Positions 1 to 64,000 of a DNA stretch of 64,000 nt are shown here, in pieces. This stretch comes from Oscillospiraceae bacterium (GTDB lineage: Bacteria; Bacillota; Clostridia; UBA1212; UBA1255): assembly GCA_015069185.1 (NCBI GenBank), contig SVJB01000002.1, positions 109,089 to 173,088 of the forward strand, in the 5' to 3' direction. The position numbers and the translations under genes were made by a program. The notes below the pieces were generated by a model. The model had not been told where the DNA came from and did not search any database. It worked only from the letters and a program-made list of their open reading frames with translations. Position 1 is the first letter of the stretch, and every line of letters starts with the position of its first letter.

Positions 1-845
1 AGGGAAATGCTACAATTGCTGATATTGACGGTGTTATTTCAATCTCTGAAACAGGCAAGAAGAGAGAAGTTACAATTACAAGTGAAGACGGCACAACAAA
101 GTCATATTCATTTGCTTTGGGTATTACTCTTAAAGTTAATGAAGGTGACGAAGTTAAGGCTGGTGACTTGTTAGTTGGTGGTTCCATTAATCCTCACGAT
201 ATTCTCCGTGTTAAGGGAGAAGAGGGTGTTGAGAAATACATCATTGAGGAAGTTCAGAAGGTTTATAACATGCAGGGTGTTAAGATTAACGATAGACATA
301 TCGAAGTAATCGTAAGCCAGATGCTTAGAAAAGTTAAGATTGAGGAATCCGGAGACACAACACTCTTACCTGGCTCAATGGTAGACATTTTTGAGTTCAA
401 GCGTGCTAACGAAGCAGCTATTGCAGAAGGAAAGAAACCGGCTGAAGGTAAACGCGCTCTTCTGGGTATCACAAAAGCATCTCTTGCTACAGAATCATTC
501 TTATCTGCTGCATCATTCCAGGAAACAACAAAAGTTCTTACTGAAGCAGCTATCAAGGGTAAGAAAGATCCGCTCCTCGGCTTGAAAGAGAACGTAATCA
601 TCGGTAAACTTATTCCTGCAGGTACAGGTATGAGCCGTTATAAGGATATTGAGATTCAGGTTGAGCCACTACCTCACAAGGTAGATACTATCACTGAAGA
701 AATAGATGAAGCAATTGCTATGAGTGAAGCAGAGGAAGAGGAAATCAGTGATGTTGAGGCGGCAGAAGCGCCTGCATCTGATATCGAAGCGCTCGCAGAT
801 GAGATTGTTGATGCTATCAACGATGAAGTTCAGGATGGAGAATAA
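1..845 (+). CDS. rpoC: RNA polymerase beta' subunit, C-terminal part (5' end outside window)
   Basis: This is the C-terminal part of the beta' subunit of DNA-dependent RNA polymerase, part of the catalytic core. The frame is open from base 3, so the TTG at 117 in the ORF track is not a start; the gene begins upstream of the window. Recognisable segments are [13 protein letters not shown], the [21 protein letters not shown] block and the [20 protein letters not shown] block, all typical of the beta' jaw and C-terminal clamp. The last 40 or so residues form a strongly acidic tail (about [16 protein letters not shown] onward), which varies between species. A ribosomal protein operon follows, as usual in Firmicutes, but with its own promoter. 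Confidence 0.97.
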
Positions 846-863
846 TTGTTCACAAAATCCGTG

Positions 864-892
864 TTGACAAGTAAATGTTAATATTGTAAAAT
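864..892 (+). promoter_or_regulatory. Promoter of the str operon (rpsL-rpsG-fusA)
   Basis: TTGACA at 864-869 and TAAAAT at 887-892 are separated by exactly 17 bp. It lies just after the rpoC stop and about 90 bp before rpsL, so it should drive the ribosomal protein and elongation factor genes separately from rpoBC. Confidence 0.75.
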
Positions 893-898
893 CAAAAA

Positions 899-940
899 GT
901 TGCACTGCTTTGCAAAGGATAACTATGTAAGGCGTGCAAC
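899..940 (+). promoter_or_regulatory. Inverted repeat in the rpsL leader
   Basis: GTTGCAC at 899-905 pairs with GTGCAAC at 934-940, in the untranslated leader just downstream of the promoter. It has no U-tract, so it is not a simple terminator. It may be a leader RNA structure controlling the operon, but no known ribosomal-protein leader class was recognised. Confidence 0.35.
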
Positions 941-981
941 CTTTGGATGTATAAGGATATTAAAAACAGGAGGTGACATTA

Positions 982-1401
982 ATGCCAACATTCAACCAAT
1001 TGGTTAAGCAGGGAAGATCTACAATTGAGAAGAAGTCAACATCACCGGCACTTCAGAAGATCTACAATAGTCTTAATAAGAAGAGTATTGATAAGAGTGG
1101 TCCTCAAAAGAGAGGTGTATGTACAGTTGTTAGAACAACAACTCCCAAAAAACCAAATTCTGCGTTGAGAAAAATTGCCAGAGTGCGTCTTACAAACGGT
1201 ATGGAAGTATTCGCATACATTCCGGGTATCGGACACAATTTGCAGGAGCACAGCGTAGTTTTGATCCGTGGAGGTAGAGTAAAGGATCTGCCTGGTGTTA
1301 GATACCACATTATCAGAGGTACACTCGATACTGCAGGTGTTGCAAACAGAAGTCAGGGTAGATCAAAATATGGTGCCAAGAAGGCAAAAGCTAAGAAATA
1401 A
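982..1401 (+). CDS. rpsL: 30S ribosomal protein S12
   Basis: S12 sits at the decoding centre of the 30S subunit and helps control translational accuracy. The 139-residue protein shows the family signatures [12 protein letters not shown] and the [10 protein letters not shown] loop; both contain the lysines whose mutation gives streptomycin resistance elsewhere, and both look wild type here. The start is the ATG at 982, not the GTG at 973 used by the ORF track, because AGGAGGTG ends six bases before 982 and PTFNQLV is the usual N-terminus. It is first in the str operon, followed by rpsG after a 118-bp gap. Confidence 0.97.
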
Positions 1402-1519
1402 TTACCGGCCGGTTAACCCGGATGTGCCGGATGCATATATATATTTGTGCCGGCGCGGACTGCTTTGAGTTAAAAGCAGAGTACCCATTGATTAATTATC
1501 ATAGAAGGAGGGAAGAAAA
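1402..1519 (+). promoter_or_regulatory. rpsL-rpsG intercistronic region with hairpins
   Basis: This 118-bp spacer contains a GC-rich stretch with repeated CCGG/GCCGG elements and a clear hairpin, CTGCTTT (1460-1466) with AAAGCAG (1473-1479). In E. coli the equivalent S12-S7 spacer is bound by S7 for autoregulation. A similar role here is inference only; the spacer is longer and more structured than a simple ribosome binding site needs. Confidence 0.3.
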
Positions 1520-1990
1520 GTGCCCAGAAAAGGATTTATAGCAAAGAGAGAGGTTCTCCCGGATCCAATTTATCATGATCAGGTACTTGCAAAGCTTATC
1601 AACGGAGTTATGCTCGATGGTAAGAAAGGCGTTGCTCAAAAAATCGTTTATGATGCATTTGAGGTTGTACGCGAGAAGACAGGAAGAGAACCTTTAGAAG
1701 TATTTAAGGAAGCTCTTAATAATGTTATGCCCCAGTTAGAAGTTAAGGCAAGACGTGTAGGTGGTTCAACATATCAGGTTCCAATGGAAGTTAGACCTGA
1801 GAGAAGACAGGCTCTCGGTTTGAGATGGCTTGTTACTTTTGCACGTAAGAGAAGCGAGAGAACTATGGCTGCAAGACTTGCAGGCGAGTTGCTTGATGCT
1901 CTTAACAGCACAGGTGGCGCATTTAAGAGAAAAGAAGAAATGCATAGAATGGCTGAAGCTAACCGTGCATTTGCTCATTACAGATGGTAA
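1520..1990 (+). CDS. rpsG: 30S ribosomal protein S7
   Basis: S7 is a primary 16S rRNA-binding protein that starts assembly of the 30S head. At 156 residues it has the normal length. Visible signatures are MPRKG at the N-terminus, the [14 protein letters not shown] segment and [20 protein letters not shown] at the C-terminus. The start codon is GTG at 1520, preceded by AGGAGGG. fusA starts 18 bases after its stop, so the two are surely co-transcribed. Confidence 0.97.
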
Positions 1991-2008
1991 AGAACGTAGG
2001 AAGAAATT

Positions 2009-4087
2009 ATGCCAAGAGAATTTAGTTTAGAAAATACAAGAAATATAGGTATCATGGCTCATATTGATGCCGGAAAAACCACAACTACTGAGCGTATTTT
2101 GTTCTACACAGGTCGTACTCATAAATTAGGTGAGACACACGAAGGTGCGGCAACAATGGACTACATGGTTCAGGAGCAGGAGCGTGGTATTACTATCACA
2201 TCTGCTGCTACAACAGCTCAGTGGAGAGGCACAAGAATTAACATTATAGACACTCCCGGACACGTTGACTTCACAGTTGAGGTTGAGCGTTCACTCAGAG
2301 TACTTGATGGTAGTGTTACATTATTCTGTGCTAAGGGCGGTGTAGAGCCACAGTCTGAAACTGTATGGCGTCAGGCTGACAAATATAACGTTCCACGTAT
2401 GGGTCACGTTAATAAAATGGATATCACAGGTGCAGATTTCTACAGAGTTGTAGATATGATCCGTACAAGACTTGGTGCTAACGCAGTACCGATTCAGCTT
2501 CCTATTGGTAAGGAAGAGTCTTTCGTAGGTATCATTGACTTGGTAGAGATGAATGCTCACATTTACAAAGACGAGCTCGGTCGTGAAGTTGAGATCACAG
2601 AAATCCCTGCTGACATGAAAGATATGGCAGAAGAGTACCATATGGCACTTCTTGAAGCTGTAGCTGATCAGGACGAAGAAATCATGATGAAATATCTTGA
2701 CGGAGAAGAACTTACTGTAGACGAGATTAAGCGTGCTATCAGAAGTGCAACAATCGCAGTTAAGATTATTCCTATAACATGTGGTTCTTCATACAGAAAT
2801 AAAGGTGTTCAACAGCTCCTCGATGCAATCGTTGACTATATGCCTGCTCCGACAGATATTCCTGCTATCAAGGGTGTTAACACACGTACAGGCGAGGAAG
2901 AATTAAGACATGCAGATGACACAGAGCCATTTTCAGCTCTTGCATTTAAGATTGTAACAGACCCATTCATCGGTAAACTTTGCTTCTTCAGAGTATACTC
3001 AGGTGTTCTTAATGTAGGTTCTTATGTATACAATGCAACAAAAGGTAAGAAGGAAAGAATTGGACGTATCGTGCTCATGCATGCTAATCACAGAGAGGAG
3101 ATTCCTTGTGCATATGCAGGAGATATTGCAGCAGCAGTTGGTCTCAAAGATACAACAACAGGTGATACTCTTTGTGCTGAGACACATCCTGTACAGCTTG
3201 AGACAATGGAATTCCCGGATCCTGTTATTTCAGTAGCAGTTGAGCCTAAGACTAAGGCTGGTCAGGAAAAGATGAGCGTTGCTCTTCAAAAACTTGCAGA
3301 GGAAGATCCTACTTTCAAAGTTCATACAGATACTGAAACCGGACAAACAATCATTTCAGGTATGGGTGAGCTTCACCTTGAGATTATCGTTGACAGACTT
3401 CTTCGTGAATTCAAAGTAGAAGCTAACGTTGGTAATCCTCAGGTTGCTTATAAGGAAGGTATCCGTAAAGCTGTTAAGGTTGAAGGTAAGTTCGTAAGAC
3501 AGTCCGGTGGACGTGGTCAGTATGGACACTGTGTTATCGAAGTTGAACCTCAGGAAAGAGGTAAAGGATATGAGTTCGTTAACAAGATTGTTGGTGGTGC
3601 TATTCCAAAAGAATACATCGGACCTGTTGACCAGGGTATTCAGGAAGCTCTCCAGAGCGGTGTCCTTGGTGGATATCCTGTAGTTGACCTTAAGGTAACC
3701 CTTGTAGACGGTTCATTCCACGAAGTTGACTCATCAGAAATGGCGTTCAAGATCGCTGGTTCTATGGCTATCAAAGAAGCTTGTCGTAAAGGTGATCCTG
3801 TACTTCTCGAACCTATTATGTCTGTCAGCGTAAATGCTCCTGAAGAATATCTTGGTGATATTATCGGATCTATCAGCTCAAAGCGTGGTCGCGTAGAGGG
3901 TATTGAGGATCTGGCAGGCAGCAAGGTTGTAGGTGGTGCTTGCCCGCTGGCTGAAATGTTCGGTTATACAACAATGCTTCGTTCAATGACACAGGGCCGT
4001 GGTGCATTTGTAATGCAACCCAGCCACTATGAAGAAGTACCTAAGAGTGTTCAGGAAGCTGTACTCGCAGGTAGAAATGTAAAATAA
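2009..4087 (+). CDS. fusA: Elongation factor G
   Basis: EF-G is the GTPase that drives tRNA-mRNA translocation and, with RRF, ribosome recycling. The 692-residue length is standard. The G domain shows the P-loop [15 protein letters not shown], the switch [10 protein letters not shown] and the NKMD specificity motif; domains II-V follow, with the GRGQYGH segment in domain IV. The stretch before NKMD reads VPRMGHV rather than the more common VPRICFV, a conservative difference. It lies directly after rpsG, as in most bacteria, which marks it as the main translational EF-G rather than a tetracycline-resistance paralogue. Confidence 0.96.
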
Positions 4088-4105
4088 TCAATATATCAAG
4101 TTATA

Positions 4106-4134
4106 CTTGATTTACGAGTGAAAAAAAGGTATTA
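4106..4134 (+). promoter_or_regulatory. Possible separate tuf promoter in the fusA-tuf gap
   Basis: TTGATT (4106-4111) and TATTAT (4129-4134) are 17 bp apart in the 108-bp gap before tuf. The same gap has two small hairpins (ATCAAG/CTTGAT and AGGTAT/ATACCT), the second nested inside a longer imperfect repeat of GAGTGAAAAA with TTTTTCATTC. A promoter giving extra tuf transcription is plausible but not proven. Confidence 0.4.
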
Positions 4135-4195
4135 TATACCTCATAAAATATTTTTCATTCGGTAAATTTATATACAATTAAGGAGGATATGAAAA

Positions 4196-5404
4196 ATGGC
4201 AAAAGCTAAGTTCGAAAGAACCAAATCACATGTAAATATTGGTACTATCGGTCACGTAGACCATGGTAAGACAACTCTTACAGCTGCAATCACAAAAGTA
4301 CTTGGTTTAGCAGGTAACGCAGAGGTTAGAGCTTATGATCAGATCGACAACGCTCCAGAGGAGAAGGCAAGAGGTATCACGATCAACACATCACACGTTG
4401 AGTATCAGACAGCAAACAGACACTATGCTCACGTTGACTGCCCCGGACATGCTGACTATGTTAAGAACATGATCACAGGTGCAGCTCAGATGGATGGTGC
4501 TATCCTTCTCGTTTCAGGTCCTGATGGCCCGCAGGCTCAGACAAGAGAGCACATTCTTCTTGCTCGTCAGGTAGGCGTTCCTTACATCGTAGTATTCATG
4601 AACAAGTGCGATATGATCGATGAAGGCGACGAAGAGCTCCTCGATCTCGCTGAGATGGAAATCAGAGAGCTCCTTAGCGCATATGACTTCCCAGGTGACG
4701 ATATTCCGATCATCAGAGGTTCTGCTCTTAAGGCTCTTGAGTGCGAAGATACAGATACTAATGCAGCTCCTTACGCTTGCATCAACGAGCTCATGGACGC
4801 AGTTGACTCTTATATTCCTACACCTCAAAGACCTACAGACCTTCCTTTCCTTCTTCCTGTTGAGGACGTATTCACAATCACAGGTCGTGGTACAGTTGCT
4901 ACAGGTCGTCTTGAGAGAGGTATCATCAAGGTTGGTGATCCTGCTGAGATCGTTGGTCTTAAGGATGAGAACCGTTCAACAGTTGTTACAGGTGTTGAGA
5001 TGTTCAGAAAGCTCCTCGATCAGGCTGAAGCTGGCGACAACGTAGGTGTTCTTTTAAGAGGTATTCAGAGATCAGAAGTTGAGAGAGGTCAGGTTCTCGT
5101 TAAGCCCGGTACAATTCAACCTCACACACACTTCAAAGGTCAGGTTTACGTATTAACAAAAGAAGAAGGTGGCCGTCATAAGCCTTTCTTCAGCAACTAC
5201 AGACCTCAGTTCTATTTCAGAACAACAGACGTTACAGGTGTTATCACTCTTCCTGAGGGAACAGAAATGGTTATGCCTGGTGACCACATCGAGATGGAAG
5301 TTAAGCTCATTACTCCTATCGCTATGGAAAAAGGTCTCAAGTTCGCTATCCGTGAAGGTGGTAGAACAGTAGGCGCTGGTAACGTTACTACTATTATTGA
5401 ATAA
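4196..5404 (+). CDS. tuf: Elongation factor Tu
   Basis: EF-Tu delivers aminoacyl-tRNA to the ribosomal A site in a GTP-dependent way. The 402-residue protein has the P-loop [11 protein letters not shown], the [20 protein letters not shown] switch region, NKCD for guanine specificity, and beta-barrel domains II and III ending in [15 protein letters not shown] strong AAGGAGG site precedes the ATG. Codon choice is narrow, as expected for a highly expressed gene. It closes the str operon and is followed by a strong terminator. Confidence 0.97.
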
Positions 5405-5427
5405 TTTTAAATAATTCAATATAAATC

Positions 5428-5464
5428 AAGAATTGCAACCGAATGGTTGCAATTCTTTTTTTTT
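5428..5464 (+). terminator. Rho-independent terminator after tuf
   Basis: A perfect 13-bp stem, AAGAATTGCAACC with GGTTGCAATTCTT, encloses a GAAT loop and runs into an uninterrupted T-tract. It is the strongest terminator in the window and ends the str operon. Confidence 0.92.
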
Positions 5465-5548
5465 GTATATTTCAAACTTTTTTTCACATAATAAGCAATG
5501 TTCGTATGAAAAATACGTAATAGCGTATGCGCTTAGGAGGAAAAAAGT

Positions 5549-5854
5549 ATGAAAATAATAAAAGCTCTTATAATATGTTTAGTTTTAAGCAGTTTGGTTT
5601 TTGCATTAACTGCATGTAATATGGAAAAATGTAGTGAGGAAATTCTTGATCCAACAGTAACTCCTTCTGCAACAAACAATAATACTGCAGCACCACAAAA
5701 TACAGCCACACCTCAGACTACGGACAATGTGCCGGAAAACACAGATAATGTAGGTGAAAATGCGAGAAACAGAGACAGAATTATTAAACCAACAGATTTT
5801 GTGGAAGATATATTTGATATGACAGCTATGCCGGGTATGAGCCCTGCTGCATAA
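5549..5854 (+). CDS. Small Thr/Asn-rich lipoprotein of unknown function
   Basis: The 101-residue product has a lysine-containing N-terminus, a hydrophobic segment and a lipobox ending LTAC at about residue 23, so it should be a lipoprotein on the outer face of the membrane. The mature part is low-complexity (Thr, Asn, Pro, Ala rich) and ends with a short segment containing DFVEDIFDMT. No known domain was recognised. It has an AGGAGG site, sits alone between two terminators and is therefore monocistronic. Its function cannot be inferred. Confidence 0.75.
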   Translation: MKIIKALIICLVLSSLVFALTACNMEKCSEEILDPTVTPSATNNNTAAPQNTATPQTTDNVPENTDNVGENARNRDRIIKPTDFVEDIFDMTAMPGMSPAA

Positions 5855-5876
5855 GTAATAAATATGTTACAATGAG

Positions 5877-5901
5877 AAAGCCGCACTATTGCGGCTTTTT
5901 T
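5877..5901 (+). terminator. Terminator after the small lipoprotein gene
   Basis: AAAGCCGCA and TGCGGCTTT form a 9-bp stem with a CTAT loop, followed by a T-tract. Confidence 0.85.
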
Positions 5902-6014
5902 ATTGTTGATAAAAACAAAAAGTGTGAACAAATAATTTATTTTATATTAATACTTCATTAACATATCTATTGTACAATGCTTAGTTGCAATATTATAAGC
6001 GGAGGTATAGTTTC

Positions 6015-6968
6015 ATGATTGAGATAAAGAACCTGACAAAGCAATACGGTGCTATCAAGGCTCTTGATGATGTATCCTTTAATGTAAAAAAAGGAGAGAT
6101 TCTTGGATTCTTAGGACCAAATGGCGCAGGCAAATCTACAACAATGAACATTTTGACCGGATACATATCACCTACATCCGGTAGTGCAAAGATAGATGGA
6201 TATGACATTATGGAGAATCCAAAGGAAGCAAAGAAAAAAATAGGATATCTTCCAGAGTTACCACCTTTGTATCTTGATATGACAATAAAAGAATATCTTA
6301 ATTTTATCTGTGACCTTAAAGGTGTTGAACATAAAAAGAGAAAGGCACAGCTTGATGATATTATGTATCTTGTGAAAATTGGAGACATGAGGGGACGTCT
6401 CATTAAGAACTTATCAAAAGGATATAAACAACGTGTAGGACTTGCTCAGGCATTAGTAGGTAACCCTGAGGTACTTATTCTGGACGAGCCTACAGTAGGT
6501 CTGGATCCAAAACAGATTATAGAAATCAGAAAGCTTATTGGTGCCTTAAGGCATGAACATACCATTATATTAAGTACACATATTTTGTCAGAAGTTAATG
6601 CTGTATGCAGCAATGTTGTAATTATTAATAGAGGAAAGATTGCTGCCACAGGATCTGTTTCTGATTTTACTTCCGCAGAGGGTACTGTTAATAAATTTAT
6701 GATTAGTCTTGTGGGTAATAAATCAAATATTCAAAAGGTACTGGAAGGAACTACCGGTGTCAGAAGTGCTTCTTTTGTCAGAGTGGACAAGGATGCCTGC
6801 ATTTTCCTGGTAGAGTCCACAAAGAATCTTGATGTCAGAAGACCTCTGTTTAATGAGTTGAGTCGCGCATCTATTCCGATTCTTGAACTCAGACCTGTAG
6901 GAAGAACACTGGAAGAAATATTTATCGACGTTGTTAATAAAGACGCCGTTGTGTCATCAAATGAATAA
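6015..6968 (+). CDS. ABC transporter ATP-binding protein (GldA/CcmA-like)
   Basis: This is the ATPase of an ABC-2 type transporter. The 317-residue protein has Walker A GPNGAGKSTT, a signature region LSKGYKQRVGLAQAL, Walker B VLILDEPTVGLDP and the H-loop STHIL, with a C-terminal regulatory extension of about 90 residues typical of this subfamily. The start is ATG 6015, placed after GGAGGT, rather than 5985. It is the first gene of a cassette with a permease, a GldG-like protein and a DUF4340 protein. That cassette is widespread in anaerobic Firmicutes and Bacteroidetes; the transported substrate is not known. Confidence 0.9.
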   Translation: MIEIKNLTKQYGAIKALDDVSFNVKKGEILGFLGPNGAGKSTTMNILTGYISPTSGSAKIDGYDIMENPKEAKKKIGYLPELPPLYLDMTIKEYLNFICDLKGVEHKKRKAQLDDIMYLVKIGDMRGRLIKNLSKGYKQRVGLAQALVGNPEVLILDEPTVGLDPKQIIEIRKLIGALRHEHTIILSTHILSEVNAVCSNVVIINRGKIAATGSVSDFTSAEGTVNKFMISLVGNKSNIQKVLEGTTGVRSASFVRVDKDACIFLVESTKNLDVRRPLFNELSRASIPILELRPVGRTLEEIFIDVVNKDAVVSSNE

Positions 6969-6982
6969 GGAGGCGGCAGAAA

Positions 6983-7696
6983 ATGTTAACTATTTTTAAA
7001 CGAGAGATAAGCTCATATTACAGATCACCTATAGCTTATTGTATTATTGGATTTTTTATGGTGTTGGTAGGTTTGTATTTTTGGATACAGAATATTTTAA
7101 ATGCTGCACCGCAGTTCTCAGTTACATTAAGTTCATTGGGAATGTTCCTTACTTTTGTTATTCCAATTATTACAATGAAGCTCCTTGCTGATGAAAAAAA
7201 GAATGGCACAGAAGTTTTATTAAGAACTTCACCGATTAGTATGGCGCAGGTTGTTATAGGTAAATATTTTGCAGCATTTGCAGTATTTATGACAATGGTT
7301 TTGTTAACAACTATTTTTCCTATAATTTTGCTGTTTATAGTAGAAGGTGGCACATCCTCTTCTTCTGGCCAGGATTTCGGTGCTTATATTGGATTTATAT
7401 TATTAGGTGCATCATATTTATCTGTTGCATTGTTTACTTCGTCATTTACAGAGAGCCAGACTGCTGCGGCTGTTTCCGGTGTTGTATCATTATTAGTACT
7501 GTATTTTATGCAGTCTATTGGTGCTACAATCGGTGGTACTGTCGGATCAATACTCAGATGGTTCTCTCCGCTGGCAAGATATTCTGATTTTACAGTCGGA
7601 TCGTTTAATTTTGCATCTTTGATTTATTATATTACCTTTACTGCGTTGTTTATATACGCAACGATAATAAATCTGGAACGTAAACGTTGGATCTGA
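6983..7696 (+). CDS. ABC-2 type permease (GldF-like)
   Basis: The 237-residue integral membrane protein has about six hydrophobic segments and opens with TIFKREISSYYRSPIAY, the usual N-terminus of GldF/NosY-type permeases. It starts 14 bases after the ATPase gene behind AGGAGG, so the two subunits are co-translated. It would form the membrane channel with the upstream ATPase. The substrate cannot be told from the sequence. Confidence 0.85.
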   Translation: MLTIFKREISSYYRSPIAYCIIGFFMVLVGLYFWIQNILNAAPQFSVTLSSLGMFLTFVIPIITMKLLADEKKNGTEVLLRTSPISMAQVVIGKYFAAFAVFMTMVLLTTIFPIILLFIVEGGTSSSSGQDFGAYIGFILLGASYLSVALFTSSFTESQTAAAVSGVVSLLVLYFMQSIGATIGGTVGSILRWFSPLARYSDFTVGSFNFASLIYYITFTALFIYATIINLERKRWI

Positions 7697-7732
7697 TTGT
7701 ATTATTGAATTACAGAAAGGAAGTTACTTATA

Positions 7733-9229
7733 ATGGCTAAGCCTGAAAATACACAACAAAATAAGAAACCATTTTTCTCTGAAAAAACAAGACGTAGATT
7801 CAGATTTGGATCAGGTTCATTGTTTATGTTAATTGCAGCTGTTGTTTTGTTTGCAGTAATAAACATTGTTCTGGAACAACTACCTATGTCGATAGATATA
7901 AGTAAAGATAAAATGTATACTCTTTCAGAGGCATCAATTGAGAAAGTAAAATCTTTAGATCAGAAAATAGAGATTATTGCTCTGTATGATAGAGTTCGTG
8001 GAGAAGCAGATAGTCAGAAGGCAACAATTATACGTATTCTTGATCAATATGAAAGATATGGCGGAGATATGATTGATATTTCGTATGTATCTCTTGATGA
8101 CAATCCCGGTATTATAGCAGACAAAGTTCCTAATGAGAATCTTGCGTCTGCGTTTGGGGAGAACGACTATATTGTAAGAAACACTGAGACAGGACGAGTA
8201 CAACGCATTGATGCAAATGAAATGTTTTCAATGGAACTTGATTATACAAGCTTTCAGTATAATATTATTTCAGTTGACACAGAAAAAGTTGTAACATCTT
8301 CTCTTTATTACGTAACAGCAGAACATATTCCTGTTATATATTTTTCGACATCATACGGCGAAGAAGATCTTGACGACTTTACATCTTTGACCGACAATCT
8401 CTCTTATTACAATTATGATGTAAAGACTGTTGACCTGGATAATGTAGAGGCTGTTCCTGAGGATGCATCTATTATAGTATTTATGAGTCCTGAAAGAGAT
8501 CTTACGGATAGATTATACAATATGATGTATGACTGGCTCACAAGTAAAGATGGAGGTGATGCGATATTTGCATTTGATCCAATTCTTACAGGTGGTAAAT
8601 TGACAAACTTTAATAAACTTCTTTCTGAATTATACGGAATTCAAGTAAATAGCGATGTTGTTACTGATGTAACAGGCAATCAGCTAGCTTCCGCAGGAAA
8701 AGAAAACTATATTTATGCGTCATCTGTACAGGAAAAAGAAGGACCTCTTGCAGACTTCGCACCACAAAATAACTTTTATGCGTTTAATTCCAGTAGTATC
8801 AAGATACTTGCTTCAGTAGGCGATTACGATACAGGCGCCCTTATTACAACAAGAAGCGAAGATGCTACATGTACAGATATTTCTACAGGCACCAAGATTA
8901 CGGGTAAAGCGACCTTAGCCGCTTATGGACAAAGAAGTTATACAGGCAACAAGGTTGTTGTATTCGGCTCTTCTGAATTGCTTAAGGATGATGTAATAAA
9001 GCAGTATAAGAATACAAATACGGCAGGTGCATTTATTTATTCTATATCTTGGATGGAAGATATGTATGCAAGTGCTGCTGACGAGATTGAGGTTAAGACA
9101 GGTGATGGTAGTATTGTTGCTGTAACCCAAAGCACCAGCCGTGGTCTCGCTGCTTTTGCTATAATTATTTATCCTATTCTGATTATTCTTGTCGGTGTTA
9201 TTGTATGGCTCATACGTAGACATCTGTAA
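7733..9229 (+). CDS. GldG-like ABC transporter-associated protein
   Basis: The 498-residue protein has a membrane segment at about residues 28-48, a large extracytoplasmic region, and a second membrane segment near the C-terminus followed by LIRRHL. The region after the first helix (MYTLSEASIEKVKSLDQKIE) matches the start of the GldG-type extracellular domain, which has a Rossmann-like fold. In gliding Bacteroidetes GldG works with GldA and GldF; here, in a Firmicute, gliding is unlikely and the cassette probably has a cell-envelope role. It lies 36 bases after the permease gene. Confidence 0.8.
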   Translation: MAKPENTQQNKKPFFSEKTRRRFRFGSGSLFMLIAAVVLFAVINIVLEQLPMSIDISKDKMYTLSEASIEKVKSLDQKIEIIALYDRVRGEADSQKATIIRILDQYERYGGDMIDISYVSLDDNPGIIADKVPNENLASAFGENDYIVRNTETGRVQRIDANEMFSMELDYTSFQYNIISVDTEKVVTSSLYYVTAEHIPVIYFSTSYGEEDLDDFTSLTDNLSYYNYDVKTVDLDNVEAVPEDASIIVFMSPERDLTDRLYNMMYDWLTSKDGGDAIFAFDPILTGGKLTNFNKLLSELYGIQVNSDVVTDVTGNQLASAGKENYIYASSVQEKEGPLADFAPQNNFYAFNSSSIKILASVGDYDTGALITTRSEDATCTDISTGTKITGKATLAAYGQRSYTGNKVVVFGSSELLKDDVIKQYKNTNTAGAFIYSISWMEDMYASAADEIEVKTGDGSIVAVTQSTSRGLAAFAIIIYPILIILVGVIVWLIRRHL

Positions 9230-9241
9230 TGGAGTGTATAT

Positions 9242-10672
9242 ATGAAAAAGTATAAAACAACAATCATTGCAATAATTGTCATAGTGGTAGCGCTGGTTGG
9301 ATTCTTTGTTTTCAATAGTTTATTATCTGATCGGAACAACACACAGGATCCCGGAAAAGATGATGATAGTGATTATCACTATATCATAAGCTTTGCAACA
9401 TCAAAAATAAAACAAATAGATGCTCTTAACGAGGGTTATTTATTGACAATAGGTACGAAATATGATGGCTCATGGGAATGCAAGACATTAGACACACTTC
9501 CTATTGTGCAAACGAATGTATCCGCACTATTTACTACATTGCGTAATACCAAGGGCACTATTGCGTACGAGGGTGAACTTACTGACAAGGTAAAGGATTT
9601 ATATAAAGTTACAGATGAGAAAACGTTAAAGTATACATTGGACGATGACAGTGTGGTTACATTATCAGTGGGCATGAACAAACCGGGTGCCTCTTCTTAT
9701 TATGTTGCTGTGACAGGCGACACGGAAAATCCGGATCGTGTATATGTAATTACTTCAACATATCTTGACGCCCTGTTTTTCACCAAACATGATTTAATAT
9801 CTACTGCCATTTTCTCGTTTACAGATTCCGGTAAGATACGGTATTTAAAAATACAGAAGTCCGGAGAACCTTTCTTTGAGGCATCGGCTGATCTGTCTGG
9901 TGAAAAGAGAGTGTGGAATGCAACCTATCCAATATCAAGATTAGGAGATTATTCACATATTGAATCTTTGATAAATGCTGCTACAGCTTTAGTGACCGAT
10001 TCTCATGTTGCTTCAAGTCCGGAGGACTTATCGCAATACGGTCTTGATATTCCTTACTATCAGTTGACAATAGGAGATAATAAGAAAGAAATCACAATGA
10101 CACTGGGTAATAAGACGCCTGACGGATTATATTACTATTGCCTGATATCGGGTATTGATGATGTCCTTACCATATCAGCTGAGAGTATCACATTCAGTGA
10201 TGAAGCTCAAGTTGTGTTAATAGATAGATATGCATATATGATTAATTATACAGAATTGACAGAACTCAAACTCTATTATGGAGGCCAGGAGTATTTACTT
10301 ACTTATGACATAACTGAAGAAACAGAACTGTTATATTTCAACGGAATTAACACATATATTGATGAAAATAGAGATTATAGGTACGATTTTAAATGTATAG
10401 GAACTTCTCTTTACGGCATTTCTATTACTGAGATTGAGCCCGAACCCAATCATACCGATGAGGTTGTGATCAAGGTAGATTATACATTGAGAGACGGCAC
10501 CAAGGTGAATGTGACAGGCTATAAAAGAGATGATTATACATTCTGCACATACGTAGATGGCAAATATATAGGCGGATATTCTAATATGCGTCAATTAACA
10601 GGCACCAAGGAAAATTACGGTCTCAACGGATGTATTGTGGATCTTAAGTCCTTACTTGGTATCCAAGACTAA
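9242..10672 (+). CDS. DUF4340 domain protein
   Basis: The 476-residue protein has one N-terminal membrane anchor (about residues 7-27) and an extracytoplasmic region with the repeated DUF4340-like pattern, such as GMNKPGASSYYV and GNKTPDGLYYYC. DUF4340 proteins commonly sit at the end of GldAFG-type ABC cassettes and are thought to be accessory extracytoplasmic subunits; no activity is known. It starts 12 bases after the GldG-like gene, behind GGAG. The cassette has no obvious terminator before the next gene. Confidence 0.78.
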   Translation: MKKYKTTIIAIIVIVVALVGFFVFNSLLSDRNNTQDPGKDDDSDYHYIISFATSKIKQIDALNEGYLLTIGTKYDGSWECKTLDTLPIVQTNVSALFTTLRNTKGTIAYEGELTDKVKDLYKVTDEKTLKYTLDDDSVVTLSVGMNKPGASSYYVAVTGDTENPDRVYVITSTYLDALFFTKHDLISTAIFSFTDSGKIRYLKIQKSGEPFFEASADLSGEKRVWNATYPISRLGDYSHIESLINAATALVTDSHVASSPEDLSQYGLDIPYYQLTIGDNKKEITMTLGNKTPDGLYYYCLISGIDDVLTISAESITFSDEAQVVLIDRYAYMINYTELTELKLYYGGQEYLLTYDITEETELLYFNGINTYIDENRDYRYDFKCIGTSLYGISITEIEPEPNHTDEVVIKVDYTLRDGTKVNVTGYKRDDYTFCTYVDGKYIGGYSNMRQLTGTKENYGLNGCIVDLKSLLGIQD

Positions 10673-10735
10673 TCATAAAAAATAATAAAACACATATAAA
10701 CAAAAGAGAGTGAACTTTTTTTCAGGTGTTTACAG

Positions 10736-11740
10736 GTGAAAAAAATTCTTTTCCTCTCTTTTGTTTTTTATTCTACAATTATCGGTGTTGGCTTTGCTAC
10801 CGGTGCTGAAATAATGATTTATTTTACACAATATGGAATATTTGGATTGGTAGGATTGTTATTATCTTGTGTGTTGATGGCTGTTTGCGGAGCATACTGT
10901 ATGAAGCCAATGAACAGGAAACAATCTATAATTTGTGCTGTGTTTTGTTACATACAATATGTGGCCGTACTGGCAGCAAGTAGCGATATATGCTCATCGT
11001 TAATTTGTGATATGTTTGGCACAAATGAAAATAAAATATTTTATACATATTGCAGAATCAGTATATCTTTGATATTTACGATATTATCATTTGTCGTATT
11101 GGTTAGAGGGTTCAGTACATTAGTGAATATTATTGGATATGTAACACCGCTGGCTGCAACTGCTCTTATCATTTTTGTGACAATAGCTGCTATGTTAAAT
11201 GATGGCAAGTCGATTGTTGCATATGATGACCGGTTTTCACCTGAGATAATATACAAGGGAGTACTATATGCCGGATACAACGTGCTTGGCAGTAGTGCGA
11301 TTTTATCGCGGATGAATGAATATACAGAAACAAAACGAAACAGAGTGCTTGGCAGTATATTTGGTATTCTTATTTTCTTTATAAGTGCAGTTTGTGTGTT
11401 TGTATCCCAAATAATATATACTAAGAGCAACCTGATGCAGGTAAAAATGCCTTCTGTTGAGATTGTAAGTAGCCTGGGCCTGTGGGCAAAAGTGCTCTAT
11501 GTGATTACATTGATTGTTATAATGAACCTTACAATGTTTTCCGGATTGTCAGGAACATGTGGGATGATATATAAAGAAAATACCAGAAGTGAACGGAGAA
11601 TGGGTTGGATTCTGGCTTTGCTTGCCATTCCTCTTTCTTTTGTTGGATTTACTAAGATAATTGCCTTTGTTTATCCTGTGTTTGGGATCATTGCACCTTT
11701 CGTTCTCTTTTCAGAAAATTCCCGTAGGAGTCTTGCCTAA
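10736..11740 (+). CDS. YkvI-like multi-spanning membrane protein
   Basis: The 334-residue protein is almost entirely hydrophobic, with about ten predicted helices. The N-terminus, ending in IIGVGFATGAEI, resembles YkvI-family proteins related to the amino acid/sodium-coupled permease fold, where an unwound glycine-rich first helix binds substrate. The start codon is GTG at 10736, seven bases after CAGGTG. The substrate is unknown. It follows the DUF4340 gene by 63 bp and may be read through from it. Confidence 0.7.
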   Translation: MKKILFLSFVFYSTIIGVGFATGAEIMIYFTQYGIFGLVGLLLSCVLMAVCGAYCMKPMNRKQSIICAVFCYIQYVAVLAASSDICSSLICDMFGTNENKIFYTYCRISISLIFTILSFVVLVRGFSTLVNIIGYVTPLAATALIIFVTIAAMLNDGKSIVAYDDRFSPEIIYKGVLYAGYNVLGSSAILSRMNEYTETKRNRVLGSIFGILIFFISAVCVFVSQIIYTKSNLMQVKMPSVEIVSSLGLWAKVLYVITLIVIMNLTMFSGLSGTCGMIYKENTRSERRMGWILALLAIPLSFVGFTKIIAFVYPVFGIIAPFVLFSENSRRSLA

Positions 11741-11795
11741 ACAGTTGAAATAAGAGTATAATGAAGAGTGAATATTGATCGCAAGGGAACAGGCC

Positions 11796-13043
11796 ATGGC
11801 GGAGGAAAAGAAGACTAATGCTAAAATCATAAATAGCGAGGATGCACGTAAAGCAAAGTCAAATAAACAGAAGAGACGGATACGTTTCTTTACTGTTGTT
11901 ATTGCTGCTGTGGTTTTTCTGATAGTAGTTATTGGCATGCTGACAGGGGGATACGAAGCTTTTCTTGATTGTGTAGGTATTGCACGTAATGTGGAGCTTC
12001 GGCCTGTAGGTGTAGAACTACCTTGTCCGGTAGGTGCTGTTAGCATATGCAAGGCGACCAAAGATACAATTGTTATTTACGATGAGAATGGCGTGACAGG
12101 ATATAGCCCTGATGGCGTGTGGAAATGGAATACACAGTGTTCTTTTGCTAATCCTGTATTGCAAAGCTATAATAATTTTGCTTTGCTGACTGACATAGGG
12201 GGACATTTGATTTGGGCTTTTGATACAGATGGCATTGCATGGAAATATAATTTTGATAACAAAGTCACAGGTGTGTTTCTTAGTCGTGACGAAAAAATCT
12301 TATATGTAATCCATGACACTGCAGACTTTTTGTCAGCAGTATCTGAAATACCAGTTGATAGTATCAGTAAGGGGGAGCCACGGATAAGATATACTCGTAA
12401 ATTTGTGTCATATCATAGCCTGTGTGTAGCGCAAAATAGCCAACAGGTAGTTGTGACAGGTATGTATACTGATGTGAGCACTATTGTAGGTACAGTTTGT
12501 TTCCTGAAATCATCAGATGGCAGTGAGTATGCAACACAAATCTTTGACGGAGAAATGTTTGTTAAGGCATTTTTCACAGAAAATAATAGTCTATTTCTTG
12601 CAAACAGTGATAAGCTCCTGCTACTTAGGAAAAGTATTACGGCATCCAGTGATAATGATATAGAAAAGGTTGTGTGGGCGCGCGAAGGCAAGCCACAGGA
12701 GCTGGTGGATATTACTACCCTTGGAAAGAAATATTGTGTTGTAGTGTATAGAAAAGCAAATAATGACACAGAAGATAATATTTCTGAGGTTATATATTAC
12801 AACAGTGATGGACAGCAGGAATATAAATTTGGTATTAATGGAAGCATTCAAGGTATAATATCTAATGACAGTACTATTTGCTTGTATACGGATAGGTTTG
12901 TATATATGTTTGATAATAAGGCTAGGTTAGTTGGTAAATATGAGTCTGATTTTGAAGTAACGGATATTTCGTATATAAGCAATACAAAATTATTGGTACA
13001 AGGTGACAGCAAGATCGCTTGCGTGTCATATGAGGAGGAGTAA
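11796..13043 (+). CDS. Membrane-anchored beta-propeller-like protein (DUF5711-like)
   Basis: The 415-residue protein has a basic cytoplasmic N-terminus, a single helix at about residues 32-52, and an extracytoplasmic part with repeated short strands (such as ICLYTDRFVYMFDN) that suggest a beta-propeller. This arrangement and its place directly before a cvpA-like gene fit the DUF5711 family of Clostridia, whose function is unknown. ATG 11796 is preferred over TTG 11775 because AAGGGA lies just upstream of it. Its stop is one base from the next start, so the two are translationally coupled. Confidence 0.65.
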   Translation: MAEEKKTNAKIINSEDARKAKSNKQKRRIRFFTVVIAAVVFLIVVIGMLTGGYEAFLDCVGIARNVELRPVGVELPCPVGAVSICKATKDTIVIYDENGVTGYSPDGVWKWNTQCSFANPVLQSYNNFALLTDIGGHLIWAFDTDGIAWKYNFDNKVTGVFLSRDEKILYVIHDTADFLSAVSEIPVDSISKGEPRIRYTRKFVSYHSLCVAQNSQQVVVTGMYTDVSTIVGTVCFLKSSDGSEYATQIFDGEMFVKAFFTENNSLFLANSDKLLLLRKSITASSDNDIEKVVWAREGKPQELVDITTLGKKYCVVVYRKANNDTEDNISEVIYYNSDGQQEYKFGINGSIQGIISNDSTICLYTDRFVYMFDNKARLVGKYESDFEVTDISYISNTKLLVQGDSKIACVSYEEE

Positions 13044-13044
13044 T

Positions 13045-13524
13045 ATGTTGGTTGATATTATTGTGGTTATAATAGCGTTGATTGCTGCGATTATCGGTAT
13101 GCGCAGAGGTTTGATGTTATCGATATTATCTCTTTGTTCTCTCACAATTTGTGTTGTGGTAGCCGGACTCTTTGCATATCCTGTTAGCTTTGCCATAAGC
13201 GGAATGGGAGTAGTTGACCGTTTTCAGGCTGTTGCGATAGCATTTATTGTATTGTTCATTCTTTGCTGTATTGGGCTTTTGATTTTGAGAGGCATTATCA
13301 AGCTGATCCATAGGTTACCTGTTATAAAGCAACTGGATACTATCGGCGGTTTGCTGATTGGTTTGGTTTGCGGCGCACTTATTGTAAGTGTGTTTGCAGT
13401 TGCTTTGCATATGTTTGGAGAGGCTGAGGAAATACAGCCAATATTGAAGGCAGTAGATGATTCAACAATAATGAAGTATTTTTATGAAAAGAATTACATT
13501 GAGCTTATTATGAAAGCTTTGTGA
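13045..13524 (+). CDS. CvpA family membrane protein
   Basis: The 159-residue protein has four hydrophobic segments and begins MLVDIIVVIIALIAAIIGMRRG, which matches the CvpA/colicin V production family. In E. coli CvpA affects colicin V export and envelope stress tolerance; in Firmicutes the role is unclear. GAGGAGGAG inside the end of the preceding gene serves as its binding site. The start is ATG 13045, not 13003. ruvA follows after 21 bases. Confidence 0.75.
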   Translation: MLVDIIVVIIALIAAIIGMRRGLMLSILSLCSLTICVVVAGLFAYPVSFAISGMGVVDRFQAVAIAFIVLFILCCIGLLILRGIIKLIHRLPVIKQLDTIGGLLIGLVCGALIVSVFAVALHMFGEAEEIQPILKAVDDSTIMKYFYEKNYIELIMKAL

Positions 13525-13545
13525 TATAGGTGAAAAGGTGGCAAA

Positions 13546-14154
13546 ATGTTTGAATATATAAAAGGTATTTTACAATATAAGAGCAGTGAATATTGCGTGA
13601 TTGATGTGGGTGGAGTAGGATTTAAGATCAACATCTCACTCAGCACTGCAGGTAAACTTGGCGATGTTGGCAAACAGGCTATGTTGTATACATACATGAG
13701 TGTCAAAGAAGATGACATATCCTTATTTGGCTTCTCTACAAGAGAAGAATTGTCAATGTATCTGATGGTAATATCTGTCAGTGGCGTAGGACCAAAGGTT
13801 GGTATCAGCATAGTAGCTACATTGGATCCATCTACATTCAGTCTGGCTGTTGCCACAGGTGACTATAAGAAGATCAGTCAGACTAAAGGAGTTGGCCCTA
13901 AGTTGGCACAACGCATTGTGTTAGAACTTAAGGATAAGGTTACGAAAGAAATGAAGAGCAATGACGCCAAGGTGCTAGCCAGCGAGGATAGCGAGATTGC
14001 TACTGCAACAGGATATATCAGTAGTGATGCTATATCAGCTCTTATGGTATTGGGATATTCTTCTACAGAGGCGGCAAAGATTGTAAGACGTGTGTATGAA
14101 GATGGCATGACACTAGAAGAAACTGTAAAAAAAGCACTGAAAAGTGCGTTCTGA
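13546..14154 (+). CDS. ruvA: Holliday junction branch migration protein RuvA
   Basis: RuvA binds the four-way Holliday junction as a tetramer and loads the RuvB motor. The 202-residue length is standard. The OB-fold N-terminus (YIKGILQYKSSEYCVIDVGG), the helix-hairpin-helix repeats (VSGVGPKVGISI and TKGVGPKLAQRIVLELKDK) and the small C-terminal RuvB-binding domain (ISALMVLGYSSTEAAKIV) are all present. It lies in the order ruvA-ruvB-ruvC with short gaps, so the complete resolvasome is made from one transcript. Confidence 0.95.
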   Translation: MFEYIKGILQYKSSEYCVIDVGGVGFKINISLSTAGKLGDVGKQAMLYTYMSVKEDDISLFGFSTREELSMYLMVISVSGVGPKVGISIVATLDPSTFSLAVATGDYKKISQTKGVGPKLAQRIVLELKDKVTKEMKSNDAKVLASEDSEIATATGYISSDAISALMVLGYSSTEAAKIVRRVYEDGMTLEETVKKALKSAF

Positions 14155-14171
14155 TAAGGTGGTAACGGTAA

Positions 14172-15179
14172 ATGAGCGAAGATAGATTAGTCAGTGATGT
14201 TTTTACACTTGATGATAGTGATGAATTATCTCTAAGACCAAAGACGTTTACAGAATATATAGGGCAGGAAAAGGTGCGGGAGAACCTCTCTGTGTTTATC
14301 GAAGCTGCAAAAATGAGAGGGGAGCCCTTGGATCACGTGTTGCTGTATGGCCCTCCCGGTCTTGGTAAAACCACTCTGGCTGGTATTATTGCTTCTGAGA
14401 TGGGTGTCAACTTGAGAATCACTACAGGTCCTGCTATTGAGAAAGCGGCGGATCTTGCAGGAATTTTGACAAATCTGGAGGAAAATGATGTTCTTTTCAT
14501 AGATGAGATACACAGACTTAACAGAGCTGTTGAGGAAATATTGTACCCGGCAATGGAAGATTTTGCTTTTGATATAGTAATGGGCAAGGGCCCTGCTGCC
14601 AGATCTCTTAGAATTGATTTACCTAAGTTTACTCTTGTCGGTGCTACAACAAGGGCTGGTTTGCTTACAGCTCCGCTGCGCGACAGATTTGGTGTTATAA
14701 GCAGATTGCAGATGTACAATGCCCAGGAACTTACCAGGATCGTAATACGCTCAGCAGGTATATTACATATAAAAATAGAAGAGAAAGGTGCTTTTGAGAT
14801 TGCAAAAAGGTCAAGAGGCACTCCTCGTATTGCTAATAGACTTTTAAAACGTGTCCGCGACTTTGCTCAGATAAAAGGTAGCGGTGTTATTACAAAAGAG
14901 ATTGCAGACATGGCACTTGATGCGCTTGAGGTAGATACGCTTGGTCTTGACCATGTAGACAGAAATGTACTTGAGAGTATTATATATAAATTCAGCGGTG
15001 GCCCTGTGGGCTTAGATACGCTGGCTGCTGCCACGGGAGAGGAACCCACTACAATAGAAGATGTGTACGAGCCCTACTTGATACAGCTTGGATTCATCAG
15101 TAAGACTCCCAGAGGCAGAATTGCCATGCCTAATGCATATAAACATTTGAATATACCATATACCGGAGGGGAAGAATGA
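14172..15179 (+). CDS. ruvB: Holliday junction branch migration ATPase RuvB
   Basis: RuvB is the hexameric AAA+ motor that drives branch migration. The 335-residue protein has Walker [12 protein letters not shown], Walker [12 protein letters not shown], sensor 1 [11 protein letters not shown], the arginine finger region PLRDRFG and a C-terminal winged helix ([14 protein letters not shown]). The start is 17 bases after the ruvA stop. Its stop overlaps the ruvC start by four bases (ATGA). Confidence 0.96.
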
Positions 15180-15661
15180 TTATTTTCGGAGTAGATCCCG
15201 GCTTTGCTCTTACCGGTTACGGGATTATAGAAGCTGATAAAAGTAAACTCCGTTTGCTTGAAGCCGGCTGTGTCAGTACTAAGGCAGACGAACTTTTCAC
15301 AGCAAGATGTGAGAAAATATATAACGAACTGTCAGCTCTTATGCAAAAGTACAAACCCGATGCTTTTGCTGTTGAGGAACTTTTCTTTAACAGCAATCAG
15401 AAAACAGCTATTATGGTGGCACAGGGCAGAGGGGTTGCTGTATTAGCTGCTACTCACAATAAAATACCGGTATATGAATATACGCCACTGCAAGTCAAGC
15501 AATCTGTTGCAGGTTATGGCAGAGCGGATAAAAATCAAGTACAACAAATGGTAAAGGTTATTTTGAAATTAGATAAAATTATTAAACCGGATGACGCGGC
15601 AGATGCTGTTGCTATAGCCATCAGCCACGCCTACGGATATAGAGGAGCTAAGATAATATGA
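15176..15661 (+). CDS. ruvC: Crossover junction endodeoxyribonuclease RuvC
   Basis: RuvC cuts Holliday junctions as a dimer with an RNase H-like fold. The 161-residue protein shows the expected acidic residues: Asp in [14 protein letters not shown], Glu in [14 protein letters not shown], and the pair in [15 protein letters not shown]. It overlaps ruvB by four bases and is itself overlapped by four bases by the QueH-LepB fusion gene, so it is part of a translationally coupled run. Confidence 0.95.
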
Positions 15662-16884
15662 AGTTGTTATTGCATATTTGCTGCGGCCCATGCAGCCTTA
15701 AAGTAATTGATATGTTACAAGAAGATGGTCTGTATAATATACAGGGCTATTTCTTTAATCCTAATATACATCCACACGAGGAGTTTGAGAGGCGTCAGCA
15801 GAGCACAAGTCAGGCTTGTGCCTTTAAAGGAATTGTTCTTCATATCAGTGATGCATACGATATTGAGAGTTGGCAGAATTTTGAAGGTGAGGGTGCCTTG
15901 CGCTGTGAGATGTGCTACAGACGTAGAATAGAAGCTACTGCAAAGTATGCGGCGGAAAACGGCTTTACTCACTTTACTACAACCTTGCTTGTCAGTCCTT
16001 ATCAGAATCACGAGCTGATAATTGAGATCTGTAATGAAATGGCAGAGAAATACGGAGTTGAATTCTACTATAAGGACTTTAGACCGGGATTCCGGGAAGG
16101 TCAGCAGCAAGCACGTGACATAGGTATGTACCGTCAGAAATATTGCGGATGCATAATATCTTTTGGAGAGTATCAAGAGCGCTTAGCAATAAAAAAAGCG
16201 AAAAAAGAGGCTATGGCTTTGGCTCAGGCAGAGGCAGAGGATAAGAAGAAAAAGCCGGAAAAGAAATATTTGATCAAGAATAAGGTGGTGCGCGAGTTGG
16301 TAAGTTGGACAGTAACGATATTGGCTGCTTTTGTCATTGCTTTGATAATAAATACTTACGTATTCAGAATCAGCCAGGTTGATGGTATCTCGATGCGCCA
16401 GACTTATCAGGGTGGCGAGAGAGTATATATGTCGCGTATTCCATACATCTTCGGTAATCCGAAGCACGGTGATATTGTGGTATTTGACTCAAGTATGATT
16501 GATAGAAACTTTTTCACAGATGTGAAGGAGTCTCTCAAATACAATGTAATAACTTATTCACTGTTTGATGTGGCCCCGCCTAAGAAATATTATATTAAAC
16601 GTGTTATTGCTGTCGAGGGTGATGTTATTAGGATCACCAACGAAGGCGTATATGTAAATGATGTGTTGATTGAGGAAAATTATGTTAATAATTCAGAAAC
16701 ACCGGCTTACCCTATGCCTGGAATGTCATTTGATTCCAATCAATGGTTGACCTCGTTGAATGAAGGAATTGTGGTTCCTGAGGATCATGTCTTTGTCATG
16801 GGTGACAATCGCAATCATAGTACAGATAGCAGAGCCCTTGGATTTGTGCCGGAAAACGATATTTTAGGAAAGGTGTTTGAGTGA
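15658..16884 (+). CDS. Fusion of epoxyqueuosine reductase QueH with signal peptidase I
   Basis: One uninterrupted 408-residue frame holds two enzymes. Residues 1 to about 185 are QueH (DUF208), which reduces epoxyqueuosine to queuosine in tRNA; the cysteine motifs HICCGPC, RCEMCYRRR and YCGC are intact. A charged Lys/Glu/Ala-rich linker (about 180-205) leads to one membrane helix (about 214-236) and a type I signal peptidase domain. There the catalytic serine is S245 in DGISMRQTY and the general-base lysine is K314 in YYIKRVIAVEGD; box E, GDNRNHSTDSRALG, is present. The proline usual in the SMxPT box is Gln. Topology is consistent: QueH in the cytosol, peptidase outside. There is no clear internal ribosome site. 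It overlaps ruvC by four bases. Confidence 0.9.
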   Translation: MKLLLHICCGPCSLKVIDMLQEDGLYNIQGYFFNPNIHPHEEFERRQQSTSQACAFKGIVLHISDAYDIESWQNFEGEGALRCEMCYRRRIEATAKYAAENGFTHFTTTLLVSPYQNHELIIEICNEMAEKYGVEFYYKDFRPGFREGQQQARDIGMYRQKYCGCIISFGEYQERLAIKKAKKEAMALAQAEAEDKKKKPEKKYLIKNKVVRELVSWTVTILAAFVIALIINTYVFRISQVDGISMRQTYQGGERVYMSRIPYIFGNPKHGDIVVFDSSMIDRNFFTDVKESLKYNVITYSLFDVAPPKKYYIKRVIAVEGDVIRITNEGVYVNDVLIEENYVNNSETPAYPMPGMSFDSNQWLTSLNEGIVVPEDHVFVMGDNRNHSTDSRALGFVPENDILGKVFE

Positions 16885-16885
16885 G

Positions 16886-17521
16886 ATGGATAAGCTTAAG
16901 GTTATTGTTGCATCAGGTAATAAGAATAAGTTACGTGAGTTTGAACAAATATTGAGCCTGATTTGCCCTGTTGAGGTGGTGCCGGCCAAGAGTCTTATTC
17001 CGGACTTTGATCCTGAGGAGACAGGTACAACATTTTTGGCAAATGCCCGCATTAAGGTAGAAGCATTATATGAAGGTGCTTGTAAAGCATTTGAAAATTG
17101 TATAATTATTGCAGATGATTCAGGACTTTGTGTTGACTATATAGACGGTGCTCCCGGCGTATATTCTGCAAGGTATGCAGATGATGAGGGTTATCACCAT
17201 GATGATATTGCGAATGTGAATAAATTGCTTCGAGTGATGAGTGATGTGGCAGAGGAACAGAGAACTGCGCGCTTTGTTTGTGCTATTGCTGCAAAAGTTG
17301 TCAAAGATGGTATTGTTCATGATCTGGATGCTCTTGGCTATCTGGAGGGGCGTATCAATCACGCGCCCAGCGGTGACGGTGGATTTGGTTATGATCCCGT
17401 TTTGTATATTCCTGAGTATGACATGACTGTAGCTCAAATGAGCGCAGAACTTAAGAATAAAATCAGCCACAGAGGTAAAGCGCTGAACGCGGCTGTTGAG
17501 AAAATAAAGGAAATAATCTGA
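16886..17521 (+). CDS. rdgB: XTP/dITP diphosphatase (RdgB/HAM1 family)
   Basis: This house-cleaning enzyme hydrolyses non-canonical purine triphosphates (XTP, dITP) to monophosphates. The 211-residue protein begins KVIVASGNKNKLREFEQIL and has IIADDSGLCVDYIDGAPGVYSARYA, both diagnostic, plus the GDGGFGYDPVLYIPE and SHRGKALN motifs. The start is ATG 16886, one base after the preceding stop, with AAAGGTG inside the upstream gene. The ORF track's TTG at 16877 has no support. Confidence 0.94.
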   Translation: MDKLKVIVASGNKNKLREFEQILSLICPVEVVPAKSLIPDFDPEETGTTFLANARIKVEALYEGACKAFENCIIIADDSGLCVDYIDGAPGVYSARYADDEGYHHDDIANVNKLLRVMSDVAEEQRTARFVCAIAAKVVKDGIVHDLDALGYLEGRINHAPSGDGGFGYDPVLYIPEYDMTVAQMSAELKNKISHRGKALNAAVEKIKEII

Positions 17522-17522
17522 T

Positions 17523-18662
17523 ATGGTTTTAGTTCAACAATGCAATACATATGATGAAGAAATTATCGTTGAAAAGGTGCGGGAAATTTTCACCGCCCAT
17601 GGCGGTATAGAAAAATATGCCAGACCAGGTGTTACGGTAGCTATAAAGCCCAATATCATAGGTAAGAAACGCCCTGAGGAAGCGGCTACCACACATCCGT
17701 CGATAGTGTATGCTGTTGCTAGCTTATGTGTGCAGCAAGGTGCTAAGGTTGTTATTGCTGAGAGTCCAGGCGGCATGTATGAAAAAGCGCTGCTCAAGGG
17801 ACAGTATCGAGTATCAGGGATTGAAGATGCGGCTGTCAGAGCAGGGGCGGAGCTTAATTATGACTTGACTGAGACTGAGGTTGATAATCCCAAGGGAAAG
17901 AATCTTAAAAAAATAAAGGTTTTGACGCCGTTAGCTCAGGCAGATTGTATTATTAACCTTGCAAAGTTTAAGACACACGGAATGATGGTGTACACAGGCG
18001 CCGTTAAGAATATGTTTGGAGCGATTGCTGGCCTGGCAAAGGCGGAGTACCATTTTAATATGTCGAAGTATTCGGAATTTGCAGATTGTCTCATTGATAT
18101 TCATACTGCGGTAAAGCCGGCTCTTAATATTGTTGATGCGGTGGTGGGTATGCACAAGGATGGTCCTACTGCCGGAGAGCCTATACAGATGAACACCATT
18201 TTGTCCGGATGTGATGCATATGAGGTTGACATGGTGGGTCTTGATATTATTAATTGCAAATATTACAGAACACCAATTATGAAACAAGCTGTAGAGCGCG
18301 GCCTGGTGTCAGATAATATTGAAAATATTGAGGTGCAGGGAGAGGTTGTTAAGTGTCCGGACTTTGTGGTTAAGTATAACGATGAGCTTAAGAGACTTCA
18401 CCTTATAGATGGAATGCTGGGAAAGACTCTACAGAGATTGATAAAGCCAAGACCTGTTTTTCACAAGAAAAAGTGTAGGGGTTGTGGGGAATGTGTGCGT
18501 GCGTGTCCTGCGAAGGTTATTCATCTTGATGAGAATAAGAAGGCGAAGGTCAATCTGGATGGCTGCATACGGTGCTTCTGCTGTCAGGAGCTTTGTCCGT
18601 TTGTGGCGGTAGAGATTAAGAAGCCGCTGCTGAATAGGATTGTGATAAGAGGTAGGAGATAA
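17523..18662 (+). CDS. DUF362 protein with C-terminal 2x[4Fe-4S] ferredoxin domain
   Basis: The 379-residue protein has a DUF362 domain over about residues 1-300 (VAIKPNIIGKKRPEEAATTHP, INLAKFKTHGMMVYTGAVKNMFG) and then two cysteine clusters, CRGCGECVRACP and CIRCFCCQELCP, which should bind two [4Fe-4S] clusters. DUF362 ferredoxin proteins are common in anaerobes and of unknown function. The gene starts two bases after rdgB and ends the ruv-queH/lepB-rdgB run. No clear terminator follows. Confidence 0.85.
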   Translation: MVLVQQCNTYDEEIIVEKVREIFTAHGGIEKYARPGVTVAIKPNIIGKKRPEEAATTHPSIVYAVASLCVQQGAKVVIAESPGGMYEKALLKGQYRVSGIEDAAVRAGAELNYDLTETEVDNPKGKNLKKIKVLTPLAQADCIINLAKFKTHGMMVYTGAVKNMFGAIAGLAKAEYHFNMSKYSEFADCLIDIHTAVKPALNIVDAVVGMHKDGPTAGEPIQMNTILSGCDAYEVDMVGLDIINCKYYRTPIMKQAVERGLVSDNIENIEVQGEVVKCPDFVVKYNDELKRLHLIDGMLGKTLQRLIKPRPVFHKKKCRGCGECVRACPAKVIHLDENKKAKVNLDGCIRCFCCQELCPFVAVEIKKPLLNRIVIRGRR

Positions 18663-18824
18663 GCGGTAAGCGAGATCATTTTGGGCTAACCGTTATACAT
18701 GCTGCTTGAGCGATGTCAATATCTTTGTATGATAAAGCAAAATGTGTTTTTTACATTATTATTGTTAGTTTTTATCAATATTCAGCATTTTCTGTATATT
18801 TTTTATGAATTCCGCCTTCGCCCC

Positions 18825-18852
18825 TTGACATTGCATTAAAATACTGTATAAT
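18825..18852 (+). promoter_or_regulatory. Promoter of the arginine operon
   Basis: TTGACA (18825-18830) and TATAAT (18847-18852) are 16 bp apart. The -10 hexamer lies inside a perfect inverted repeat, which fits a repressible promoter. Confidence 0.75.
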
Positions 18853-18900
18853 ATACACGATTATACAGTATTTAATGTATAATCAATGCATATATACATT
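18841..18900 (+). promoter_or_regulatory. Tandem palindromes over the arg promoter (candidate ArgR operators)
   Basis: ATACTGTATAAT (18841-18852) and ATTATACAGTAT (18860-18871) form a perfect 12-bp inverted repeat that covers the -10 box. A second one, AATGTATA (18874-18881) with TATACATT (18893-18900), follows at once. All half-sites share TGTATA/TATACA. Arginine repressor ArgR binds paired AT-rich palindromes of about this kind at arg promoters, so this is the likely operator; identification by similarity only. Confidence 0.6.
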
Positions 18901-18925
18901 ATTTTCACGAATGGAGCCGAGAAAA

Positions 18926-20167
18926 ATGAATAAATCAGCAAAGAAAATCAAAAAAATCGTTTTGGCATACTCAGGTGGTCTGGATACTTCTATAATTATT
19001 CCGTGGCTTAAGGAAAATTATGAGGGTTGTGAAGTCATTGCAGTATCTGCAGACGTAGGTCAAGGAACAGAACTTGACGGCTTAGAGGAGAAAGCAATCG
19101 CAACAGGCGCATCTAAATTATACATCGAAGACCTTAAAGAGGAATTCATTACAGATTACATTTACCCTACATTAAAAGCCGGTGCAGTTTACGAAGGAGA
19201 GTACCTCCTCGGTACATCTTTTGCACGTCCGATTATTGCAAAGAGAATTGTTGAGATTGCAAAAGCCGAGGGCGCAGATGCAATTTGCCACGGATGTACA
19301 GGTAAGGGTAATGACCAGGTAAGATTTGAACTTACTATCAAAGCTTTCGCGCCCGAGATGGAAATCATCGCTCCTTGGAGAATGTGGGATATCAAGTCAA
19401 GAGATGAAGAGATTGACTACGCTATTGCTCATAACATTCCTCTTAAAATTAACAGAGAAACAAACTATTCAAAGGATAAGAATTTATGGCATTTATCACA
19501 TGAAGGTCTTGACTTAGAGGATCCTGCAAATGAACCTATGTATGACAAGGAAGGATTCCTGGAAATGGGTCTGTCTCCTATGAAGGCACCTGATAAGGCA
19601 ACATATGTAACTATTGACTTTGAGAAGGGTGTTCCTGTTGCTATTGACGGAGAGAAGCTTGATCCTGTTGCAATGCTGGAAAAGCTTAATAAACTTGGCG
19701 GAGATAACGGAATTGGTCTTGTTGATATTGTTGAGAATCGTCTCGTTGGTATGAAGTCAAGAGGTGTATACGAGACTCCCGGCGGCACAATTCTTTACAG
19801 AGCACACAGAGTACTTGAGACACTCACCCTTGACCGTGACACAATGCACTACAAAGATGTTATTGCTACAAAATATGCAGATCTTGTATATTTTGGCCAG
19901 TGGTTCACACCTCTTCGTGAAGCAATTGATGCTTTCGTAGATAGTACACAACAGACAGTTACAGGTACAGTAAAGCTTAAGCTTTATAAAGGAAATATGA
20001 TCAACGCAGGCGTTACATCTCCTTATTCACTATACGATGAGGAAATCGCAACCTTCGCAGAAGATGAGGTTTATAATCAGGCTGATGCAGACGGATTTAT
20101 TAATCTCTTTGGTCTTCCTATCAAAGTTAAAGCAATGTTAGATCAAAAAAGGAACAGCGGTAAATAA
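18926..20167 (+). CDS. argG: Argininosuccinate synthase
   Basis: ArgG joins citrulline and aspartate using ATP to form argininosuccinate, the step before argininosuccinate lyase. The 413-residue protein has the pyrophosphate loop [13 protein letters not shown], the [15 protein letters not shown] segment and [11 protein letters not shown]-like [15 protein letters not shown]. The start chosen is ATG 18926, nine bases after GGAG; the track's 18875 lies in the operator region. Unusually, argG leads the operon, and the lyase gene argH is not in this window. Confidence 0.94.
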
Positions 20168-21111
20168 TGATAAATGTTTTTATTGACGGATCTGCAGGCA
20201 CTACAGGCCTTCGCATTTCCGACAGATTAAAAGATAATAGCGAGATAAACCTTTTATTGCTTCCGGACGAGCTTCGTAAGAGTCCGGAAGCAATTAAAGC
20301 AATGATTAATAAGTCAGATATTACATTTTTATGCCTCCCGGATGCTGCGTCCAGAGAGGCTGTCACTTATTGTGAGAATCCTGACACTGTTATTATTGAT
20401 ACCTCTACTGCACACAGAACGAACCCTGAATGGGCGTACGGCTTTGCAGAGTTAAGTCCGCTTCACCGTAATAAAATCAAGAACAGCAAACGTATTGCAG
20501 TACCCGGTTGTCATGCAAGCGGATTTTGTTCAGTTGTATATCCGCTGGTGGCTGCAGGTATAATTGGAGCTGACTATCCTGTGACTGCACATTCTCTTAC
20601 AGGTTACTCAGGTGGCGGCAAGAATATGATTAAAGATTATACTGAGAATAAGACCGTTTATATGGATTCTCCTGCTCAGTATGGTTTGGGCCAGACACAC
20701 AAGCATCTTCCTGAAATGAAAACTATTTGTGGATTAGAAGATTATCCTGTGTTCAGTCCTATCGTTAGCGATTATTATAGTGGAATGGCAGTTACTGTGC
20801 CGCTTTTCACAAAACACATGAAAAAGAAAATGAATCCGCAGGAGTTGAGACAGTTTTATAGCGACTATTATAAAGATGCAAGGCTCATTTCTGTACTGCC
20901 TTATGATGAGAAAGGCGTAGAAGGTGGATTTTTATATGCAAACACACTCTCGGGTAAAGATAATATGGAAATAATTGTCAGCGGAAACGAAGATAGAATG
21001 GTAATCGTTTCACGCTTCTGCAATCTGGGCAAAGGTGCCTCGGGAGCAGCAATTCAGTGCATGAACATTTCATGCGGTTTAGACGAAGTAGAAGGATTGG
21101 AGATAGTATGA
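20167..21111 (+). CDS. argC: N-acetyl-gamma-glutamyl-phosphate reductase (type 2)
   Basis: ArgC reduces N-acetylglutamyl phosphate to the semialdehyde with NADPH. The 314-residue length and the N-terminus NVFIDGSAGTTGLRI identify the short, type 2 form. The active-site cysteine is in VPGCHASGF, and the LTGYSGGGKNMI loop is present. Its ATG shares one base with the argG stop, so the genes are tightly coupled. Confidence 0.92.
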   Translation: MINVFIDGSAGTTGLRISDRLKDNSEINLLLLPDELRKSPEAIKAMINKSDITFLCLPDAASREAVTYCENPDTVIIDTSTAHRTNPEWAYGFAELSPLHRNKIKNSKRIAVPGCHASGFCSVVYPLVAAGIIGADYPVTAHSLTGYSGGGKNMIKDYTENKTVYMDSPAQYGLGQTHKHLPEMKTICGLEDYPVFSPIVSDYYSGMAVTVPLFTKHMKKKMNPQELRQFYSDYYKDARLISVLPYDEKGVEGGFLYANTLSGKDNMEIIVSGNEDRMVIVSRFCNLGKGASGAAIQCMNISCGLDEVEGLEIV

Positions 21112-22322
21112 AGTTTGTAGAAGGCGGCGTTTGTGCGCCCAAAGGATTCAAAGCTGCGGGTATTCACTGCGGTATACGTAAAAATAAAGATAAGAAAGAT
21201 TTATCACTTATTCTTAGTGATACTATTGCAAGCGCAGGCGCTGTTTATACAACAAATCTTGTGAAAGGTGCGCCTATCGCGGTGACAAAAGCAAATATTT
21301 CTGATGGAAGAGCTATCGGTATGATTTGCAACAGTGGCAACGCCAATACATGCAACAGTGACGGTATAGAGATTGCCGAGAAAATGTGCCAAATTGCAGC
21401 AGAGGCTACAGGCAATAAAGCGCAGGATTTTATTGTTGCATCAACGGGCGTTATTGGCCAGCCTCTTAGCATTGAACCTATTGCAGCGCACATGGATGAG
21501 CTTGTAGAGAGTTTGTCTTATACAGGCAGCCAGGATGCTGCATATGGTATTATGACTACGGATACGAAACTCAAAGAGGTTGCTGTTGAGTTTGAACTTG
21601 GCGGCAAGGTATGCCGTATAGGCGGTATTGCAAAAGGCAGCGGAATGATTCATCCAAATATGGCAACGATGCTTGTATTTGTTACTTCAGACGTTGCTAT
21701 AGACAGCAGTGTGTTGAGTAAAGTACTTAAAGAAAATGCTGATGATACATTTAACATGGTTAGTGTTGACGGTGATACATCTACTAATGACATGCTCAGT
21801 ATAATGGCAAATGGTATGGCAGGAAATGATATTATCACAGAAGGCACACCGGAATTAGAGATTTTCAAAGAGGCACTTTTAGAAGTAACTAAATATCTCA
21901 GCCGGATGATTGCCAAAGACGGTGAGGGAGCTACCAAACTTTTGGAATGTCAAGTGAGAAATGCTGCGTCAGTTAAGGATGCAAAGATTCTGGCAAAATC
22001 TGTTATTTGCTCAAGTTTGGTTAAGGCTGCTATGTTTGGCGCTGATGCCAACTGGGGACGTATTCTTTGTGCCTTGGGCTACGCGGGTACAGACGCAGAT
22101 GTAACAAAGATTGATGTTGCATTTCGTTCGTGCGCAGGCGCAGTAAGAGTATGCAAGAACGGAAGTGGCATAGACTTTAGTGAGGAGATCGCAAAGACTG
22201 TACTTACTGAAGATGAGATTATCATAGATGTTAATATGAATGCAGGTAACGGAAATGCTACAGCTTGGGGCTGTGATCTTACTTACGATTATGTTAAAAT
22301 AAACGGCGACTACAGAACCTGA
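21108..22322 (+). CDS. argJ: Bifunctional ornithine acetyltransferase / N-acetylglutamate synthase
   Basis: ArgJ transfers acetyl groups from N-acetylornithine to glutamate and so recycles the acetyl group, replacing ArgA and ArgE. The 404-residue precursor should cleave itself before the threonine of HPNMATMLVF to give alpha and beta chains; that site is intact, as are the CNSGNANTC segment and GNGNATAWGCDLTYDYV at the C-terminus. The ATG overlaps the argC stop by four bases; the track's 21057 start lies within argC. Confidence 0.94.
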   Translation: MKFVEGGVCAPKGFKAAGIHCGIRKNKDKKDLSLILSDTIASAGAVYTTNLVKGAPIAVTKANISDGRAIGMICNSGNANTCNSDGIEIAEKMCQIAAEATGNKAQDFIVASTGVIGQPLSIEPIAAHMDELVESLSYTGSQDAAYGIMTTDTKLKEVAVEFELGGKVCRIGGIAKGSGMIHPNMATMLVFVTSDVAIDSSVLSKVLKENADDTFNMVSVDGDTSTNDMLSIMANGMAGNDIITEGTPELEIFKEALLEVTKYLSRMIAKDGEGATKLLECQVRNAASVKDAKILAKSVICSSLVKAAMFGADANWGRILCALGYAGTDADVTKIDVAFRSCAGAVRVCKNGSGIDFSEEIAKTVLTEDEIIIDVNMNAGNGNATAWGCDLTYDYVKINGDYRT

Positions 22323-22349
22323 GGTTTTTTACAGCAGAAGAGGTAATTT

Positions 22350-23210
22350 ATGGATTATAGTGATATTACAAATGCACAAAGGGCAAGAGTTCTGGTAAGG
22401 GCTCTTCCTTATATAAAGCAGTATTATGATAAGGTAGTTGTTATCAAGTATGGCGGCAACGCTATGATTAACGAAGACCTGAAGCAAGCAGTTATGCGCG
22501 ATGTAGTGCTACTGTCTCTCATTGGTGTTAAGGTTGTACTTGTACACGGTGGCGGACCTGAGATAACACAGACACTTAACAGAATGCATATTGAGAGTCA
22601 TTTTCACAATGGCCTGCGCGTGACAGATGGTGAGACTGCTCAGGTAGTACAGATGGTGCTTGCAGGCAAGATCAATAAAAGTCTGGTGAACTTTATTGAG
22701 AACACCGGGGGTAAGGCAATTGGTCTTTCCGGTATGGACGGCCATATGCTGGAAGCAACGGTTAAGGATGAGGCGCTGGGCTTTGTTGGCGAAATAACAA
22801 CTGTTAATGAGCAGGTTATTGCAGATGTACTTGATAAAGGTTATATTCCTGTAGTGTCAACAGTAGGTTGTGACAGAGAGGGAAATGTGTATAACATAAA
22901 TGCTGATACTGCTGCAAGTCGCATCGCTGCCGCGCTCAAAGCAGAATGTCTTATATCAATGACAGATATTGAAGGCATTTTGCGCGACAAGGACGATCCT
23001 ACATCAATTATTAAAGTTATTGATGTATCTGAAGCTCAGAAGCTTTACGATGAAGGTATAATCTCCGGTGGCATGATTCCTAAGGTACAGTGTTGCGTAG
23101 ATGCAGTAAACAGCGGAGTAAAGAAGGTTTTTGTAATAGACGGCCGTGTACCTCATTCGATTATTATTGAAATGCTTACCGATGAAGGTATGGGAACAAT
23201 GTTTAAATAA
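22350..23210 (+). CDS. argB: Acetylglutamate kinase
   Basis: ArgB phosphorylates N-acetylglutamate, usually the feedback-controlled step. The 286-residue protein has the family motifs VVIKYGGNAMI, VLVHGGGPEI, the substrate loop NGLRVTD and VYNINADTAASRIAAAL. The extended N-terminal helix (ALPYIKQYYDK) is the kind found in arginine-inhibited, hexameric forms, so feedback inhibition by arginine is likely. AGAGG precedes the ATG. Confidence 0.94.
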   Translation: MDYSDITNAQRARVLVRALPYIKQYYDKVVVIKYGGNAMINEDLKQAVMRDVVLLSLIGVKVVLVHGGGPEITQTLNRMHIESHFHNGLRVTDGETAQVVQMVLAGKINKSLVNFIENTGGKAIGLSGMDGHMLEATVKDEALGFVGEITTVNEQVIADVLDKGYIPVVSTVGCDREGNVYNINADTAASRIAAALKAECLISMTDIEGILRDKDDPTSIIKVIDVSEAQKLYDEGIISGGMIPKVQCCVDAVNSGVKKVFVIDGRVPHSIIIEMLTDEGMGTMFK

Positions 23211-23220
23211 AGGAAAGAAC

Positions 23221-24396
23221 ATGGAAAACACAATTTTTGAAAATGATAAAAAATACATTGCAAACACATACGGACGCTTCCCTGTCGCTGTAAAGAGCGG
23301 CAAAGGAAGCATCATTTATGATGTGGAAGGAAAACGCTATATAGACATGGGCAGCGGTATTGCTACAAATGCTTTCGGTCTGTGCGACGATGAATGGAAT
23401 AAAGCTATAACCGATCAACTTGGTGAGTATGCACATGTGTCAAACCTTTATTACTCTGAGCCTCAGGTAAAGCTTGCAAAACTGTTATGTGAAAAGACTG
23501 GTATGAAAAAAGTTTTCTTCGGTAATTCAGGCGCAGAAGCGAATGAAGGTGCTATCAAGGCGGCTCGTAAATACGCTTCAGACAACGGAAAACCTTCACA
23601 GAAGATAATTACACTTATTAATTCTTTTCACGGACGTACAATAACAACACTTAGTGCCACCGGACAAGATGTTTTTCACACGAACTTTGGTCCTTTTACA
23701 GAAGGTTTTGAATATGCACCGGCAAATGATATTGCAGCTATCAAGGCTATGATGTTCAAAGATGGTAAAGTGGATTGTGCGGCTGTTATGGTAGAGCTTG
23801 TGCAGGGCGAAGGTGGTGTGCTGGAGCTGAGTCAGGAATACGTTAAGGAATTATATGCACTCTGTAAGGAAAATGATATTCTTTTCATCGTAGACGAAGT
23901 GCAGACGGGAAATGGTAGGACAGGTACGCTTTACTGCTTTGAACAGTATGGTATTCTTCCTGATATTGTCACGACAGCCAAGGGCTTGGGTGGCGGTCTG
24001 CCCATTGGCGCTGTTATGCTTGGTGCAAAGGTTGAGAATACTTTGAGCGCAGGTACCCACGGATCTACTTTCGGAGGAAATCCTGTATGTGCAGCAGGTG
24101 CCTATAGCATAATTTCACGAATTGATAACAAACTTTTACTTGAAGTTCAGGCAAAAAATATGTATATTATAGAGGAGCTGGGAAAGTTGCCCGGCGTTGA
24201 GAATATTAGCGGAAAAGGCCTCATGCTGGGCATTAAAACAAAGAAGCCGGCAAAGGAGGTCATTTCAGCATGTATAGCAAGCGGTGTGCTTGTCCTTAGT
24301 GCAAAAGATAAAGTAAGGTTACTGCCGGCACTCAATATTCCAATGGATATATTGAAAGAAGCCGTGGAGATTATAGCCGCAGCAATTAATAATTAA
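23221..24396 (+). CDS. argD: Acetylornithine aminotransferase
   Basis: ArgD is a PLP enzyme that makes N-acetylornithine from the semialdehyde and glutamate. The 391-residue protein has GNSGAEANEGAIKAAR, the SFHGRT segment, IVDEVQTGNGRTG and the PLP-lysine in TTAKGLGGGLPIGA. The correct start is ATG 23221, just after AAAGGAAAG, not 23146 within argB. Class III aminotransferases can also act on succinyl-diaminopimelate, so a role in lysine synthesis is possible too. Confidence 0.93.
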   Translation: MENTIFENDKKYIANTYGRFPVAVKSGKGSIIYDVEGKRYIDMGSGIATNAFGLCDDEWNKAITDQLGEYAHVSNLYYSEPQVKLAKLLCEKTGMKKVFFGNSGAEANEGAIKAARKYASDNGKPSQKIITLINSFHGRTITTLSATGQDVFHTNFGPFTEGFEYAPANDIAAIKAMMFKDGKVDCAAVMVELVQGEGGVLELSQEYVKELYALCKENDILFIVDEVQTGNGRTGTLYCFEQYGILPDIVTTAKGLGGGLPIGAVMLGAKVENTLSAGTHGSTFGGNPVCAAGAYSIISRIDNKLLLEVQAKNMYIIEELGKLPGVENISGKGLMLGIKTKKPAKEVISACIASGVLVLSAKDKVRLLPALNIPMDILKEAVEIIAAAINN

Positions 24397-24417
24397 TTTT
24401 CAGCGGAGGCATAAGCA

Positions 24418-25329
24418 ATGGATCATTTATTAAAATTAGGAGACCTGACAGAAGAAGAAATCGTACAGATTCTTGATTTGGCAGATCAGCTTAAATACGA
24501 AAAGAAAAACGGAATCCCTCATAAGCATCTTGCAGATAAGACTCTTGGTATGATTTTCAGAAAGTCATCTACACGTACACGTGTATCATTTGAGGTTGGT
24601 ATGTACGACCTCGGTGGTAGCGCTTTGTTCCTGTCATCAAATGATCTGCAGATCGGCAGAGGAGAAGATACACAAGATACAATCAGAGTTTTGTCACGTT
24701 ATCTGGATGGAATTATGATCAGAACTTTTGACCAGGAAGAGGTTGAGATGATGGCAGAATATGGTAGCATCCCGATCATTAATGGTCTTACTGATTATGC
24801 ACATCCTTGTCAGGTGTTAGCAGATCTTATGACTATACGCGAGCGCAAAGGTACTCTAAAAGGACTTAAAATGGCCTTTGTGGGCGATGGAAATAATATG
24901 GCTAACTCGCTTATCGTTGGTGCTATTAAGACCGGAATGAGCTTTGCAATCGCTTGCCCTGAAGAGTATAAGCCTGATTGCGAGATTATGAACTGGGCAC
25001 AGAATAACGGAGATTTCCTCTGTACTACATCAGTTGATGAGGCAGTTAAGGATGCTGATGTTATCTATACTGACGTATGGGCATCTATGGGTCAGGAAAA
25101 TGAGAGAGCAATCCGCAAAGCAGCATTTAAATATTATTGTGTAGATGGACATGCCTGCAGTCTGGCAAAGCCTGATGTAATGGTGCTTCACTGTCTGCCG
25201 GCTCACAAGGGTGAAGAGATTACAGCAGATGTTTTCGAAGCGCATGCATCTGAGATCTTTGACGAGGCAGAGAACAGATTACATGCACAAAAGGCAGTTA
25301 TGGTTTTATTGATGAAAAAGGAGAAATAA
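24418..25329 (+). CDS. argF: Ornithine carbamoyltransferase
   Basis: ArgF forms citrulline from ornithine and carbamoyl phosphate. The 303-residue protein carries the carbamoyl-phosphate loop RKSSTRTRVSFE, the HPCQVLADL motif and the ornithine-binding HCLPAHKGEEI. The next two genes, carA and carB, make its carbamoyl phosphate, so synthesis and use of this labile compound are encoded side by side. Confidence 0.95.
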   Translation: MDHLLKLGDLTEEEIVQILDLADQLKYEKKNGIPHKHLADKTLGMIFRKSSTRTRVSFEVGMYDLGGSALFLSSNDLQIGRGEDTQDTIRVLSRYLDGIMIRTFDQEEVEMMAEYGSIPIINGLTDYAHPCQVLADLMTIRERKGTLKGLKMAFVGDGNNMANSLIVGAIKTGMSFAIACPEEYKPDCEIMNWAQNNGDFLCTTSVDEAVKDADVIYTDVWASMGQENERAIRKAAFKYYCVDGHACSLAKPDVMVLHCLPAHKGEEITADVFEAHASEIFDEAENRLHAQKAVMVLLMKKEK

Positions 25330-25332
25330 TAT

Positions 25333-26409
25333 ATGCGCAAGGCTTATTTAATACTGGAAAACGGAAGTGTATTTGAAGGACAGATGTTTGGCTTCGAGAA
25401 AGAAACCGTGGCAGAGCTTGTTTTTTCCACTTCTATGGTAGGCTACATGGAAGCTCTCACCGATCCGGCTTACGAAGGTCAGATGTTACTGCAGACTTTC
25501 CCTATGATAGGCAATTACGGTGTTATGGAAGATGATACTGTATCTGATAGTGTTCATGTTAGTGGCTACATTGTAAAAGAGCTTTGTGATACCCCTTCAA
25601 ACTTCCGGAGCATGGGTGCTTTGGAAGTCTTTTTATGTAAAGCGGGTGTTACAGGTATCTGCGATATTGATACTCGTGAGGTGACGAGAATTCTTCGTGA
25701 AAATGGTACGATGAACGCATGCATATCCTTTTCACCTGTTCTTAGTCCTGAAAATGAATTACTCATTAAAACCTATAAAGTGACAAATGCAGTTGCTAAG
25801 ACTACAGTTAAGGAAAGATACGAAATACCTGCATGTGAGAGTGCGCCTCGTAAATTCAAGGCTGCGTTAATTGACTACGGCAAGCATAAGGAAGTAGCAA
25901 AGGCTTTTGCGCAAAGAGGCGCAGATGTGACAGTGCTTCCGTCTGATACTGATGCTTGTGAGATTTTATTTGGCGGCTATGATGCTGTTGTTCTGTCAGG
26001 CGGTCCCGGAGACCCCAGAGACTGTGTAGCTCAGATAGAGGTTGTTAAGAAGATTTATGGTTCCAAGCCCGTGTTTGCAGTAGGCCTAGGTCACCAGATT
26101 CTGGCATTGGCTAACGGTTTTGAGGTAAAAAAGCTTCTTTATGGACACAGAGGTGCCAGCCAGCCGGCAACACAGGATAGAACATATATAACAAGCCAGA
26201 ATCACTCCTACTATGTTGTTTCTGAATCAATCCACGAAGAAGTAGCACATCAAACATATTTCAACGCAAACGATAAAACGTGTGAGGGTATTGCCTATGA
26301 TAATGGCGATTATTCTATTCAGTTTGTGCCGGACGAATCTAACGGACCGCACGATATGAGCTTCGTTTACGATGAGTTTATTAATAGTATTTTTGCAGAA
26401 CGCGAATAA
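25333..26409 (+). CDS. carA: Carbamoyl-phosphate synthase small subunit with degenerate glutaminase site
   Basis: CarA normally hydrolyses glutamine and channels ammonia to CarB. The 358-residue length and order are normal: an N-terminal CarA domain (FSTSMVGYMEALTDPAYEGQ, GICDIDTREVTRILRENG) and a class I glutamine amidotransferase domain (LSGGPGDP, HRGASQP, ITSQNHSYYV). However, the nucleophile motif reads VGLGHQ, with Gly251 in place of Cys, and the His-Glu pair reads FVPDES, with Val332 and Asp334. All three triad residues are gone, so glutaminase activity is not expected. The rest looks well conserved, so it is not decaying at random; it may act structurally while CarB uses free ammonia. 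A second, active carA could exist elsewhere. Confidence 0.9.
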   Translation: MRKAYLILENGSVFEGQMFGFEKETVAELVFSTSMVGYMEALTDPAYEGQMLLQTFPMIGNYGVMEDDTVSDSVHVSGYIVKELCDTPSNFRSMGALEVFLCKAGVTGICDIDTREVTRILRENGTMNACISFSPVLSPENELLIKTYKVTNAVAKTTVKERYEIPACESAPRKFKAALIDYGKHKEVAKAFAQRGADVTVLPSDTDACEILFGGYDAVVLSGGPGDPRDCVAQIEVVKKIYGSKPVFAVGLGHQILALANGFEVKKLLYGHRGASQPATQDRTYITSQNHSYYVVSESIHEEVAHQTYFNANDKTCEGIAYDNGDYSIQFVPDESNGPHDMSFVYDEFINSIFAERE

Positions 26410-26424
26410 GAAAGGTCGGTATAT

Positions 26425-29400
26425 ATGCCAAGAAATCAATCGATAAAGAAAGTTTTAGTTATAGGTTCAGGCCCGATTGTTATCGGACAGGCTGCTGAGT
26501 TTGACTACGCAGGTACCCAGGCGTGCCGCGTGCTCAAAAGTGAGGGTATCAATACAATTCTTGTAAACTCAAATCCTGCTACGATTATGACCGACAATCT
26601 TATGGCAGATGAGATATACCTGGAACCTCTTAATGTAGATACAATAAAAAGAATTATTCAAAAAGAACACCCTGACTGCTTACTGGCAGGCTTTGGTGGA
26701 CAGACAGGTCTGACAATTGCGATGAAGCTTGCTAAGGAAGGCTTCCTTGAGCAGGAGAAAGTAAGGCTTATCGGTACAAATGCTGAGGCCATTGACAGGG
26801 CGGAAGATAGGCAGCTTTTCACAGATACAATGAATGAAATTAATCAGCCTGTTATTCCTTCTGATACCACAAATACGGTAGATGGTGCGCTAGCGATTGC
26901 AGAGAAAATCGGATATCCGGTTATTATTCGTCCTGCTTTTACTTTAGGTGGCGGTGGAGGCGGTGTTGCATATAACGCTGAGGAATTACTGACTGTTGCT
27001 AAAACAGGACTGGACTTTTCACCGATAACACAGATTCTGGTTGAGAAATACATCTTTGGCTGGAAAGAAGTGGAATTTGAGGTTATGCGTGACTCTAAGG
27101 GTAATGCGATTACTGTTTGCTCTATGGAGAATGTTGACCCTGTTGGTATTCATACAGGAGACAGTGTTGTTGTTGCTCCGGCTCTTACTTTGTCGCCGAA
27201 GGAATACAATATGCTCAAGACGGCTGCTTTGAATATTATTGAGGCTCTGAAGATCGAGGGTGGTTGCAACTGCCAATTCGCGTTGGATCCTAAAAGTATG
27301 CAGTATGCAGTTATCGAGGTTAACCCACGTGTGTCACGTTCATCAGCTCTGGCAAGCAAGGCAACAGGTTATCCGATTGCGAAGGTTGCCACTAAGATTG
27401 CGCTGGGATATACGCTGGATGAGATTATTAATGATGTTACGGGTAAGACATATGCATGCTTCGAACCTGCTATCGACTACCTTGTAGTTAAGATGCCAAA
27501 GTGGCCTTTTGATAAGTTTGTTAATGCTTCACGTGTGCTCGGTACTCAGATGAAAGCAACAGGTGAAGTTATGGCCATTGGCGATAACTTTGAGTCTGCT
27601 TTGCTTAAAGCTATCAGAGGAGTGGAGCTTTCCGTTGATACGCTTGCGCTACCTGCTGTTACTAAGTTGTCTTATGAAGAGACTCTGGAGGCGCTGAAGA
27701 AACCCACAGATTTGCGAATTTTCCAAATTTATCATGCATTGAGGCTTGGCATCAGTGGCCAGGAGATACATAATATCACAAAGGTTGATATGTTCTTTAT
27801 TAATAAGATTAAAAATCTTTGTGAAATGGAAAGACAAATGGCTGCTGGGCTTGACTATAGCCTTTACTGCAAGGCTAAGAAAAATGGTTATACAGATAGA
27901 GCGATTGAAGCTATATCAGGTGTGAGTGTTGATTCTATTACAGATTCAGTTGCCTGTCCCAGATTGTATCCATCATACAAGATGGTAGATACGTGTGCCT
28001 GCGAGTTTGCAGCGATGACTCCTTACTTCTATTCTACATTTTACGGTCATTCTGAAGCTGGAGTTGCTGAGGGAGGCAAAGAGAGAATCGTTGTTCTTGG
28101 ATCGGGACCTATCAGAATAGGACAAGGAATTGAGTTCGACTACTCATCTGTTCATTGTGCTAGTATGCTTAAGGAACTTGGATACGAAGTAATTATTATT
28201 AACAACAACCCTGAAACTGTTTCTACAGACTTTGATATATCAGACAGACTTTACTTTGAGCCTCTGACACCAGAAGATGTTATGGGTATATTACGTGTTG
28301 AGAAGCCTGTGGGTGTTGTTGTTGCCTTTGGTGGACAGACTGCGATTAAACTTGTTAAATTCTTAGATAGTAATGGAATTACAATTCTTGGTACTTCTGC
28401 AAAGGGTATTGATACTGCAGAGGATAGAGAGTTATTTGATGCTCTTTTAGAGGAACATAATATTAAGAGACCTGTTGGTATTAGCGTTATGACTAAGCAA
28501 GAGGCTTTTGATGCTGCTTCAACAATTGGATATCCTGTGCTCCTGCGTCCTTCGTACGTTATTGGTGGCCAGAATATGACAATTGCATACAATGAGGATG
28601 ATGTATCCCTTTACATGGATTTGATTCTTGCTCAGAAAATTGAGAATCCTGTTCTTGTTGATAAATATATGAGTGGTACAGAGGTTGAGGTTGACGTTAT
28701 TTCAGATGGAATAGATGTATTTATTCCTGGTGTTATGGAACATATTGAGCGTACAGGTGTACACAGCGGAGACTCGATTGCTATGTATCCCCCGCAAAAT
28801 ATCAGCGATATTATGCTGAAGAAAATTGAAAATTCTTCAATTGTTATTTCTAAATCTCTGGGAACAAAAGGACTTCTTAATATTCAGTATCTGATTTGTG
28901 ATAACGAGCTCTATGTTATAGAGGTTAACCCAAGAGCTTCTCGTACAATCCCGTATATCAGTAAGGTTACGGGTGTACCTATGGTTGATGTTGCTACCAA
29001 GGTTATGCTTGGCCAGACTTTGGAGAGTCTGGGATACGGCAGTGGTATCCACAAGACTCCGCCTTACGTTGCAGTTAAGGTTCCGGTATTTTCCTTTGAG
29101 AAACTTTCTGATGTCAACTCTGTTCTGGGCCCTGAAATGAAGTCTACAGGAGAGGTGCTTGGTATCGGTAAGACTCTGGACGAAGCCCTTTTCAAAGGAC
29201 TTGTATCTGCTTCATTTAAGCTGAATATTAAAAGAGGCTCCGGTGTGTTTATCACAGTTTGTGATAAGGATAAGTTTGAGATTGTTAAGCTGGCTAAGAA
29301 ATTTGATGATCTTGGTCTTAAGATTTTTGCAACAAAAGGCACAGCCGAGACTATTTCAGAGCTGGGCATTGATGTTGAGGTTGTTAATAAGCTGTACGAG

Positions 29401-30510
29401 GATGACAGCATGATTGAAATGTTAGAGAGTGGTAAGGTTGAGTTCCTGGTATATACAGGTAAGAGCGATAAGGATTCTATTGCTGATTACATCAGAATGT
29501 ACAGAAGAGCTCTTCAACTTGGTGTTACATGTATTACATCGCTTGACACGGCTAATGCACTGGCAAATATTATTGCATCTAAATATAGTCTTTTTAATAC
29601 AGAGCTTATTGACATTAACAACATGCGTTCAGAACGTTTGGCTCTTGATTTTGTAAAGATGCAAGGCTCTGGCGACGATTATATTTTCTTTAATAACTTT
29701 GATGGACATATTACTTGTCCTGAGTCATTGTCTATTACAATGTGTGACCGGCACTACGGTATCGGCGGTGATGGTATTGTACTCATAGAAAAGTCAGATG
29801 TTGCCGATTGCATGATGAGGGTTTTCAATAAAGACGGTAGTGAAGGAAGTATTGCAGGTAACAGTATTCGTTGTGTAGGTAAGTACTTATATGATTACGG
29901 CTGTGTTTCTTCTGATAGAGATGAGGTTACTATTGAGACCAAAAGTGGTGTTAAGAAGTTAAAGCTCTACATTTATAGCGGCAAAGTTGCTTCTGTAAGC
30001 GTTGATCTTGGTAAGCCAGTGTTTGTTTCGGATAAGATTCCTGTTCGTCTGCGCGATTCTCGTAGCGGTGGATATTACTATATGCAGCGAGTTATGAATT
30101 ATGCGCAGAAAATTAACGATACACCTTATGTTATTAACTGCGTATCATTGGGTAATCCGCATTGCGTTATTTTCAAAGAGCGCGTTGACGCTGTTGACAT
30201 TGAGAAGGAAGGTCCGGCTATTGAATTATCTCCGATTTTCCCTGAGAAGGTCAATGTTGAGTTCGTTCGAGTTGTAAATAGTCGTACTCTCAAAATGCGT
30301 GTTTGGGAGCGTGGTAATGGTGAGACACTTGCCTGCGGTACAGGCGCGTGTGCAGCCGCAATTGCAGCTGTTGAGAATGGCTTCTGTGAGAAGAATGTGG
30401 ACATTACAGTTAAGCTTCCGGGTGGAGATCTTATTGTTAATTATTCAGATGATGGTGTTGTTCTGACAGGTAACGCTCAACTGGTTTATGAAGGCAAAGT
30501 TAGTATTTAA
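26425..30510 (+). CDS. carB: Fusion of carbamoyl-phosphate synthase large subunit with a DapF-like domain
   Basis: A single 1361-residue frame joins two enzymes. Residues 1-1066 are a full-length CarB, with both ATP-grasp halves ([20 protein letters not shown] and [19 protein letters not shown]), the oligomerisation region and a C-terminal MGS-like allosteric domain (about 940-1060). From about M1067 the chain continues as a diaminopimelate epimerase-like protein: [27 protein letters not shown], and [19 protein letters not shown] with C1304. In the first catalytic motif, usually CGNG, the sequence is IAGNSIRC, so Ala1144 replaces the first catalytic Cys. There is no stop, and no ribosome site before M1067. 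It ends the arginine operon, 15 bases after carA. Confidence 0.92.
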   Translation: [1361 protein letters not shown]

Positions 30511-30524
30511 AAGAAGGAGTAACA

Positions 30525-30632
30525 ATTGGGCTCAGTCGTGATTATATTGCAACGATTACTTCGGAAAATCCCATTGTTTACACTAAATTTTATATGAAAC
30601 CAGGCTTTTTGATAAATTTCTTTGTTATATAA
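30525..30632 (+). other. Very short frame behind a strong ribosome site (possible gene remnant)
   Basis: AAGGAG at 30514-30519 is followed after five or six bases by ATT/TTG codons. The ATT frame encodes 35 residues starting IGLSRDYIATITSENPIVY before a stop; the TTG frame encodes 23. The first frame looks protein-like, but no family was recognised and no ATG is present. It may be the stump of a lost distal operon gene, or chance. Confidence 0.2.
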
Positions 30633-30678
30633 CCTACTACAAAAGAGGACCTTGGCTTATAAAATTTGTTTAAAAATG

Positions 30679-30703
30679 AAGCAGCTCGCTGAGCTGCTTT
30701 TTT
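30679..30703 (+). terminator. Terminator of the arginine operon
   Basis: AAGCAGCTC and GAGCTGCTT form a 9-bp stem with a GCT loop, followed by TTTTTATT. It lies about 170 bp after the carB-dapF stop. Confidence 0.88.
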
Positions 30704-30730
30704 ATTATATGGGGGTCTATGTAAGTTTAT

Positions 30731-30761
30731 TTTTTTCAATACGCCCTGGCAGTATTGAAAA
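30731..30761. repeat. Spaced inverted repeat, copy 1
   Basis: TTTTTTCAA, then 15 bases, then TTGAAAA. In this copy the symmetry goes further inward (CAATAC with GTATTG). It is the first of three such elements in 160 bp. Confidence 0.6.
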
Positions 30762-30784
30762 GTATAACGGGAGCATCTTTCAGA

Positions 30785-30816
30785 TTTTTTCAACAGAGCA
30801 ACGGTATATTGAAAAA
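30785..30816. repeat. Spaced inverted repeat, copy 2
   Basis: TTTTTTCAA, 15 different bases, TTGAAAAA. The arms and the 15-base spacing are the same as in copy 1, while the centre (CAGAGCAACGGTATA) differs. It begins 54 bp after copy 1. Confidence 0.6.
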
Positions 30817-30857
30817 TAACAAGGGGAGGGCAGCAGGTTATGCTGTTCATTACAGAA

Positions 30858-30890
30858 TTTTTTCAATGAACTATACCATTGTTGAAAAAA
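30858..30890. repeat. Spaced inverted repeat, copy 3
   Basis: TTTTTTCAA, 15 bases, TTGAAAAAA. Read on the minus strand its centre (CAATGGTATAGTTCA) shares CAAYGGTATA with copy 2, shifted, so copies 2 and 3 may be related in opposite orientation. It begins 73 bp after copy 2. Confidence 0.6.
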
Positions 30891-31019
30891 GACATAGAAC
30901 TAAATTACTTTGGCAAACAAATGTAGCTGTAAAAGGCTATAACTGGAATAAAAAGAACATGTAATACAATATTATTTACAAAAAATGGAAAAATATAGGT
31001 AAAAAATCAGAAAAAAGCA

Positions 31020-32087
31020 TTATCTATTTTTTTCAGAAGATTTTAAACGATGGCCTTTAGGAACCAATTTTTTTGCATAAATAGTGATCATAGATAACAA
31101 ATCAGCAGGAAATTGCCAATTATGATATGAGTTATCAAGCATTATGAGGCCGGACGGAATATCGTCTTTGCTCTTTTTTCTTAATAAACTTTTTCCACAG
31201 CCAAGAGATTTAAGTACATCAAAAACAGGTTTCATATGAATTCCGCTGGATTCACCGGAAAAAAAAGCAACAAAATTATGACCCGGCACGATGCCATGCT
31301 GTATATAAGACTTAATTTTTGCACAACAATCGGAAAAATAGGTAGGATCGCGCATCATACCGAAGTACTCAAAATAATAGGTTTTGCCGTTGATCTTGCA
31401 TGAAAAATCAGGATAATAGCATTTTCCTGATTTATTATCACGATAGAGAACTTCATATTTGGGCAATAAACCGCAGCTGCGAAATGCATTATGAAGAAGC
31501 AACTCACCTCGTGACATAAATGATAGATTATTTTCGTCAATACAATTATACTTTGCAGGGTCTCGTATGACTCTATTAGAAAAATGCCACTGCCTATGCT
31601 CTGCAACTTCGTCAATATTAATATTTATGCGGCAGGCTTCTTCTTCAAAATCTGGAATGTCATCAGGATGATGATAAAAAGAACCAAGAAGCATCTTCTT
31701 TGCAGCATCAATAATGCTATTTACAATATTGAGTTGTAGTGACAAATACTCACATAGTGACGCATCATGCAAAATCTCTTCGTACTCACCTTTTTTTATA
31801 AATCGAGTTCGATGATAGACTTTGATGTTTCCCTCTTGATCTACGGTTGTCTCGGAATATCTTAAATGATGACAATTATATTCATAAACATGGGGCTCAG
31901 AATCTTTTTTTCTTTTGTATTTTACCTTCTTCTTAAAGAAACGGATTTCGCCCGGGTTTACTATTCGTGACAAGGCAGCCTTAATTTTCTGTTGATATTG
32001 TAATGCAAGCGAAAGCTGTACGTGCATTTCCGCGTAGAAATCAAACTCTTTATTCAGAACATCAGGTATATCGCAAAAAATCGGCAT
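31020..32087 (-). CDS. Hypothetical protein with a PD-(D/E)XK nuclease-like domain
   Basis: The product of about 355 residues is not a known named protein. The N-terminal half is charged and partly helical. The C-terminal half contains RGELLLHNAFRSCGL, then a spaced KYEVLYRD and CYYPDFSCKINGKTYYFEYFG. That pattern (Glu in a helix, PDF, then E in a following strand) matches PD-(D/E)XK restriction-type nucleases, but the Lys usual two residues after the last Glu is replaced (EYFG). Activity is therefore uncertain. The start could be ATG 32087 or TTG 32105; neither has a good ribosome site. It is downstream of pdxK on the same strand and may share its transcript. Confidence 0.55.
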   Translation of the reverse strand: MPIFCDIPDVLNKEFDFYAEMHVQLSLALQYQQKIKAALSRIVNPGEIRFFKKKVKYKRKKDSEPHVYEYNCHHLRYSETTVDQEGNIKVYHRTRFIKKGEYEEILHDASLCEYLSLQLNIVNSIIDAAKKMLLGSFYHHPDDIPDFEEEACRININIDEVAEHRQWHFSNRVIRDPAKYNCIDENNLSFMSRGELLLHNAFRSCGLLPKYEVLYRDNKSGKCYYPDFSCKINGKTYYFEYFGMMRDPTYFSDCCAKIKSYIQHGIVPGHNFVAFFSGESSGIHMKPVFDVLKSLGCGKSLLRKKSKDDIPSGLIMLDNSYHNWQFPADLLSMITIYAKKLVPKGHRLKSSEKNR

Positions 32088-32175
32088 GACGTAATTGTAA
32101 CGCAATGCCGATCAAAAGTGAATTATTTCCCAAAATCGTTCCACAATATTTCCCGCTGCCAAATGCAGGTAACAA

Positions 32176-33006
32176 TTATGCCAACGCTTCAATTAGTTTA
32201 CCGAGAACCGGTTCAAAAGCAGCTCCATACCAATGGTTGTCTAGTCGCTGAGTTGTTTTGATACATTCCACCGTATAATCTGCTGCAATTTTAGCCGCTT
32301 CATACGGAATCTTACCACGCATCAAACTACCAACAAACGCGGACGCATAAATATCACCAGTACCATGGCAACTATTCGGCATAAGATCATGCTCATAATA
32401 TGAATATTTACCGGCTTCATAGACAACAACACCGGTTTTACCGGCTACATAGGAAACACCGGTCAATATAATATTAGCACAACCAAGATTGGCCAGCTTA
32501 CTAATCAGCAACTCTATATACTGACGATCATATGAAGTTTTATATTCTGTATCAGTCAAGAAACAAGCTTCTGTAATATTAGGCAGCACGTAGTCAGCAA
32601 GGCTGCAAAGCTTTTTCATTGCATCGGCGTATTGCCCATCAAAACCCGGATAAAGTTTTCCATTGTCTGCCATAGCAGGGTCCACAATCTTCACACAATT
32701 ACAACCACCACAAGTCGAAAAAATATCAGCAACATAGTCAATTTGTTTTGTGCTTCCCAAATATCCGGTGTAAATGGCGTCAAAAGTTATATTTTCTCTG
32801 TACCAATGTGCTTTTATAGCCGGCATATCATCAGATAAATCTCTGAACGTAAATCCTGTAAACCCAGCCGTATGTGTAGATAAGACTGCTGACGGCAACA
32901 CACAAGTTTCGATGCCGCAAGCAGAAATAATTGGCAATGCTACAGTCATAGAACATTGACCAACACATGAAATATCTTGAATTGTTAATATTTTTTTATA
33001 ATCCAT
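32176..33006 (-). CDS. Pyridoxal/pyridoxine kinase (PdxK/PdxY-like)
   Basis: This ribokinase-fold enzyme phosphorylates B6 vitamers to salvage pyridoxal phosphate. The 276-residue protein shows ILTIQDISCVGQCSMTVALPI at the N-terminus, the IYTGYLGS segment, VDPAMADNGKLYPGF, and the anion hole/base motif SCHGTGDIYASAFVG with Asp as catalytic base. The start is ATG 33006, ten bases after AAGGAG; the track's 33030 start lies upstream of that site. A MocR-type regulator gene precedes it on the same strand, a common pairing for vitamin B6 salvage. Confidence 0.88.
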   Translation of the reverse strand: MDYKKILTIQDISCVGQCSMTVALPIISACGIETCVLPSAVLSTHTAGFTGFTFRDLSDDMPAIKAHWYRENITFDAIYTGYLGSTKQIDYVADIFSTCGGCNCVKIVDPAMADNGKLYPGFDGQYADAMKKLCSLADYVLPNITEACFLTDTEYKTSYDRQYIELLISKLANLGCANIILTGVSYVAGKTGVVVYEAGKYSYYEHDLMPNSCHGTGDIYASAFVGSLMRGKIPYEAAKIAADYTVECIKTTQRLDNHWYGAAFEPVLGKLIEALA

Positions 33007-33041
33007 GGTGAAAAAGCTCCTTGTATTCAAATTCCATTGAT

Positions 33042-33070
33042 ATATTACACTATGACTGGTATTGAGTAAA
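33042..33070 (-). promoter_or_regulatory. Promoter of the pyridoxal kinase gene
   Basis: On the minus strand TTTACT (33070-33065) and TAATAT (33047-33042) are 17 bp apart, 36 bp before the pdxK start. It allows pdxK to be expressed separately from the upstream regulator gene. Confidence 0.5.
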
Positions 33071-33113
33071 TAGCCAAATTGGAATAAAAATATATAATCA
33101 GATGTGCGGGGAA

Positions 33114-34217
33114 TTAATGGAATAGCTTTCTGCGTGCGCGTCGTACTCTGTTAATGTGACGCTCAAAATCACCGCTGTTAATTAGTTCTGCCAATACATA
33201 TTGCTCAAACACCGGAACTGTACAAGAATAAAAGCCTAATTTTTCTTCAAACAAATCTAACAACTTAGTTGGTAGTACCATATACCCCACACGAATTGAT
33301 GGCGCAATAGTTTTAGAAAAAGTATTCAGATATATTACAGAACCTGTTTCACACAAAGAAAACACGGTATCATCATTTTTCTTTGAAACCGTAAGTTCTG
33401 ATTCAAAATTATCCTCGATTATAAACCCGTTTCGTGCTTCTGCCCAACGTAGATATTCATGTCTCTTTGATACATCGGCAGTGACTCCGCTGGGATAACT
33501 ATTAAAAGGTGTTACATGTAATACTGTGGCTTGAGTACGAGCAAGCTCTGAAGTCTTAATTCCGTCATTGCTCATTTTGAGCATATCGCATTCAATTCCC
33601 GATGCCATATATACACGGCGTATTTTATCATAGGAAGGATTTTCCAATCCAAATATACAATTATTACCAAATAACTGAGCTAATAAACTATATAAATACT
33701 CAGCTCCTGAACCGATAATTATTTGTTGCGATTGCACAATAATACCAAGACTGCGGGCAAGATATCTGGCAATTGCCTGGCGAAGTTCTGCGCATCCGTG
33801 ATTGGGCGACTTCACAAGCAATCTATCTTCATAATCAACCATTACACGTCGCATCGTTTTTGATAACACAGAATATGGGAACTTATAAATCTCATTCGCT
33901 CTGTGAAAATTTGGCATATAATTACTGTCGCTCTCGTCGTTAGAGCTTGCAGGGTTATTACTGCTGATAAAATCACGTTCTCTGTAAATAACAAAATAGC
34001 CACGACGAAGTCTGGATTCAGCATATCCTTCGTCACACAAAATTTCGTAACAGTGTTGCACTGTAATAACACTTACTCCTGATTCCTCTGCTAACAGACG
34101 CTTAGAAGGTAATCTGGCGCCAAAAGGGAAAGCTCCGCTGACAATATCATTGCGGAGCTGTTCGTATAGCTGAATATATGCTGTTTTATCAGATTTGGAG
34201 TCAATACGATATCTCAT
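33114..34217 (-). CDS. MocR/PdxR-type regulator (GntR HTH + aminotransferase domain), short C-terminus
   Basis: This 367-residue protein has an N-terminal GntR winged helix (RLPSKRLLAEESGVSVITVQ) and a class I aminotransferase-like domain with the PLP lysine in NTFSKTIAPSIRVGY. MocR proteins are usually about 450-480 residues; this one stops at RRARRKLFH, where the family normally continues for roughly 80-100 more. The sequence beyond the stop in that frame does not look like the missing part. It may be a truncated but functional repressor or a recent loss. PdxR-type members sense pyridoxal phosphate and control B6 genes, which suits the pdxK neighbour. Its ATG overlaps the preceding exporter stop by one base. 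Confidence 0.8.
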   Translation of the reverse strand: MRYRIDSKSDKTAYIQLYEQLRNDIVSGAFPFGARLPSKRLLAEESGVSVITVQHCYEILCDEGYAESRLRRGYFVIYRERDFISSNNPASSNDESDSNYMPNFHRANEIYKFPYSVLSKTMRRVMVDYEDRLLVKSPNHGCAELRQAIARYLARSLGIIVQSQQIIIGSGAEYLYSLLAQLFGNNCIFGLENPSYDKIRRVYMASGIECDMLKMSNDGIKTSELARTQATVLHVTPFNSYPSGVTADVSKRHEYLRWAEARNGFIIEDNFESELTVSKKNDDTVFSLCETGSVIYLNTFSKTIAPSIRVGYMVLPTKLLDLFEEKLGFYSCTVPVFEQYVLAELINSGDFERHINRVRRARRKLFH

Positions 34218-36100
34218 TATTCTAATTCAAAAGCACCTGTGTACAACTGATAATAAGTGCCTTTTTGAGCTATAAGCATATCGTGTGTACCACGTTCAAT
34301 AATCTTACCATGGTCCAACACCATAATAACATCAGAGTTCTTAACTGTTGACAAACGATGGGCAATAACAAACACTGTACGACCTTCCATAAGTCTGTCC
34401 ATGCCACGCTGAACAATGGCTTCAGTACGTGTATCAATAGAGGAGGTTGCCTCGTCAAGGATCATAACAGGCGGATCTGCTACGGCAGCTCTGGCAATAG
34501 CAATAAGCTGACGCTGACCTTGAGATAAATTTGCTCCGTTATTTGTTAATTCTGTTTCATATCCATCAGGCAAACGGCTTATAAAATCATCTGCACCTGC
34601 AAGCTTTGCTGCTTCTATACACTGCTCATCTGTAGCATCAAGACGGCCATAACGAATATTATCCATAACCGAACCGGTAAACAGATTTGTATCCTGCAAC
34701 ACGATACCCAAAGAACGGCGCAAATCCGCCTTCTTAATTTTATTTATATTAATCCCGTCATAACGGATCTTACCATCAGCTATGTTATAAAAACAATTTA
34801 TCAAATTAGTAATTGTAGTCTTACCGGCTCCGGTCGCGCCGACAAAAGCCACTTTCTGGCCCGGTTCTGCGTAGACGCTTACATCATGCAGAACGTTCTT
34901 GCCTTCCTCATAAGCAAAATCTACATTTACCAGCCGAACATCACCGCGAAGCTCTGTATAAGTCAAAGTACCGTCTTTGTGAGGATGCTTCCATGCCCAT
35001 TTACCGGTACGTTCGGATGTTTCACAGATATTTCCGCTTTCATCAATTTTTGCATTTACAAGTGTTACATAACCGTCGTCAACTTCAGGTATTTCGTCCA
35101 TAAGTCCAAAGATACGCTCTGCACCGGCCATACCCATTACAATTGCATTTATTTGCTGTGAAAATTGGTTTACATTTCCGGTGAATTGCTTTGTCATATT
35201 CATAAACGGAACGATTATACTGATGCTGAAAGCCATACCGGACAGGCTGAAGTTCTTCATGCCGGCAGTCAGGAAAATACCGCCTGCAACAGCGATCAAA
35301 ACGTATAAAATATTGCCAATATTCATAATAACCGGGCCCAGCAAATTAGCGTATGCATGGGCTTTGCTACTATCTTCATAAAGCTGTTCGTTTATTTTAT
35401 CAAATTCTTCATTACATTCTTTCTCGTGGCAGAACACTTTAATAACCTTCTGGCCATTCATCATTTCCTGGGCAAAACCTTCTGTCTTACCGATAGAAAC
35501 CTGCTGACGTACAAAATATTTAGCACTGCCGCCACCGAATTTCTTGGATACTAACAACATGATTGCAACACCGCATAACACAATTAGCGTCATCCAGATA
35601 CTGTAATACAGCATAATAGAGAGCACACAAACAATAATAGTACATGTTTGTAGCAGGGTAGGTAATGCGCGGGAAATCAGTTCTCTGAGCGTGTCAATAT
35701 CATTTGTATAATAACTCATAATATCTCCATGCTTATGTGTATCAAAATATTTAATAGGCAGATACTGCATGCCATCAAACATTTTCTTACGCATTTTATA
35801 AAGATAACCCTGCGTGATGTATGCCATAAGCTGGTTGTATAATGTAATCGACAGCATAGACATCACGTAAAGTATAATCAAAACAATAATCTTTGGCAGT
35901 ATCTCAACGTAAGCATTATCCCAATTCTTGGTACTTATATATTTCTCGATAACATCTATTATTTGTTTGTTGAAAATCGCCGGAGCCGCTGCAGTGGCAG
36001 AGGAGAACAAAATACAAACAATAGTCACAGGTACCAGCACGGGATAGAATTTGAAAAGGTTGCCTATAATTCGTCCGAGTAAGGATTTTTTCTTATTCAT
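34217..36100 (-). CDS. ABC exporter, membrane-ATPase half, consensus site
   Basis: The 627-residue protein has six membrane helices (about residues 15-320) and a nucleotide-binding domain with Walker A GATGAGKTTI, a signature NLSQGQRQLIAIARA, and Walker B VMILDEATSSID with the catalytic Glu. It is a half-transporter of the multidrug/lipid exporter type. The preceding gene encodes a partner with a degenerate site, so the two should form a heterodimer like TM287/288. The start is ATG 36100 after GGAGGTGAGG; it overlaps the upstream gene by eight bases. The substrate is unknown. Confidence 0.9.
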   Translation of the reverse strand: MNKKKSLLGRIIGNLFKFYPVLVPVTIVCILFSSATAAAPAIFNKQIIDVIEKYISTKNWDNAYVEILPKIIVLIILYVMSMLSITLYNQLMAYITQGYLYKMRKKMFDGMQYLPIKYFDTHKHGDIMSYYTNDIDTLRELISRALPTLLQTCTIIVCVLSIMLYYSIWMTLIVLCGVAIMLLVSKKFGGGSAKYFVRQQVSIGKTEGFAQEMMNGQKVIKVFCHEKECNEEFDKINEQLYEDSSKAHAYANLLGPVIMNIGNILYVLIAVAGGIFLTAGMKNFSLSGMAFSISIIVPFMNMTKQFTGNVNQFSQQINAIVMGMAGAERIFGLMDEIPEVDDGYVTLVNAKIDESGNICETSERTGKWAWKHPHKDGTLTYTELRGDVRLVNVDFAYEEGKNVLHDVSVYAEPGQKVAFVGATGAGKTTITNLINCFYNIADGKIRYDGININKIKKADLRRSLGIVLQDTNLFTGSVMDNIRYGRLDATDEQCIEAAKLAGADDFISRLPDGYETELTNNGANLSQGQRQLIAIARAAVADPPVMILDEATSSIDTRTEAIVQRGMDRLMEGRTVFVIAHRLSTVKNSDVIMVLDHGKIIERGTHDMLIAQKGTYYQLYTGAFELE

Positions 36101-37832
36101 TATCCTCACCTCCATTAACCTGCTGTTCATATACTTCGCGGTAAATATCGCTGGATAGCATCAACTCATCGTGAGTACCGCAACTTACAATCTTACCACC
36201 GTCCATAACAAGAATCATATCAGCATCTTGTACGGAAGCGATACGCTGAGCAATAATAATCTTTGTGGTCTCAGGAATATATGTTTTAAAACCTGAACGA
36301 ATAAAAGCATCTGTCTTAGTATCGACTGCGCTGGTAGAGTCGTCCAGAATCAGTATTTTAGGTTTCTTGAGAAGCGCTCTGGCAATACAAAGACGCTGCT
36401 TCTGTCCTCCTGATACGTTTGTGCCACCTTGCTCGATTTTTGTATCATAACCATCAGGGAATGAGTTAATGAATTCATCTGCCTGAGCAAGACGACAAGC
36501 CTCGATCAACTCTTCGTCAGTCGCATTGGCGTTACCCCAACGAAGATTTTCCTTGATAGTGCCGGAAAACAAAAGATTTTTCTGTAGCACCATGGCAACC
36601 TGGCCACGCAGAGTCTCAATATCGTAATCACGCACATCTACTCCGCCTACCTTTACGCTGCCGTTTGTAACATCGTATAGTCTGGGAATCAGCTGCACCA
36701 GAGTAGATTTACTCACACCGGTACCACCGATAATACCAACCGTGGCACCTGAGGGAATATGTAAATTAATATCAGCCAAAGCATAACGCTTGGCACTTGC
36801 TGAATACTTAAAATTAACATTTTCAAAATCTATAGAACCATCTTCAACGCTGAACACCGGGCTCTCAGGATTGCGTAACGCCGGCTCTTCATCAAGCACT
36901 TCGCAAATACGCTTTGCAGATTCAGCGGACATTGTAATGATAACAAATATCATAGCCAGCATCATCAAAGACATCAGTATTTGCATACCGTATGTAAGCA
37001 TAGCTGATATTTGTCCTACGTTGACCCCACCAAGACCAAGGATAGCCATTCGTGACCCCACCAGCATAATGAAAACCATATTAAAGTACAAGCAAAGCTG
37101 CATGAGAGGGGAGTTGAGGGCAACGATTCTCTCCGCTTTTGTAAAATCATCACGGATTGTTTCAGCTGCGGCATCAAACTTTTCTTTCTCATATTCCTCA
37201 CGTGAAAAGCCCTTAACAACACGCATTGCGCGCACGTTTTCCTCAATAGACTCATTCAGCCTATCATATTTCTTGAAAACTCTGCGAAATGCAGGCATTG
37301 CCTTGCGGCTGATAAGATAGAGACCCACTGCAAGTACAGGGATAACAACTACAAAAGCTGTCGCCAGAAAGCCGCCCATAATATATGCCATAATAACAGA
37401 GAAAATCAGCATAAGCGGACTTCTTATGGCAGTACGGATAATCATCATAAAAGAAATCTGCACATTGGCAACATCGGTAGTTAATCTGGTAACCAACGAA
37501 GAAGATGAATATTTATCCACATTTTCAAATGAATAAGTTTGTATTTTATAAAAAATATCGTGACGCAAATTCTTTGCAAAACCGGCAGATGCCTTTGCGC
37601 AGGTTGACGCTGCTATGGCTCCGCAGGCCAAGGAAGCGCATGCCATGACAGCCAATAGAATACCTGTGCGTATAATATCTTCCATATGTGCACCTTCTTC
37701 TATTGCAGATATCATTGCAGCCGTTATAAACGGAATAAAAACCTCTATAATAGCTTCTCCAACAATAAAAATCAGCGTCAGAATAGTAGGTTTGCGAAAC
37801 TCTCTGATACTCTTAGCTAACTTACGAATCAT
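36093..37832 (-). CDS. ABC exporter, membrane-ATPase half, degenerate site
   Basis: The 579-residue protein has an exporter membrane domain followed by an ATPase domain. Its Walker A reads GGTGVSKST, with Ser where Gly normally precedes Lys, and after Walker B the catalytic Glu is Asp (ILILDDSTSAVD), while the signature NVSGGQKQRLCIARAL is canonical. This is the usual pattern for the half contributing the degenerate site in a heterodimeric exporter. It is first in the operon, before the consensus half and the MocR-type regulator. Confidence 0.9.
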   Translation of the reverse strand: MIRKLAKSIREFRKPTILTLIFIVGEAIIEVFIPFITAAMISAIEEGAHMEDIIRTGILLAVMACASLACGAIAASTCAKASAGFAKNLRHDIFYKIQTYSFENVDKYSSSSLVTRLTTDVANVQISFMMIIRTAIRSPLMLIFSVIMAYIMGGFLATAFVVVIPVLAVGLYLISRKAMPAFRRVFKKYDRLNESIEENVRAMRVVKGFSREEYEKEKFDAAAETIRDDFTKAERIVALNSPLMQLCLYFNMVFIMLVGSRMAILGLGGVNVGQISAMLTYGMQILMSLMMLAMIFVIITMSAESAKRICEVLDEEPALRNPESPVFSVEDGSIDFENVNFKYSASAKRYALADINLHIPSGATVGIIGGTGVSKSTLVQLIPRLYDVTNGSVKVGGVDVRDYDIETLRGQVAMVLQKNLLFSGTIKENLRWGNANATDEELIEACRLAQADEFINSFPDGYDTKIEQGGTNVSGGQKQRLCIARALLKKPKILILDDSTSAVDTKTDAFIRSGFKTYIPETTKIIIAQRIASVQDADMILVMDGGKIVSCGTHDELMLSSDIYREVYEQQVNGGEDNE

Positions 37833-37861
37833 AATGATTTTTCAGGTTTCCTTTCAAACAA

Positions 37862-37892
37862 AAAGTTTGCACTTAAAAAAAGTACAAACTTT
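37862..37892 (-). promoter_or_regulatory. Palindrome at the exporter transcription start (candidate operator)
   Basis: AAAGTTTG (37862-37869) and CAAACTTT (37885-37892) form a perfect 8-bp inverted repeat, extended by ACTT/AGT inside. It begins directly after the minus-strand -10 box, so a bound repressor would block transcription start. The protein is unknown; the MocR-type regulator in the same operon is one candidate. Confidence 0.5.
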
Positions 37893-37921
37893 AATATACA
37901 TCTTATCTGTAAATCTTTCAA
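37893..37921 (-). promoter_or_regulatory. Promoter of the ABC exporter operon
   Basis: On the minus strand TTGAAA (37921-37916) and TATATT (37898-37893) are 17 bp apart, about 60 bp before the first exporter gene. Confidence 0.6.
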
Positions 37922-37937
37922 CCTTTTTTTGATGTGT

Positions 37938-37966
37938 TTGACTTAATATGTATGGTCATATATAAT
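37938..37966 (+). promoter_or_regulatory. Promoter of the CotH gene
   Basis: TTGACT (37938-37943) and TATAAT (37961-37966) are 17 bp apart, 52 bp before the gene. It resembles a vegetative sigma-A promoter rather than a sporulation one. Confidence 0.65.
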
Positions 37967-38018
37967 GAACTAAAATATATTGTGTAGTCTATAGATATGA
38001 ATTATGAGGGAGTTACAT

Positions 38019-40736
38019 ATGGATAGGCGATTGTTTATTTGTTTTGTTTTGCTGTTTTTTATATTTGTACTGGTGGCTTGTGGTAATCACGGTGAAAAGG
38101 TAGTTCCACCGGATATTTTGTCGGATAATTCTCCTGATGAGTATATTTTCACCGGTTACGATGATAATTCAGTTTACGATACCACGGGAATGCCGCGCTT
38201 CAGTCATGCGCCGGGTGTCTATCAAAATGCTATTTCGGTGGCAATTACTTGTGAGAATCCGGGATATATCGTCAGATATACAGCGGATTGTTCTTTGCCG
38301 ACAACAGAATCTCCTGTATATGATCAGCCGTTTTATATGGAGTATGGACAGGGGGACGACAATAATAGCAATGTTACCGTATATAACATCAGAGCCGCTT
38401 CTTTTGATAAAGAGGGAAAGATGATAGGGCGCGTGGTTAGTGCATCATATTTATTTACTAAGGATGGCAATCGTTTCAGTACAAAAATAATATCATTAGT
38501 TACAGCAAATGAAAATCTGTATGGTAGCAATGGCATTATTGATAATGCAATAAATCGTGGACGGACATGGGAACGACCTGTTAATTTTCAACTATATAGT
38601 CCGGATGGCCGGATCGAAGTGCAGCAGGATCTGGGCATCCGCACTAACGGTACAGGCTCACGACTGAATATTCAGAAGAATTTCCGTTTATTTGCACGAA
38701 GAGAGTATACAGAGGAAACGGGACATCTGTTATCTGCGTTGTTTCCGGGATTAGTTTCAGAATACTACGGCGCCCAAATAGAAGAATTTGATACGTTTCT
38801 GGTGCGTGGTGGATCCACTAATCTGCATGACACTATGATCACTAATCTGATTGCATATGAACTGATGGAAGATAGCCGGGTGGATGTTGCTAACTTCGAA
38901 CCGGCTGCGCTATTCATTAATGGTGAATATTATGGGCTAATGATGATTATTGAAGATTACAGTCCTTATTATTTTGAGAGTCATTACGGTGTAGATGAAG
39001 AAAAGATAGCAACTATTAATTTCACCGTTGTGAGCCAGGGGCCATATGCCGGCCTGAACTGGGAACCGGATGACTGTACTACACAAGAGTACGAGGAATG
39101 GGCAGCCGTTCGCCATTTTCTGGAAACAAAAGATATGACACAGGCCGATAATTACACAGCGGCATCAAAAATGATTGATATTGAGAATTTTATTCAATAT
39201 ATTACATATGAATGTTATCTGAATAACTGGGATTGGCCCAGAAATAACCAGCGTGTATGGAGGTATACGGGTGTCTCAGGTGATAATGCATCACATATCG
39301 AGGGAGTAGGTGGTTATGATCCTGATGCAGAATATGGTTTTGACGGTCGTTGGCGTTTTGTTGCCAAAGACCTTGATATATCCCAGGGCGTCAACGCTTA
39401 TCCGGAATTGGGATATTATGCTCCTATTGATACTGACTTCTTCCAGGTGATGTCCAAGGACTATAATTCACAAAATCGCACATATGAGATTTTCAGAAAT
39501 CTTATGTTCAATGAGGGATTTTGCAGGTCTTTTTATCTGTATGTTTGTGAGTTTATGTCAACCAGGGTAGAGGTGGATACTTACCTTGAGATTATAAACC
39601 GACTTGCTCTTCAAATTGCAGATGAAATGCAATATCATTGTCAGAAATATGGAGATACTTTACGTGACTGGGACAAGGATATACACTCTATGCGCCAATT
39701 TGCGGAGCAGCGTCCGGCGTATGTTCTTGATGATATAAATGTATATTCTGCCAGGAAAGGTCACGGATATACTATGGTTACCATGGAGCTTACAGATATC
39801 ACCGGTGGTAGTATTCGTTATAATAATGCAACCTTTACCAAATCTACAAAGATATATAGTCTGCGGGATTTGTCTATGCCGCTAGAAATCATACCGGACC
39901 CCGGCTTTGAAGTTGGAGAGGTAATAATCTCAGGTGGCTCATACAACAATGGTATGCTGACACTTAGTGAGTATAATTGTGTATTAAACGTGAGCTTTAT
40001 ACGCACCGGTCAATCTGTACCAAAGAAAAATACTCCTGATCATATAGTTATCAATGAGATTGGACACTCTTCCCAAGAAAAGGTAAACGGGTATGACTGG
40101 ATAGAGCTTTATAATCCTACGGATCATGATATCAACTTACGTGGATATACACTGACCGGTAGAAGTAAATCACATACTTTCCCGTCTATTGTTGTTCCTG
40201 CCGGAGGCTTTAAGGTCATTTTTTGTTCGGGCACGCAAGAGGGTGGTGTATATGCGCCGTTTACAATCGCCAAGGGCAATATACTTACACTGTATGATTC
40301 CGGCGGAGCCGTTATTGACAAGATAACTATTCAGATGATAGCGTCTAAAACCCATCTTGGCCGATATCCGGATGGCGGAGAATGGAAAGAATTATCACAG
40401 TATAATGTCTCACCAAATGCTCCCAATAGTTTTCTTGAGGGAATATATCATTATTACGGTGAAAAGGTGCAAAATGCCGTAATGATAAACGGTATTTTGA
40501 TAGATAAATCACTGTTTGAGATTACAGATGACGGCAAAATGACTACTACATTGAGCAAACTGTTAACAGCTCAAGATCTAACAACTTTGGAAAAAAGCAG
40601 CTTAAACATGTATCTGAAGATGTATCAGAAAGATGAAATCATAGATATGAATACAATGCTAGAACTCCATAGAATCAAAGAGGATTTCTCAGTGTACTAT
40701 GTGGCGGCTTTGAATTCATACATAATTACATTTTGA
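38019..40736 (+). CDS. CotH kinase family lipoprotein with chitobiase-like and lamin-tail domains
   Basis: The 905-residue protein is secreted: hydrophobic N-terminus with lipobox LVAC at about residue 21. A chitobiase/beta-hexosaminidase C-terminal type module (about 50-145) is followed by a CotH domain (about 170-540; LGIRTNGTGSRLNIQKNFRL, NNWDWPRNNQR, RWRFVAKDLDIS). Then come a short repeat-like segment (about 600-665) and a lamin-tail domain (about 670-790; IVINEIGHSS, DWIELYNPT). CotH proteins are atypical protein kinases first known from Bacillus spore coats. Here the lipoprotein anchor and added modules suggest a surface or cell-wall role. ATG 38019 follows GAGGGAG, so 38004 is rejected. 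Confidence 0.85.
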   Translation: MDRRLFICFVLLFFIFVLVACGNHGEKVVPPDILSDNSPDEYIFTGYDDNSVYDTTGMPRFSHAPGVYQNAISVAITCENPGYIVRYTADCSLPTTESPVYDQPFYMEYGQGDDNNSNVTVYNIRAASFDKEGKMIGRVVSASYLFTKDGNRFSTKIISLVTANENLYGSNGIIDNAINRGRTWERPVNFQLYSPDGRIEVQQDLGIRTNGTGSRLNIQKNFRLFARREYTEETGHLLSALFPGLVSEYYGAQIEEFDTFLVRGGSTNLHDTMITNLIAYELMEDSRVDVANFEPAALFINGEYYGLMMIIEDYSPYYFESHYGVDEEKIATINFTVVSQGPYAGLNWEPDDCTTQEYEEWAAVRHFLETKDMTQADNYTAASKMIDIENFIQYITYECYLNNWDWPRNNQRVWRYTGVSGDNASHIEGVGGYDPDAEYGFDGRWRFVAKDLDISQGVNAYPELGYYAPIDTDFFQVMSKDYNSQNRTYEIFRNLMFNEGFCRSFYLYVCEFMSTRVEVDTYLEIINRLALQIADEMQYHCQKYGDTLRDWDKDIHSMRQFAEQRPAYVLDDINVYSARKGHGYTMVTMELTDITGGSIRYNNATFTKSTKIYSLRDLSMPLEIIPDPGFEVGEVIISGGSYNNGMLTLSEYNCVLNVSFIRTGQSVPKKNTPDHIVINEIGHSSQEKVNGYDWIELYNPTDHDINLRGYTLTGRSKSHTFPSIVVPAGGFKVIFCSGTQEGGVYAPFTIAKGNILTLYDSGGAVIDKITIQMIASKTHLGRYPDGGEWKELSQYNVSPNAPNSFLEGIYHYYGEKVQNAVMINGILIDKSLFEITDDGKMTTTLSKLLTAQDLTTLEKSSLNMYLKMYQKDEIIDMNTMLELHRIKEDFSVYYVAALNSYIITF

Positions 40737-40753
40737 CCCACTATGAATTAGTA

Positions 40754-40782
40754 TTGACGCCTAAGAAGCTTGTTGTTATACT
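40754..40782 (+). promoter_or_regulatory. Promoter before the small membrane protein gene
   Basis: TTGACG (40754-40759) and TATACT (40777-40782) are 17 bp apart, 69 bp before the gene start. Confidence 0.6.
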
Positions 40783-40850
40783 TATAACATAAAGAAAGAC
40801 TAATACTTGATAATCGGTTCGTATCAACATAGTGAATGAGGTGTTTGTTA

Positions 40851-41423
40851 ATGATATGGCGAGAGATAAAGAGGATTACTGTGTCATCGTTTTTTGCAAT
40901 GGTATTTTATATGATTATTGGTATAATGTTACTTTCGGTAATGAATTTATTTAGCGATACAGTAAAAACAATTATCAAATTCTGCTTGTATAGTTCTACT
41001 GCTTTTGTTTTCGCCTTTTCTTATATAATTATAAATTATATATATAACGGCAAAGGCGAGGTTGCTGTATGGAAGGAAATAAAGGATCACCCGGATACAG
41101 AGTTTCAAAACAGCATAACGACAATTATTAAACAGGAAAAATACTTTATTATTACCCTGTTTTGCATCAGTATGTTATGTTGGTTATGTATGTATATTGA
41201 TTCTTTTATCAATACTCGTGTTTTATCATTTATAATGCTTTTTTACTTTCCTCTCTTTGTAATGTCTGATATTTTACCAATTTTTGCAGGATTTATATTG
41301 AGCTATATTATAACACCAATTCTAATAACAATGATGTACATACTACTTTTAAAAAGATATAGGAAAAAATGGGCAAATATATATTATGAAGGACTGAAAA
41401 AACAAAATAAGAATATTAAATAA
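40851..41423 (+). CDS. Unrecognised integral membrane protein
   Basis: This 190-residue protein has about four or five hydrophobic helices (near residues 10-30, 40-65, 100-120, 130-160 and 150-180) and a basic C-terminal tail rich in Lys and Asn. No family was recognised. ATG 40851 is chosen because GAGGTG lies seven bases upstream; the track's 40836 ATG overlaps that site. It has its own promoter and a weak terminator, so it is monocistronic. Function unknown. Confidence 0.65.
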   Translation: MIWREIKRITVSSFFAMVFYMIIGIMLLSVMNLFSDTVKTIIKFCLYSSTAFVFAFSYIIINYIYNGKGEVAVWKEIKDHPDTEFQNSITTIIKQEKYFIITLFCISMLCWLCMYIDSFINTRVLSFIMLFYFPLFVMSDILPIFAGFILSYIITPILITMMYILLLKRYRKKWANIYYEGLKKQNKNIK

Positions 41424-41440
41424 TTGTTAGTCGCAAAACT

Positions 41441-41465
41441 AAACGCAACCCAGATGTTGCTTTTA
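41441..41465 (+). terminator. Weak terminator after the membrane protein gene
   Basis: GCAAC and GTTGC form a short stem with a six-base loop, preceded by AAA and followed by TTTT. Confidence 0.5.
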
Positions 41466-41507
41466 ATTGAGGGGTGAAAAAATTTGCCTAAAAAAAATTT
41501 TTAGCTA

Positions 41508-41536
41508 TTGACAGAACGATTTTGGCAAGATATAAT
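41508..41536 (+). promoter_or_regulatory. Consensus promoter of the tRNA pair
   Basis: TTGACA (41508-41513) and TATAAT (41531-41536) match consensus perfectly with a 17-bp spacer, 54 bp before tRNA-Met. Such a strong promoter is typical of stable RNA genes. Confidence 0.88.
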
Positions 41537-41590
41537 AGCTGAGCGCTCTTGCTGAATGTACGTGAGGTCGTTTGGTGAGAAGCTGCATGT

Positions 41591-41667
41591 GGCGGCGTAG
41601 CTCAGCTGGCCAGAGCATTCGGTTCATACCCGACAGGTCACAGGTTCAAATCCCGTCGCCGCTACCA
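41591..41667 (+). tRNA. tRNA-Met (CAT), elongator type
   Basis: A full cloverleaf can be drawn: acceptor GGCGGCG with CGCCGCT, D-arm GCTCAGCTGGCCAGAGC, anticodon CAT at 41625-41627, T-arm with GGTTCAAATCC, and an encoded CCA. The 1-72 position is paired (G-U), unlike initiator tRNA, so it is the elongator type or possibly a CAT-containing tRNA-Ile that is later modified to read AUA. The TmcAL enzyme encoded at 53.4 kb modifies the elongator form. Confidence 0.92.
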
Positions 41668-41672
41668 CATTT

Positions 41673-41744
41673 GGCCCCTTGGTCAAGAGGTTAAGACATC
41701 GCCCTTTCACGGCGGCGACACGAGTTCGATTCTCGTAGGGGTCA
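41673..41744 (+). tRNA. tRNA-Glu (TTC)
   Basis: Acceptor GGCCCCT pairs with AGGGGTC; the anticodon TTC is at 41706-41708 and the T-loop reads GTTCGATTC. The CCA is not encoded. It is five bases after tRNA-Met and transcribed with it. Confidence 0.93.
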
Positions 41745-41750
41745 GTAAGC

Positions 41751-41787
41751 AGAGTGTGAGTTGGATATCCGACTTGCACTCTTTTAA
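41751..41787 (+). terminator. Terminator of the tRNA pair
   Basis: AGAGTG pairs with CACTCT around an imperfect inner stem (AGT/ACT, GGATATCC loop), followed by TTTTAATTTT. Confidence 0.7.
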
Positions 41788-41807
41788 TTTTAATATAAAA
41801 AGTAAAA

Positions 41808-41838
41808 GCCTCGGCATATCAAGTAGCCGAGGCATTTT
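41808..41838. terminator. Terminator of the glycosidase-like gene, possibly bidirectional
   Basis: GCCTCGGC (41808-41815) and GCCGAGGC (41826-41833) form a perfect GC-rich stem with a 10-base loop. It lies just past the stop of the minus-strand gene and has T-rich sequence on both sides, so it can end transcripts from either direction. Confidence 0.82.
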
Positions 41839-41840
41839 TA

Positions 41841-43694
41841 TTAATTGATTGAGTTAAGATATTCAAGGATGCCGCACAGGTTTATGGCGCTTTCCCAAGG
41901 TCGGTAAGGACAAGAGTGCATGTTTGGCTTGCCATTTTGATAGTATTCTGTCCATACAGCTCCGGTGACTCTATCTTCCAGAAGAGCATCTAATATATCC
42001 CTATAATCAGCCAATGTGTCTGGGGCGGTAAATCTGGAAAGTGCATACAGAATAACACCATATTCATAACCAACCATATTATTGGGATTTGTTTGCCCGT
42101 AGCAGCTACTACGCACTTGCTGAACGGTACGTGTCAAAGCATTGCGGACTATTTCGTCAGACAGCAACCAGCAATTTGCAAATACTGACATCCAGATAGC
42201 ACAATCTACGCTGTAACGATTTAAGTCAACAGGAGCAGCTGCCTTTCCATAGCAAGCAGGACACAGGTAACCACCCTCAGGGGCACGGAGTAAATAAGTA
42301 ATATGTCGGCAATTGTGACATACACCGTGACGATAGTCAGGTGTATCCGTAATAGCAATACGATTAGGATTGTTGATGTAGAGTTGATTATCATCTGTAA
42401 AATTCTCTGCAAATGTTGCCTTGGCAGACAAAGCAACTGCGCGATGTTTCTCAATCTCTTCCTTGGGCATCAGTTCATATTTCTCACATACATTCATAAG
42501 TCGCGAAGCTGAGCCAATAAACAGCGCAGTAGCCTCCATAGAGCCGTGGTCAATACCGCCACGTGGGAAAATACCGCCGGCAATATATGTTTCATCACCG
42601 TTAAAAGGTATCATGCCGCGCACAAGCTGTTTTTCCTGTGCGTTTAGCAGAAATTGTGCGTAATCCATACGTTCACGCAGAAAATCAATGTCATTGGCAG
42701 CCTCTGCGTATTCAAGCAGTTCCAATAAATAGTAACCTGTTTGCTCTACATTATCATTCTCATGGCGATGAGAGCAAGGCATACCCATTCCGGACGCATT
42801 GGGCATAAAACCCTTTGCCCTATAAACATCAGCCATATAGGCAACCATATTACGAGCGTAATCATATAGTCCCAACGCAAGATAGCCACGGAACACGCCG
42901 TACATATCTCTGCCGTAAGCAAGATGATAGAACGCTCCTGCAATAGTACCGCCCTCAACTGAAGTCTGTGTTATGAGCGCTGCTGCAACAGCTTCCATCA
43001 GCTCCTCTCCGTCAGGGATATTAGCAAGCAGCTTACGATTAACATTCATTCTTGTGAAAATGCTTTGCCAATGGGCAATAAAATCATTCATAATCTCATC
43101 CAGGTCAGCCTCCAGCATTTTCTTGGATAATTCCATACAATTAGGAAAGCTATCAATCCCAAGCTTACCATAGCTGCCGCCGACAAACATCAGATGTGAA
43201 TCTCCGGCCGGAAAAGTAACATTGCCGTCTACTACCTCACAACCAGGTGAGAGCAGAAGCTGACAGAAAGTTTCTTTATCTGTCTTTGCTTTGGCAAACA
43301 CTCCGGTGCCTCCCGGCAGCTCATAGAGTCGACTTATCGCTTTGCCTTCATATATTGCATCAGTATTCATACTGTAAAAAGATGACGTGAGCGCAAATGT
43401 TATGGGCCTGGATAATTTGAATCGCCTGATAAAAACAGGGTACGACGGGTGTGTATAGTCTGTAATCTCACCTATAGTAGTACCATTATCTATAAGTCTT
43501 GTTATGTATCCTGCACTACCGCTGATACGATTATTCTGAGCCTGAATCATAGGCGTAACCATACTAAGTGTCATAACACTGGGAAGTGAATAACAAGGAG
43601 CAAAGAGTTGGACAATGTCGGCTCCGTTTCCCGCCATAGCAACTGAACCATTACCTACAAAGAATACGCCTTCAGTGGGAATAAGTTTATTCAT
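41841..43694 (-). CDS. Six-hairpin glycosidase-like protein with inserted zinc ribbon
   Basis: The 617-residue protein has no signal peptide. An N-terminal beta-rich part (to about 220) is followed by an (alpha/alpha)6-barrel-like part, with YGRDMYGVFRGYLALGLYDYARN and HRHENDNVEQTGYYLLELL typical of six-hairpin glycosidases such as GH15-like enzymes. Around residues 455-480 an insertion contains CHNCRH and CPACYG, a four-cysteine zinc ribbon that is not usual in this fold. The exact glycosidase family and substrate are not recognised. The start is ATG 43694 after GGAGGAT, not 43715. It has its own promoter and terminator and no carbohydrate neighbours on its strand. Confidence 0.65.
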   Translation of the reverse strand: MNKLIPTEGVFFVGNGSVAMAGNGADIVQLFAPCYSLPSVMTLSMVTPMIQAQNNRISGSAGYITRLIDNGTTIGEITDYTHPSYPVFIRRFKLSRPITFALTSSFYSMNTDAIYEGKAISRLYELPGGTGVFAKAKTDKETFCQLLLSPGCEVVDGNVTFPAGDSHLMFVGGSYGKLGIDSFPNCMELSKKMLEADLDEIMNDFIAHWQSIFTRMNVNRKLLANIPDGEELMEAVAAALITQTSVEGGTIAGAFYHLAYGRDMYGVFRGYLALGLYDYARNMVAYMADVYRAKGFMPNASGMGMPCSHRHENDNVEQTGYYLLELLEYAEAANDIDFLRERMDYAQFLLNAQEKQLVRGMIPFNGDETYIAGGIFPRGGIDHGSMEATALFIGSASRLMNVCEKYELMPKEEIEKHRAVALSAKATFAENFTDDNQLYINNPNRIAITDTPDYRHGVCHNCRHITYLLRAPEGGYLCPACYGKAAAPVDLNRYSVDCAIWMSVFANCWLLSDEIVRNALTRTVQQVRSSCYGQTNPNNMVGYEYGVILYALSRFTAPDTLADYRDILDALLEDRVTGAVWTEYYQNGKPNMHSCPYRPWESAINLCGILEYLNSIN

Positions 43695-43723
43695 AAAGAT
43701 AATCCTCCATTTCAATTTATTGC

Positions 43724-43752
43724 TTTATATCACAAGCCGGTGGATTTGTAAA
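43724..43752 (-). promoter_or_regulatory. Promoter of the glycosidase-like gene
   Basis: On the minus strand TTTACA (43752-43747) and TATAAA (43729-43724) are 17 bp apart, 30 bp before the start codon. Confidence 0.6.
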
Positions 43753-43779
43753 TACAATATAACTGAAAAATTATATTTC

Positions 43780-43809
43780 TTGCCCGGTACCCGACCTGCG
43801 TGATATAAT
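43780..43809 (+). promoter_or_regulatory. recG promoter placed almost on the start codon
   Basis: TTGCCC (43780-43785) and TATAAT (43804-43809) are 18 bp apart. The recG ATG is at 43818, so transcription would begin about one to three bases before it, and no Shine-Dalgarno sequence is visible. A leaderless mRNA is implied. Confidence 0.55.
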
Positions 43810-43817
43810 CAGTTCCT

Positions 43818-45890
43818 ATGAAAACACCAATCACCTCTATACCCGGAATACAGAATGTAAGAGCAAAGCAACTGGAGGCTTTGGGAGTTTACTATGCTGA
43901 GGATTTGCTGACGTTATATCCCAGAGGATATGAATTCCGGAATAATGTAAAGAAAATTTGCGAGATTACACAAGAAGACGTAAAGAAGCAGGTTGCTGTT
44001 ACGCTAAAAGGCACCATTTCTGATGTTAGAAGCAAATATATCCGTTCTAACCTTACCGTAACAAACATGCGCCTTAGTGACGGAACCGGCTCTGTTACAA
44101 TTACATTGTTTAATCAGGCTTATAACGTAAAAAAGCTACATTCTAACCAGCAGATTGCCGTGTACGGCAACATAACCATCGGTTCCTACGGACTTGATAT
44201 TAATAACCCTGTTTTTACAATAAATCCCGACACTGATACGGATTTCTTTGAGATAAAGCCTATATACCCGCTGGCTTCAGGCCTGACGCAGAACTTCATG
44301 CGCAAAATCATTCGTAGCGCTTTTTCTAAAGTCAAGGCACCAACCGAAAATTTGCCGCGAGAAATACTTGAGAAACACAATTTCCCTGTGAAAAAAACAG
44401 CCGTTGTTAACATTCATTTTCCGAAATCATCTGAGGATATTGAAAAATCACGTAAGAGACTTGTGTATGAGGAGCTTTTCATAATTCAAATAATGCTGAT
44501 GTTGCTTAAATCTGACAAGAAGGCAATAGAGGGGGCTATTTCTTTCTGTGACAGCGACAATAAGATTATAGATGCATTTATAAACAGTCTGCCTTTTGAG
44601 CTGACAGACGGCCAAAAACAAGTATGGCAGGATATTGTAAAGGATATGGACACAAATAAATGCATGAACAGATTGGTGCTTGGTGATGTTGGCTCCGGTA
44701 AGACAGTTGTTGCGGTGCTGGCTATGCTCAAAGCTATTTTGTGCGGATATCAGGCAGTATTCATGGCTCCTACTGAAATACTGGCAAAACAACATTATAT
44801 TAATATATGCAAAATGTTGGAAAAAATTACCATGACTGATGGTGAGAAAATAAAGGTAACTCTGCTCACCGGCTCGCTGCCGCTTAAGGAAAAGAGGCAG
44901 GCTCTTGATGATATACGTACAGGCAGGTCGCAATGTGTGATTGGCACCCATGCACTTATACAAGCCGGAGTAACATTTAACAAACCCGGTATCGTTATAA
45001 CTGACGAACAGCATCGTTTCGGCGTAAAGCAACGTGAGATATTACAGCAACAAAATGCCGCCGGTGCTCCGGATGTACTTGTAATGTCCGCTACACCAAT
45101 ACCGCGCACATTAGCACTGGTGCTATATGGAGATCTTGATATTTCCATACTAAAGGGTAGACCAAGTGGCAGAAAACCGGTAAAAACATACGTAAGAGAT
45201 ACATCTGCAAGACAGAATATGTATAAATGGCTGGCTCAGCAGATAACAGAAAAAGGAGTGCAAGCATACATAGTTCATCCGCTTATAGAGCAAGGGGAGA
45301 GCGACATGCTTAGCGCAGAAGAGAATTTTAAGAAAATGACTACAAGTCCTGACAGTCCATTTAAAAAATATGGTGTGAATGCGGCATTGATTCATGGTAA
45401 GCTGTCTGCGCAGGACAAGGCTAAGGTAATGGAACGGTTTGTTGCAGGAGAGGTGTCTGTACTATTTTCAACAACCGTTATCGAGGTTGGCGTGGATGTG
45501 GCAAATGCTACAATTATGATAATAGAGAACGCAGAGCGCTTTGGCCTGGCTCAGCTACACCAGCTTCGGGGCAGAGTAGGCAGAGGCAGCGGTCAGTCTT
45601 ATTGCATTCTTGTAACCAAATCTCAGGATGCTCCACGTATGAAAATAATGGAAGAGTCTGTAGATGGCTTTGAAATATCAGAAAAAGATCTTGAACTCCG
45701 TGGCCCCGGAGATTTCTTTGGTACACAGCAACATGGTTTACCACCTTTTAGGATTGCCAGTCTGTACAGTGATACAGATATATTAAAAGAAGCGCAACAA
45801 GATGCGCTTCTCATAGAAAAAGATTCAATTAAATATGAAAATTATTTAGATTATATCAAGAGTATTATTCCTGAAAGAATATCTCTCTGA
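43818..45890 (+). CDS. recG: ATP-dependent DNA helicase RecG
   Basis: RecG remodels stalled forks and Holliday junctions. The 690-residue protein has the N-terminal wedge/OB domain (SIPGIQNVRAKQLEALGVYYAEDLL, YPRGYEFRNNVKKI), then SF2 motifs: Walker A LGDVGSGKTVVAVL, TPTEILAKQH-like APTEILAKQHY, DEQHRFG, SATPIPRTLAL, and VGVDVANATIMIIENAERFGL with QLRGRVGRG. The C-terminus ELRGPGDFFGTQQHG is diagnostic. Length and start agree with the family. It is convergent with the next gene with no gap. Confidence 0.94.
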   Translation: MKTPITSIPGIQNVRAKQLEALGVYYAEDLLTLYPRGYEFRNNVKKICEITQEDVKKQVAVTLKGTISDVRSKYIRSNLTVTNMRLSDGTGSVTITLFNQAYNVKKLHSNQQIAVYGNITIGSYGLDINNPVFTINPDTDTDFFEIKPIYPLASGLTQNFMRKIIRSAFSKVKAPTENLPREILEKHNFPVKKTAVVNIHFPKSSEDIEKSRKRLVYEELFIIQIMLMLLKSDKKAIEGAISFCDSDNKIIDAFINSLPFELTDGQKQVWQDIVKDMDTNKCMNRLVLGDVGSGKTVVAVLAMLKAILCGYQAVFMAPTEILAKQHYINICKMLEKITMTDGEKIKVTLLTGSLPLKEKRQALDDIRTGRSQCVIGTHALIQAGVTFNKPGIVITDEQHRFGVKQREILQQQNAAGAPDVLVMSATPIPRTLALVLYGDLDISILKGRPSGRKPVKTYVRDTSARQNMYKWLAQQITEKGVQAYIVHPLIEQGESDMLSAEENFKKMTTSPDSPFKKYGVNAALIHGKLSAQDKAKVMERFVAGEVSVLFSTTVIEVGVDVANATIMIIENAERFGLAQLHQLRGRVGRGSGQSYCILVTKSQDAPRMKIMEESVDGFEISEKDLELRGPGDFFGTQQHGLPPFRIASLYSDTDILKEAQQDALLIEKDSIKYENYLDYIKSIIPERISL

Positions 45891-46949
45891 TCATATGTTG
45901 CACTCTACACTTGAGTGAGTCTTTGCAGATTCAAACAAAGCATCTATGACTTTCATAACTCTCAGAGCTTCTTCCGGTTTTACTATAAGTTCGTTGTTAT
46001 TGTCTTCTATAACACTACATACATTGTTATAGAAATCTGACCACTGAGGATTAACCTGGGGTATTGGGATTTCCTCTGTCGTTTCACGCGGACGGGGAGC
46101 CATCGTGCGTGTAGGTCCTGCTTCTGTGTAGACAATCTCATTTGTCCACTCTAGCTCTTTGTTATCAAGTAAACGAACCATTTTGCCGTTACAGGACCAA
46201 TCATTTATAATCAGAGTGCCGTCTGTACACATAACATGCCATCTTGCCTGATTGATGAAGCAATTAGTGTCTACCTGTATCATAGCAGCTATACCATTTT
46301 CAAAATGAATATGAAGTCTGCAATTATCATCAACTTCATTTGAATAAACCTCAAAGAGCTCTGCGTATACCGATACAACAGGAGATTTTATCATCCACAT
46401 AATTTGGTCAAGCATATGTACACCCCAGTCAAGGAGCATGCCTCCGCCGTTACGCTTCACACCGCGCCAGCCGGAGAGGACTCGCTTGGATCCTTGTACA
46501 CGGCTCTCAATTACGTATGGAGTTCCGATTAGCTTGTTATCAACAACATTCTTAACTATAACAAAGTCCTTATCCCAACGTCTATTCTGATGTACTGTGA
46601 AAACTTTGCCTGTCTCACGGGCTACGGCAAGTATTTCTTCCAGTTCCTTTGCGTTTAGAGTAACAGGCTTCTCACAAACAACATTCTTGCCGCTTCTGAG
46701 TGCGCGAATAGAAAGATCTTTGTGATAATCATTAGGTGTGGCAACTAAAACGAGATCTGTCTGTGGGTCTGCAAGCAGAGCATCCAAAGATTCGTATGCA
46801 ATCAAACCATTAGCGCGTGCCAACGCCATTCTCTCTTCCTGAAGATCAAATACACCTACAACAGTCAGGCTGTCAATCTCATCCATTATTCTTCTGACAT
46901 GATATGAACCCATTCCGCCGTATCCGATAATAGCTATCTTATGTTTCAT
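45891..46949 (-). CDS. Gfo/Idh/MocA family oxidoreductase
   Basis: The 352-residue protein has a Rossmann NAD(P) domain (KIAIIGYGGMGSYHVRRIMDE), the EKPVTLNAKELEEIL motif with the conserved Lys, and a C-terminal alpha/beta substrate domain with GGGMLLDWGVHMLDQIMW. Members oxidise or reduce sugars, inositols and related compounds; the substrate here cannot be read. The stop lies directly against the recG stop on the other strand. ychF is 34 bases upstream on the same strand, so they may be co-transcribed. Confidence 0.87.
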   Translation of the reverse strand: MKHKIAIIGYGGMGSYHVRRIMDEIDSLTVVGVFDLQEERMALARANGLIAYESLDALLADPQTDLVLVATPNDYHKDLSIRALRSGKNVVCEKPVTLNAKELEEILAVARETGKVFTVHQNRRWDKDFVIVKNVVDNKLIGTPYVIESRVQGSKRVLSGWRGVKRNGGGMLLDWGVHMLDQIMWMIKSPVVSVYAELFEVYSNEVDDNCRLHIHFENGIAAMIQVDTNCFINQARWHVMCTDGTLIINDWSCNGKMVRLLDNKELEWTNEIVYTEAGPTRTMAPRPRETTEEIPIPQVNPQWSDFYNNVCSVIEDNNNELIVKPEEALRVMKVIDALFESAKTHSSVECNI

Positions 46950-46983
46950 AAAAACACCTCGAATTGGTTTTATAAATTATATC

Positions 46984-48078
46984 TTAAACGTTAAATCTAA
47001 ATAAAGTAACATCGCCGTCGTTCATGACGTATTCTTTTCCCTCAGAACGCACTAAACCTTTTTCACGTGCGGCATTGTATGAACCACATGCTACCAGGTC
47101 GTCGTACGCAACGATCTCTGCACGGATAAATCCTCTCTCAAAGTCGGAGTGAATCTTGCCGGCTGCACCGGGAGCTTTAGTGCCTTTCTTGATGGTCCAT
47201 GCACGTACTTCTTTGGGGCCTGCTGTGAGAAAACTGATAAGACCAAGCAGTGAATAGCTGGCTTTGATAAGCTGAGTGAGACCTGACTCCTGCACACCCA
47301 ACTCTGTCAGAAATTCTGTACGCTCTTCATCATCCATGTTGCTGATATCTTCTTCTAACTTGCTACACACAACGATAACACCTGCGTTCTCGCCTTTGGC
47401 AATGTCACACAGTTCCTTAACATATGGACAAGCATACGGATCTGCTACATCATCTTCACTGATATTGGCAGCATAAATAACAGGCTTGGTTGTTAATAAG
47501 AAAAGCGACTGAATATATTCCTGCTCCTCAGGAGTCAGATCCATAGAGCGGGCAGGCTTGAAGTTCTCAAGGTGTGCTTTAATTCTCTGGAGTAGTGCAA
47601 TCTCGGCAAGCAACTTCTTATCACCGTTCTTACTTGCTTTGCCAACTCTGTCTATACGACGATCAATCATTTCCATGTCTGAAAAGATAAGCTCGCAGTT
47701 TATTACTTCTGTATCACTTGTAGGAGATGTGGATCCATCTACTCTTATAATATCGTCGTTATCGAAGCAACGTACAACGTGAATTATGGCATCAACCTCA
47801 CGGATGTGAGATAGGAATTTATTACCAAGACCTTCTCCTTTACTGGCGCCCTTGACAAGACCTGCAATATCAAGAAATTCAATTGTTGCAGGGGTGTATT
47901 TCTCGGGTGAATACATATCAGACAAATAATCAAGTCTTGCATCAGGCACGCTTACGATACCTACATTAGGTTCAATTGTGCAGAAAGGATAATTTGCGCT
48001 TTGTGCACCTGCCTTGGTCAAAGCATTAAACAATGTACTCTTGCCAACGTTTGGCAAACCAATAATTCCAAGATTCAT
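46984..48078 (-). CDS. ychF: Redox-regulated ATPase/GTPase YchF (OLA1 family)
   Basis: YchF is a conserved P-loop protein of the Obg branch that prefers ATP and associates with ribosomes. The 364-residue length is standard. Visible are the P-loop GLPNVGKSTLFNALT, DIAGLVKGASKGEGLGNKFL, the altered specificity motif around VIYAANISEDD, and the C-terminal TGS domain ending in VMNDGDVTLFRFNV. The start at 48078 is preceded by GAAAGATGG. Confidence 0.95.
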   Translation of the reverse strand: MNLGIIGLPNVGKSTLFNALTKAGAQSANYPFCTIEPNVGIVSVPDARLDYLSDMYSPEKYTPATIEFLDIAGLVKGASKGEGLGNKFLSHIREVDAIIHVVRCFDNDDIIRVDGSTSPTSDTEVINCELIFSDMEMIDRRIDRVGKASKNGDKKLLAEIALLQRIKAHLENFKPARSMDLTPEEQEYIQSLFLLTTKPVIYAANISEDDVADPYACPYVKELCDIAKGENAGVIVVCSKLEEDISNMDDEERTEFLTELGVQESGLTQLIKASYSLLGLISFLTAGPKEVRAWTIKKGTKAPGAAGKIHSDFERGFIRAEIVAYDDLVACGSYNAAREKGLVRSEGKEYVMNDGDVTLFRFNV

Positions 48079-48139
48079 ATATCTACCATCTTTCCGTTTT
48101 ACATATTCTGTATTATGTGATATAATGCAAAAATAAATA

Positions 48140-48195
48140 GCCTATCGAGGGCTTTTATAAAACATATTGTACAAAAAGTCAAGTGTTTTATAGGC
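48140..48195. promoter_or_regulatory. Inverted repeats in the ychF/response-regulator divergent region
   Basis: TATAAAACA (48156-48164) and TGTTTTATA (48184-48192) are a perfect 9-bp inverted repeat, and the outer GCCTAT (48140-48145) and ATAGGC (48190-48195) extend it. It lies between two divergent genes and may be an operator, for example for the response regulator encoded next. Confidence 0.4.
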
Positions 48196-48243
48196 ATAGT
48201 TCTCGTAATCTACAATATAACAATTTACAAGGAGCTGATTTAC

Positions 48244-48939
48244 TTGTCACAGTTTGTTAAACAAAAAATACTCGTAGTTGATGACGATGAGAACATCTGC
48301 GATCTTATTAGAATGTACTTTGAGAACGAAGGATTCAGTGTATTTATTTCTAATGATGGCATTACTGCAGTAGAGGATTTTAAGAATATATCACCAGATA
48401 TAGTTGTTCTTGATATTATGATGCCGGGCGCAGACGGTTGGCAGGTTTGTCGCGAGATCAGAAAGATCAGTCAGGCACCGGTTATTATGCTCTCTGCAAA
48501 GGGTGAGGTGTTTGATAAGGTACTTGCTCTTGAACTTGGTGCAGATGATTACATGGTCAAGCCTTTTGATTCAAAAGAGCTTGTCGCACGTGTTAAGGCT
48601 ATTTTGAGACGTACCGCAAAGAATGACGAGCAATCTCATGAGGAGGTTGTATTCCCGAATTTGCTTGTTAACAAGACCACGTATACTGTTAAGGTAAATG
48701 GCAATGAAGTTGCTATGCCTCCTAAGGAGTTAGAACTTCTTTTCTTCCTGTCATCAAATCCTAATAAAGTATACACAAGAGATCAATTGCTTGAATACAT
48801 TTGGGGCTATGACTTCTTTGGAGATTCCAGAACTGTTGACGTACATATCAAACGTCTCCGTGAGAAAATAGAAGATGGTATGCATAACTGGCAGATCAAA
48901 ACGGTTTGGGGAATAGGATATAAATTTGAAGTAAAATGA
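48244..48939 (+). CDS. OmpR/PhoB family response regulator
   Basis: The 231-residue protein has a receiver domain (ILVVDDDENICDLIRMYF with the acidic pair, phosphoacceptor Asp in IVVLDIMMPGADG, Lys in VKPFDSKELVARV) and a C-terminal winged helix (RDQLLEYIWGYDFFGDSRTVDVHIKRLREKI). The start is TTG 48244 behind AAGGAG. It overlaps the kinase gene by four bases, so the two form one signalling pair; the pair is followed by an HtrA protease, suggesting envelope-stress sensing. Confidence 0.92.
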   Translation: MSQFVKQKILVVDDDENICDLIRMYFENEGFSVFISNDGITAVEDFKNISPDIVVLDIMMPGADGWQVCREIRKISQAPVIMLSAKGEVFDKVLALELGADDYMVKPFDSKELVARVKAILRRTAKNDEQSHEEVVFPNLLVNKTTYTVKVNGNEVAMPPKELELLFFLSSNPNKVYTRDQLLEYIWGYDFFGDSRTVDVHIKRLREKIEDGMHNWQIKTVWGIGYKFEVK

Positions 48940-50534
48940 AAACATCAATTTTCGGCAAATTTTCTGTGTTGTTCACTATTATCATAGTGCTTTCTTCTAT
49001 ATTGTCCTGTGTTTTGATGTACAACTTTGTAGAGAAATATGCCGTTGATTCACGCCGTGAAGATATTTATATTGCAATAGATGATCTTGAGGTCATGTTT
49101 ATTCAGTATATGGTGTCGTACAATAACGGAGTAACCGAATCGGGTGAATGGTCTTCGGACAGCGCTCGCGAAGATTGTGAGGATAAATTAAAGCGTTTTT
49201 CAGAACGTATACAATTCTATCATAAGCAGCTTGACGCAGATATATATGTCTCACAAGACGATGGCAAGCTGCTGTTTTCATACCCATATTTACCTAATGT
49301 AGATACATTAGTTGCAGCTGAATATCTGCCCAAAGATGTATATACAAAGCTCATTTCAGTAAATGAAGAGGGTGAAGTTGCGTACTATTTCGGTGAAAAG
49401 CAACAGTTTTTCACCGGTAATATGGAAGATGTAGTGGTTGATGAAAATGGCTTTTCTGAAAATATGGGAGATTTTTATGGCCTATACGCAAATAGAGAAG
49501 CTGAGTTTTTTACAGTATCGAAGATTCTGCATTTTACATACCCTGATACACAAAGTGCAGTGCAAGCCGGCAAAATAACATTTTGCTCTTCGTTGGATTA
49601 TGTAAATGAGGCGAGAAGTACAGTACTTAGGTATTTCATTATATCTACGATTATTGCAATCGCAGCAGAACTGATTGTTATTCTTACTGTAACGCGCAGA
49701 ATAACCCAGCCTATCCGTGAGGTAGAGCATCTCACAAAAGATTTGGCAAAAGGTAATTATAAGGGTAAAATAGAGAAGAGTTCTAATGACGAGATTGGCG
49801 GGCTGATTGATAGCTACAATAATCTGGCAATTGAGCTTGCTGCGTTAGAAAAGATGCGTAATGATTTTATTGCAGCAGTGTCCCATGAACTCAGAACTCC
49901 TATGACGACAATAAGGGGTTTTGTTGATGGAATGCTGGATGGTGTGATACCGCCGGAAAAACAAGAACACTATTTGACTGTTATCAAAGAAGAAATTATA
50001 CGTATGAATGCGCTTGTAAACGATTTGCTGGATATGGCAAGATTACAGAGCGGTGCAGTACAGCTTGATATACAGCATCACGATATTGTAAATATTATTC
50101 ATGGAATTGTGGCAAAATTAGAACCGATTATTACGGAAAAAGACATTAATATAGTGTATAATATCAATTATGATAAGTGTATTATTTTTGCTGATAAGCC
50201 ATCTATTGAGAGAGTTTTAATAAACTTGATACAGAATGCAGTAAAGTTTACACCATCCGGTGGTATAATTACATTGTCAATGAGGAAAAGCGGACAGTTG
50301 GTTTATGTAAGTGTAGAAGACAATGGCGTTGGCATAGCAGCAGAAGAATTACCATTTATCTTTGAGAGATTTTATAAAATTGATAAGTCCAGGGGTCTGG
50401 ATAAGAAAGGAACCGGCTTGGGCCTTGCGATTACAAAGAGCATTATTGATGCTCATGAGCAGACAATAAAAGTAACGAGTAAACTCGGTGAGGGAACAAA
50501 ATTTACGTTTACTTTACAAGGAAAGGATAGTTGA
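48936..50534 (+). CDS. Membrane sensor histidine kinase
   Basis: The 532-residue protein has two membrane helices (about residues 8-28 and 230-250) enclosing an extracellular sensor domain of about 200 residues. A HAMP segment (ITQPIREVEHLTKDLAKGNY), a HisKA domain with phospho-His in FIAAVSHELRTPMTTIRG, and an HATPase_c domain with N (LINLIQNAVKF), G1 (VEDNGVGIA) and G2 (GLGLAITKSIID) boxes follow. The signal is unknown; the extracellular domain looks PAS/dCache-like but was not assigned. It overlaps the htrA-like gene. Confidence 0.92.
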   Translation: MKTSIFGKFSVLFTIIIVLSSILSCVLMYNFVEKYAVDSRREDIYIAIDDLEVMFIQYMVSYNNGVTESGEWSSDSAREDCEDKLKRFSERIQFYHKQLDADIYVSQDDGKLLFSYPYLPNVDTLVAAEYLPKDVYTKLISVNEEGEVAYYFGEKQQFFTGNMEDVVVDENGFSENMGDFYGLYANREAEFFTVSKILHFTYPDTQSAVQAGKITFCSSLDYVNEARSTVLRYFIISTIIAIAAELIVILTVTRRITQPIREVEHLTKDLAKGNYKGKIEKSSNDEIGGLIDSYNNLAIELAALEKMRNDFIAAVSHELRTPMTTIRGFVDGMLDGVIPPEKQEHYLTVIKEEIIRMNALVNDLLDMARLQSGAVQLDIQHHDIVNIIHGIVAKLEPIITEKDINIVYNINYDKCIIFADKPSIERVLINLIQNAVKFTPSGGIITLSMRKSGQLVYVSVEDNGVGIAAEELPFIFERFYKIDKSRGLDKKGTGLGLAITKSIIDAHEQTIKVTSKLGEGTKFTFTLQGKDS

Positions 50535-50539
50535 TTTTT

Positions 50540-52009
50540 ATGTATGATGAGGAATTAAGAAATGATGTTAACAATGTGCCACAGGAAATTCCTGTAACAC
50601 AGTCAGAAACGATTCCTGTAATGCAGACAGGTGCTCCTGTTATAAGTGAGAAGACAGAGGCAGATTATGAAAATGAAATAAGCCGTCTGCAGGAAGAATA
50701 TAAACAGTACCAGAAAGCAAAGAGAGAAGCTTTAGAAAAGCAAAGAAAAGAAGAAGAGGCGAAGAAAGCTGCTGAAGAAAATAGTAAGAAACGTGGAGTA
50801 GGCGTAGGCATTTCTATTTTGATATCATGCGCGGCTTCTACAATAATCTTTGTTTTGATTTTTGGATTTCTTGCATTCTTCCCTTCAAAGGAAGATAGTG
50901 TTTTAGCGCAGTTCTTTGGCGGAGAAACAATAATCCACCAAAATAGTACTATTATCGGTAACACAGGGGACTCTAACGATATCGGAGGTACTACTGTTAA
51001 TCCCGGCGATAATGTAACAATAACAGTAGAGTCTGATTCGGTAGCTGCTGCTGTATATGCAAAGGCTTCTAACTCCGTGGTAGGTATTCAGGTGACTCAG
51101 ATATCAGGCGGTGCATGGAATCAAACAGAGTCAATTGTTTCACAGGGATCAGGTATAATATATAGCTCAGACGGAATAATTGTTACAAACTATCATGTTG
51201 TATCAAACGCGATAAATACTAAAACAGGCAAATTAAGTTCCTCTTATAAGATTTATGCGTTCTTTGATAAGAAACTCACTCAATACACAACCTCAGTAAC
51301 ACTTATCGGTTATGATGTTTCAAGTGATATTGCAGTACTTAAGTTTAATATAACAGGACTTACTCCGCTGGAGTTTGCTGATTCTGATAAGGTGACAATA
51401 GGTGAGCATGCAGTTGCTATCGGTTGTCCCGGTGGACTTGACTTCATGAATTCAGTTAGTGAGGGTATTATAAGTGGTACAGACAGAGCCTTGGCAACCA
51501 GTACAGATGTGGTATATGATTTATTGCAAACAACTGCTGCTATCAATCCGGGTAACAGTGGTGGAGCGCTGCTTAACAACGAAGGTAAATTGCTTGGCAT
51601 TTGTGTTATGAAAATTGCTGATGAGAGTTACGAGGGTATGGGCTTTGCTATCAGTTCAAACACAGTTAAGCGAATTGTTGAATCTATTCGTAAATATGGA
51701 TTTTATAACAAACCAGTGCTGGGTGTTACTGTAGATACTACCTACAACATGAGTATGGCACAGGCAAATGGATGGCCACTTGGTGCGGCTGTTACTGAAG
51801 TAGCAGAGGATTCATGCGCAGACAAGGCAGGCATTAAGAAGAATGACATTATTACAGCTATCAATGGTGTGAAGGTTGAGACATTTATTGATCTTCGTTC
51901 AGAACTTCTAAAATATTCACCGGGCGATAAAATAACGATTGAACTGTTCAGAACCGGAAGCGAAAGTAAAAAAGTTGTTACAGTGACACTTGATGCGGCT
52001 AATAGTTAA
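50540..52009 (+). CDS. Membrane-anchored HtrA/DegP-type serine protease with PDZ domain
   Basis: The 489-residue protein has a cytoplasmic N-terminus with a charged coiled-coil (about 40-85), one helix (about 92-115), a trypsin-like domain and a PDZ domain (about 395-485). The triad is visible: His in IVTNYHVVSNA, Asp in YDVSSDIAVLKF and Ser in INPGNSGGALLNNEG. HtrA proteases degrade misfolded exported proteins. AAAGGA lies 13 bases before ATG 50540; TTG 50531 is an alternative start only four bases from it. Its place after a two-component system, as with CssRS-HtrA in Bacillus, suggests control by that system. Confidence 0.92.
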   Translation: MYDEELRNDVNNVPQEIPVTQSETIPVMQTGAPVISEKTEADYENEISRLQEEYKQYQKAKREALEKQRKEEEAKKAAEENSKKRGVGVGISILISCAASTIIFVLIFGFLAFFPSKEDSVLAQFFGGETIIHQNSTIIGNTGDSNDIGGTTVNPGDNVTITVESDSVAAAVYAKASNSVVGIQVTQISGGAWNQTESIVSQGSGIIYSSDGIIVTNYHVVSNAINTKTGKLSSSYKIYAFFDKKLTQYTTSVTLIGYDVSSDIAVLKFNITGLTPLEFADSDKVTIGEHAVAIGCPGGLDFMNSVSEGIISGTDRALATSTDVVYDLLQTTAAINPGNSGGALLNNEGKLLGICVMKIADESYEGMGFAISSNTVKRIVESIRKYGFYNKPVLGVTVDTTYNMSMAQANGWPLGAAVTEVAEDSCADKAGIKKNDIITAINGVKVETFIDLRSELLKYSPGDKITIELFRTGSESKKVVTVTLDAANS

Positions 52010-52665
52010 TGAAGAATTATACAGATAACAAACAAAGACTCCTGCAACTGATTCAAAGGTTGCAGGAGCTATATCCTGAAGCAAATTGCACTTTGGAGTT
52101 CAAAAATATTTTTGAACTCCTTATCTGTACCCAATTATCAGCACAAAGTACAGATGCTCGTGTAAATCTTGTGACTCCGGCACTATTTGATCGCTTCCCT
52201 GATCCGCAAAGCTTTGCAGAGGCTGATGTCACTGAGATTGAACAATTAATTGCTTCGGTAGGTATTTATAAGAATAAAGCCAGGAATATTAAGAACTGCG
52301 CTATAATGCTTTGTGAGAAATATAACGGACAAGTACCTGATACTATGGAGGATTTAGTAGAGCTACCCGGAACCGGACGTAAAACTGCAAATCTTGTATT
52401 AGGTGAAGCATTTGGACAGCCTGCTTACATAGTTGATACTCATACCGGCAGATTGTGTAGGCGTATAGGCCTTACAGATAATGAGGATCCTGTTAAGATC
52501 GAGAAAGATTTGCGCCGATTGTTACCTCCCGAGGAAGATACAGGCGGACTAAGCCTGGGATTATGTCATCGCCTGGTTCATCACGGAAGAGTATGCTGCA
52601 AAGCACGTAATCCTGAATGTGATAGTTGTGGCATTCGTGATTTATGTGATACATACAATAATTAA
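52009..52665 (+). CDS. nth: Endonuclease III
   Basis: Nth removes oxidised pyrimidines and nicks the abasic site in base excision repair. The 218-residue protein has the helix-hairpin-helix with catalytic Lys (ELPGTGRKTANLVLGEAFG), the catalytic Asp in IVDTHTGRLCRRIGL, and the [4Fe-4S] ligands in the C-x6-C-x2-C-x5-C pattern (CKARNPECDSCGIRDLC). Its ATG shares one base with the protease stop (TAATG). The 3' end overlaps the minus-strand gene by four bases. Confidence 0.95.
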   Translation: MKNYTDNKQRLLQLIQRLQELYPEANCTLEFKNIFELLICTQLSAQSTDARVNLVTPALFDRFPDPQSFAEADVTEIEQLIASVGIYKNKARNIKNCAIMLCEKYNGQVPDTMEDLVELPGTGRKTANLVLGEAFGQPAYIVDTHTGRLCRRIGLTDNEDPVKIEKDLRRLLPPEEDTGGLSLGLCHRLVHHGRVCCKARNPECDSCGIRDLCDTYNN

Positions 52666-53234
52666 ACTGTAAAATTTTTTTCAATATCAGTAAATAATTT
52701 TTCAAAAACAACGGACTTTTCACCGTTGTTTTTCATTTCATTTGGCATACTTAAAGAAATGATCATTATTTCTGAATTACCTACAGTATAGAAATGTTGC
52801 TTTGTGTAGGATTTGCCTGTGCGATATGTCCACTCTTTACCCGAAAGATTACCTGACATGGCGCTACTCTCACGCAAATCAAATACATTTGTACTTATAA
52901 ATTCCTTTGCAATATTTAAATAATTATCCAATGTGTGTTTACTGGTTATGATCTGTACAAATCCATATACACCTTGACATTCATCGGTGCCATCAATATC
53001 AATATGATATTTAATCTCGCTATCCTCAAATTGACGAAGCGTTATGGTTGCGTTCTCTACTGTAGGTACCTGTGAATAGAAACCTCCGGATGTGTTAACC
53101 ATGTCCTTACCTGTGTCTCTCATAGTAGTTGCATAGCTGAATATCATATATAAAATCAATAAAACAAGTATTATTGTAAGAATTTTAAATATTACTGGAG
53201 TTATTTTTTTCTTATAGAAAACAAAAAGACGCAT
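52662..53234 (-). CDS. Membrane-anchored protein of unknown function
   Basis: The 190-residue protein has one N-terminal helix (about residues 14-36) and an extracytoplasmic domain of alternating strands and a helix (such as HTLDNYLNIAKEFI, KQHFYTVGNSEIMIISLSMP). The pattern resembles PsbP/Mog1-like small domains, but that is a weak guess. GGGTGG precedes the ATG. The part of the gene at 52704-52733 also forms a terminator for the opposite strand. Confidence 0.6.
   Translation of the reverse strand: MRLFVFYKKKITPVIFKILTIILVLLILYMIFSYATTMRDTGKDMVNTSGGFYSQVPTVENATITLRQFEDSEIKYHIDIDGTDECQGVYGFVQIITSKHTLDNYLNIAKEFISTNVFDLRESSAMSGNLSGKEWTYRTGKSYTKQHFYTVGNSEIMIISLSMPNEMKNNGEKSVVFEKLFTDIEKNFTV
52704..52735 (+). 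terminator. Terminator of the htrA-nth operon, inside the opposite gene
   Basis: AAAACAACGG and CCGTTGTTTT form a 10-bp stem with an eight-base loop and a T-tract on the plus strand, about 40 bp after nth. It lies in the 3' coding part of the minus-strand gene. Confidence 0.7.
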
Positions 53235-53305
53235 TTGACCACCCGGTTAAAATAAACAATATCATTGGAAATATATGCAGTCTTTTAGCAAAAAATGAAA
53301 AATTA

Positions 53306-53314
53306 CATATACTA
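53306..53314 (+). promoter_or_regulatory. Candidate sporulation-sigma -10 element before spoVM
   Basis: CATATACTA fits the CATANNNTA -10 pattern of the mother-cell sigma factors E and K, 31 bp before spoVM. No convincing -35 partner was seen, so this is tentative. In Bacillus spoVM is under sigma E. Confidence 0.4.
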
Positions 53315-53345
53315 TTAGTGAAAGCTATATGTACGGGGTTGTAAA

Positions 53346-53426
53346 ATGAAAGTAGTTGTGATCAAACCACCTCGAATCATGAGTGGATTCTTGAGACTGG
53401 TGTTTGGCATGAAGAAAGGTGACTAG
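53346..53426 (+). CDS. spoVM: Stage V sporulation protein M (26 residues)
   Basis: This frame is too short for the ORF track. It encodes 26 residues, MKVVVIKPPRIMSGFLRLVF then a basic end, which matches Bacillus SpoVM in length, in the N-terminal K..-IK-P segment with the conserved Pro9, and in its amphipathic helix ending in charged residues. SpoVM recognises the convex forespore membrane and anchors SpoIVA, the base of the spore coat. A GGGG-containing sequence lies upstream as a poor ribosome site. It is convergent with tmcAL with only four bases between them. This marks the organism as a spore former. Confidence 0.85.
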   Translation: MKVVVIKPPRIMSGFLRLVFGMKKGD

Positions 53427-53430
53427 GATG

Positions 53431-54579
53431 TTATTCAAAGACCGCGCTGTGAGTGAGTTCTAAGTCACCGATTCGACACGAAGGATTAGGGTATCCTAAT
53501 GTGTACACATCAGTAATTCTGCGGGAAATATTAGTCAGATGTTTATCATATTCTGCCATCTTAGCTGTAGAGGTACCGATAGGCACTTTGCTGTTTTCCT
53601 GCAGAATATTAAGAAGTTTACCGGCAGATTTACGTAATCCCAGGACCTTTATATATCCGGGAGTGTGTTGTAAATCGTCGCGCTTAATACCTAACATTGA
53701 AGCAAGACAAATGCGTCGAATACGGGATTTTGTATATCTGGCGCATGTAACAGCCTGGAGAAAACTGTCAAGTGATGTGCTGGAACATGCGTTCTTGTAT
53801 ATTGCATATTCCAGTCCTTCCGAAACATACGGGAGCATAGCAATTTCTTCATGGGTCTTACTCCTGAGAGACATCATAATTGCTTGTTCAAAATTCTCTA
53901 TAAAAACCGGACCGCGTCCTTTACGGATTTCTTCTGCTGGAATATGGCAAATCTCTTTTGGTAGGAAATTAGATATATCTTTGTTTTCCTTGATTGCGCT
54001 ACGTATGTCTGCCGCTGAAGAAATTTTTTCACCGGAAATACGTTCTATTGAAAAAGGAATGATGCTACTATCAAGTTTTCTGAGAGCTCTGATATATTCA
54101 ATACCCAAGATATCATTAGCGCCGGGCGTGAAGCCCAATGCAGATGCAACACAGGAGGCGTATGATTTACCGGTGTCCAGATTCTCTTTGAGATTTGTAG
54201 TGAAAATATCATCTCTCCCATCTAATTTATCTGCGAGATTTTGTAAATCTTCTGCTGTCCGACCAGTCTCACTACCAAAAGCCAGATAATCTACAATACC
54301 TAAGTCATGAGCAGTCCTGACTCCATAATATGCATATAGATTTGCAGGGGCGAATGAAGCAAAGCATGGAAGCTCAACTACTAAGTCAGCTCCGGCTTTG
54401 AGGCAAGCTTTGGTGCGAGCCCATTTATCAATAATCGCAGGTTCTCCACGTTGAACGAAATTACCACTCATAATTGCAATTACAAAATCAGCCTGTGTCA
54501 CACGGCGGGCCGTATCCATCAGATACTTATGACCGTTGTGAAATGGATTGAATTCACAAATAATTGCAGTAGTTACCAT
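53431..54579 (-). CDS. tmcAL: tRNA(Met) cytidine acetate ligase (TmcAL, YlbM)
   Basis: TmcAL makes N4-acetylcytidine at position 34 of elongator tRNA-Met using acetate and ATP, which prevents misreading of AUA. The 382-residue protein has the nucleotidyltransferase start IICEFNPFHNGHKYLMD, SGNFVQRGEPAI, DLVVELPCFASFAPANLYA and LAFGSETG. The start is ATG 54579 behind AAAGGAG; the track adds 60 residues of non-coding sequence. An elongator-type tRNA-Met gene lies 12 kb upstream. Confidence 0.92.
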   Translation of the reverse strand: MVTTAIICEFNPFHNGHKYLMDTARRVTQADFVIAIMSGNFVQRGEPAIIDKWARTKACLKAGADLVVELPCFASFAPANLYAYYGVRTAHDLGIVDYLAFGSETGRTAEDLQNLADKLDGRDDIFTTNLKENLDTGKSYASCVASALGFTPGANDILGIEYIRALRKLDSSIIPFSIERISGEKISSAADIRSAIKENKDISNFLPKEICHIPAEEIRKGRGPVFIENFEQAIMMSLRSKTHEEIAMLPYVSEGLEYAIYKNACSSTSLDSFLQAVTCARYTKSRIRRICLASMLGIKRDDLQHTPGYIKVLGLRKSAGKLLNILQENSKVPIGTSTAKMAEYDKHLTNISRRITDVYTLGYPNPSCRIGDLELTHSAVFE

Positions 54580-54628
54580 AAACTTCTCCTTTGGGAATAA
54601 TTGGTATTCCAAGTATACCACATGGCGG

Positions 54629-54657
54629 TTGACAAAGGAAGTGTAATTCATTATACT
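54629..54657 (+). promoter_or_regulatory. Promoter of the dockerin/repeat-protein operon
   Basis: TTGACA (54629-54634) and TATACT (54652-54657) are 17 bp apart, about 45 bp before the first gene. Confidence 0.72.
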
Positions 54658-54701
54658 GACAAGGTGTGGGAAGTTTGTTCGGAGGCAAAAAGTGGTATAA
54701 A

Positions 54702-56357
54702 ATGAGGCTGAATATCTTAAAAAAAGCAATAATAATCGGATTATGTTGTATAGCCGCAATTGTGGTTGCTTTTGTTATGAAATCGAGCCCGGAACCGGTT
54801 CAGGCGATAGAATCTGATGAGTTAATGCCTTGGCAATCCAATTTAGTCTCAGAGATTAATATAATACGTGATAAATATGGATTGTCTCATCTTGAATGGT
54901 CGTTTTCATGTAATGATAGTGAGAAAATCCTGTCTACCATTCATAATGGCAGCATCTACAGTGATGATGAGCTTTTCACCAAATATCTCGTATCTTACTG
55001 GTTTAATTCAGATAACTCAATTTTTCTTAAAGAAAATACAAAATATGTATATGTAAATATTGAACTTCAGGATGAAGTGCTGACTGCTTCTTTATATTTT
55101 CCCGGTGAAAATAAGACTCTGGAGGACAACGCACAGGTATCTTACTATTCCAAAGGAAATACTGAACATTATGATATGGAAGCAGTAATTGCTTCAAAGA
55201 GGCCAACTGTTCAAGCTCCTGAGGACACGGTAACCAGCCCTGTTTTCTTAGACACAAATATTCAAATTCCTATATATCAGTTGGATAATATATACGATTT
55301 TTCTAAATATATTCAAGCTAGTGATGTTGGGAAAATTATATTGATACAGACAGATTTTTACAGAGTACAGGAAATTGTTTCACCTGAGACAGAGGCTCCG
55401 ATGGAAACAGAATTACCTGATGAGACAGAGGCTCCAACGGAAACAGAATTACCTGATGAGACAGAGGCTCCGACAGAAACCAATAATTACATATATGCAG
55501 TAGCTGTAAACAACTATGGCGTTGCAAGCACAGAAAAGATTACTGTTAGTTATCAAGAACTCCAGTATTATAATGCCAATACTTCTACTCCGGGTGATTA
55601 CTGTATGACAATTAATCCAAGTGGCCAGGTGGAACAGTACGGACATGTTATTTTGCAATGTCGACCAATAGAAAAAACAGCTAAATATGTTTTTGAGATT
55701 ATATCGCCTAATGGAACTGAAAAAAAGATTATTAGAAATTCAAATGGCATGATATGGAATCCTAATGAATGTGGCACATATAGTGTTTGCATGTATTCAA
55801 TTATAAACAATAATGGAGTGGAAACCAGATCAGAGAGCATAGAATTTACGCTAGAGGTAAATGAATTTATTAATGTTGAGATTAAAATCCCATCGTTAAC
55901 ATTTACAGAAGGGACAGGCTTTATAAAAAATGATGAACTTGGTACGATATATGGAGTAGAGCCGGGTACAACTGTTGGCACATTGATTAATGCCGCAGTA
56001 TTGGTTGATGCAGATGAAAACATAATACTGTATGTTGAGAATAAGACTGAAACCGATAATTTGGGTACCGGGACACAGATTACTGTGCAGTCATCTGATG
56101 GAAAGAATATATACCATACATACACGATACTTTGTTATGGCGATATTAACGGAGACGGTCTTGTTGGTATTGCAGACTTTGCAAAGCTTAGAGCTTACAT
56201 ACTTGGAAAGATCGAGCTTGAAGGAGCGCTTAGAACTTGCGCAGATGTTAATTTTGATGGTACAATAGGCATTGCTGACTTTGCTAAATTAAGAGCAGCT
56301 CTGCTGAATAAAATTATTATTGAACAAACAAAGCAAGCCAGCATAGACGAGGTGTGA
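54702..56357 (+). CDS. Secreted dockerin-containing protein
   Basis: The 551-residue protein has an N-terminal signal or anchor helix (about residues 7-27), a region of unknown fold to about 225, a TETELPDETEAP repeat linker, two beta-rich modules (one like a fibronectin or Ig domain near 290-385), and a C-terminal type I dockerin at about 480-540. The dockerin has both calcium repeats: GDINGDGLVGIADFAKLRAY and ADVNFDGTIGIADFAKLRAA. Dockerins bind cohesin domains, usually to assemble enzyme complexes on the surface. No catalytic domain was recognised. ATG 54702 is used; GGAGG is 16 bases upstream, rather far, and GTG 54666 is the alternative. Confidence 0.8.
   Translation: MRLNILKKAIIIGLCCIAAIVVAFVMKSSPEPVQAIESDELMPWQSNLVSEINIIRDKYGLSHLEWSFSCNDSEKILSTIHNGSIYSDDELFTKYLVSYWFNSDNSIFLKENTKYVYVNIELQDEVLTASLYFPGENKTLEDNAQVSYYSKGNTEHYDMEAVIASKRPTVQAPEDTVTSPVFLDTNIQIPIYQLDNIYDFSKYIQASDVGKIILIQTDFYRVQEIVSPETEAPMETELPDETEAPTETELPDETEAPTETNNYIYAVAVNNYGVASTEKITVSYQELQYYNANTSTPGDYCMTINPSGQVEQYGHVILQCRPIEKTAKYVFEIISPNGTEKKIIRNSNGMIWNPNECGTYSVCMYSIINNNGVETRSESIEFTLEVNEFINVEIKIPSLTFTEGTGFIKNDELGTIYGVEPGTTVGTLINAAVLVDADENIILYVENKTETDNLGTGTQITVQSSDGKNIYHTYTILCYGDINGDGLVGIADFAKLRAYILGKIELEGALRTCADVNFDGTIGIADFAKLRAALLNKIIIEQTKQASIDEV
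55386..55481 (+). repeat. 36-bp in-gene tandem repeat (about 2.7 copies)
   Basis: A 36-bp unit beginning GAGACAGAGGCTCC is repeated almost exactly and encodes ETEAPTETELPD. It forms an acidic, flexible linker. Confidence 0.85.
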
Positions 56358-56362
56358 ATCGT

Positions 56363-57832
56363 ATGAAGAAGCGTTTATTGTTTTTAGTAGCTATTTTGCT
56401 TATAAATATATTTTCTATCAGCACCCCTATGGGAAAGAGTTTTGCTGCCGAGGATGAAGTGACTGCGTCGCTAGACAAAACATCTCCTTATGCAGGACAG
56501 CAGGTCGCTCTTACAATTGGGTATAACTGTCAGTATATTGTACTTGGCTCTATCATCAAAGTACAGATTCCTGACGGTCTTATTTATAAAAAATATGAAG
56601 AGGTTGGAAATACTCCTGTAGATAAGGTAGATGTAACAGATGATGTTATAACTATAATACAGGCAGAGGGTGAAGAAAAGAAAACCAGCTTAGTTACTAT
56701 TTACTTTACTGTGGATTCATCGCTGGCAGTAGGAAAAAAATGTACATTTAGTATTACTATGACTGAAACAACGGATGAAAACTTTATAAACTATTATCCA
56801 AACGCAAAGATGCAGGTATCTTTGACTGTGGCGGCAAAGCCTACACCTACTCCGTCACCGACGCCATCTCCCTCACCCACACCGACACAGAAACCAACAG
56901 CTACGGCGACACAGAAACCAACAGCTACACCAACACAGAAGCCAACAGCTACACCAACACAGAAGCCAACAGCTACACCAACACAGAAGCCAACAGCTAC
57001 GCCGACGCAGAAGCCAACAGCTACGCCAACGCAGAAGCCAACGGCTACACCAACACAGAAGCCAACGGCTACACCAACACAGAAGCCAACAGCTACGCCA
57101 ACGCAGAAACCAACTCAAACACCCATAATTACGCCTGTCGTAACAGCACCAATAGAGAGTCCATCTGCATCTCCTGATATTACGCTACCACCGTCTACAC
57201 CGGTCATTCCTGAAAATTTTATCTCAACAGTAACTGATAAACAAACATTTATGGTTGGATATGTGGATGGAGATAAATTTGACGGCTCGCCTATCCTGGA
57301 GGTAATTGACATAACATTGTCAGAAGAAGAAAGTGCAGATTTGATTTACAGAGCTATAAATGAAAATTTAGGAGAACTTTCATGTATCGCTGTATATAAG
57401 TTGTGGCTTGTTGAAAATGAAAGTATATTTATACCTGAAAAGTTACTTACATTTATAATGACAACAACTGATGAAATGAATAATTATGAAGAATATTCAA
57501 TTTTATACATAAATGACAGTTTAGAAGTAACAAAGCTTCCTTATACATTTGAAAATGGAGTTTTATCGTTTAATAATGCTAATTCAGGATACTTTGCACT
57601 AGTGGGAAAGAGTAAAATCTCAATTCCTGAAAATACTCCTGATGTACCATTGACAACACATGTACCTTCTGTGGATAATGATGATGTTGTTTCTCCCGGT
57701 ACTTTTATAATATCACTTATTGTTACTGCCTTTATATCACTATGGGTAGGTGTTGGAATAGGTTTTCTTATTTGGGGAAAAAATAAAAAGAAAACAAGAT
57801 ATTCAAGCCGCAAAACAGGAGGCTGGTATTGA
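56363..57832 (+). CDS. Surface protein with beta-sandwich domain, TPTQKPTA repeats and C-terminal anchor
   Basis: The 489-residue protein has a signal peptide (cleavage near KSFAAEDE), an Ig-, DUF11- or cohesin-like beta domain (about residues 30-160; [20 protein letters not shown]), ten copies of an eight-residue TPTQKPTA linker (about 173-252), a second folded region (about 285-420), and a single membrane helix (about 450-475) with a basic tail ([12 protein letters not shown]). It is thus anchored with most of the chain outside. GAGGTG in the end of the preceding gene is its ribosome site; the start is ATG 56363. Next to a dockerin protein, the first domain might be a cohesin partner, but this is a guess. 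Confidence 0.7.
56879..57118 (+). repeat. 24-bp tandem repeat, 10 copies
   Basis: Ten units of 24 bp, such as ACACCAACACAGAAGCCAAC plus AGCT, encode TPTQKPTA. Only silent or single-base differences separate most copies, which suggests recent expansion or gene conversion. Confidence 0.9.
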
Positions 57833-58794
57833 TGAGGGAAAGTAAAATTTCACGGAAGATATTTAAAATAATATTATTTACATTGATTTTTTCCCTTGTC
57901 TGTGTACATTCAGCTACGTTTCTTCTGAGTGCTGAGAATGGAGATGGTGAGGTAACTCAATCTCCAGCTGTTGGCGAGGAGGAAACTGTTGAGCCGGAAA
58001 AGAGTCCGGAAGCAACTACTCCGGAAATCACTCCTGTTGTGACGCCGATAGAGCCCACGCCGATTGAGCCCACACCAATCGCTCCGACGCCGATTGAGCC
58101 GACGCCGATTGAGCCGACACCAATCGCTCCGACGCCGATTGAGCCGACGCCGATCGAGCCGACGCCAATAGAGCCGACACCAATTGAGCCAACACCAATT
58201 GAGCCGACGCCAATCGAACCGACGCCAATCGAACCGACGCCGATCGAGCCGACACCGATCGAGCCGACGCCAATAGAGCCCACACCAATTAAGCCGACAC
58301 CGATTGAGCCCACCCCAATCGAACCGACTCCAATCGAACCGACTCCAATCGAACCGACGCCGATTGAGCCCACACCAATTGAACCGACTCCAGGGGAAAC
58401 AACCCCAGAACCAACTCCTACGATTACACCGGAGCCTACACCCAAACCCACGCCATCTCCTACCTTGCAACATCTTACTGTACCCCCGTACTATATTGAA
58501 GGTGAGACTGTTGCACCGGAAACAACTCCCGGTTCAACCCCTGACACAACTCCGGTAGCTACTGAATCTGCTCCGGTAATAAATCCGGATAGTATGTCAC
58601 AAATTGATAATCAGCCTCAGCAGGTAGATTCACCTTTATCTGCATTTATAAAATACTTATCATATGGACTGTATGGCGTTGCTGGCTTTGCAGTTGTATA
58701 TGCCGTGATAGCAATATTTGTTTTACTTGTTTTCGGTAAAGACATTTCTATTTCGGGTTTGAAAAATTCAAAGAGAGAAAAGAATAAAAGATGA
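57832..58794 (+). CDS. Membrane-anchored TPIEP-repeat surface protein
   Basis: The 320-residue protein consists of a signal peptide (about residues 8-30), a short acidic stretch, 23 copies of TPIEP (residues 71-185), a further Thr/Pro-rich part, one membrane helix (about 278-300) and a basic tail. It has no folded domain and looks like a wall-spanning stalk or spacer. AGGAGG eight bases before ATG 57832 sets the start, which overlaps the preceding stop (TGATG). The next gene overlaps its end by four bases. Confidence 0.75.
   Translation: MRESKISRKIFKIILFTLIFSLVCVHSATFLLSAENGDGEVTQSPAVGEEETVEPEKSPEATTPEITPVVTPIEPTPIEPTPIAPTPIEPTPIEPTPIAPTPIEPTPIEPTPIEPTPIEPTPIEPTPIEPTPIEPTPIEPTPIEPTPIEPTPIKPTPIEPTPIEPTPIEPTPIEPTPIEPTPIEPTPGETTPEPTPTITPEPTPKPTPSPTLQHLTVPPYYIEGETVAPETTPGSTPDTTPVATESAPVINPDSMSQIDNQPQQVDSPLSAFIKYLSYGLYGVAGFAVVYAVIAIFVLLVFGKDISISGLKNSKREKNKR
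58042..58386 (+). repeat. 15-bp tandem repeat, 23 copies
   Basis: Twenty-three exact-length units such as ACGCCGATTGAGCCG encode TPIEP; two copies have Ala and one has Lys for Glu. Synonymous variants (GAG/GAA, CCG/CCA, ATT/ATC/ATA) occur, but length never changes. Confidence 0.92.
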
Positions 58795-59669
58795 TACAAA
58801 CGATTATAGAATGGTTTTTAGTTATTATTGTAATAAGCATTGTAGTTTTTATGTCAAGCAGTTTACTTTTCAACAAACAAGCGAAGAAACTCGTACGCAA
58901 ACACATAAAATTCAATCTTGGTACCGAAGGTGGATTTCCTCGCTTTGCGGTAATCTCGGATCTGCATCTGGAAAACATTCTTGTTCCGTGGAGTAAAATT
59001 ATAGATATAATTATAGATGAAAATCCGGAATTTATTTTAATTGCCGGAGATTTAAGCAGTACTTTGGCAGCGGTTCCCAGAGCGCATGATTTTATAAAAG
59101 AGCTAGCACATAGAACAGAACTTCCTATATACATCATATTTGGAAATCATGATAATATATTATTTGATGAAAAGAAAGTGGGCAAGGGATTCCTTACTCA
59201 TGAAGGGTATGCAGCATCTTTAGAGAGCTTATCACCCAATATTAAGTTGTTACACAATGAGATTATAGATTTGGGTGACATTATGCTTGCTGGACTTGAA
59301 GACTACAGAACCTGTAAAGTTGATATAGCAGAGATAACTTTGAAGTGGGCGCGGATTGCAAGTGAAAAAAATAAGCCACTTATTTTGATGACGCATAATC
59401 CTGATAGTGTGACGAAAATGTGTGAAAATGCAGATGAGATGCAACACGTTGCCGTTATTTGCGGACATACTCATGGTGGACAGATTAAAACACCATTTAA
59501 TATTGAATACAAAATGATACGACACGATATAATGCCCAAAGAGGGCTATGCATATGGAATGCATAATTATAAGGGCATTAATGTGTACATTACAAGTGGC
59601 ATTGGCTGTTCTTGCCTTCCTATGAGATATAAGTCTACTGCTGAAGTTGTTATTGCAGAGATAGAATAA
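58791..59669 (+). CDS. Membrane-anchored calcineurin-like metallophosphoesterase
   Basis: The 292-residue protein has one N-terminal helix (about residues 4-24) and a metallophosphoesterase domain with all metal motifs: VISDLHLE, IAGDLSS, FGNHDN, and VICGHTHGGQ. The arrangement resembles YkuE/YaeI-type enzymes, some of which act on envelope lipids such as UDP-diacylglucosamine; the substrate here is unknown. It overlaps the TPIEP-repeat gene by four bases and so is translated with the surface proteins. Confidence 0.86.
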   Translation: MIQTIIEWFLVIIVISIVVFMSSSLLFNKQAKKLVRKHIKFNLGTEGGFPRFAVISDLHLENILVPWSKIIDIIIDENPEFILIAGDLSSTLAAVPRAHDFIKELAHRTELPIYIIFGNHDNILFDEKKVGKGFLTHEGYAASLESLSPNIKLLHNEIIDLGDIMLAGLEDYRTCKVDIAEITLKWARIASEKNKPLILMTHNPDSVTKMCENADEMQHVAVICGHTHGGQIKTPFNIEYKMIRHDIMPKEGYAYGMHNYKGINVYITSGIGCSCLPMRYKSTAEVVIAEIE

Positions 59670-59681
59670 ATTTGGTATACT
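59653..59681 (+). promoter_or_regulatory. Promoter at the end of the phosphoesterase gene
   Basis: TTGCAG (59653-59658) and TATACT (59676-59681) are 17 bp apart, with TGG directly before the -10 (extended -10). It would drive the next lipoprotein gene on its own. Confidence 0.55.
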
Positions 59682-59716
59682 TTATCAAAGATTTTTAACG
59701 ACAGGGGTTTTACACA

Positions 59717-61579
59717 ATGATGAATAAAATTGTAATACGTGTATTTTTGTTATTGCTGTTATCAGCAATGATGTTTTCATTGATTGGTTGTACAACAAAT
59801 GATGAGCCACCTAAAATACCGGGCACAAACATCACTTTGTATACTGGTCCGTATTCAGAAGTAAATGGTGCTTTGGCAGGTGTGGATGATCTGGGAAGAG
59901 AGCTACTTTATGATGATCAGACTATAGATCTTAATGATAAGAAGGTAGGTATTTTTTATTTCTTATGGCAAGGGGAACATGGTACCAGTGGTCCATATGA
60001 TAACTATAAGATAGCAACAGAGACTCCAGAGGCACTCACCTCTGAAGCTAGATGGATCAGAAATGGAGGCGGTTCTGTTGGTCAGCATCACTTCTGGGGT
60101 GAACCATTATTCGGCTATTATAAGTCAAGTGATGACTGGGTTTTGAGAAAACATGTTCAGATGCTTGCAGATGCCGGTGTTGATTTTCTGGTTCTTGATG
60201 CAACAAACTCTTTCCCATATGTAGAGAGAGTCAAGCAAGTCATCGCGATCTGGTACGAGTATCTTGAACTCGGATATAAGGTCCCGAAGATTGCTTTCTA
60301 TACTAACTCCCAATCAGGAGCTACAATGAAAGCAATATACAACAATCTTCACAATAACAAAAAATTCAATGAGCAATATCCTCGCCTTAGTGAGTTGTGG
60401 TACAACTGGGATGGCAAACCTATGATTGTAGGTTTAGAAGCAGAGGCTAGTGATGAGATAAAGGAATATTTTACAATCAAGGAATCTACGTGGCCCAATG
60501 CCGGTAGAACAGATAATGGATTCCCCTGGATGGAATTTGACAGACTTCTATCTGACGATGCAGTTTACGGAGTAAACGGAAGAAAAGAAGTCCTTAATGT
60601 ATCAATTGCACAGCATTCTGCTACATGTACGATGAGTTTTACTGCGTGGTATGGTGCAAACGACCGAACAAGAAGCTGGCATGATGGTGTTAACGATACA
60701 TCAGAAAATGCAATTTTATACGGATATAACTTTGCAGAACAATGGGAATGGGCTCTTAAACAGGACACAGAGATGATCTTTGTTACAGGATGGAATGAAT
60801 GGGTAGCACAAAGACAACCTGTTTATGATACTAACAGACCTATTGTTTTTGTTGACTGCGCAGATCCTAATACAAGCCGTGACGCAGAGCCTATGAGAGG
60901 TCTTTTTGGAGATAACTACTATATGCAGCTTTGTTACTACATAGCGCAGTATAAGGGTGCAGCAAACAGAGTTAATGTTGGTGAGAATCAGACAATTGAT
61001 ATTAACGGAGACTTTTCACAGTGGGATGCAGCATCTGTAACAGCAAAATATCTTGACTACAGCAATGACACTGTTGACAGAGATTGTAGAGGTTTTGGTA
61101 GACTTAAGTATCAAAATACAACAGGACGTAATGACATTGTTAACATGAAGATTGCAAAAGATGCAGATAACTTGTATTTCTATGTAGATACTGCAGCTGC
61201 TCTTACCGCTCCGGAGGGAGAGACTTGGATGACATTGTTTATTGACAGTGGTAATAATGATAATGCTAACTGGTATGGTTATGACTTCAAGGTTGATCCT
61301 GCAAGCGGTAAGCTTTATAAGTCTAACGGTGACTGGAACTGGCAAGAGGTAGCTACTGTTACTGTAAAATATGAAGGTAACAAGTTAATGCTTAGTGTGA
61401 AACGTGCTGATATCGGTACACAAGATGCAGTTGATATTCAGTTCAAATGGGCAGACAACTATCAGAAGAATGAACTTGATACATATGATGTATGGACTCT
61501 GTATTGTGATGGTGATGCAGCTCCTTACGGAAGACTTAATTACGTATATTCAGAGGTAGCACATAAAACTTCAAAATAA
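59717..61579 (+). CDS. GH99-like secreted lipoprotein with C-terminal sugar-binding-like domain
   Basis: The 620-residue protein has a signal peptide with lipobox LIGC (Cys at about residue 25). Residues of about 70-430 resemble the GH99/GH71-like (WbsX-related) TIM-barrel, with KVGIFYFLWQGEHG, HHFWGEPLFGYY, ADAGVDFLVLDATNSFPY and the conserved VTGWNEWVA, where Glu would be catalytic. From about 430 to the end is a beta-sandwich like carbohydrate-binding family 9 (IDINGDFSQWDAAS, NLYFYVDTAAALTAPEG, LFIDSGNN). It probably acts on glycans outside the cell; endo-mannosidase is possible but unproven. Either of the first two Met codons may be the start. Confidence 0.78.
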   Translation: MMNKIVIRVFLLLLLSAMMFSLIGCTTNDEPPKIPGTNITLYTGPYSEVNGALAGVDDLGRELLYDDQTIDLNDKKVGIFYFLWQGEHGTSGPYDNYKIATETPEALTSEARWIRNGGGSVGQHHFWGEPLFGYYKSSDDWVLRKHVQMLADAGVDFLVLDATNSFPYVERVKQVIAIWYEYLELGYKVPKIAFYTNSQSGATMKAIYNNLHNNKKFNEQYPRLSELWYNWDGKPMIVGLEAEASDEIKEYFTIKESTWPNAGRTDNGFPWMEFDRLLSDDAVYGVNGRKEVLNVSIAQHSATCTMSFTAWYGANDRTRSWHDGVNDTSENAILYGYNFAEQWEWALKQDTEMIFVTGWNEWVAQRQPVYDTNRPIVFVDCADPNTSRDAEPMRGLFGDNYYMQLCYYIAQYKGAANRVNVGENQTIDINGDFSQWDAASVTAKYLDYSNDTVDRDCRGFGRLKYQNTTGRNDIVNMKIAKDADNLYFYVDTAAALTAPEGETWMTLFIDSGNNDNANWYGYDFKVDPASGKLYKSNGDWNWQEVATVTVKYEGNKLMLSVKRADIGTQDAVDIQFKWADNYQKNELDTYDVWTLYCDGDAAPYGRLNYVYSEVAHKTSK

Positions 61580-61604
61580 TGGCAATACATAATTAAAGTG
61601 AGTT

Positions 61605-61640
61605 GAGATACACTTTAATAAAAAGTGTATCTCCTTTTTT
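61605..61640 (+). terminator. Terminator after the GH99-like gene
   Basis: GAGATACACTTT and AAAGTGTATCTC form a perfect 12-bp stem with an AATAA loop, followed by CTTTTTT. Confidence 0.9.
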
Positions 61641-61648
61641 ATGACACA

Positions 61649-61677
61649 TTGAATACTACAATTAAATGAAGTATAAT
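61649..61677 (+). promoter_or_regulatory. Promoter of the superoxide reductase gene
   Basis: TTGAAT (61649-61654) and TATAAT (61672-61677) are 17 bp apart, 22 bp before the start codon. Confidence 0.68.
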
Positions 61678-61699
61678 TAAGAAAAAAGGAGGATTTGAA

Positions 61700-62320
61700 A
61701 TGATTGAAAATAGATTTTACATATGTGAGAAATGCGGAAACATAATTGGCATGGTGCATGATTCAGGAGTACCCATGATGTGTTGTTTGCGCCCAATGAC
61801 CAAGCTAGAGCCTGGTACAGTAGATGCCAGCAAAGAGAAGCATGTACCTGTTATTACTATAGAGGACAATTTGGTCAGAATTGATGTTGGGGCAATTGAG
61901 CATCCGATGACAGAGGAGCATAATATTTCCTGGATATATCTTCTGACTGACAAGGGTGGCCACCGCAAGGTGCTTAAGGCTGGTGACGCACCAGTTGCGG
62001 TGTTTTCTTTATATGATGAAAAACCAATTGCAGCATATGCATATTGTAATTTGCATGGCCTTTGGATGGATGAGGTTGAGAAGCTTCCTGTATGTGATTT
62101 GAAGCCGGTTGATACAAACACAAGTGAGAACTATGTTGTATGTAAATGCAATAATGTATCTTATTTTGATATTCTTGATGCAATTCATGGTAGCAAAAGT
62201 ATTGATTCGTTGCTTGATGTTTTTGAAAATGTTAAGAATACAACAAAATGTTCTACCGGATGCGGTGGATGTTACGATAAAGTTATTAAAATTGTTTCTG
62301 AATCAATGTCTAATGGCTGA
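61700..62320 (+). CDS. Desulfoferrodoxin (superoxide reductase) fused to a BFD-like [2Fe-2S] domain
   Basis: Superoxide reductase reduces superoxide to peroxide in anaerobes. The 206-residue protein has three parts. Residues 1-36 are a desulforedoxin-like FeS4 site with Cys9, Cys12, Cys28 and Cys29. Residues 45-130 are the catalytic neelaredoxin domain with iron ligands His48, His68, His74, Cys116 and His119 (YCNLHGLW). From 145 on is an added BFD-like domain with Cys148, Cys150, Cys188 and Cys191, which should bind [2Fe-2S]. Standard desulfoferrodoxins end near residue 125-130, so the last part is an extra electron-transfer module. AAGGAGG precedes the ATG. It is monocistronic. Confidence 0.88.
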   Translation: MIENRFYICEKCGNIIGMVHDSGVPMMCCLRPMTKLEPGTVDASKEKHVPVITIEDNLVRIDVGAIEHPMTEEHNISWIYLLTDKGGHRKVLKAGDAPVAVFSLYDEKPIAAYAYCNLHGLWMDEVEKLPVCDLKPVDTNTSENYVVCKCNNVSYFDILDAIHGSKSIDSLLDVFENVKNTTKCSTGCGGCYDKVIKIVSESMSNG

Positions 62321-62365
62321 TATTGTTTATGATATAAATTTACCACTGTTTTACTAAGTTGATTG

Positions 62366-62400
62366 GCACGATTAAAGTTGTAAAAAACTTATAATCGTGC
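62366..62400 (+). promoter_or_regulatory. Large inverted repeat with TATAAT in its right arm
   Basis: GCACGATTA (62366-62374) and TAATCGTGC (62392-62400) are a perfect 9-bp inverted repeat, with a nested AAGTT/AACTT. No U-tract follows, so it is a poor terminator. TATAAT at 62390-62395 lies in the right arm but has no good -35. It may be an operator/promoter for the next gene or a weak terminator of the superoxide reductase gene. Confidence 0.45.
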
Positions 62401-62445
62401 TACAATTATTTGGTGTGATTAATTTTTACTTAGGAGAGAGGAAAA

Positions 62446-64000
62446 ATGATTTACAGAGCAGTTGCGGCAACATGTCCGGGCAAAAAAAGTGAACATAATT
62501 CTAATAATTTCTACCTGAATTCAAAGTATATTACAGATGAATATAAGACTTCTGAAATTTTATTAAAGCAGAAAAAAGACCAGGAAGGTTTACAGTTTTA
62601 CGCTTTGGCAGAGGGAAAAGGTAGCGACTCATATATAAATGAGGCGTCACTGATTGCTGTTAAGAAACTAGCAGATTTGCACGAGCAGTGGAAAGAACAA
62701 ACAATTGAAGGTGATGTTTGTGACGCTTTGCAAGGTTATATAGAAGATTACATAGATAATGCAAATCAGGTAATTTGTGCCAGACAACCTTCGGCAGGAC
62801 AAGGTAAGAGTATTATCTCTACTCTTGCAGTTATTGGTATTCATGATAAAGATGTTATTGCTTGTAACCTCGGAAATACACGTATCTATCTTTTCCGTAA
62901 AGGAAAACTTTCGCAAATTTCTGTTGATCATAATCAGGCTCAGCGCATGGTAGAGCTTGGTATTATTGATGAATCGCAGCTTATAGATAATCCTAAGCGT
63001 AAGAGACTCACACAATACTTAGGACCAATGCCCGCAAGCGAGCCGCTGGAACCTAACTGCGTTGAGATACATACACAGCAAGGAGATATGTTCTTGTTAT
63101 GTAGTATGACATTTTGCAATGTTGTAAATGATGAAGAAATCCAAAATATATTTGCAGATTCTCACAGCTTGTCTGAGATTGCAGACAGACTCATGAATCA
63201 GGCAAGTGAGAAAGGCCTTGTAAAAGATACAACAATCATGGTAGTTCGTGCAGTAAAAGATGTGGTTGCACCTGTTACAGTGGCGCCGATTGCAGCTAAC
63301 CATACTGCAAACACTATGAACTCTATTAATGCTGAATCAATTGCTGAAGAAGAAAAGAATGTTACAAAAACTATCGAGCGCAATGAAAATGCTAACAAAG
63401 GTGCTGCGGTAAGTGTGACAAAGAAGCAGAATAAAAAATTAAATAGTTCAGAGAGATCCGTAACAAAGAAAAGTAATAAAACAAAGAATAATGAAGGAGA
63501 AAAAATCTGGCCTGCATTGATTATATTTGGAATAAGTCTGGCTGTTGTTGTTTTTCTTGCCATATTTGGGATAAAAATATATAGAGATAATAAGGCAGAC
63601 CCAAAACCTAATGCAACGCCAATAATTAACGTAGAACCGTCGCCTACGCCTCTGATTACATTAGAGCCAACTCAGGTGCCTACAGGTACTCCTGAAATTA
63701 CTCCTCCTGTAGAAATAACACCTACTCCAACTTTGGAGCCTACAGCGACACCTACTCCTACTATAACACCAACTCCTACGGCTACTCCCACACAGAAGCC
63801 TACGGCAACACCAGAAATAACACCGGAGATAACACCAGAAATAACACCTGAGGCAACACCTGAGGCAACACCAGAAGCAACACCTGAGGCAACACCCGAA
63901 GCAACACCTGAGGCAACACCTGAGGCAACACCTGAGGCAACACCTGAGGCAACACCAGAAGCAACACCTGAGGCAACACCTGAAGCAACACCTGAGGCAA
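62446..64000 (+). CDS. Transmembrane PP2C-like pseudophosphatase with TPEA repeat tail (3' end outside window)
   Basis: This frame has no stop before the window end and is missing from the ORF track. GGAGAGAGG precedes ATG 62446. Residues 1 to about 265 align with PP2C-family Ser/Thr phosphatases (SEHNSNNFYL, FYALAEGKG, VIACNLGNTRIYLFRKG, FLLCSMTF, DTTIMVV). Most metal-binding Asp residues are replaced: Asn20 for the NxD Asp, Glu56 in AEG for DG, Asn144 in LGNTR for GDSR, Met221 in CSMTF for CSDG. It is therefore probably inactive. A Lys/Asn-rich stretch leads to one helix (about 355-377), then an extracellular Thr/Pro-rich region and TPEA repeats. The topology suggests a cytosolic regulatory domain coupled to a wall-spanning tail. 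Confidence 0.8.
   Translation, partial: MIYRAVAATCPGKKSEHNSNNFYLNSKYITDEYKTSEILLKQKKDQEGLQFYALAEGKGSDSYINEASLIAVKKLADLHEQWKEQTIEGDVCDALQGYIEDYIDNANQVICARQPSAGQGKSIISTLAVIGIHDKDVIACNLGNTRIYLFRKGKLSQISVDHNQAQRMVELGIIDESQLIDNPKRKRLTQYLGPMPASEPLEPNCVEIHTQQGDMFLLCSMTFCNVVNDEEIQNIFADSHSLSEIADRLMNQASEKGLVKDTTIMVVRAVKDVVAPVTVAPIAANHTANTMNSINAESIAEEEKNVTKTIERNENANKGAAVSVTKKQNKKLNSSERSVTKKSNKTKNNEGEKIWPALIIFGISLAVVVFLAIFGIKIYRDNKADPKPNATPIINVEPSPTPLITLEPTQVPTGTPEITPPVEITPTPTLEPTATPTPTITPTPTATPTQKPTATPEITPEITPEITPEATPEATPEATPEATPEATPEATPEATPEATPEATPEATPEATPEATPEA
63853..64000 (+). repeat. 12-bp tandem repeat running off the window (12 or more copies)
   Basis: Units of GCAACACCTGAG with few variants encode ATPE over and over. 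It continues to the last base of the window, so the copy number is unknown. Confidence 0.9.

Follow-up and report, generated by a model that had tools for sequence, protein, structure and literature searches.

We identified a family of PP2C-like proteins in one clostridial order that have lost the residues of the phosphatase metal centre and are probably kept as membrane-anchored binding modules, that is, as pseudophosphatases with an adaptor or sensor role at the membrane. The founding member lies at the end of a 64,000-nucleotide stretch of DNA (hereafter the window), and its features are listed in Table 1. A binding or adaptor role rather than an enzymatic one is suggested because the metal-binding residues are lost yet one copy is kept in nearly every genome of the order, and because the protein appears to be anchored in the membrane and to carry a tail that may reach the cell wall. 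From these features, which come from sequence and prediction, we infer the adaptor role, the lack of catalysis and the topology.

Table 1. Features of the PP2C pseudophosphatase gene and its product (window coordinates)
Feature	Coordinates	Strand	Evidence
Ribosome-binding site AGGAGAGAGG	62432..62441	+	sequence; just 5' of ATG
Membrane-anchored PP2C pseudophosphatase gene, 5' 518 codons	62446..64000	+	3' end past contig break
PP2C-fold domain, residues 1-271	62446..63258	+	AlphaFold pLDDT 92.3, pTM 0.91; PDB fold matches 1txo, 2xzv, 2pk0
Ser15 at phosphate-binding Arg position	62488..62490	+	alignment
Asn20 at first metal Asp (NeD)	62503..62505	+	alignment
Glu56 at bridging metal Asp (aDG)	62611..62613	+	alignment to tPphA
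Asn144 at M3 Asp (GDsR)	62875..62877	+	alignment
Flap-like segment, residues 158-195	62917..63030	+	among better conserved parts of domain
Met221 at metal Asp (cSDG)	63106..63108	+	alignment
Lys260 at last metal Asp (xDN)	63223..63225	+	ungapped alignment; D231 position; Asp261 one residue later
Basic low-complexity linker, residues 272-356	63259..63513	+	composition; Lys/Arg-rich
Single transmembrane helix, residues 357-379	63514..63582	+	hydropathy maximum 2.99 over residues 358-376
Acidic Pro/Thr-rich tail, predicted extracellular	63583..64000	+	composition
12-nt tandem repeat encoding TPEA	63804..64000	+	Tandem Repeats Finder, 16.4 copies, score 268

An initial sequence-only reading of the window had described this gene as lacking a stop codon. 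It is a real reading frame, still open after its 518 codons, and the missing stop reflects an assembly break: the window ends where contig C9 (173,088 bases) ends, within the TPEA-coding 12-nt repeat. In the window's genome, a 29-base repeat probe had two matching places, this one and the end of contig C37 (minus strand). Read from its repeat end, C37 encodes 28 further TPEA units and then a stop (TPEATPEIQV*), and the stop codon of this frame shares bases with the start codon of the following gene (ATGA). In the relative G002 (locus L060), the pseudophosphatase homologue is directly followed by a homologue of that next gene. Because of the shared repeat and the matching gene order, C37 very likely carries the 3' end, which the sequence-only reading had asked for. 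No exact overlap was detected where C9 and C37 would join.

The PP2C fold, which had been recognised from sequence motifs, was supported by profile, PDB and structural comparisons. Pfam PP2C_2 matched the protein with E=7.6e-5, just below the Pfam cut-off, and NCBIfam Stp1 (NF033484) with E=3.1e-32; the latter score (112 bits) lies below the curated cut-off of 230 bits, which places the protein outside the Stp1/PrpC equivalog. The PDB match to tPphA had an E-value of 8.8e-13 with a single sequence and 5.5e-35 with a family profile. Foldseek searches with the predicted domain gave PstP, tPphA and Stp1 as best matches (E=5.8e-19 and a target-normalised TM of 0.87 for PstP), and the beta-sandwich fold of the predicted structure assigns the domain to the PPM/PP2C superfamily. 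The mean entropy of the flap-like segment was 1.31, compared to 1.77 for the whole domain. Since this segment takes part in substrate binding in active PP2Cs (PMC12088040), its conservation here fits, but does not show, a domain that still holds a partner.

In the window protein, all five catalytic Asp positions and the phosphate-binding Arg differ from those of tPphA, PrpC and intact relatives. A competent PP2C has the Asp ligands of M1-M3 (D34, D119, D193 and D231 in tPphA) plus the NeD Asp, in place of which we found E56, N144, M221, K260 and N20, and an N-terminal phosphate-binding Arg, replaced here by Ser. Asn20, Glu56, Asn144 and Met221 had already been pointed out in the sequence-only reading, and alignment to tPphA, the intact relatives and PrpC upheld all four; the changes at the D231 and Arg positions were additional. 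That reading had also proposed structure prediction and comparison of the metal site with Stp/PrpC as a check, and the outcome is a predicted PP2C fold with an aligned metal site worse than claimed. Asp261 might pass for the last ligand, but an ungapped alignment places it at the Asn of the DN motif. With the metal centre and the Arg lost, the protein would not be expected to hydrolyse phosphate by the known PP2C route.

Exactly one such protein was present in 28 of the 31 genomes of the order, the exceptions being G003, G016 and G022; the window's own genome is 85% complete and most genomes compared are MAGs with gaps. A canonical PrpC-type PP2C of about 250 aa was found in all 31. The records that carry names are MAGs of uncultured Clostridia, for the most part from the gut of herbivores. 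The dN/dS values in close pairs were 0.016-0.044, pN/pS against the sister species, where dS is saturated, was 0.12, and invariant residues occur outside the metal site. The gene is under strong purifying selection. Pseudophosphatases (pseudoenzymes), as defined in PMC10211241, have an enzyme fold with catalytic motifs lost by sequence, and a further mark of them is retention under selection for another function; the family shows both the lost motifs and, from its occurrence and dN/dS values, the selection, presumably for a binding role.

Only one hydrophobic segment was detected in the protein, with a basic N side and an acidic C side. Hydropathy and charge, on which the topology is based, suggest a cytosolic PP2C domain by the positive-inside rule, the basic linker lying on the N side of the helix, and an outward tail. 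This is the arrangement that had been proposed earlier, and the outward tail gains further support from relatives. Degenerate transmembrane homologues from other Clostridia end in LysM (L083, L084, L086 and L129), one member of the order (L071) ends in three Big_3 domains, and the intact relatives L056, L077 and L126 have a transmembrane helix plus Big_2 or LysM. Because related transmembrane proteins end in such domains, an outward tail in contact with the wall is supported. A match of EssA (NCBIfam) over the transmembrane region (25.7 bits, cut-off 32.45) was rejected as compositional, and a Pfam search found no PASTA repeats in the tail. Three consecutive surface-protein-like ORFs (54666-58794, plus strand) each carry their own Pro/Thr-rich repeat, and the PASTA-type kinase of the window's genome has a stretch similar to the tail. 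Given these, the repeat tail is a generic spacer, not a special feature. The view that the TPEA-repeat design is unusual to one protein was not supported, as the layout is kept in the same 28 genomes; Pro/Thr-rich tails of this sort are also common in the window's genome.

A tree built from 59 sequences split the PrpC proteins (100/99) from a subfamily sharing an insertion after the NEDN motif, and the order's proteins formed one clade (100/100) inside that subfamily, placing the window protein with PP2Cs of T7SS/Tad loci and not with PrpC. Intact members of the subfamily mostly adjoin Ser/Thr kinase genes, and their loci include WXG100 and FHA-EssC (L077, L136) or Tad genes (L056, L137). A second degenerate clade in the subfamily carries LysM. 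One origin of all degenerate forms together was weakly rejected (AU p=0.042), and one origin of the window's order plus the LysM clade was not (AU p=0.10); catalysis was possibly lost more than once. A PP2C with all catalytic residues, one transmembrane helix and two LysM domains was detected in genome G167 (L126:3269-4876, plus strand) and is likely an active counterpart of the pseudophosphatase layout. The surroundings of the LysM-type degenerate PP2Cs of L086, L098, L129 and L130 are conserved: they include a phosphoglycerate mutase-like gene, and a DRTGG-like protein, a HATPase and a hydrogenase-like iron-sulfur protein are encoded some kilobases further.

Genomic neighbours of the gene differ between families of the order. 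Of the 22 order loci whose downstream DNA is visible, 15 have NuoE-, NuoF- and NuoG/GltD-like genes directly downstream on the same strand, in most cases at a distance of 16-200 bp. NCBIfam matches and the StnC layout (PMC10482914) suggest that this trio encodes a Stn-type electron-bifurcating transhydrogenase. An [FeFe] hydrogenase operon was rejected for the order because the third gene, which is NuoG/GltD-like, lacks a full match to a hydrogenase. The only genome with a real A6 hydrogenase at this place was G044, in which a LysM-type degenerate PP2C is followed by NuoE, a NuoF-GltD fusion and a group A6 [FeFe] hydrogenase (L084:1498-8861, minus strand). Gene order in the window's family runs PP2C-like, (Stn), small membrane protein, F15, amidase, Ser/Thr kinase, and CpaB-, CpaF- and TadB/C-like genes, the CpaF/Tad names resting on gene order and sequence appearance, with weak or no Pfam matches. 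A Ser/Thr kinase in a secretion/pilus locus is partly seen in the window's family and was not seen in the other order families read. Two kinases were found in the window's genome. One (Pkinase E=1e-23), four genes downstream on C37 (C37:19302-19850, minus strand; G000, L043), heads the divergent CpaB/CpaF/TadB/TadC-like genes and has the Lys and both catalytic Asp residues, with DFE instead of DFG. The other is of the PASTA type and lies elsewhere, adjoining the canonical PrpC; the sequence-only reading had named a kinase of this type as a possible partner, and no direct evidence for it in that role was found. The neighbourhood offers the C37 kinase and the Stn complex as partner candidates, neither of which is common to the whole order.

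Other genes around these loci were also observed. A desulfoferrodoxin fused to a BFD-like [2Fe-2S] domain (61700-62320, plus strand) is encoded directly upstream of the pseudophosphatase gene, and comparison with related loci showed no homologue in this position. A conserved neighbour of the pseudophosphatase gene within the window's family is a putative lipoprotein of 620 aa without a Pfam match (59717-61579, plus strand); L079 and L080 carry additional copies. Elsewhere in the window's genome (L096:8115-13649, minus strand; G000 contig C45), a set of genes resembles a sensory hydrogenase cluster: a SpoIIE-like phosphatase and a small ferredoxin of the thioredoxin type are encoded together with two [FeFe] hydrogenase-like genes.

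Several other explanations of the family were considered. Loss of catalytic residues would also be seen in a decaying phosphatase without function, but the selection data already refute this: an intact single copy almost throughout the order, dN/dS well under 0.1 and invariant residues outside the metal site leave it practically no probability. It is quite unlikely that the protein has remained a phosphatase that acts on a special substrate through a rearranged or reduced metal site (built, for example, from Glu56, Asp261 and water-mediated ligands). Glu56 and Asp261 are acidic and could hold metal in such a site, which is a point against the pseudophosphatase reading; the bridging Asp is Glu in 15/15 members of the window's family, Asp261 is near-invariant across the order, and some order members retain two or three Asp residues (L020, L023) or the NeD and aDG Asp. 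Partial sites do exist, as in the eukaryotic pseudophosphatases TAB1 and PHLPP2, which retain the ability to bind one metal (PMC12002173). However, the cSDG Asp, kept in all intact PP2Cs compared, is replaced in 28/28 order members by Met, Ser, Asn, His, Arg, Gly, Phe, Lys, Cys, Thr or Ala, with no conserved replacement ligand, and seven members of family f4 have Ser or Thr in place of the bridging Asp. The Arg is also gone in 28/28 and the xDN motif is altered.

A scaffold that places redox enzymes at the membrane (the Stn-type transhydrogenase or, in a relative, HydABC) and has no part in phospho-signalling appears unlikely. Such a role would account for the adjoining Nuo-like trio, which recurs in several families of the order, and for the redox genes that follow the degenerate relative in G044, but the trio is missing beside the gene in the window's genome, L060 (G002), L079, L080, L082, G017 and G020, most LysM-type relatives have no such adjoining genes, and the co-location may be plain synteny.

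The window protein resembles several known systems in part. PrpC/Stp1/PstP-type PP2Cs (PDB 1txo, 2pk0, 2j82) have a similar fold, strand order and flap-like region, with 18-24% identity in fold matches; the window protein differs from them in its five changed Asp ligands and Arg, its transmembrane helix and tail, an insertion of about 20 residues after NNFYLNS and its separate branch in the tree. The clostridial PP2Cs of T7SS/Tad loci (L077, L056, L136-L140) and the PP2C-TM-LysM protein L126 belong to the same subfamily, have the same NEDNFYxNG insertion and, in several cases, a comparable layout with a transmembrane helix plus Big_2 or LysM. Unlike the window protein, they keep the catalytic Asp residues, and most adjoin a Ser/Thr kinase gene. 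PHLPP2 and TAB1 have likewise kept the PP2C fold after metal-ligand loss, with a proposed scaffold or adaptor role (PMC12002173), but these are eukaryotic proteins with other domains and no transmembrane-wall architecture, and the comparison is by fold only. PASTA-type kinases (PrkC/PknB) share the plan of a cytosolic signalling domain, one helix and an extracellular wall-contacting part, whereas their domain has a kinase fold, not a phosphatase fold, and the window protein's tail lacks PASTA repeats. In the open-licence papers searched, no description of a bacterial PP2C pseudophosphatase family was found, which is weak evidence of novelty, nor was anything found on PP2C with Tad, LysM or type VII secretion.

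For the favoured reading as a pseudophosphatase adaptor or sensor, the following mechanism may be proposed. The PP2C-fold domain would be retained as a binding module, one helix would hold the protein at the membrane, and the Pro/Thr-rich tail would reach into or through the cell wall. The protein might then hold a partner at the membrane, candidates being a phosphoprotein, a Ser/Thr kinase or an operon-mate enzyme, and respond to wall contact. A broader and more tentative possibility, less likely than not, is a Clostridia-wide class of wall-spanning pseudo-PP2C receptors, related to the active T7SS/Tad PP2Cs, that would sense phosphorylation or the state of a kinase at one side of the membrane and the cell wall at the other. 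If true, such receptors would be a non-catalytic mirror of the PASTA kinases.

PP2C pseudophosphatases are known from eukaryotes, such as TAB1 and PHLPP2; here, the family is bacterial and near-universal in one order. A dead phosphatase domain with a tail that may reach the wall, and intact close relatives at hand for comparison, make it possible to test clearly whether PP2C folds serve bacteria as phospho-readers or adaptors. The family is also a warning that the fold alone is poor ground for annotating such genes as phosphatases.
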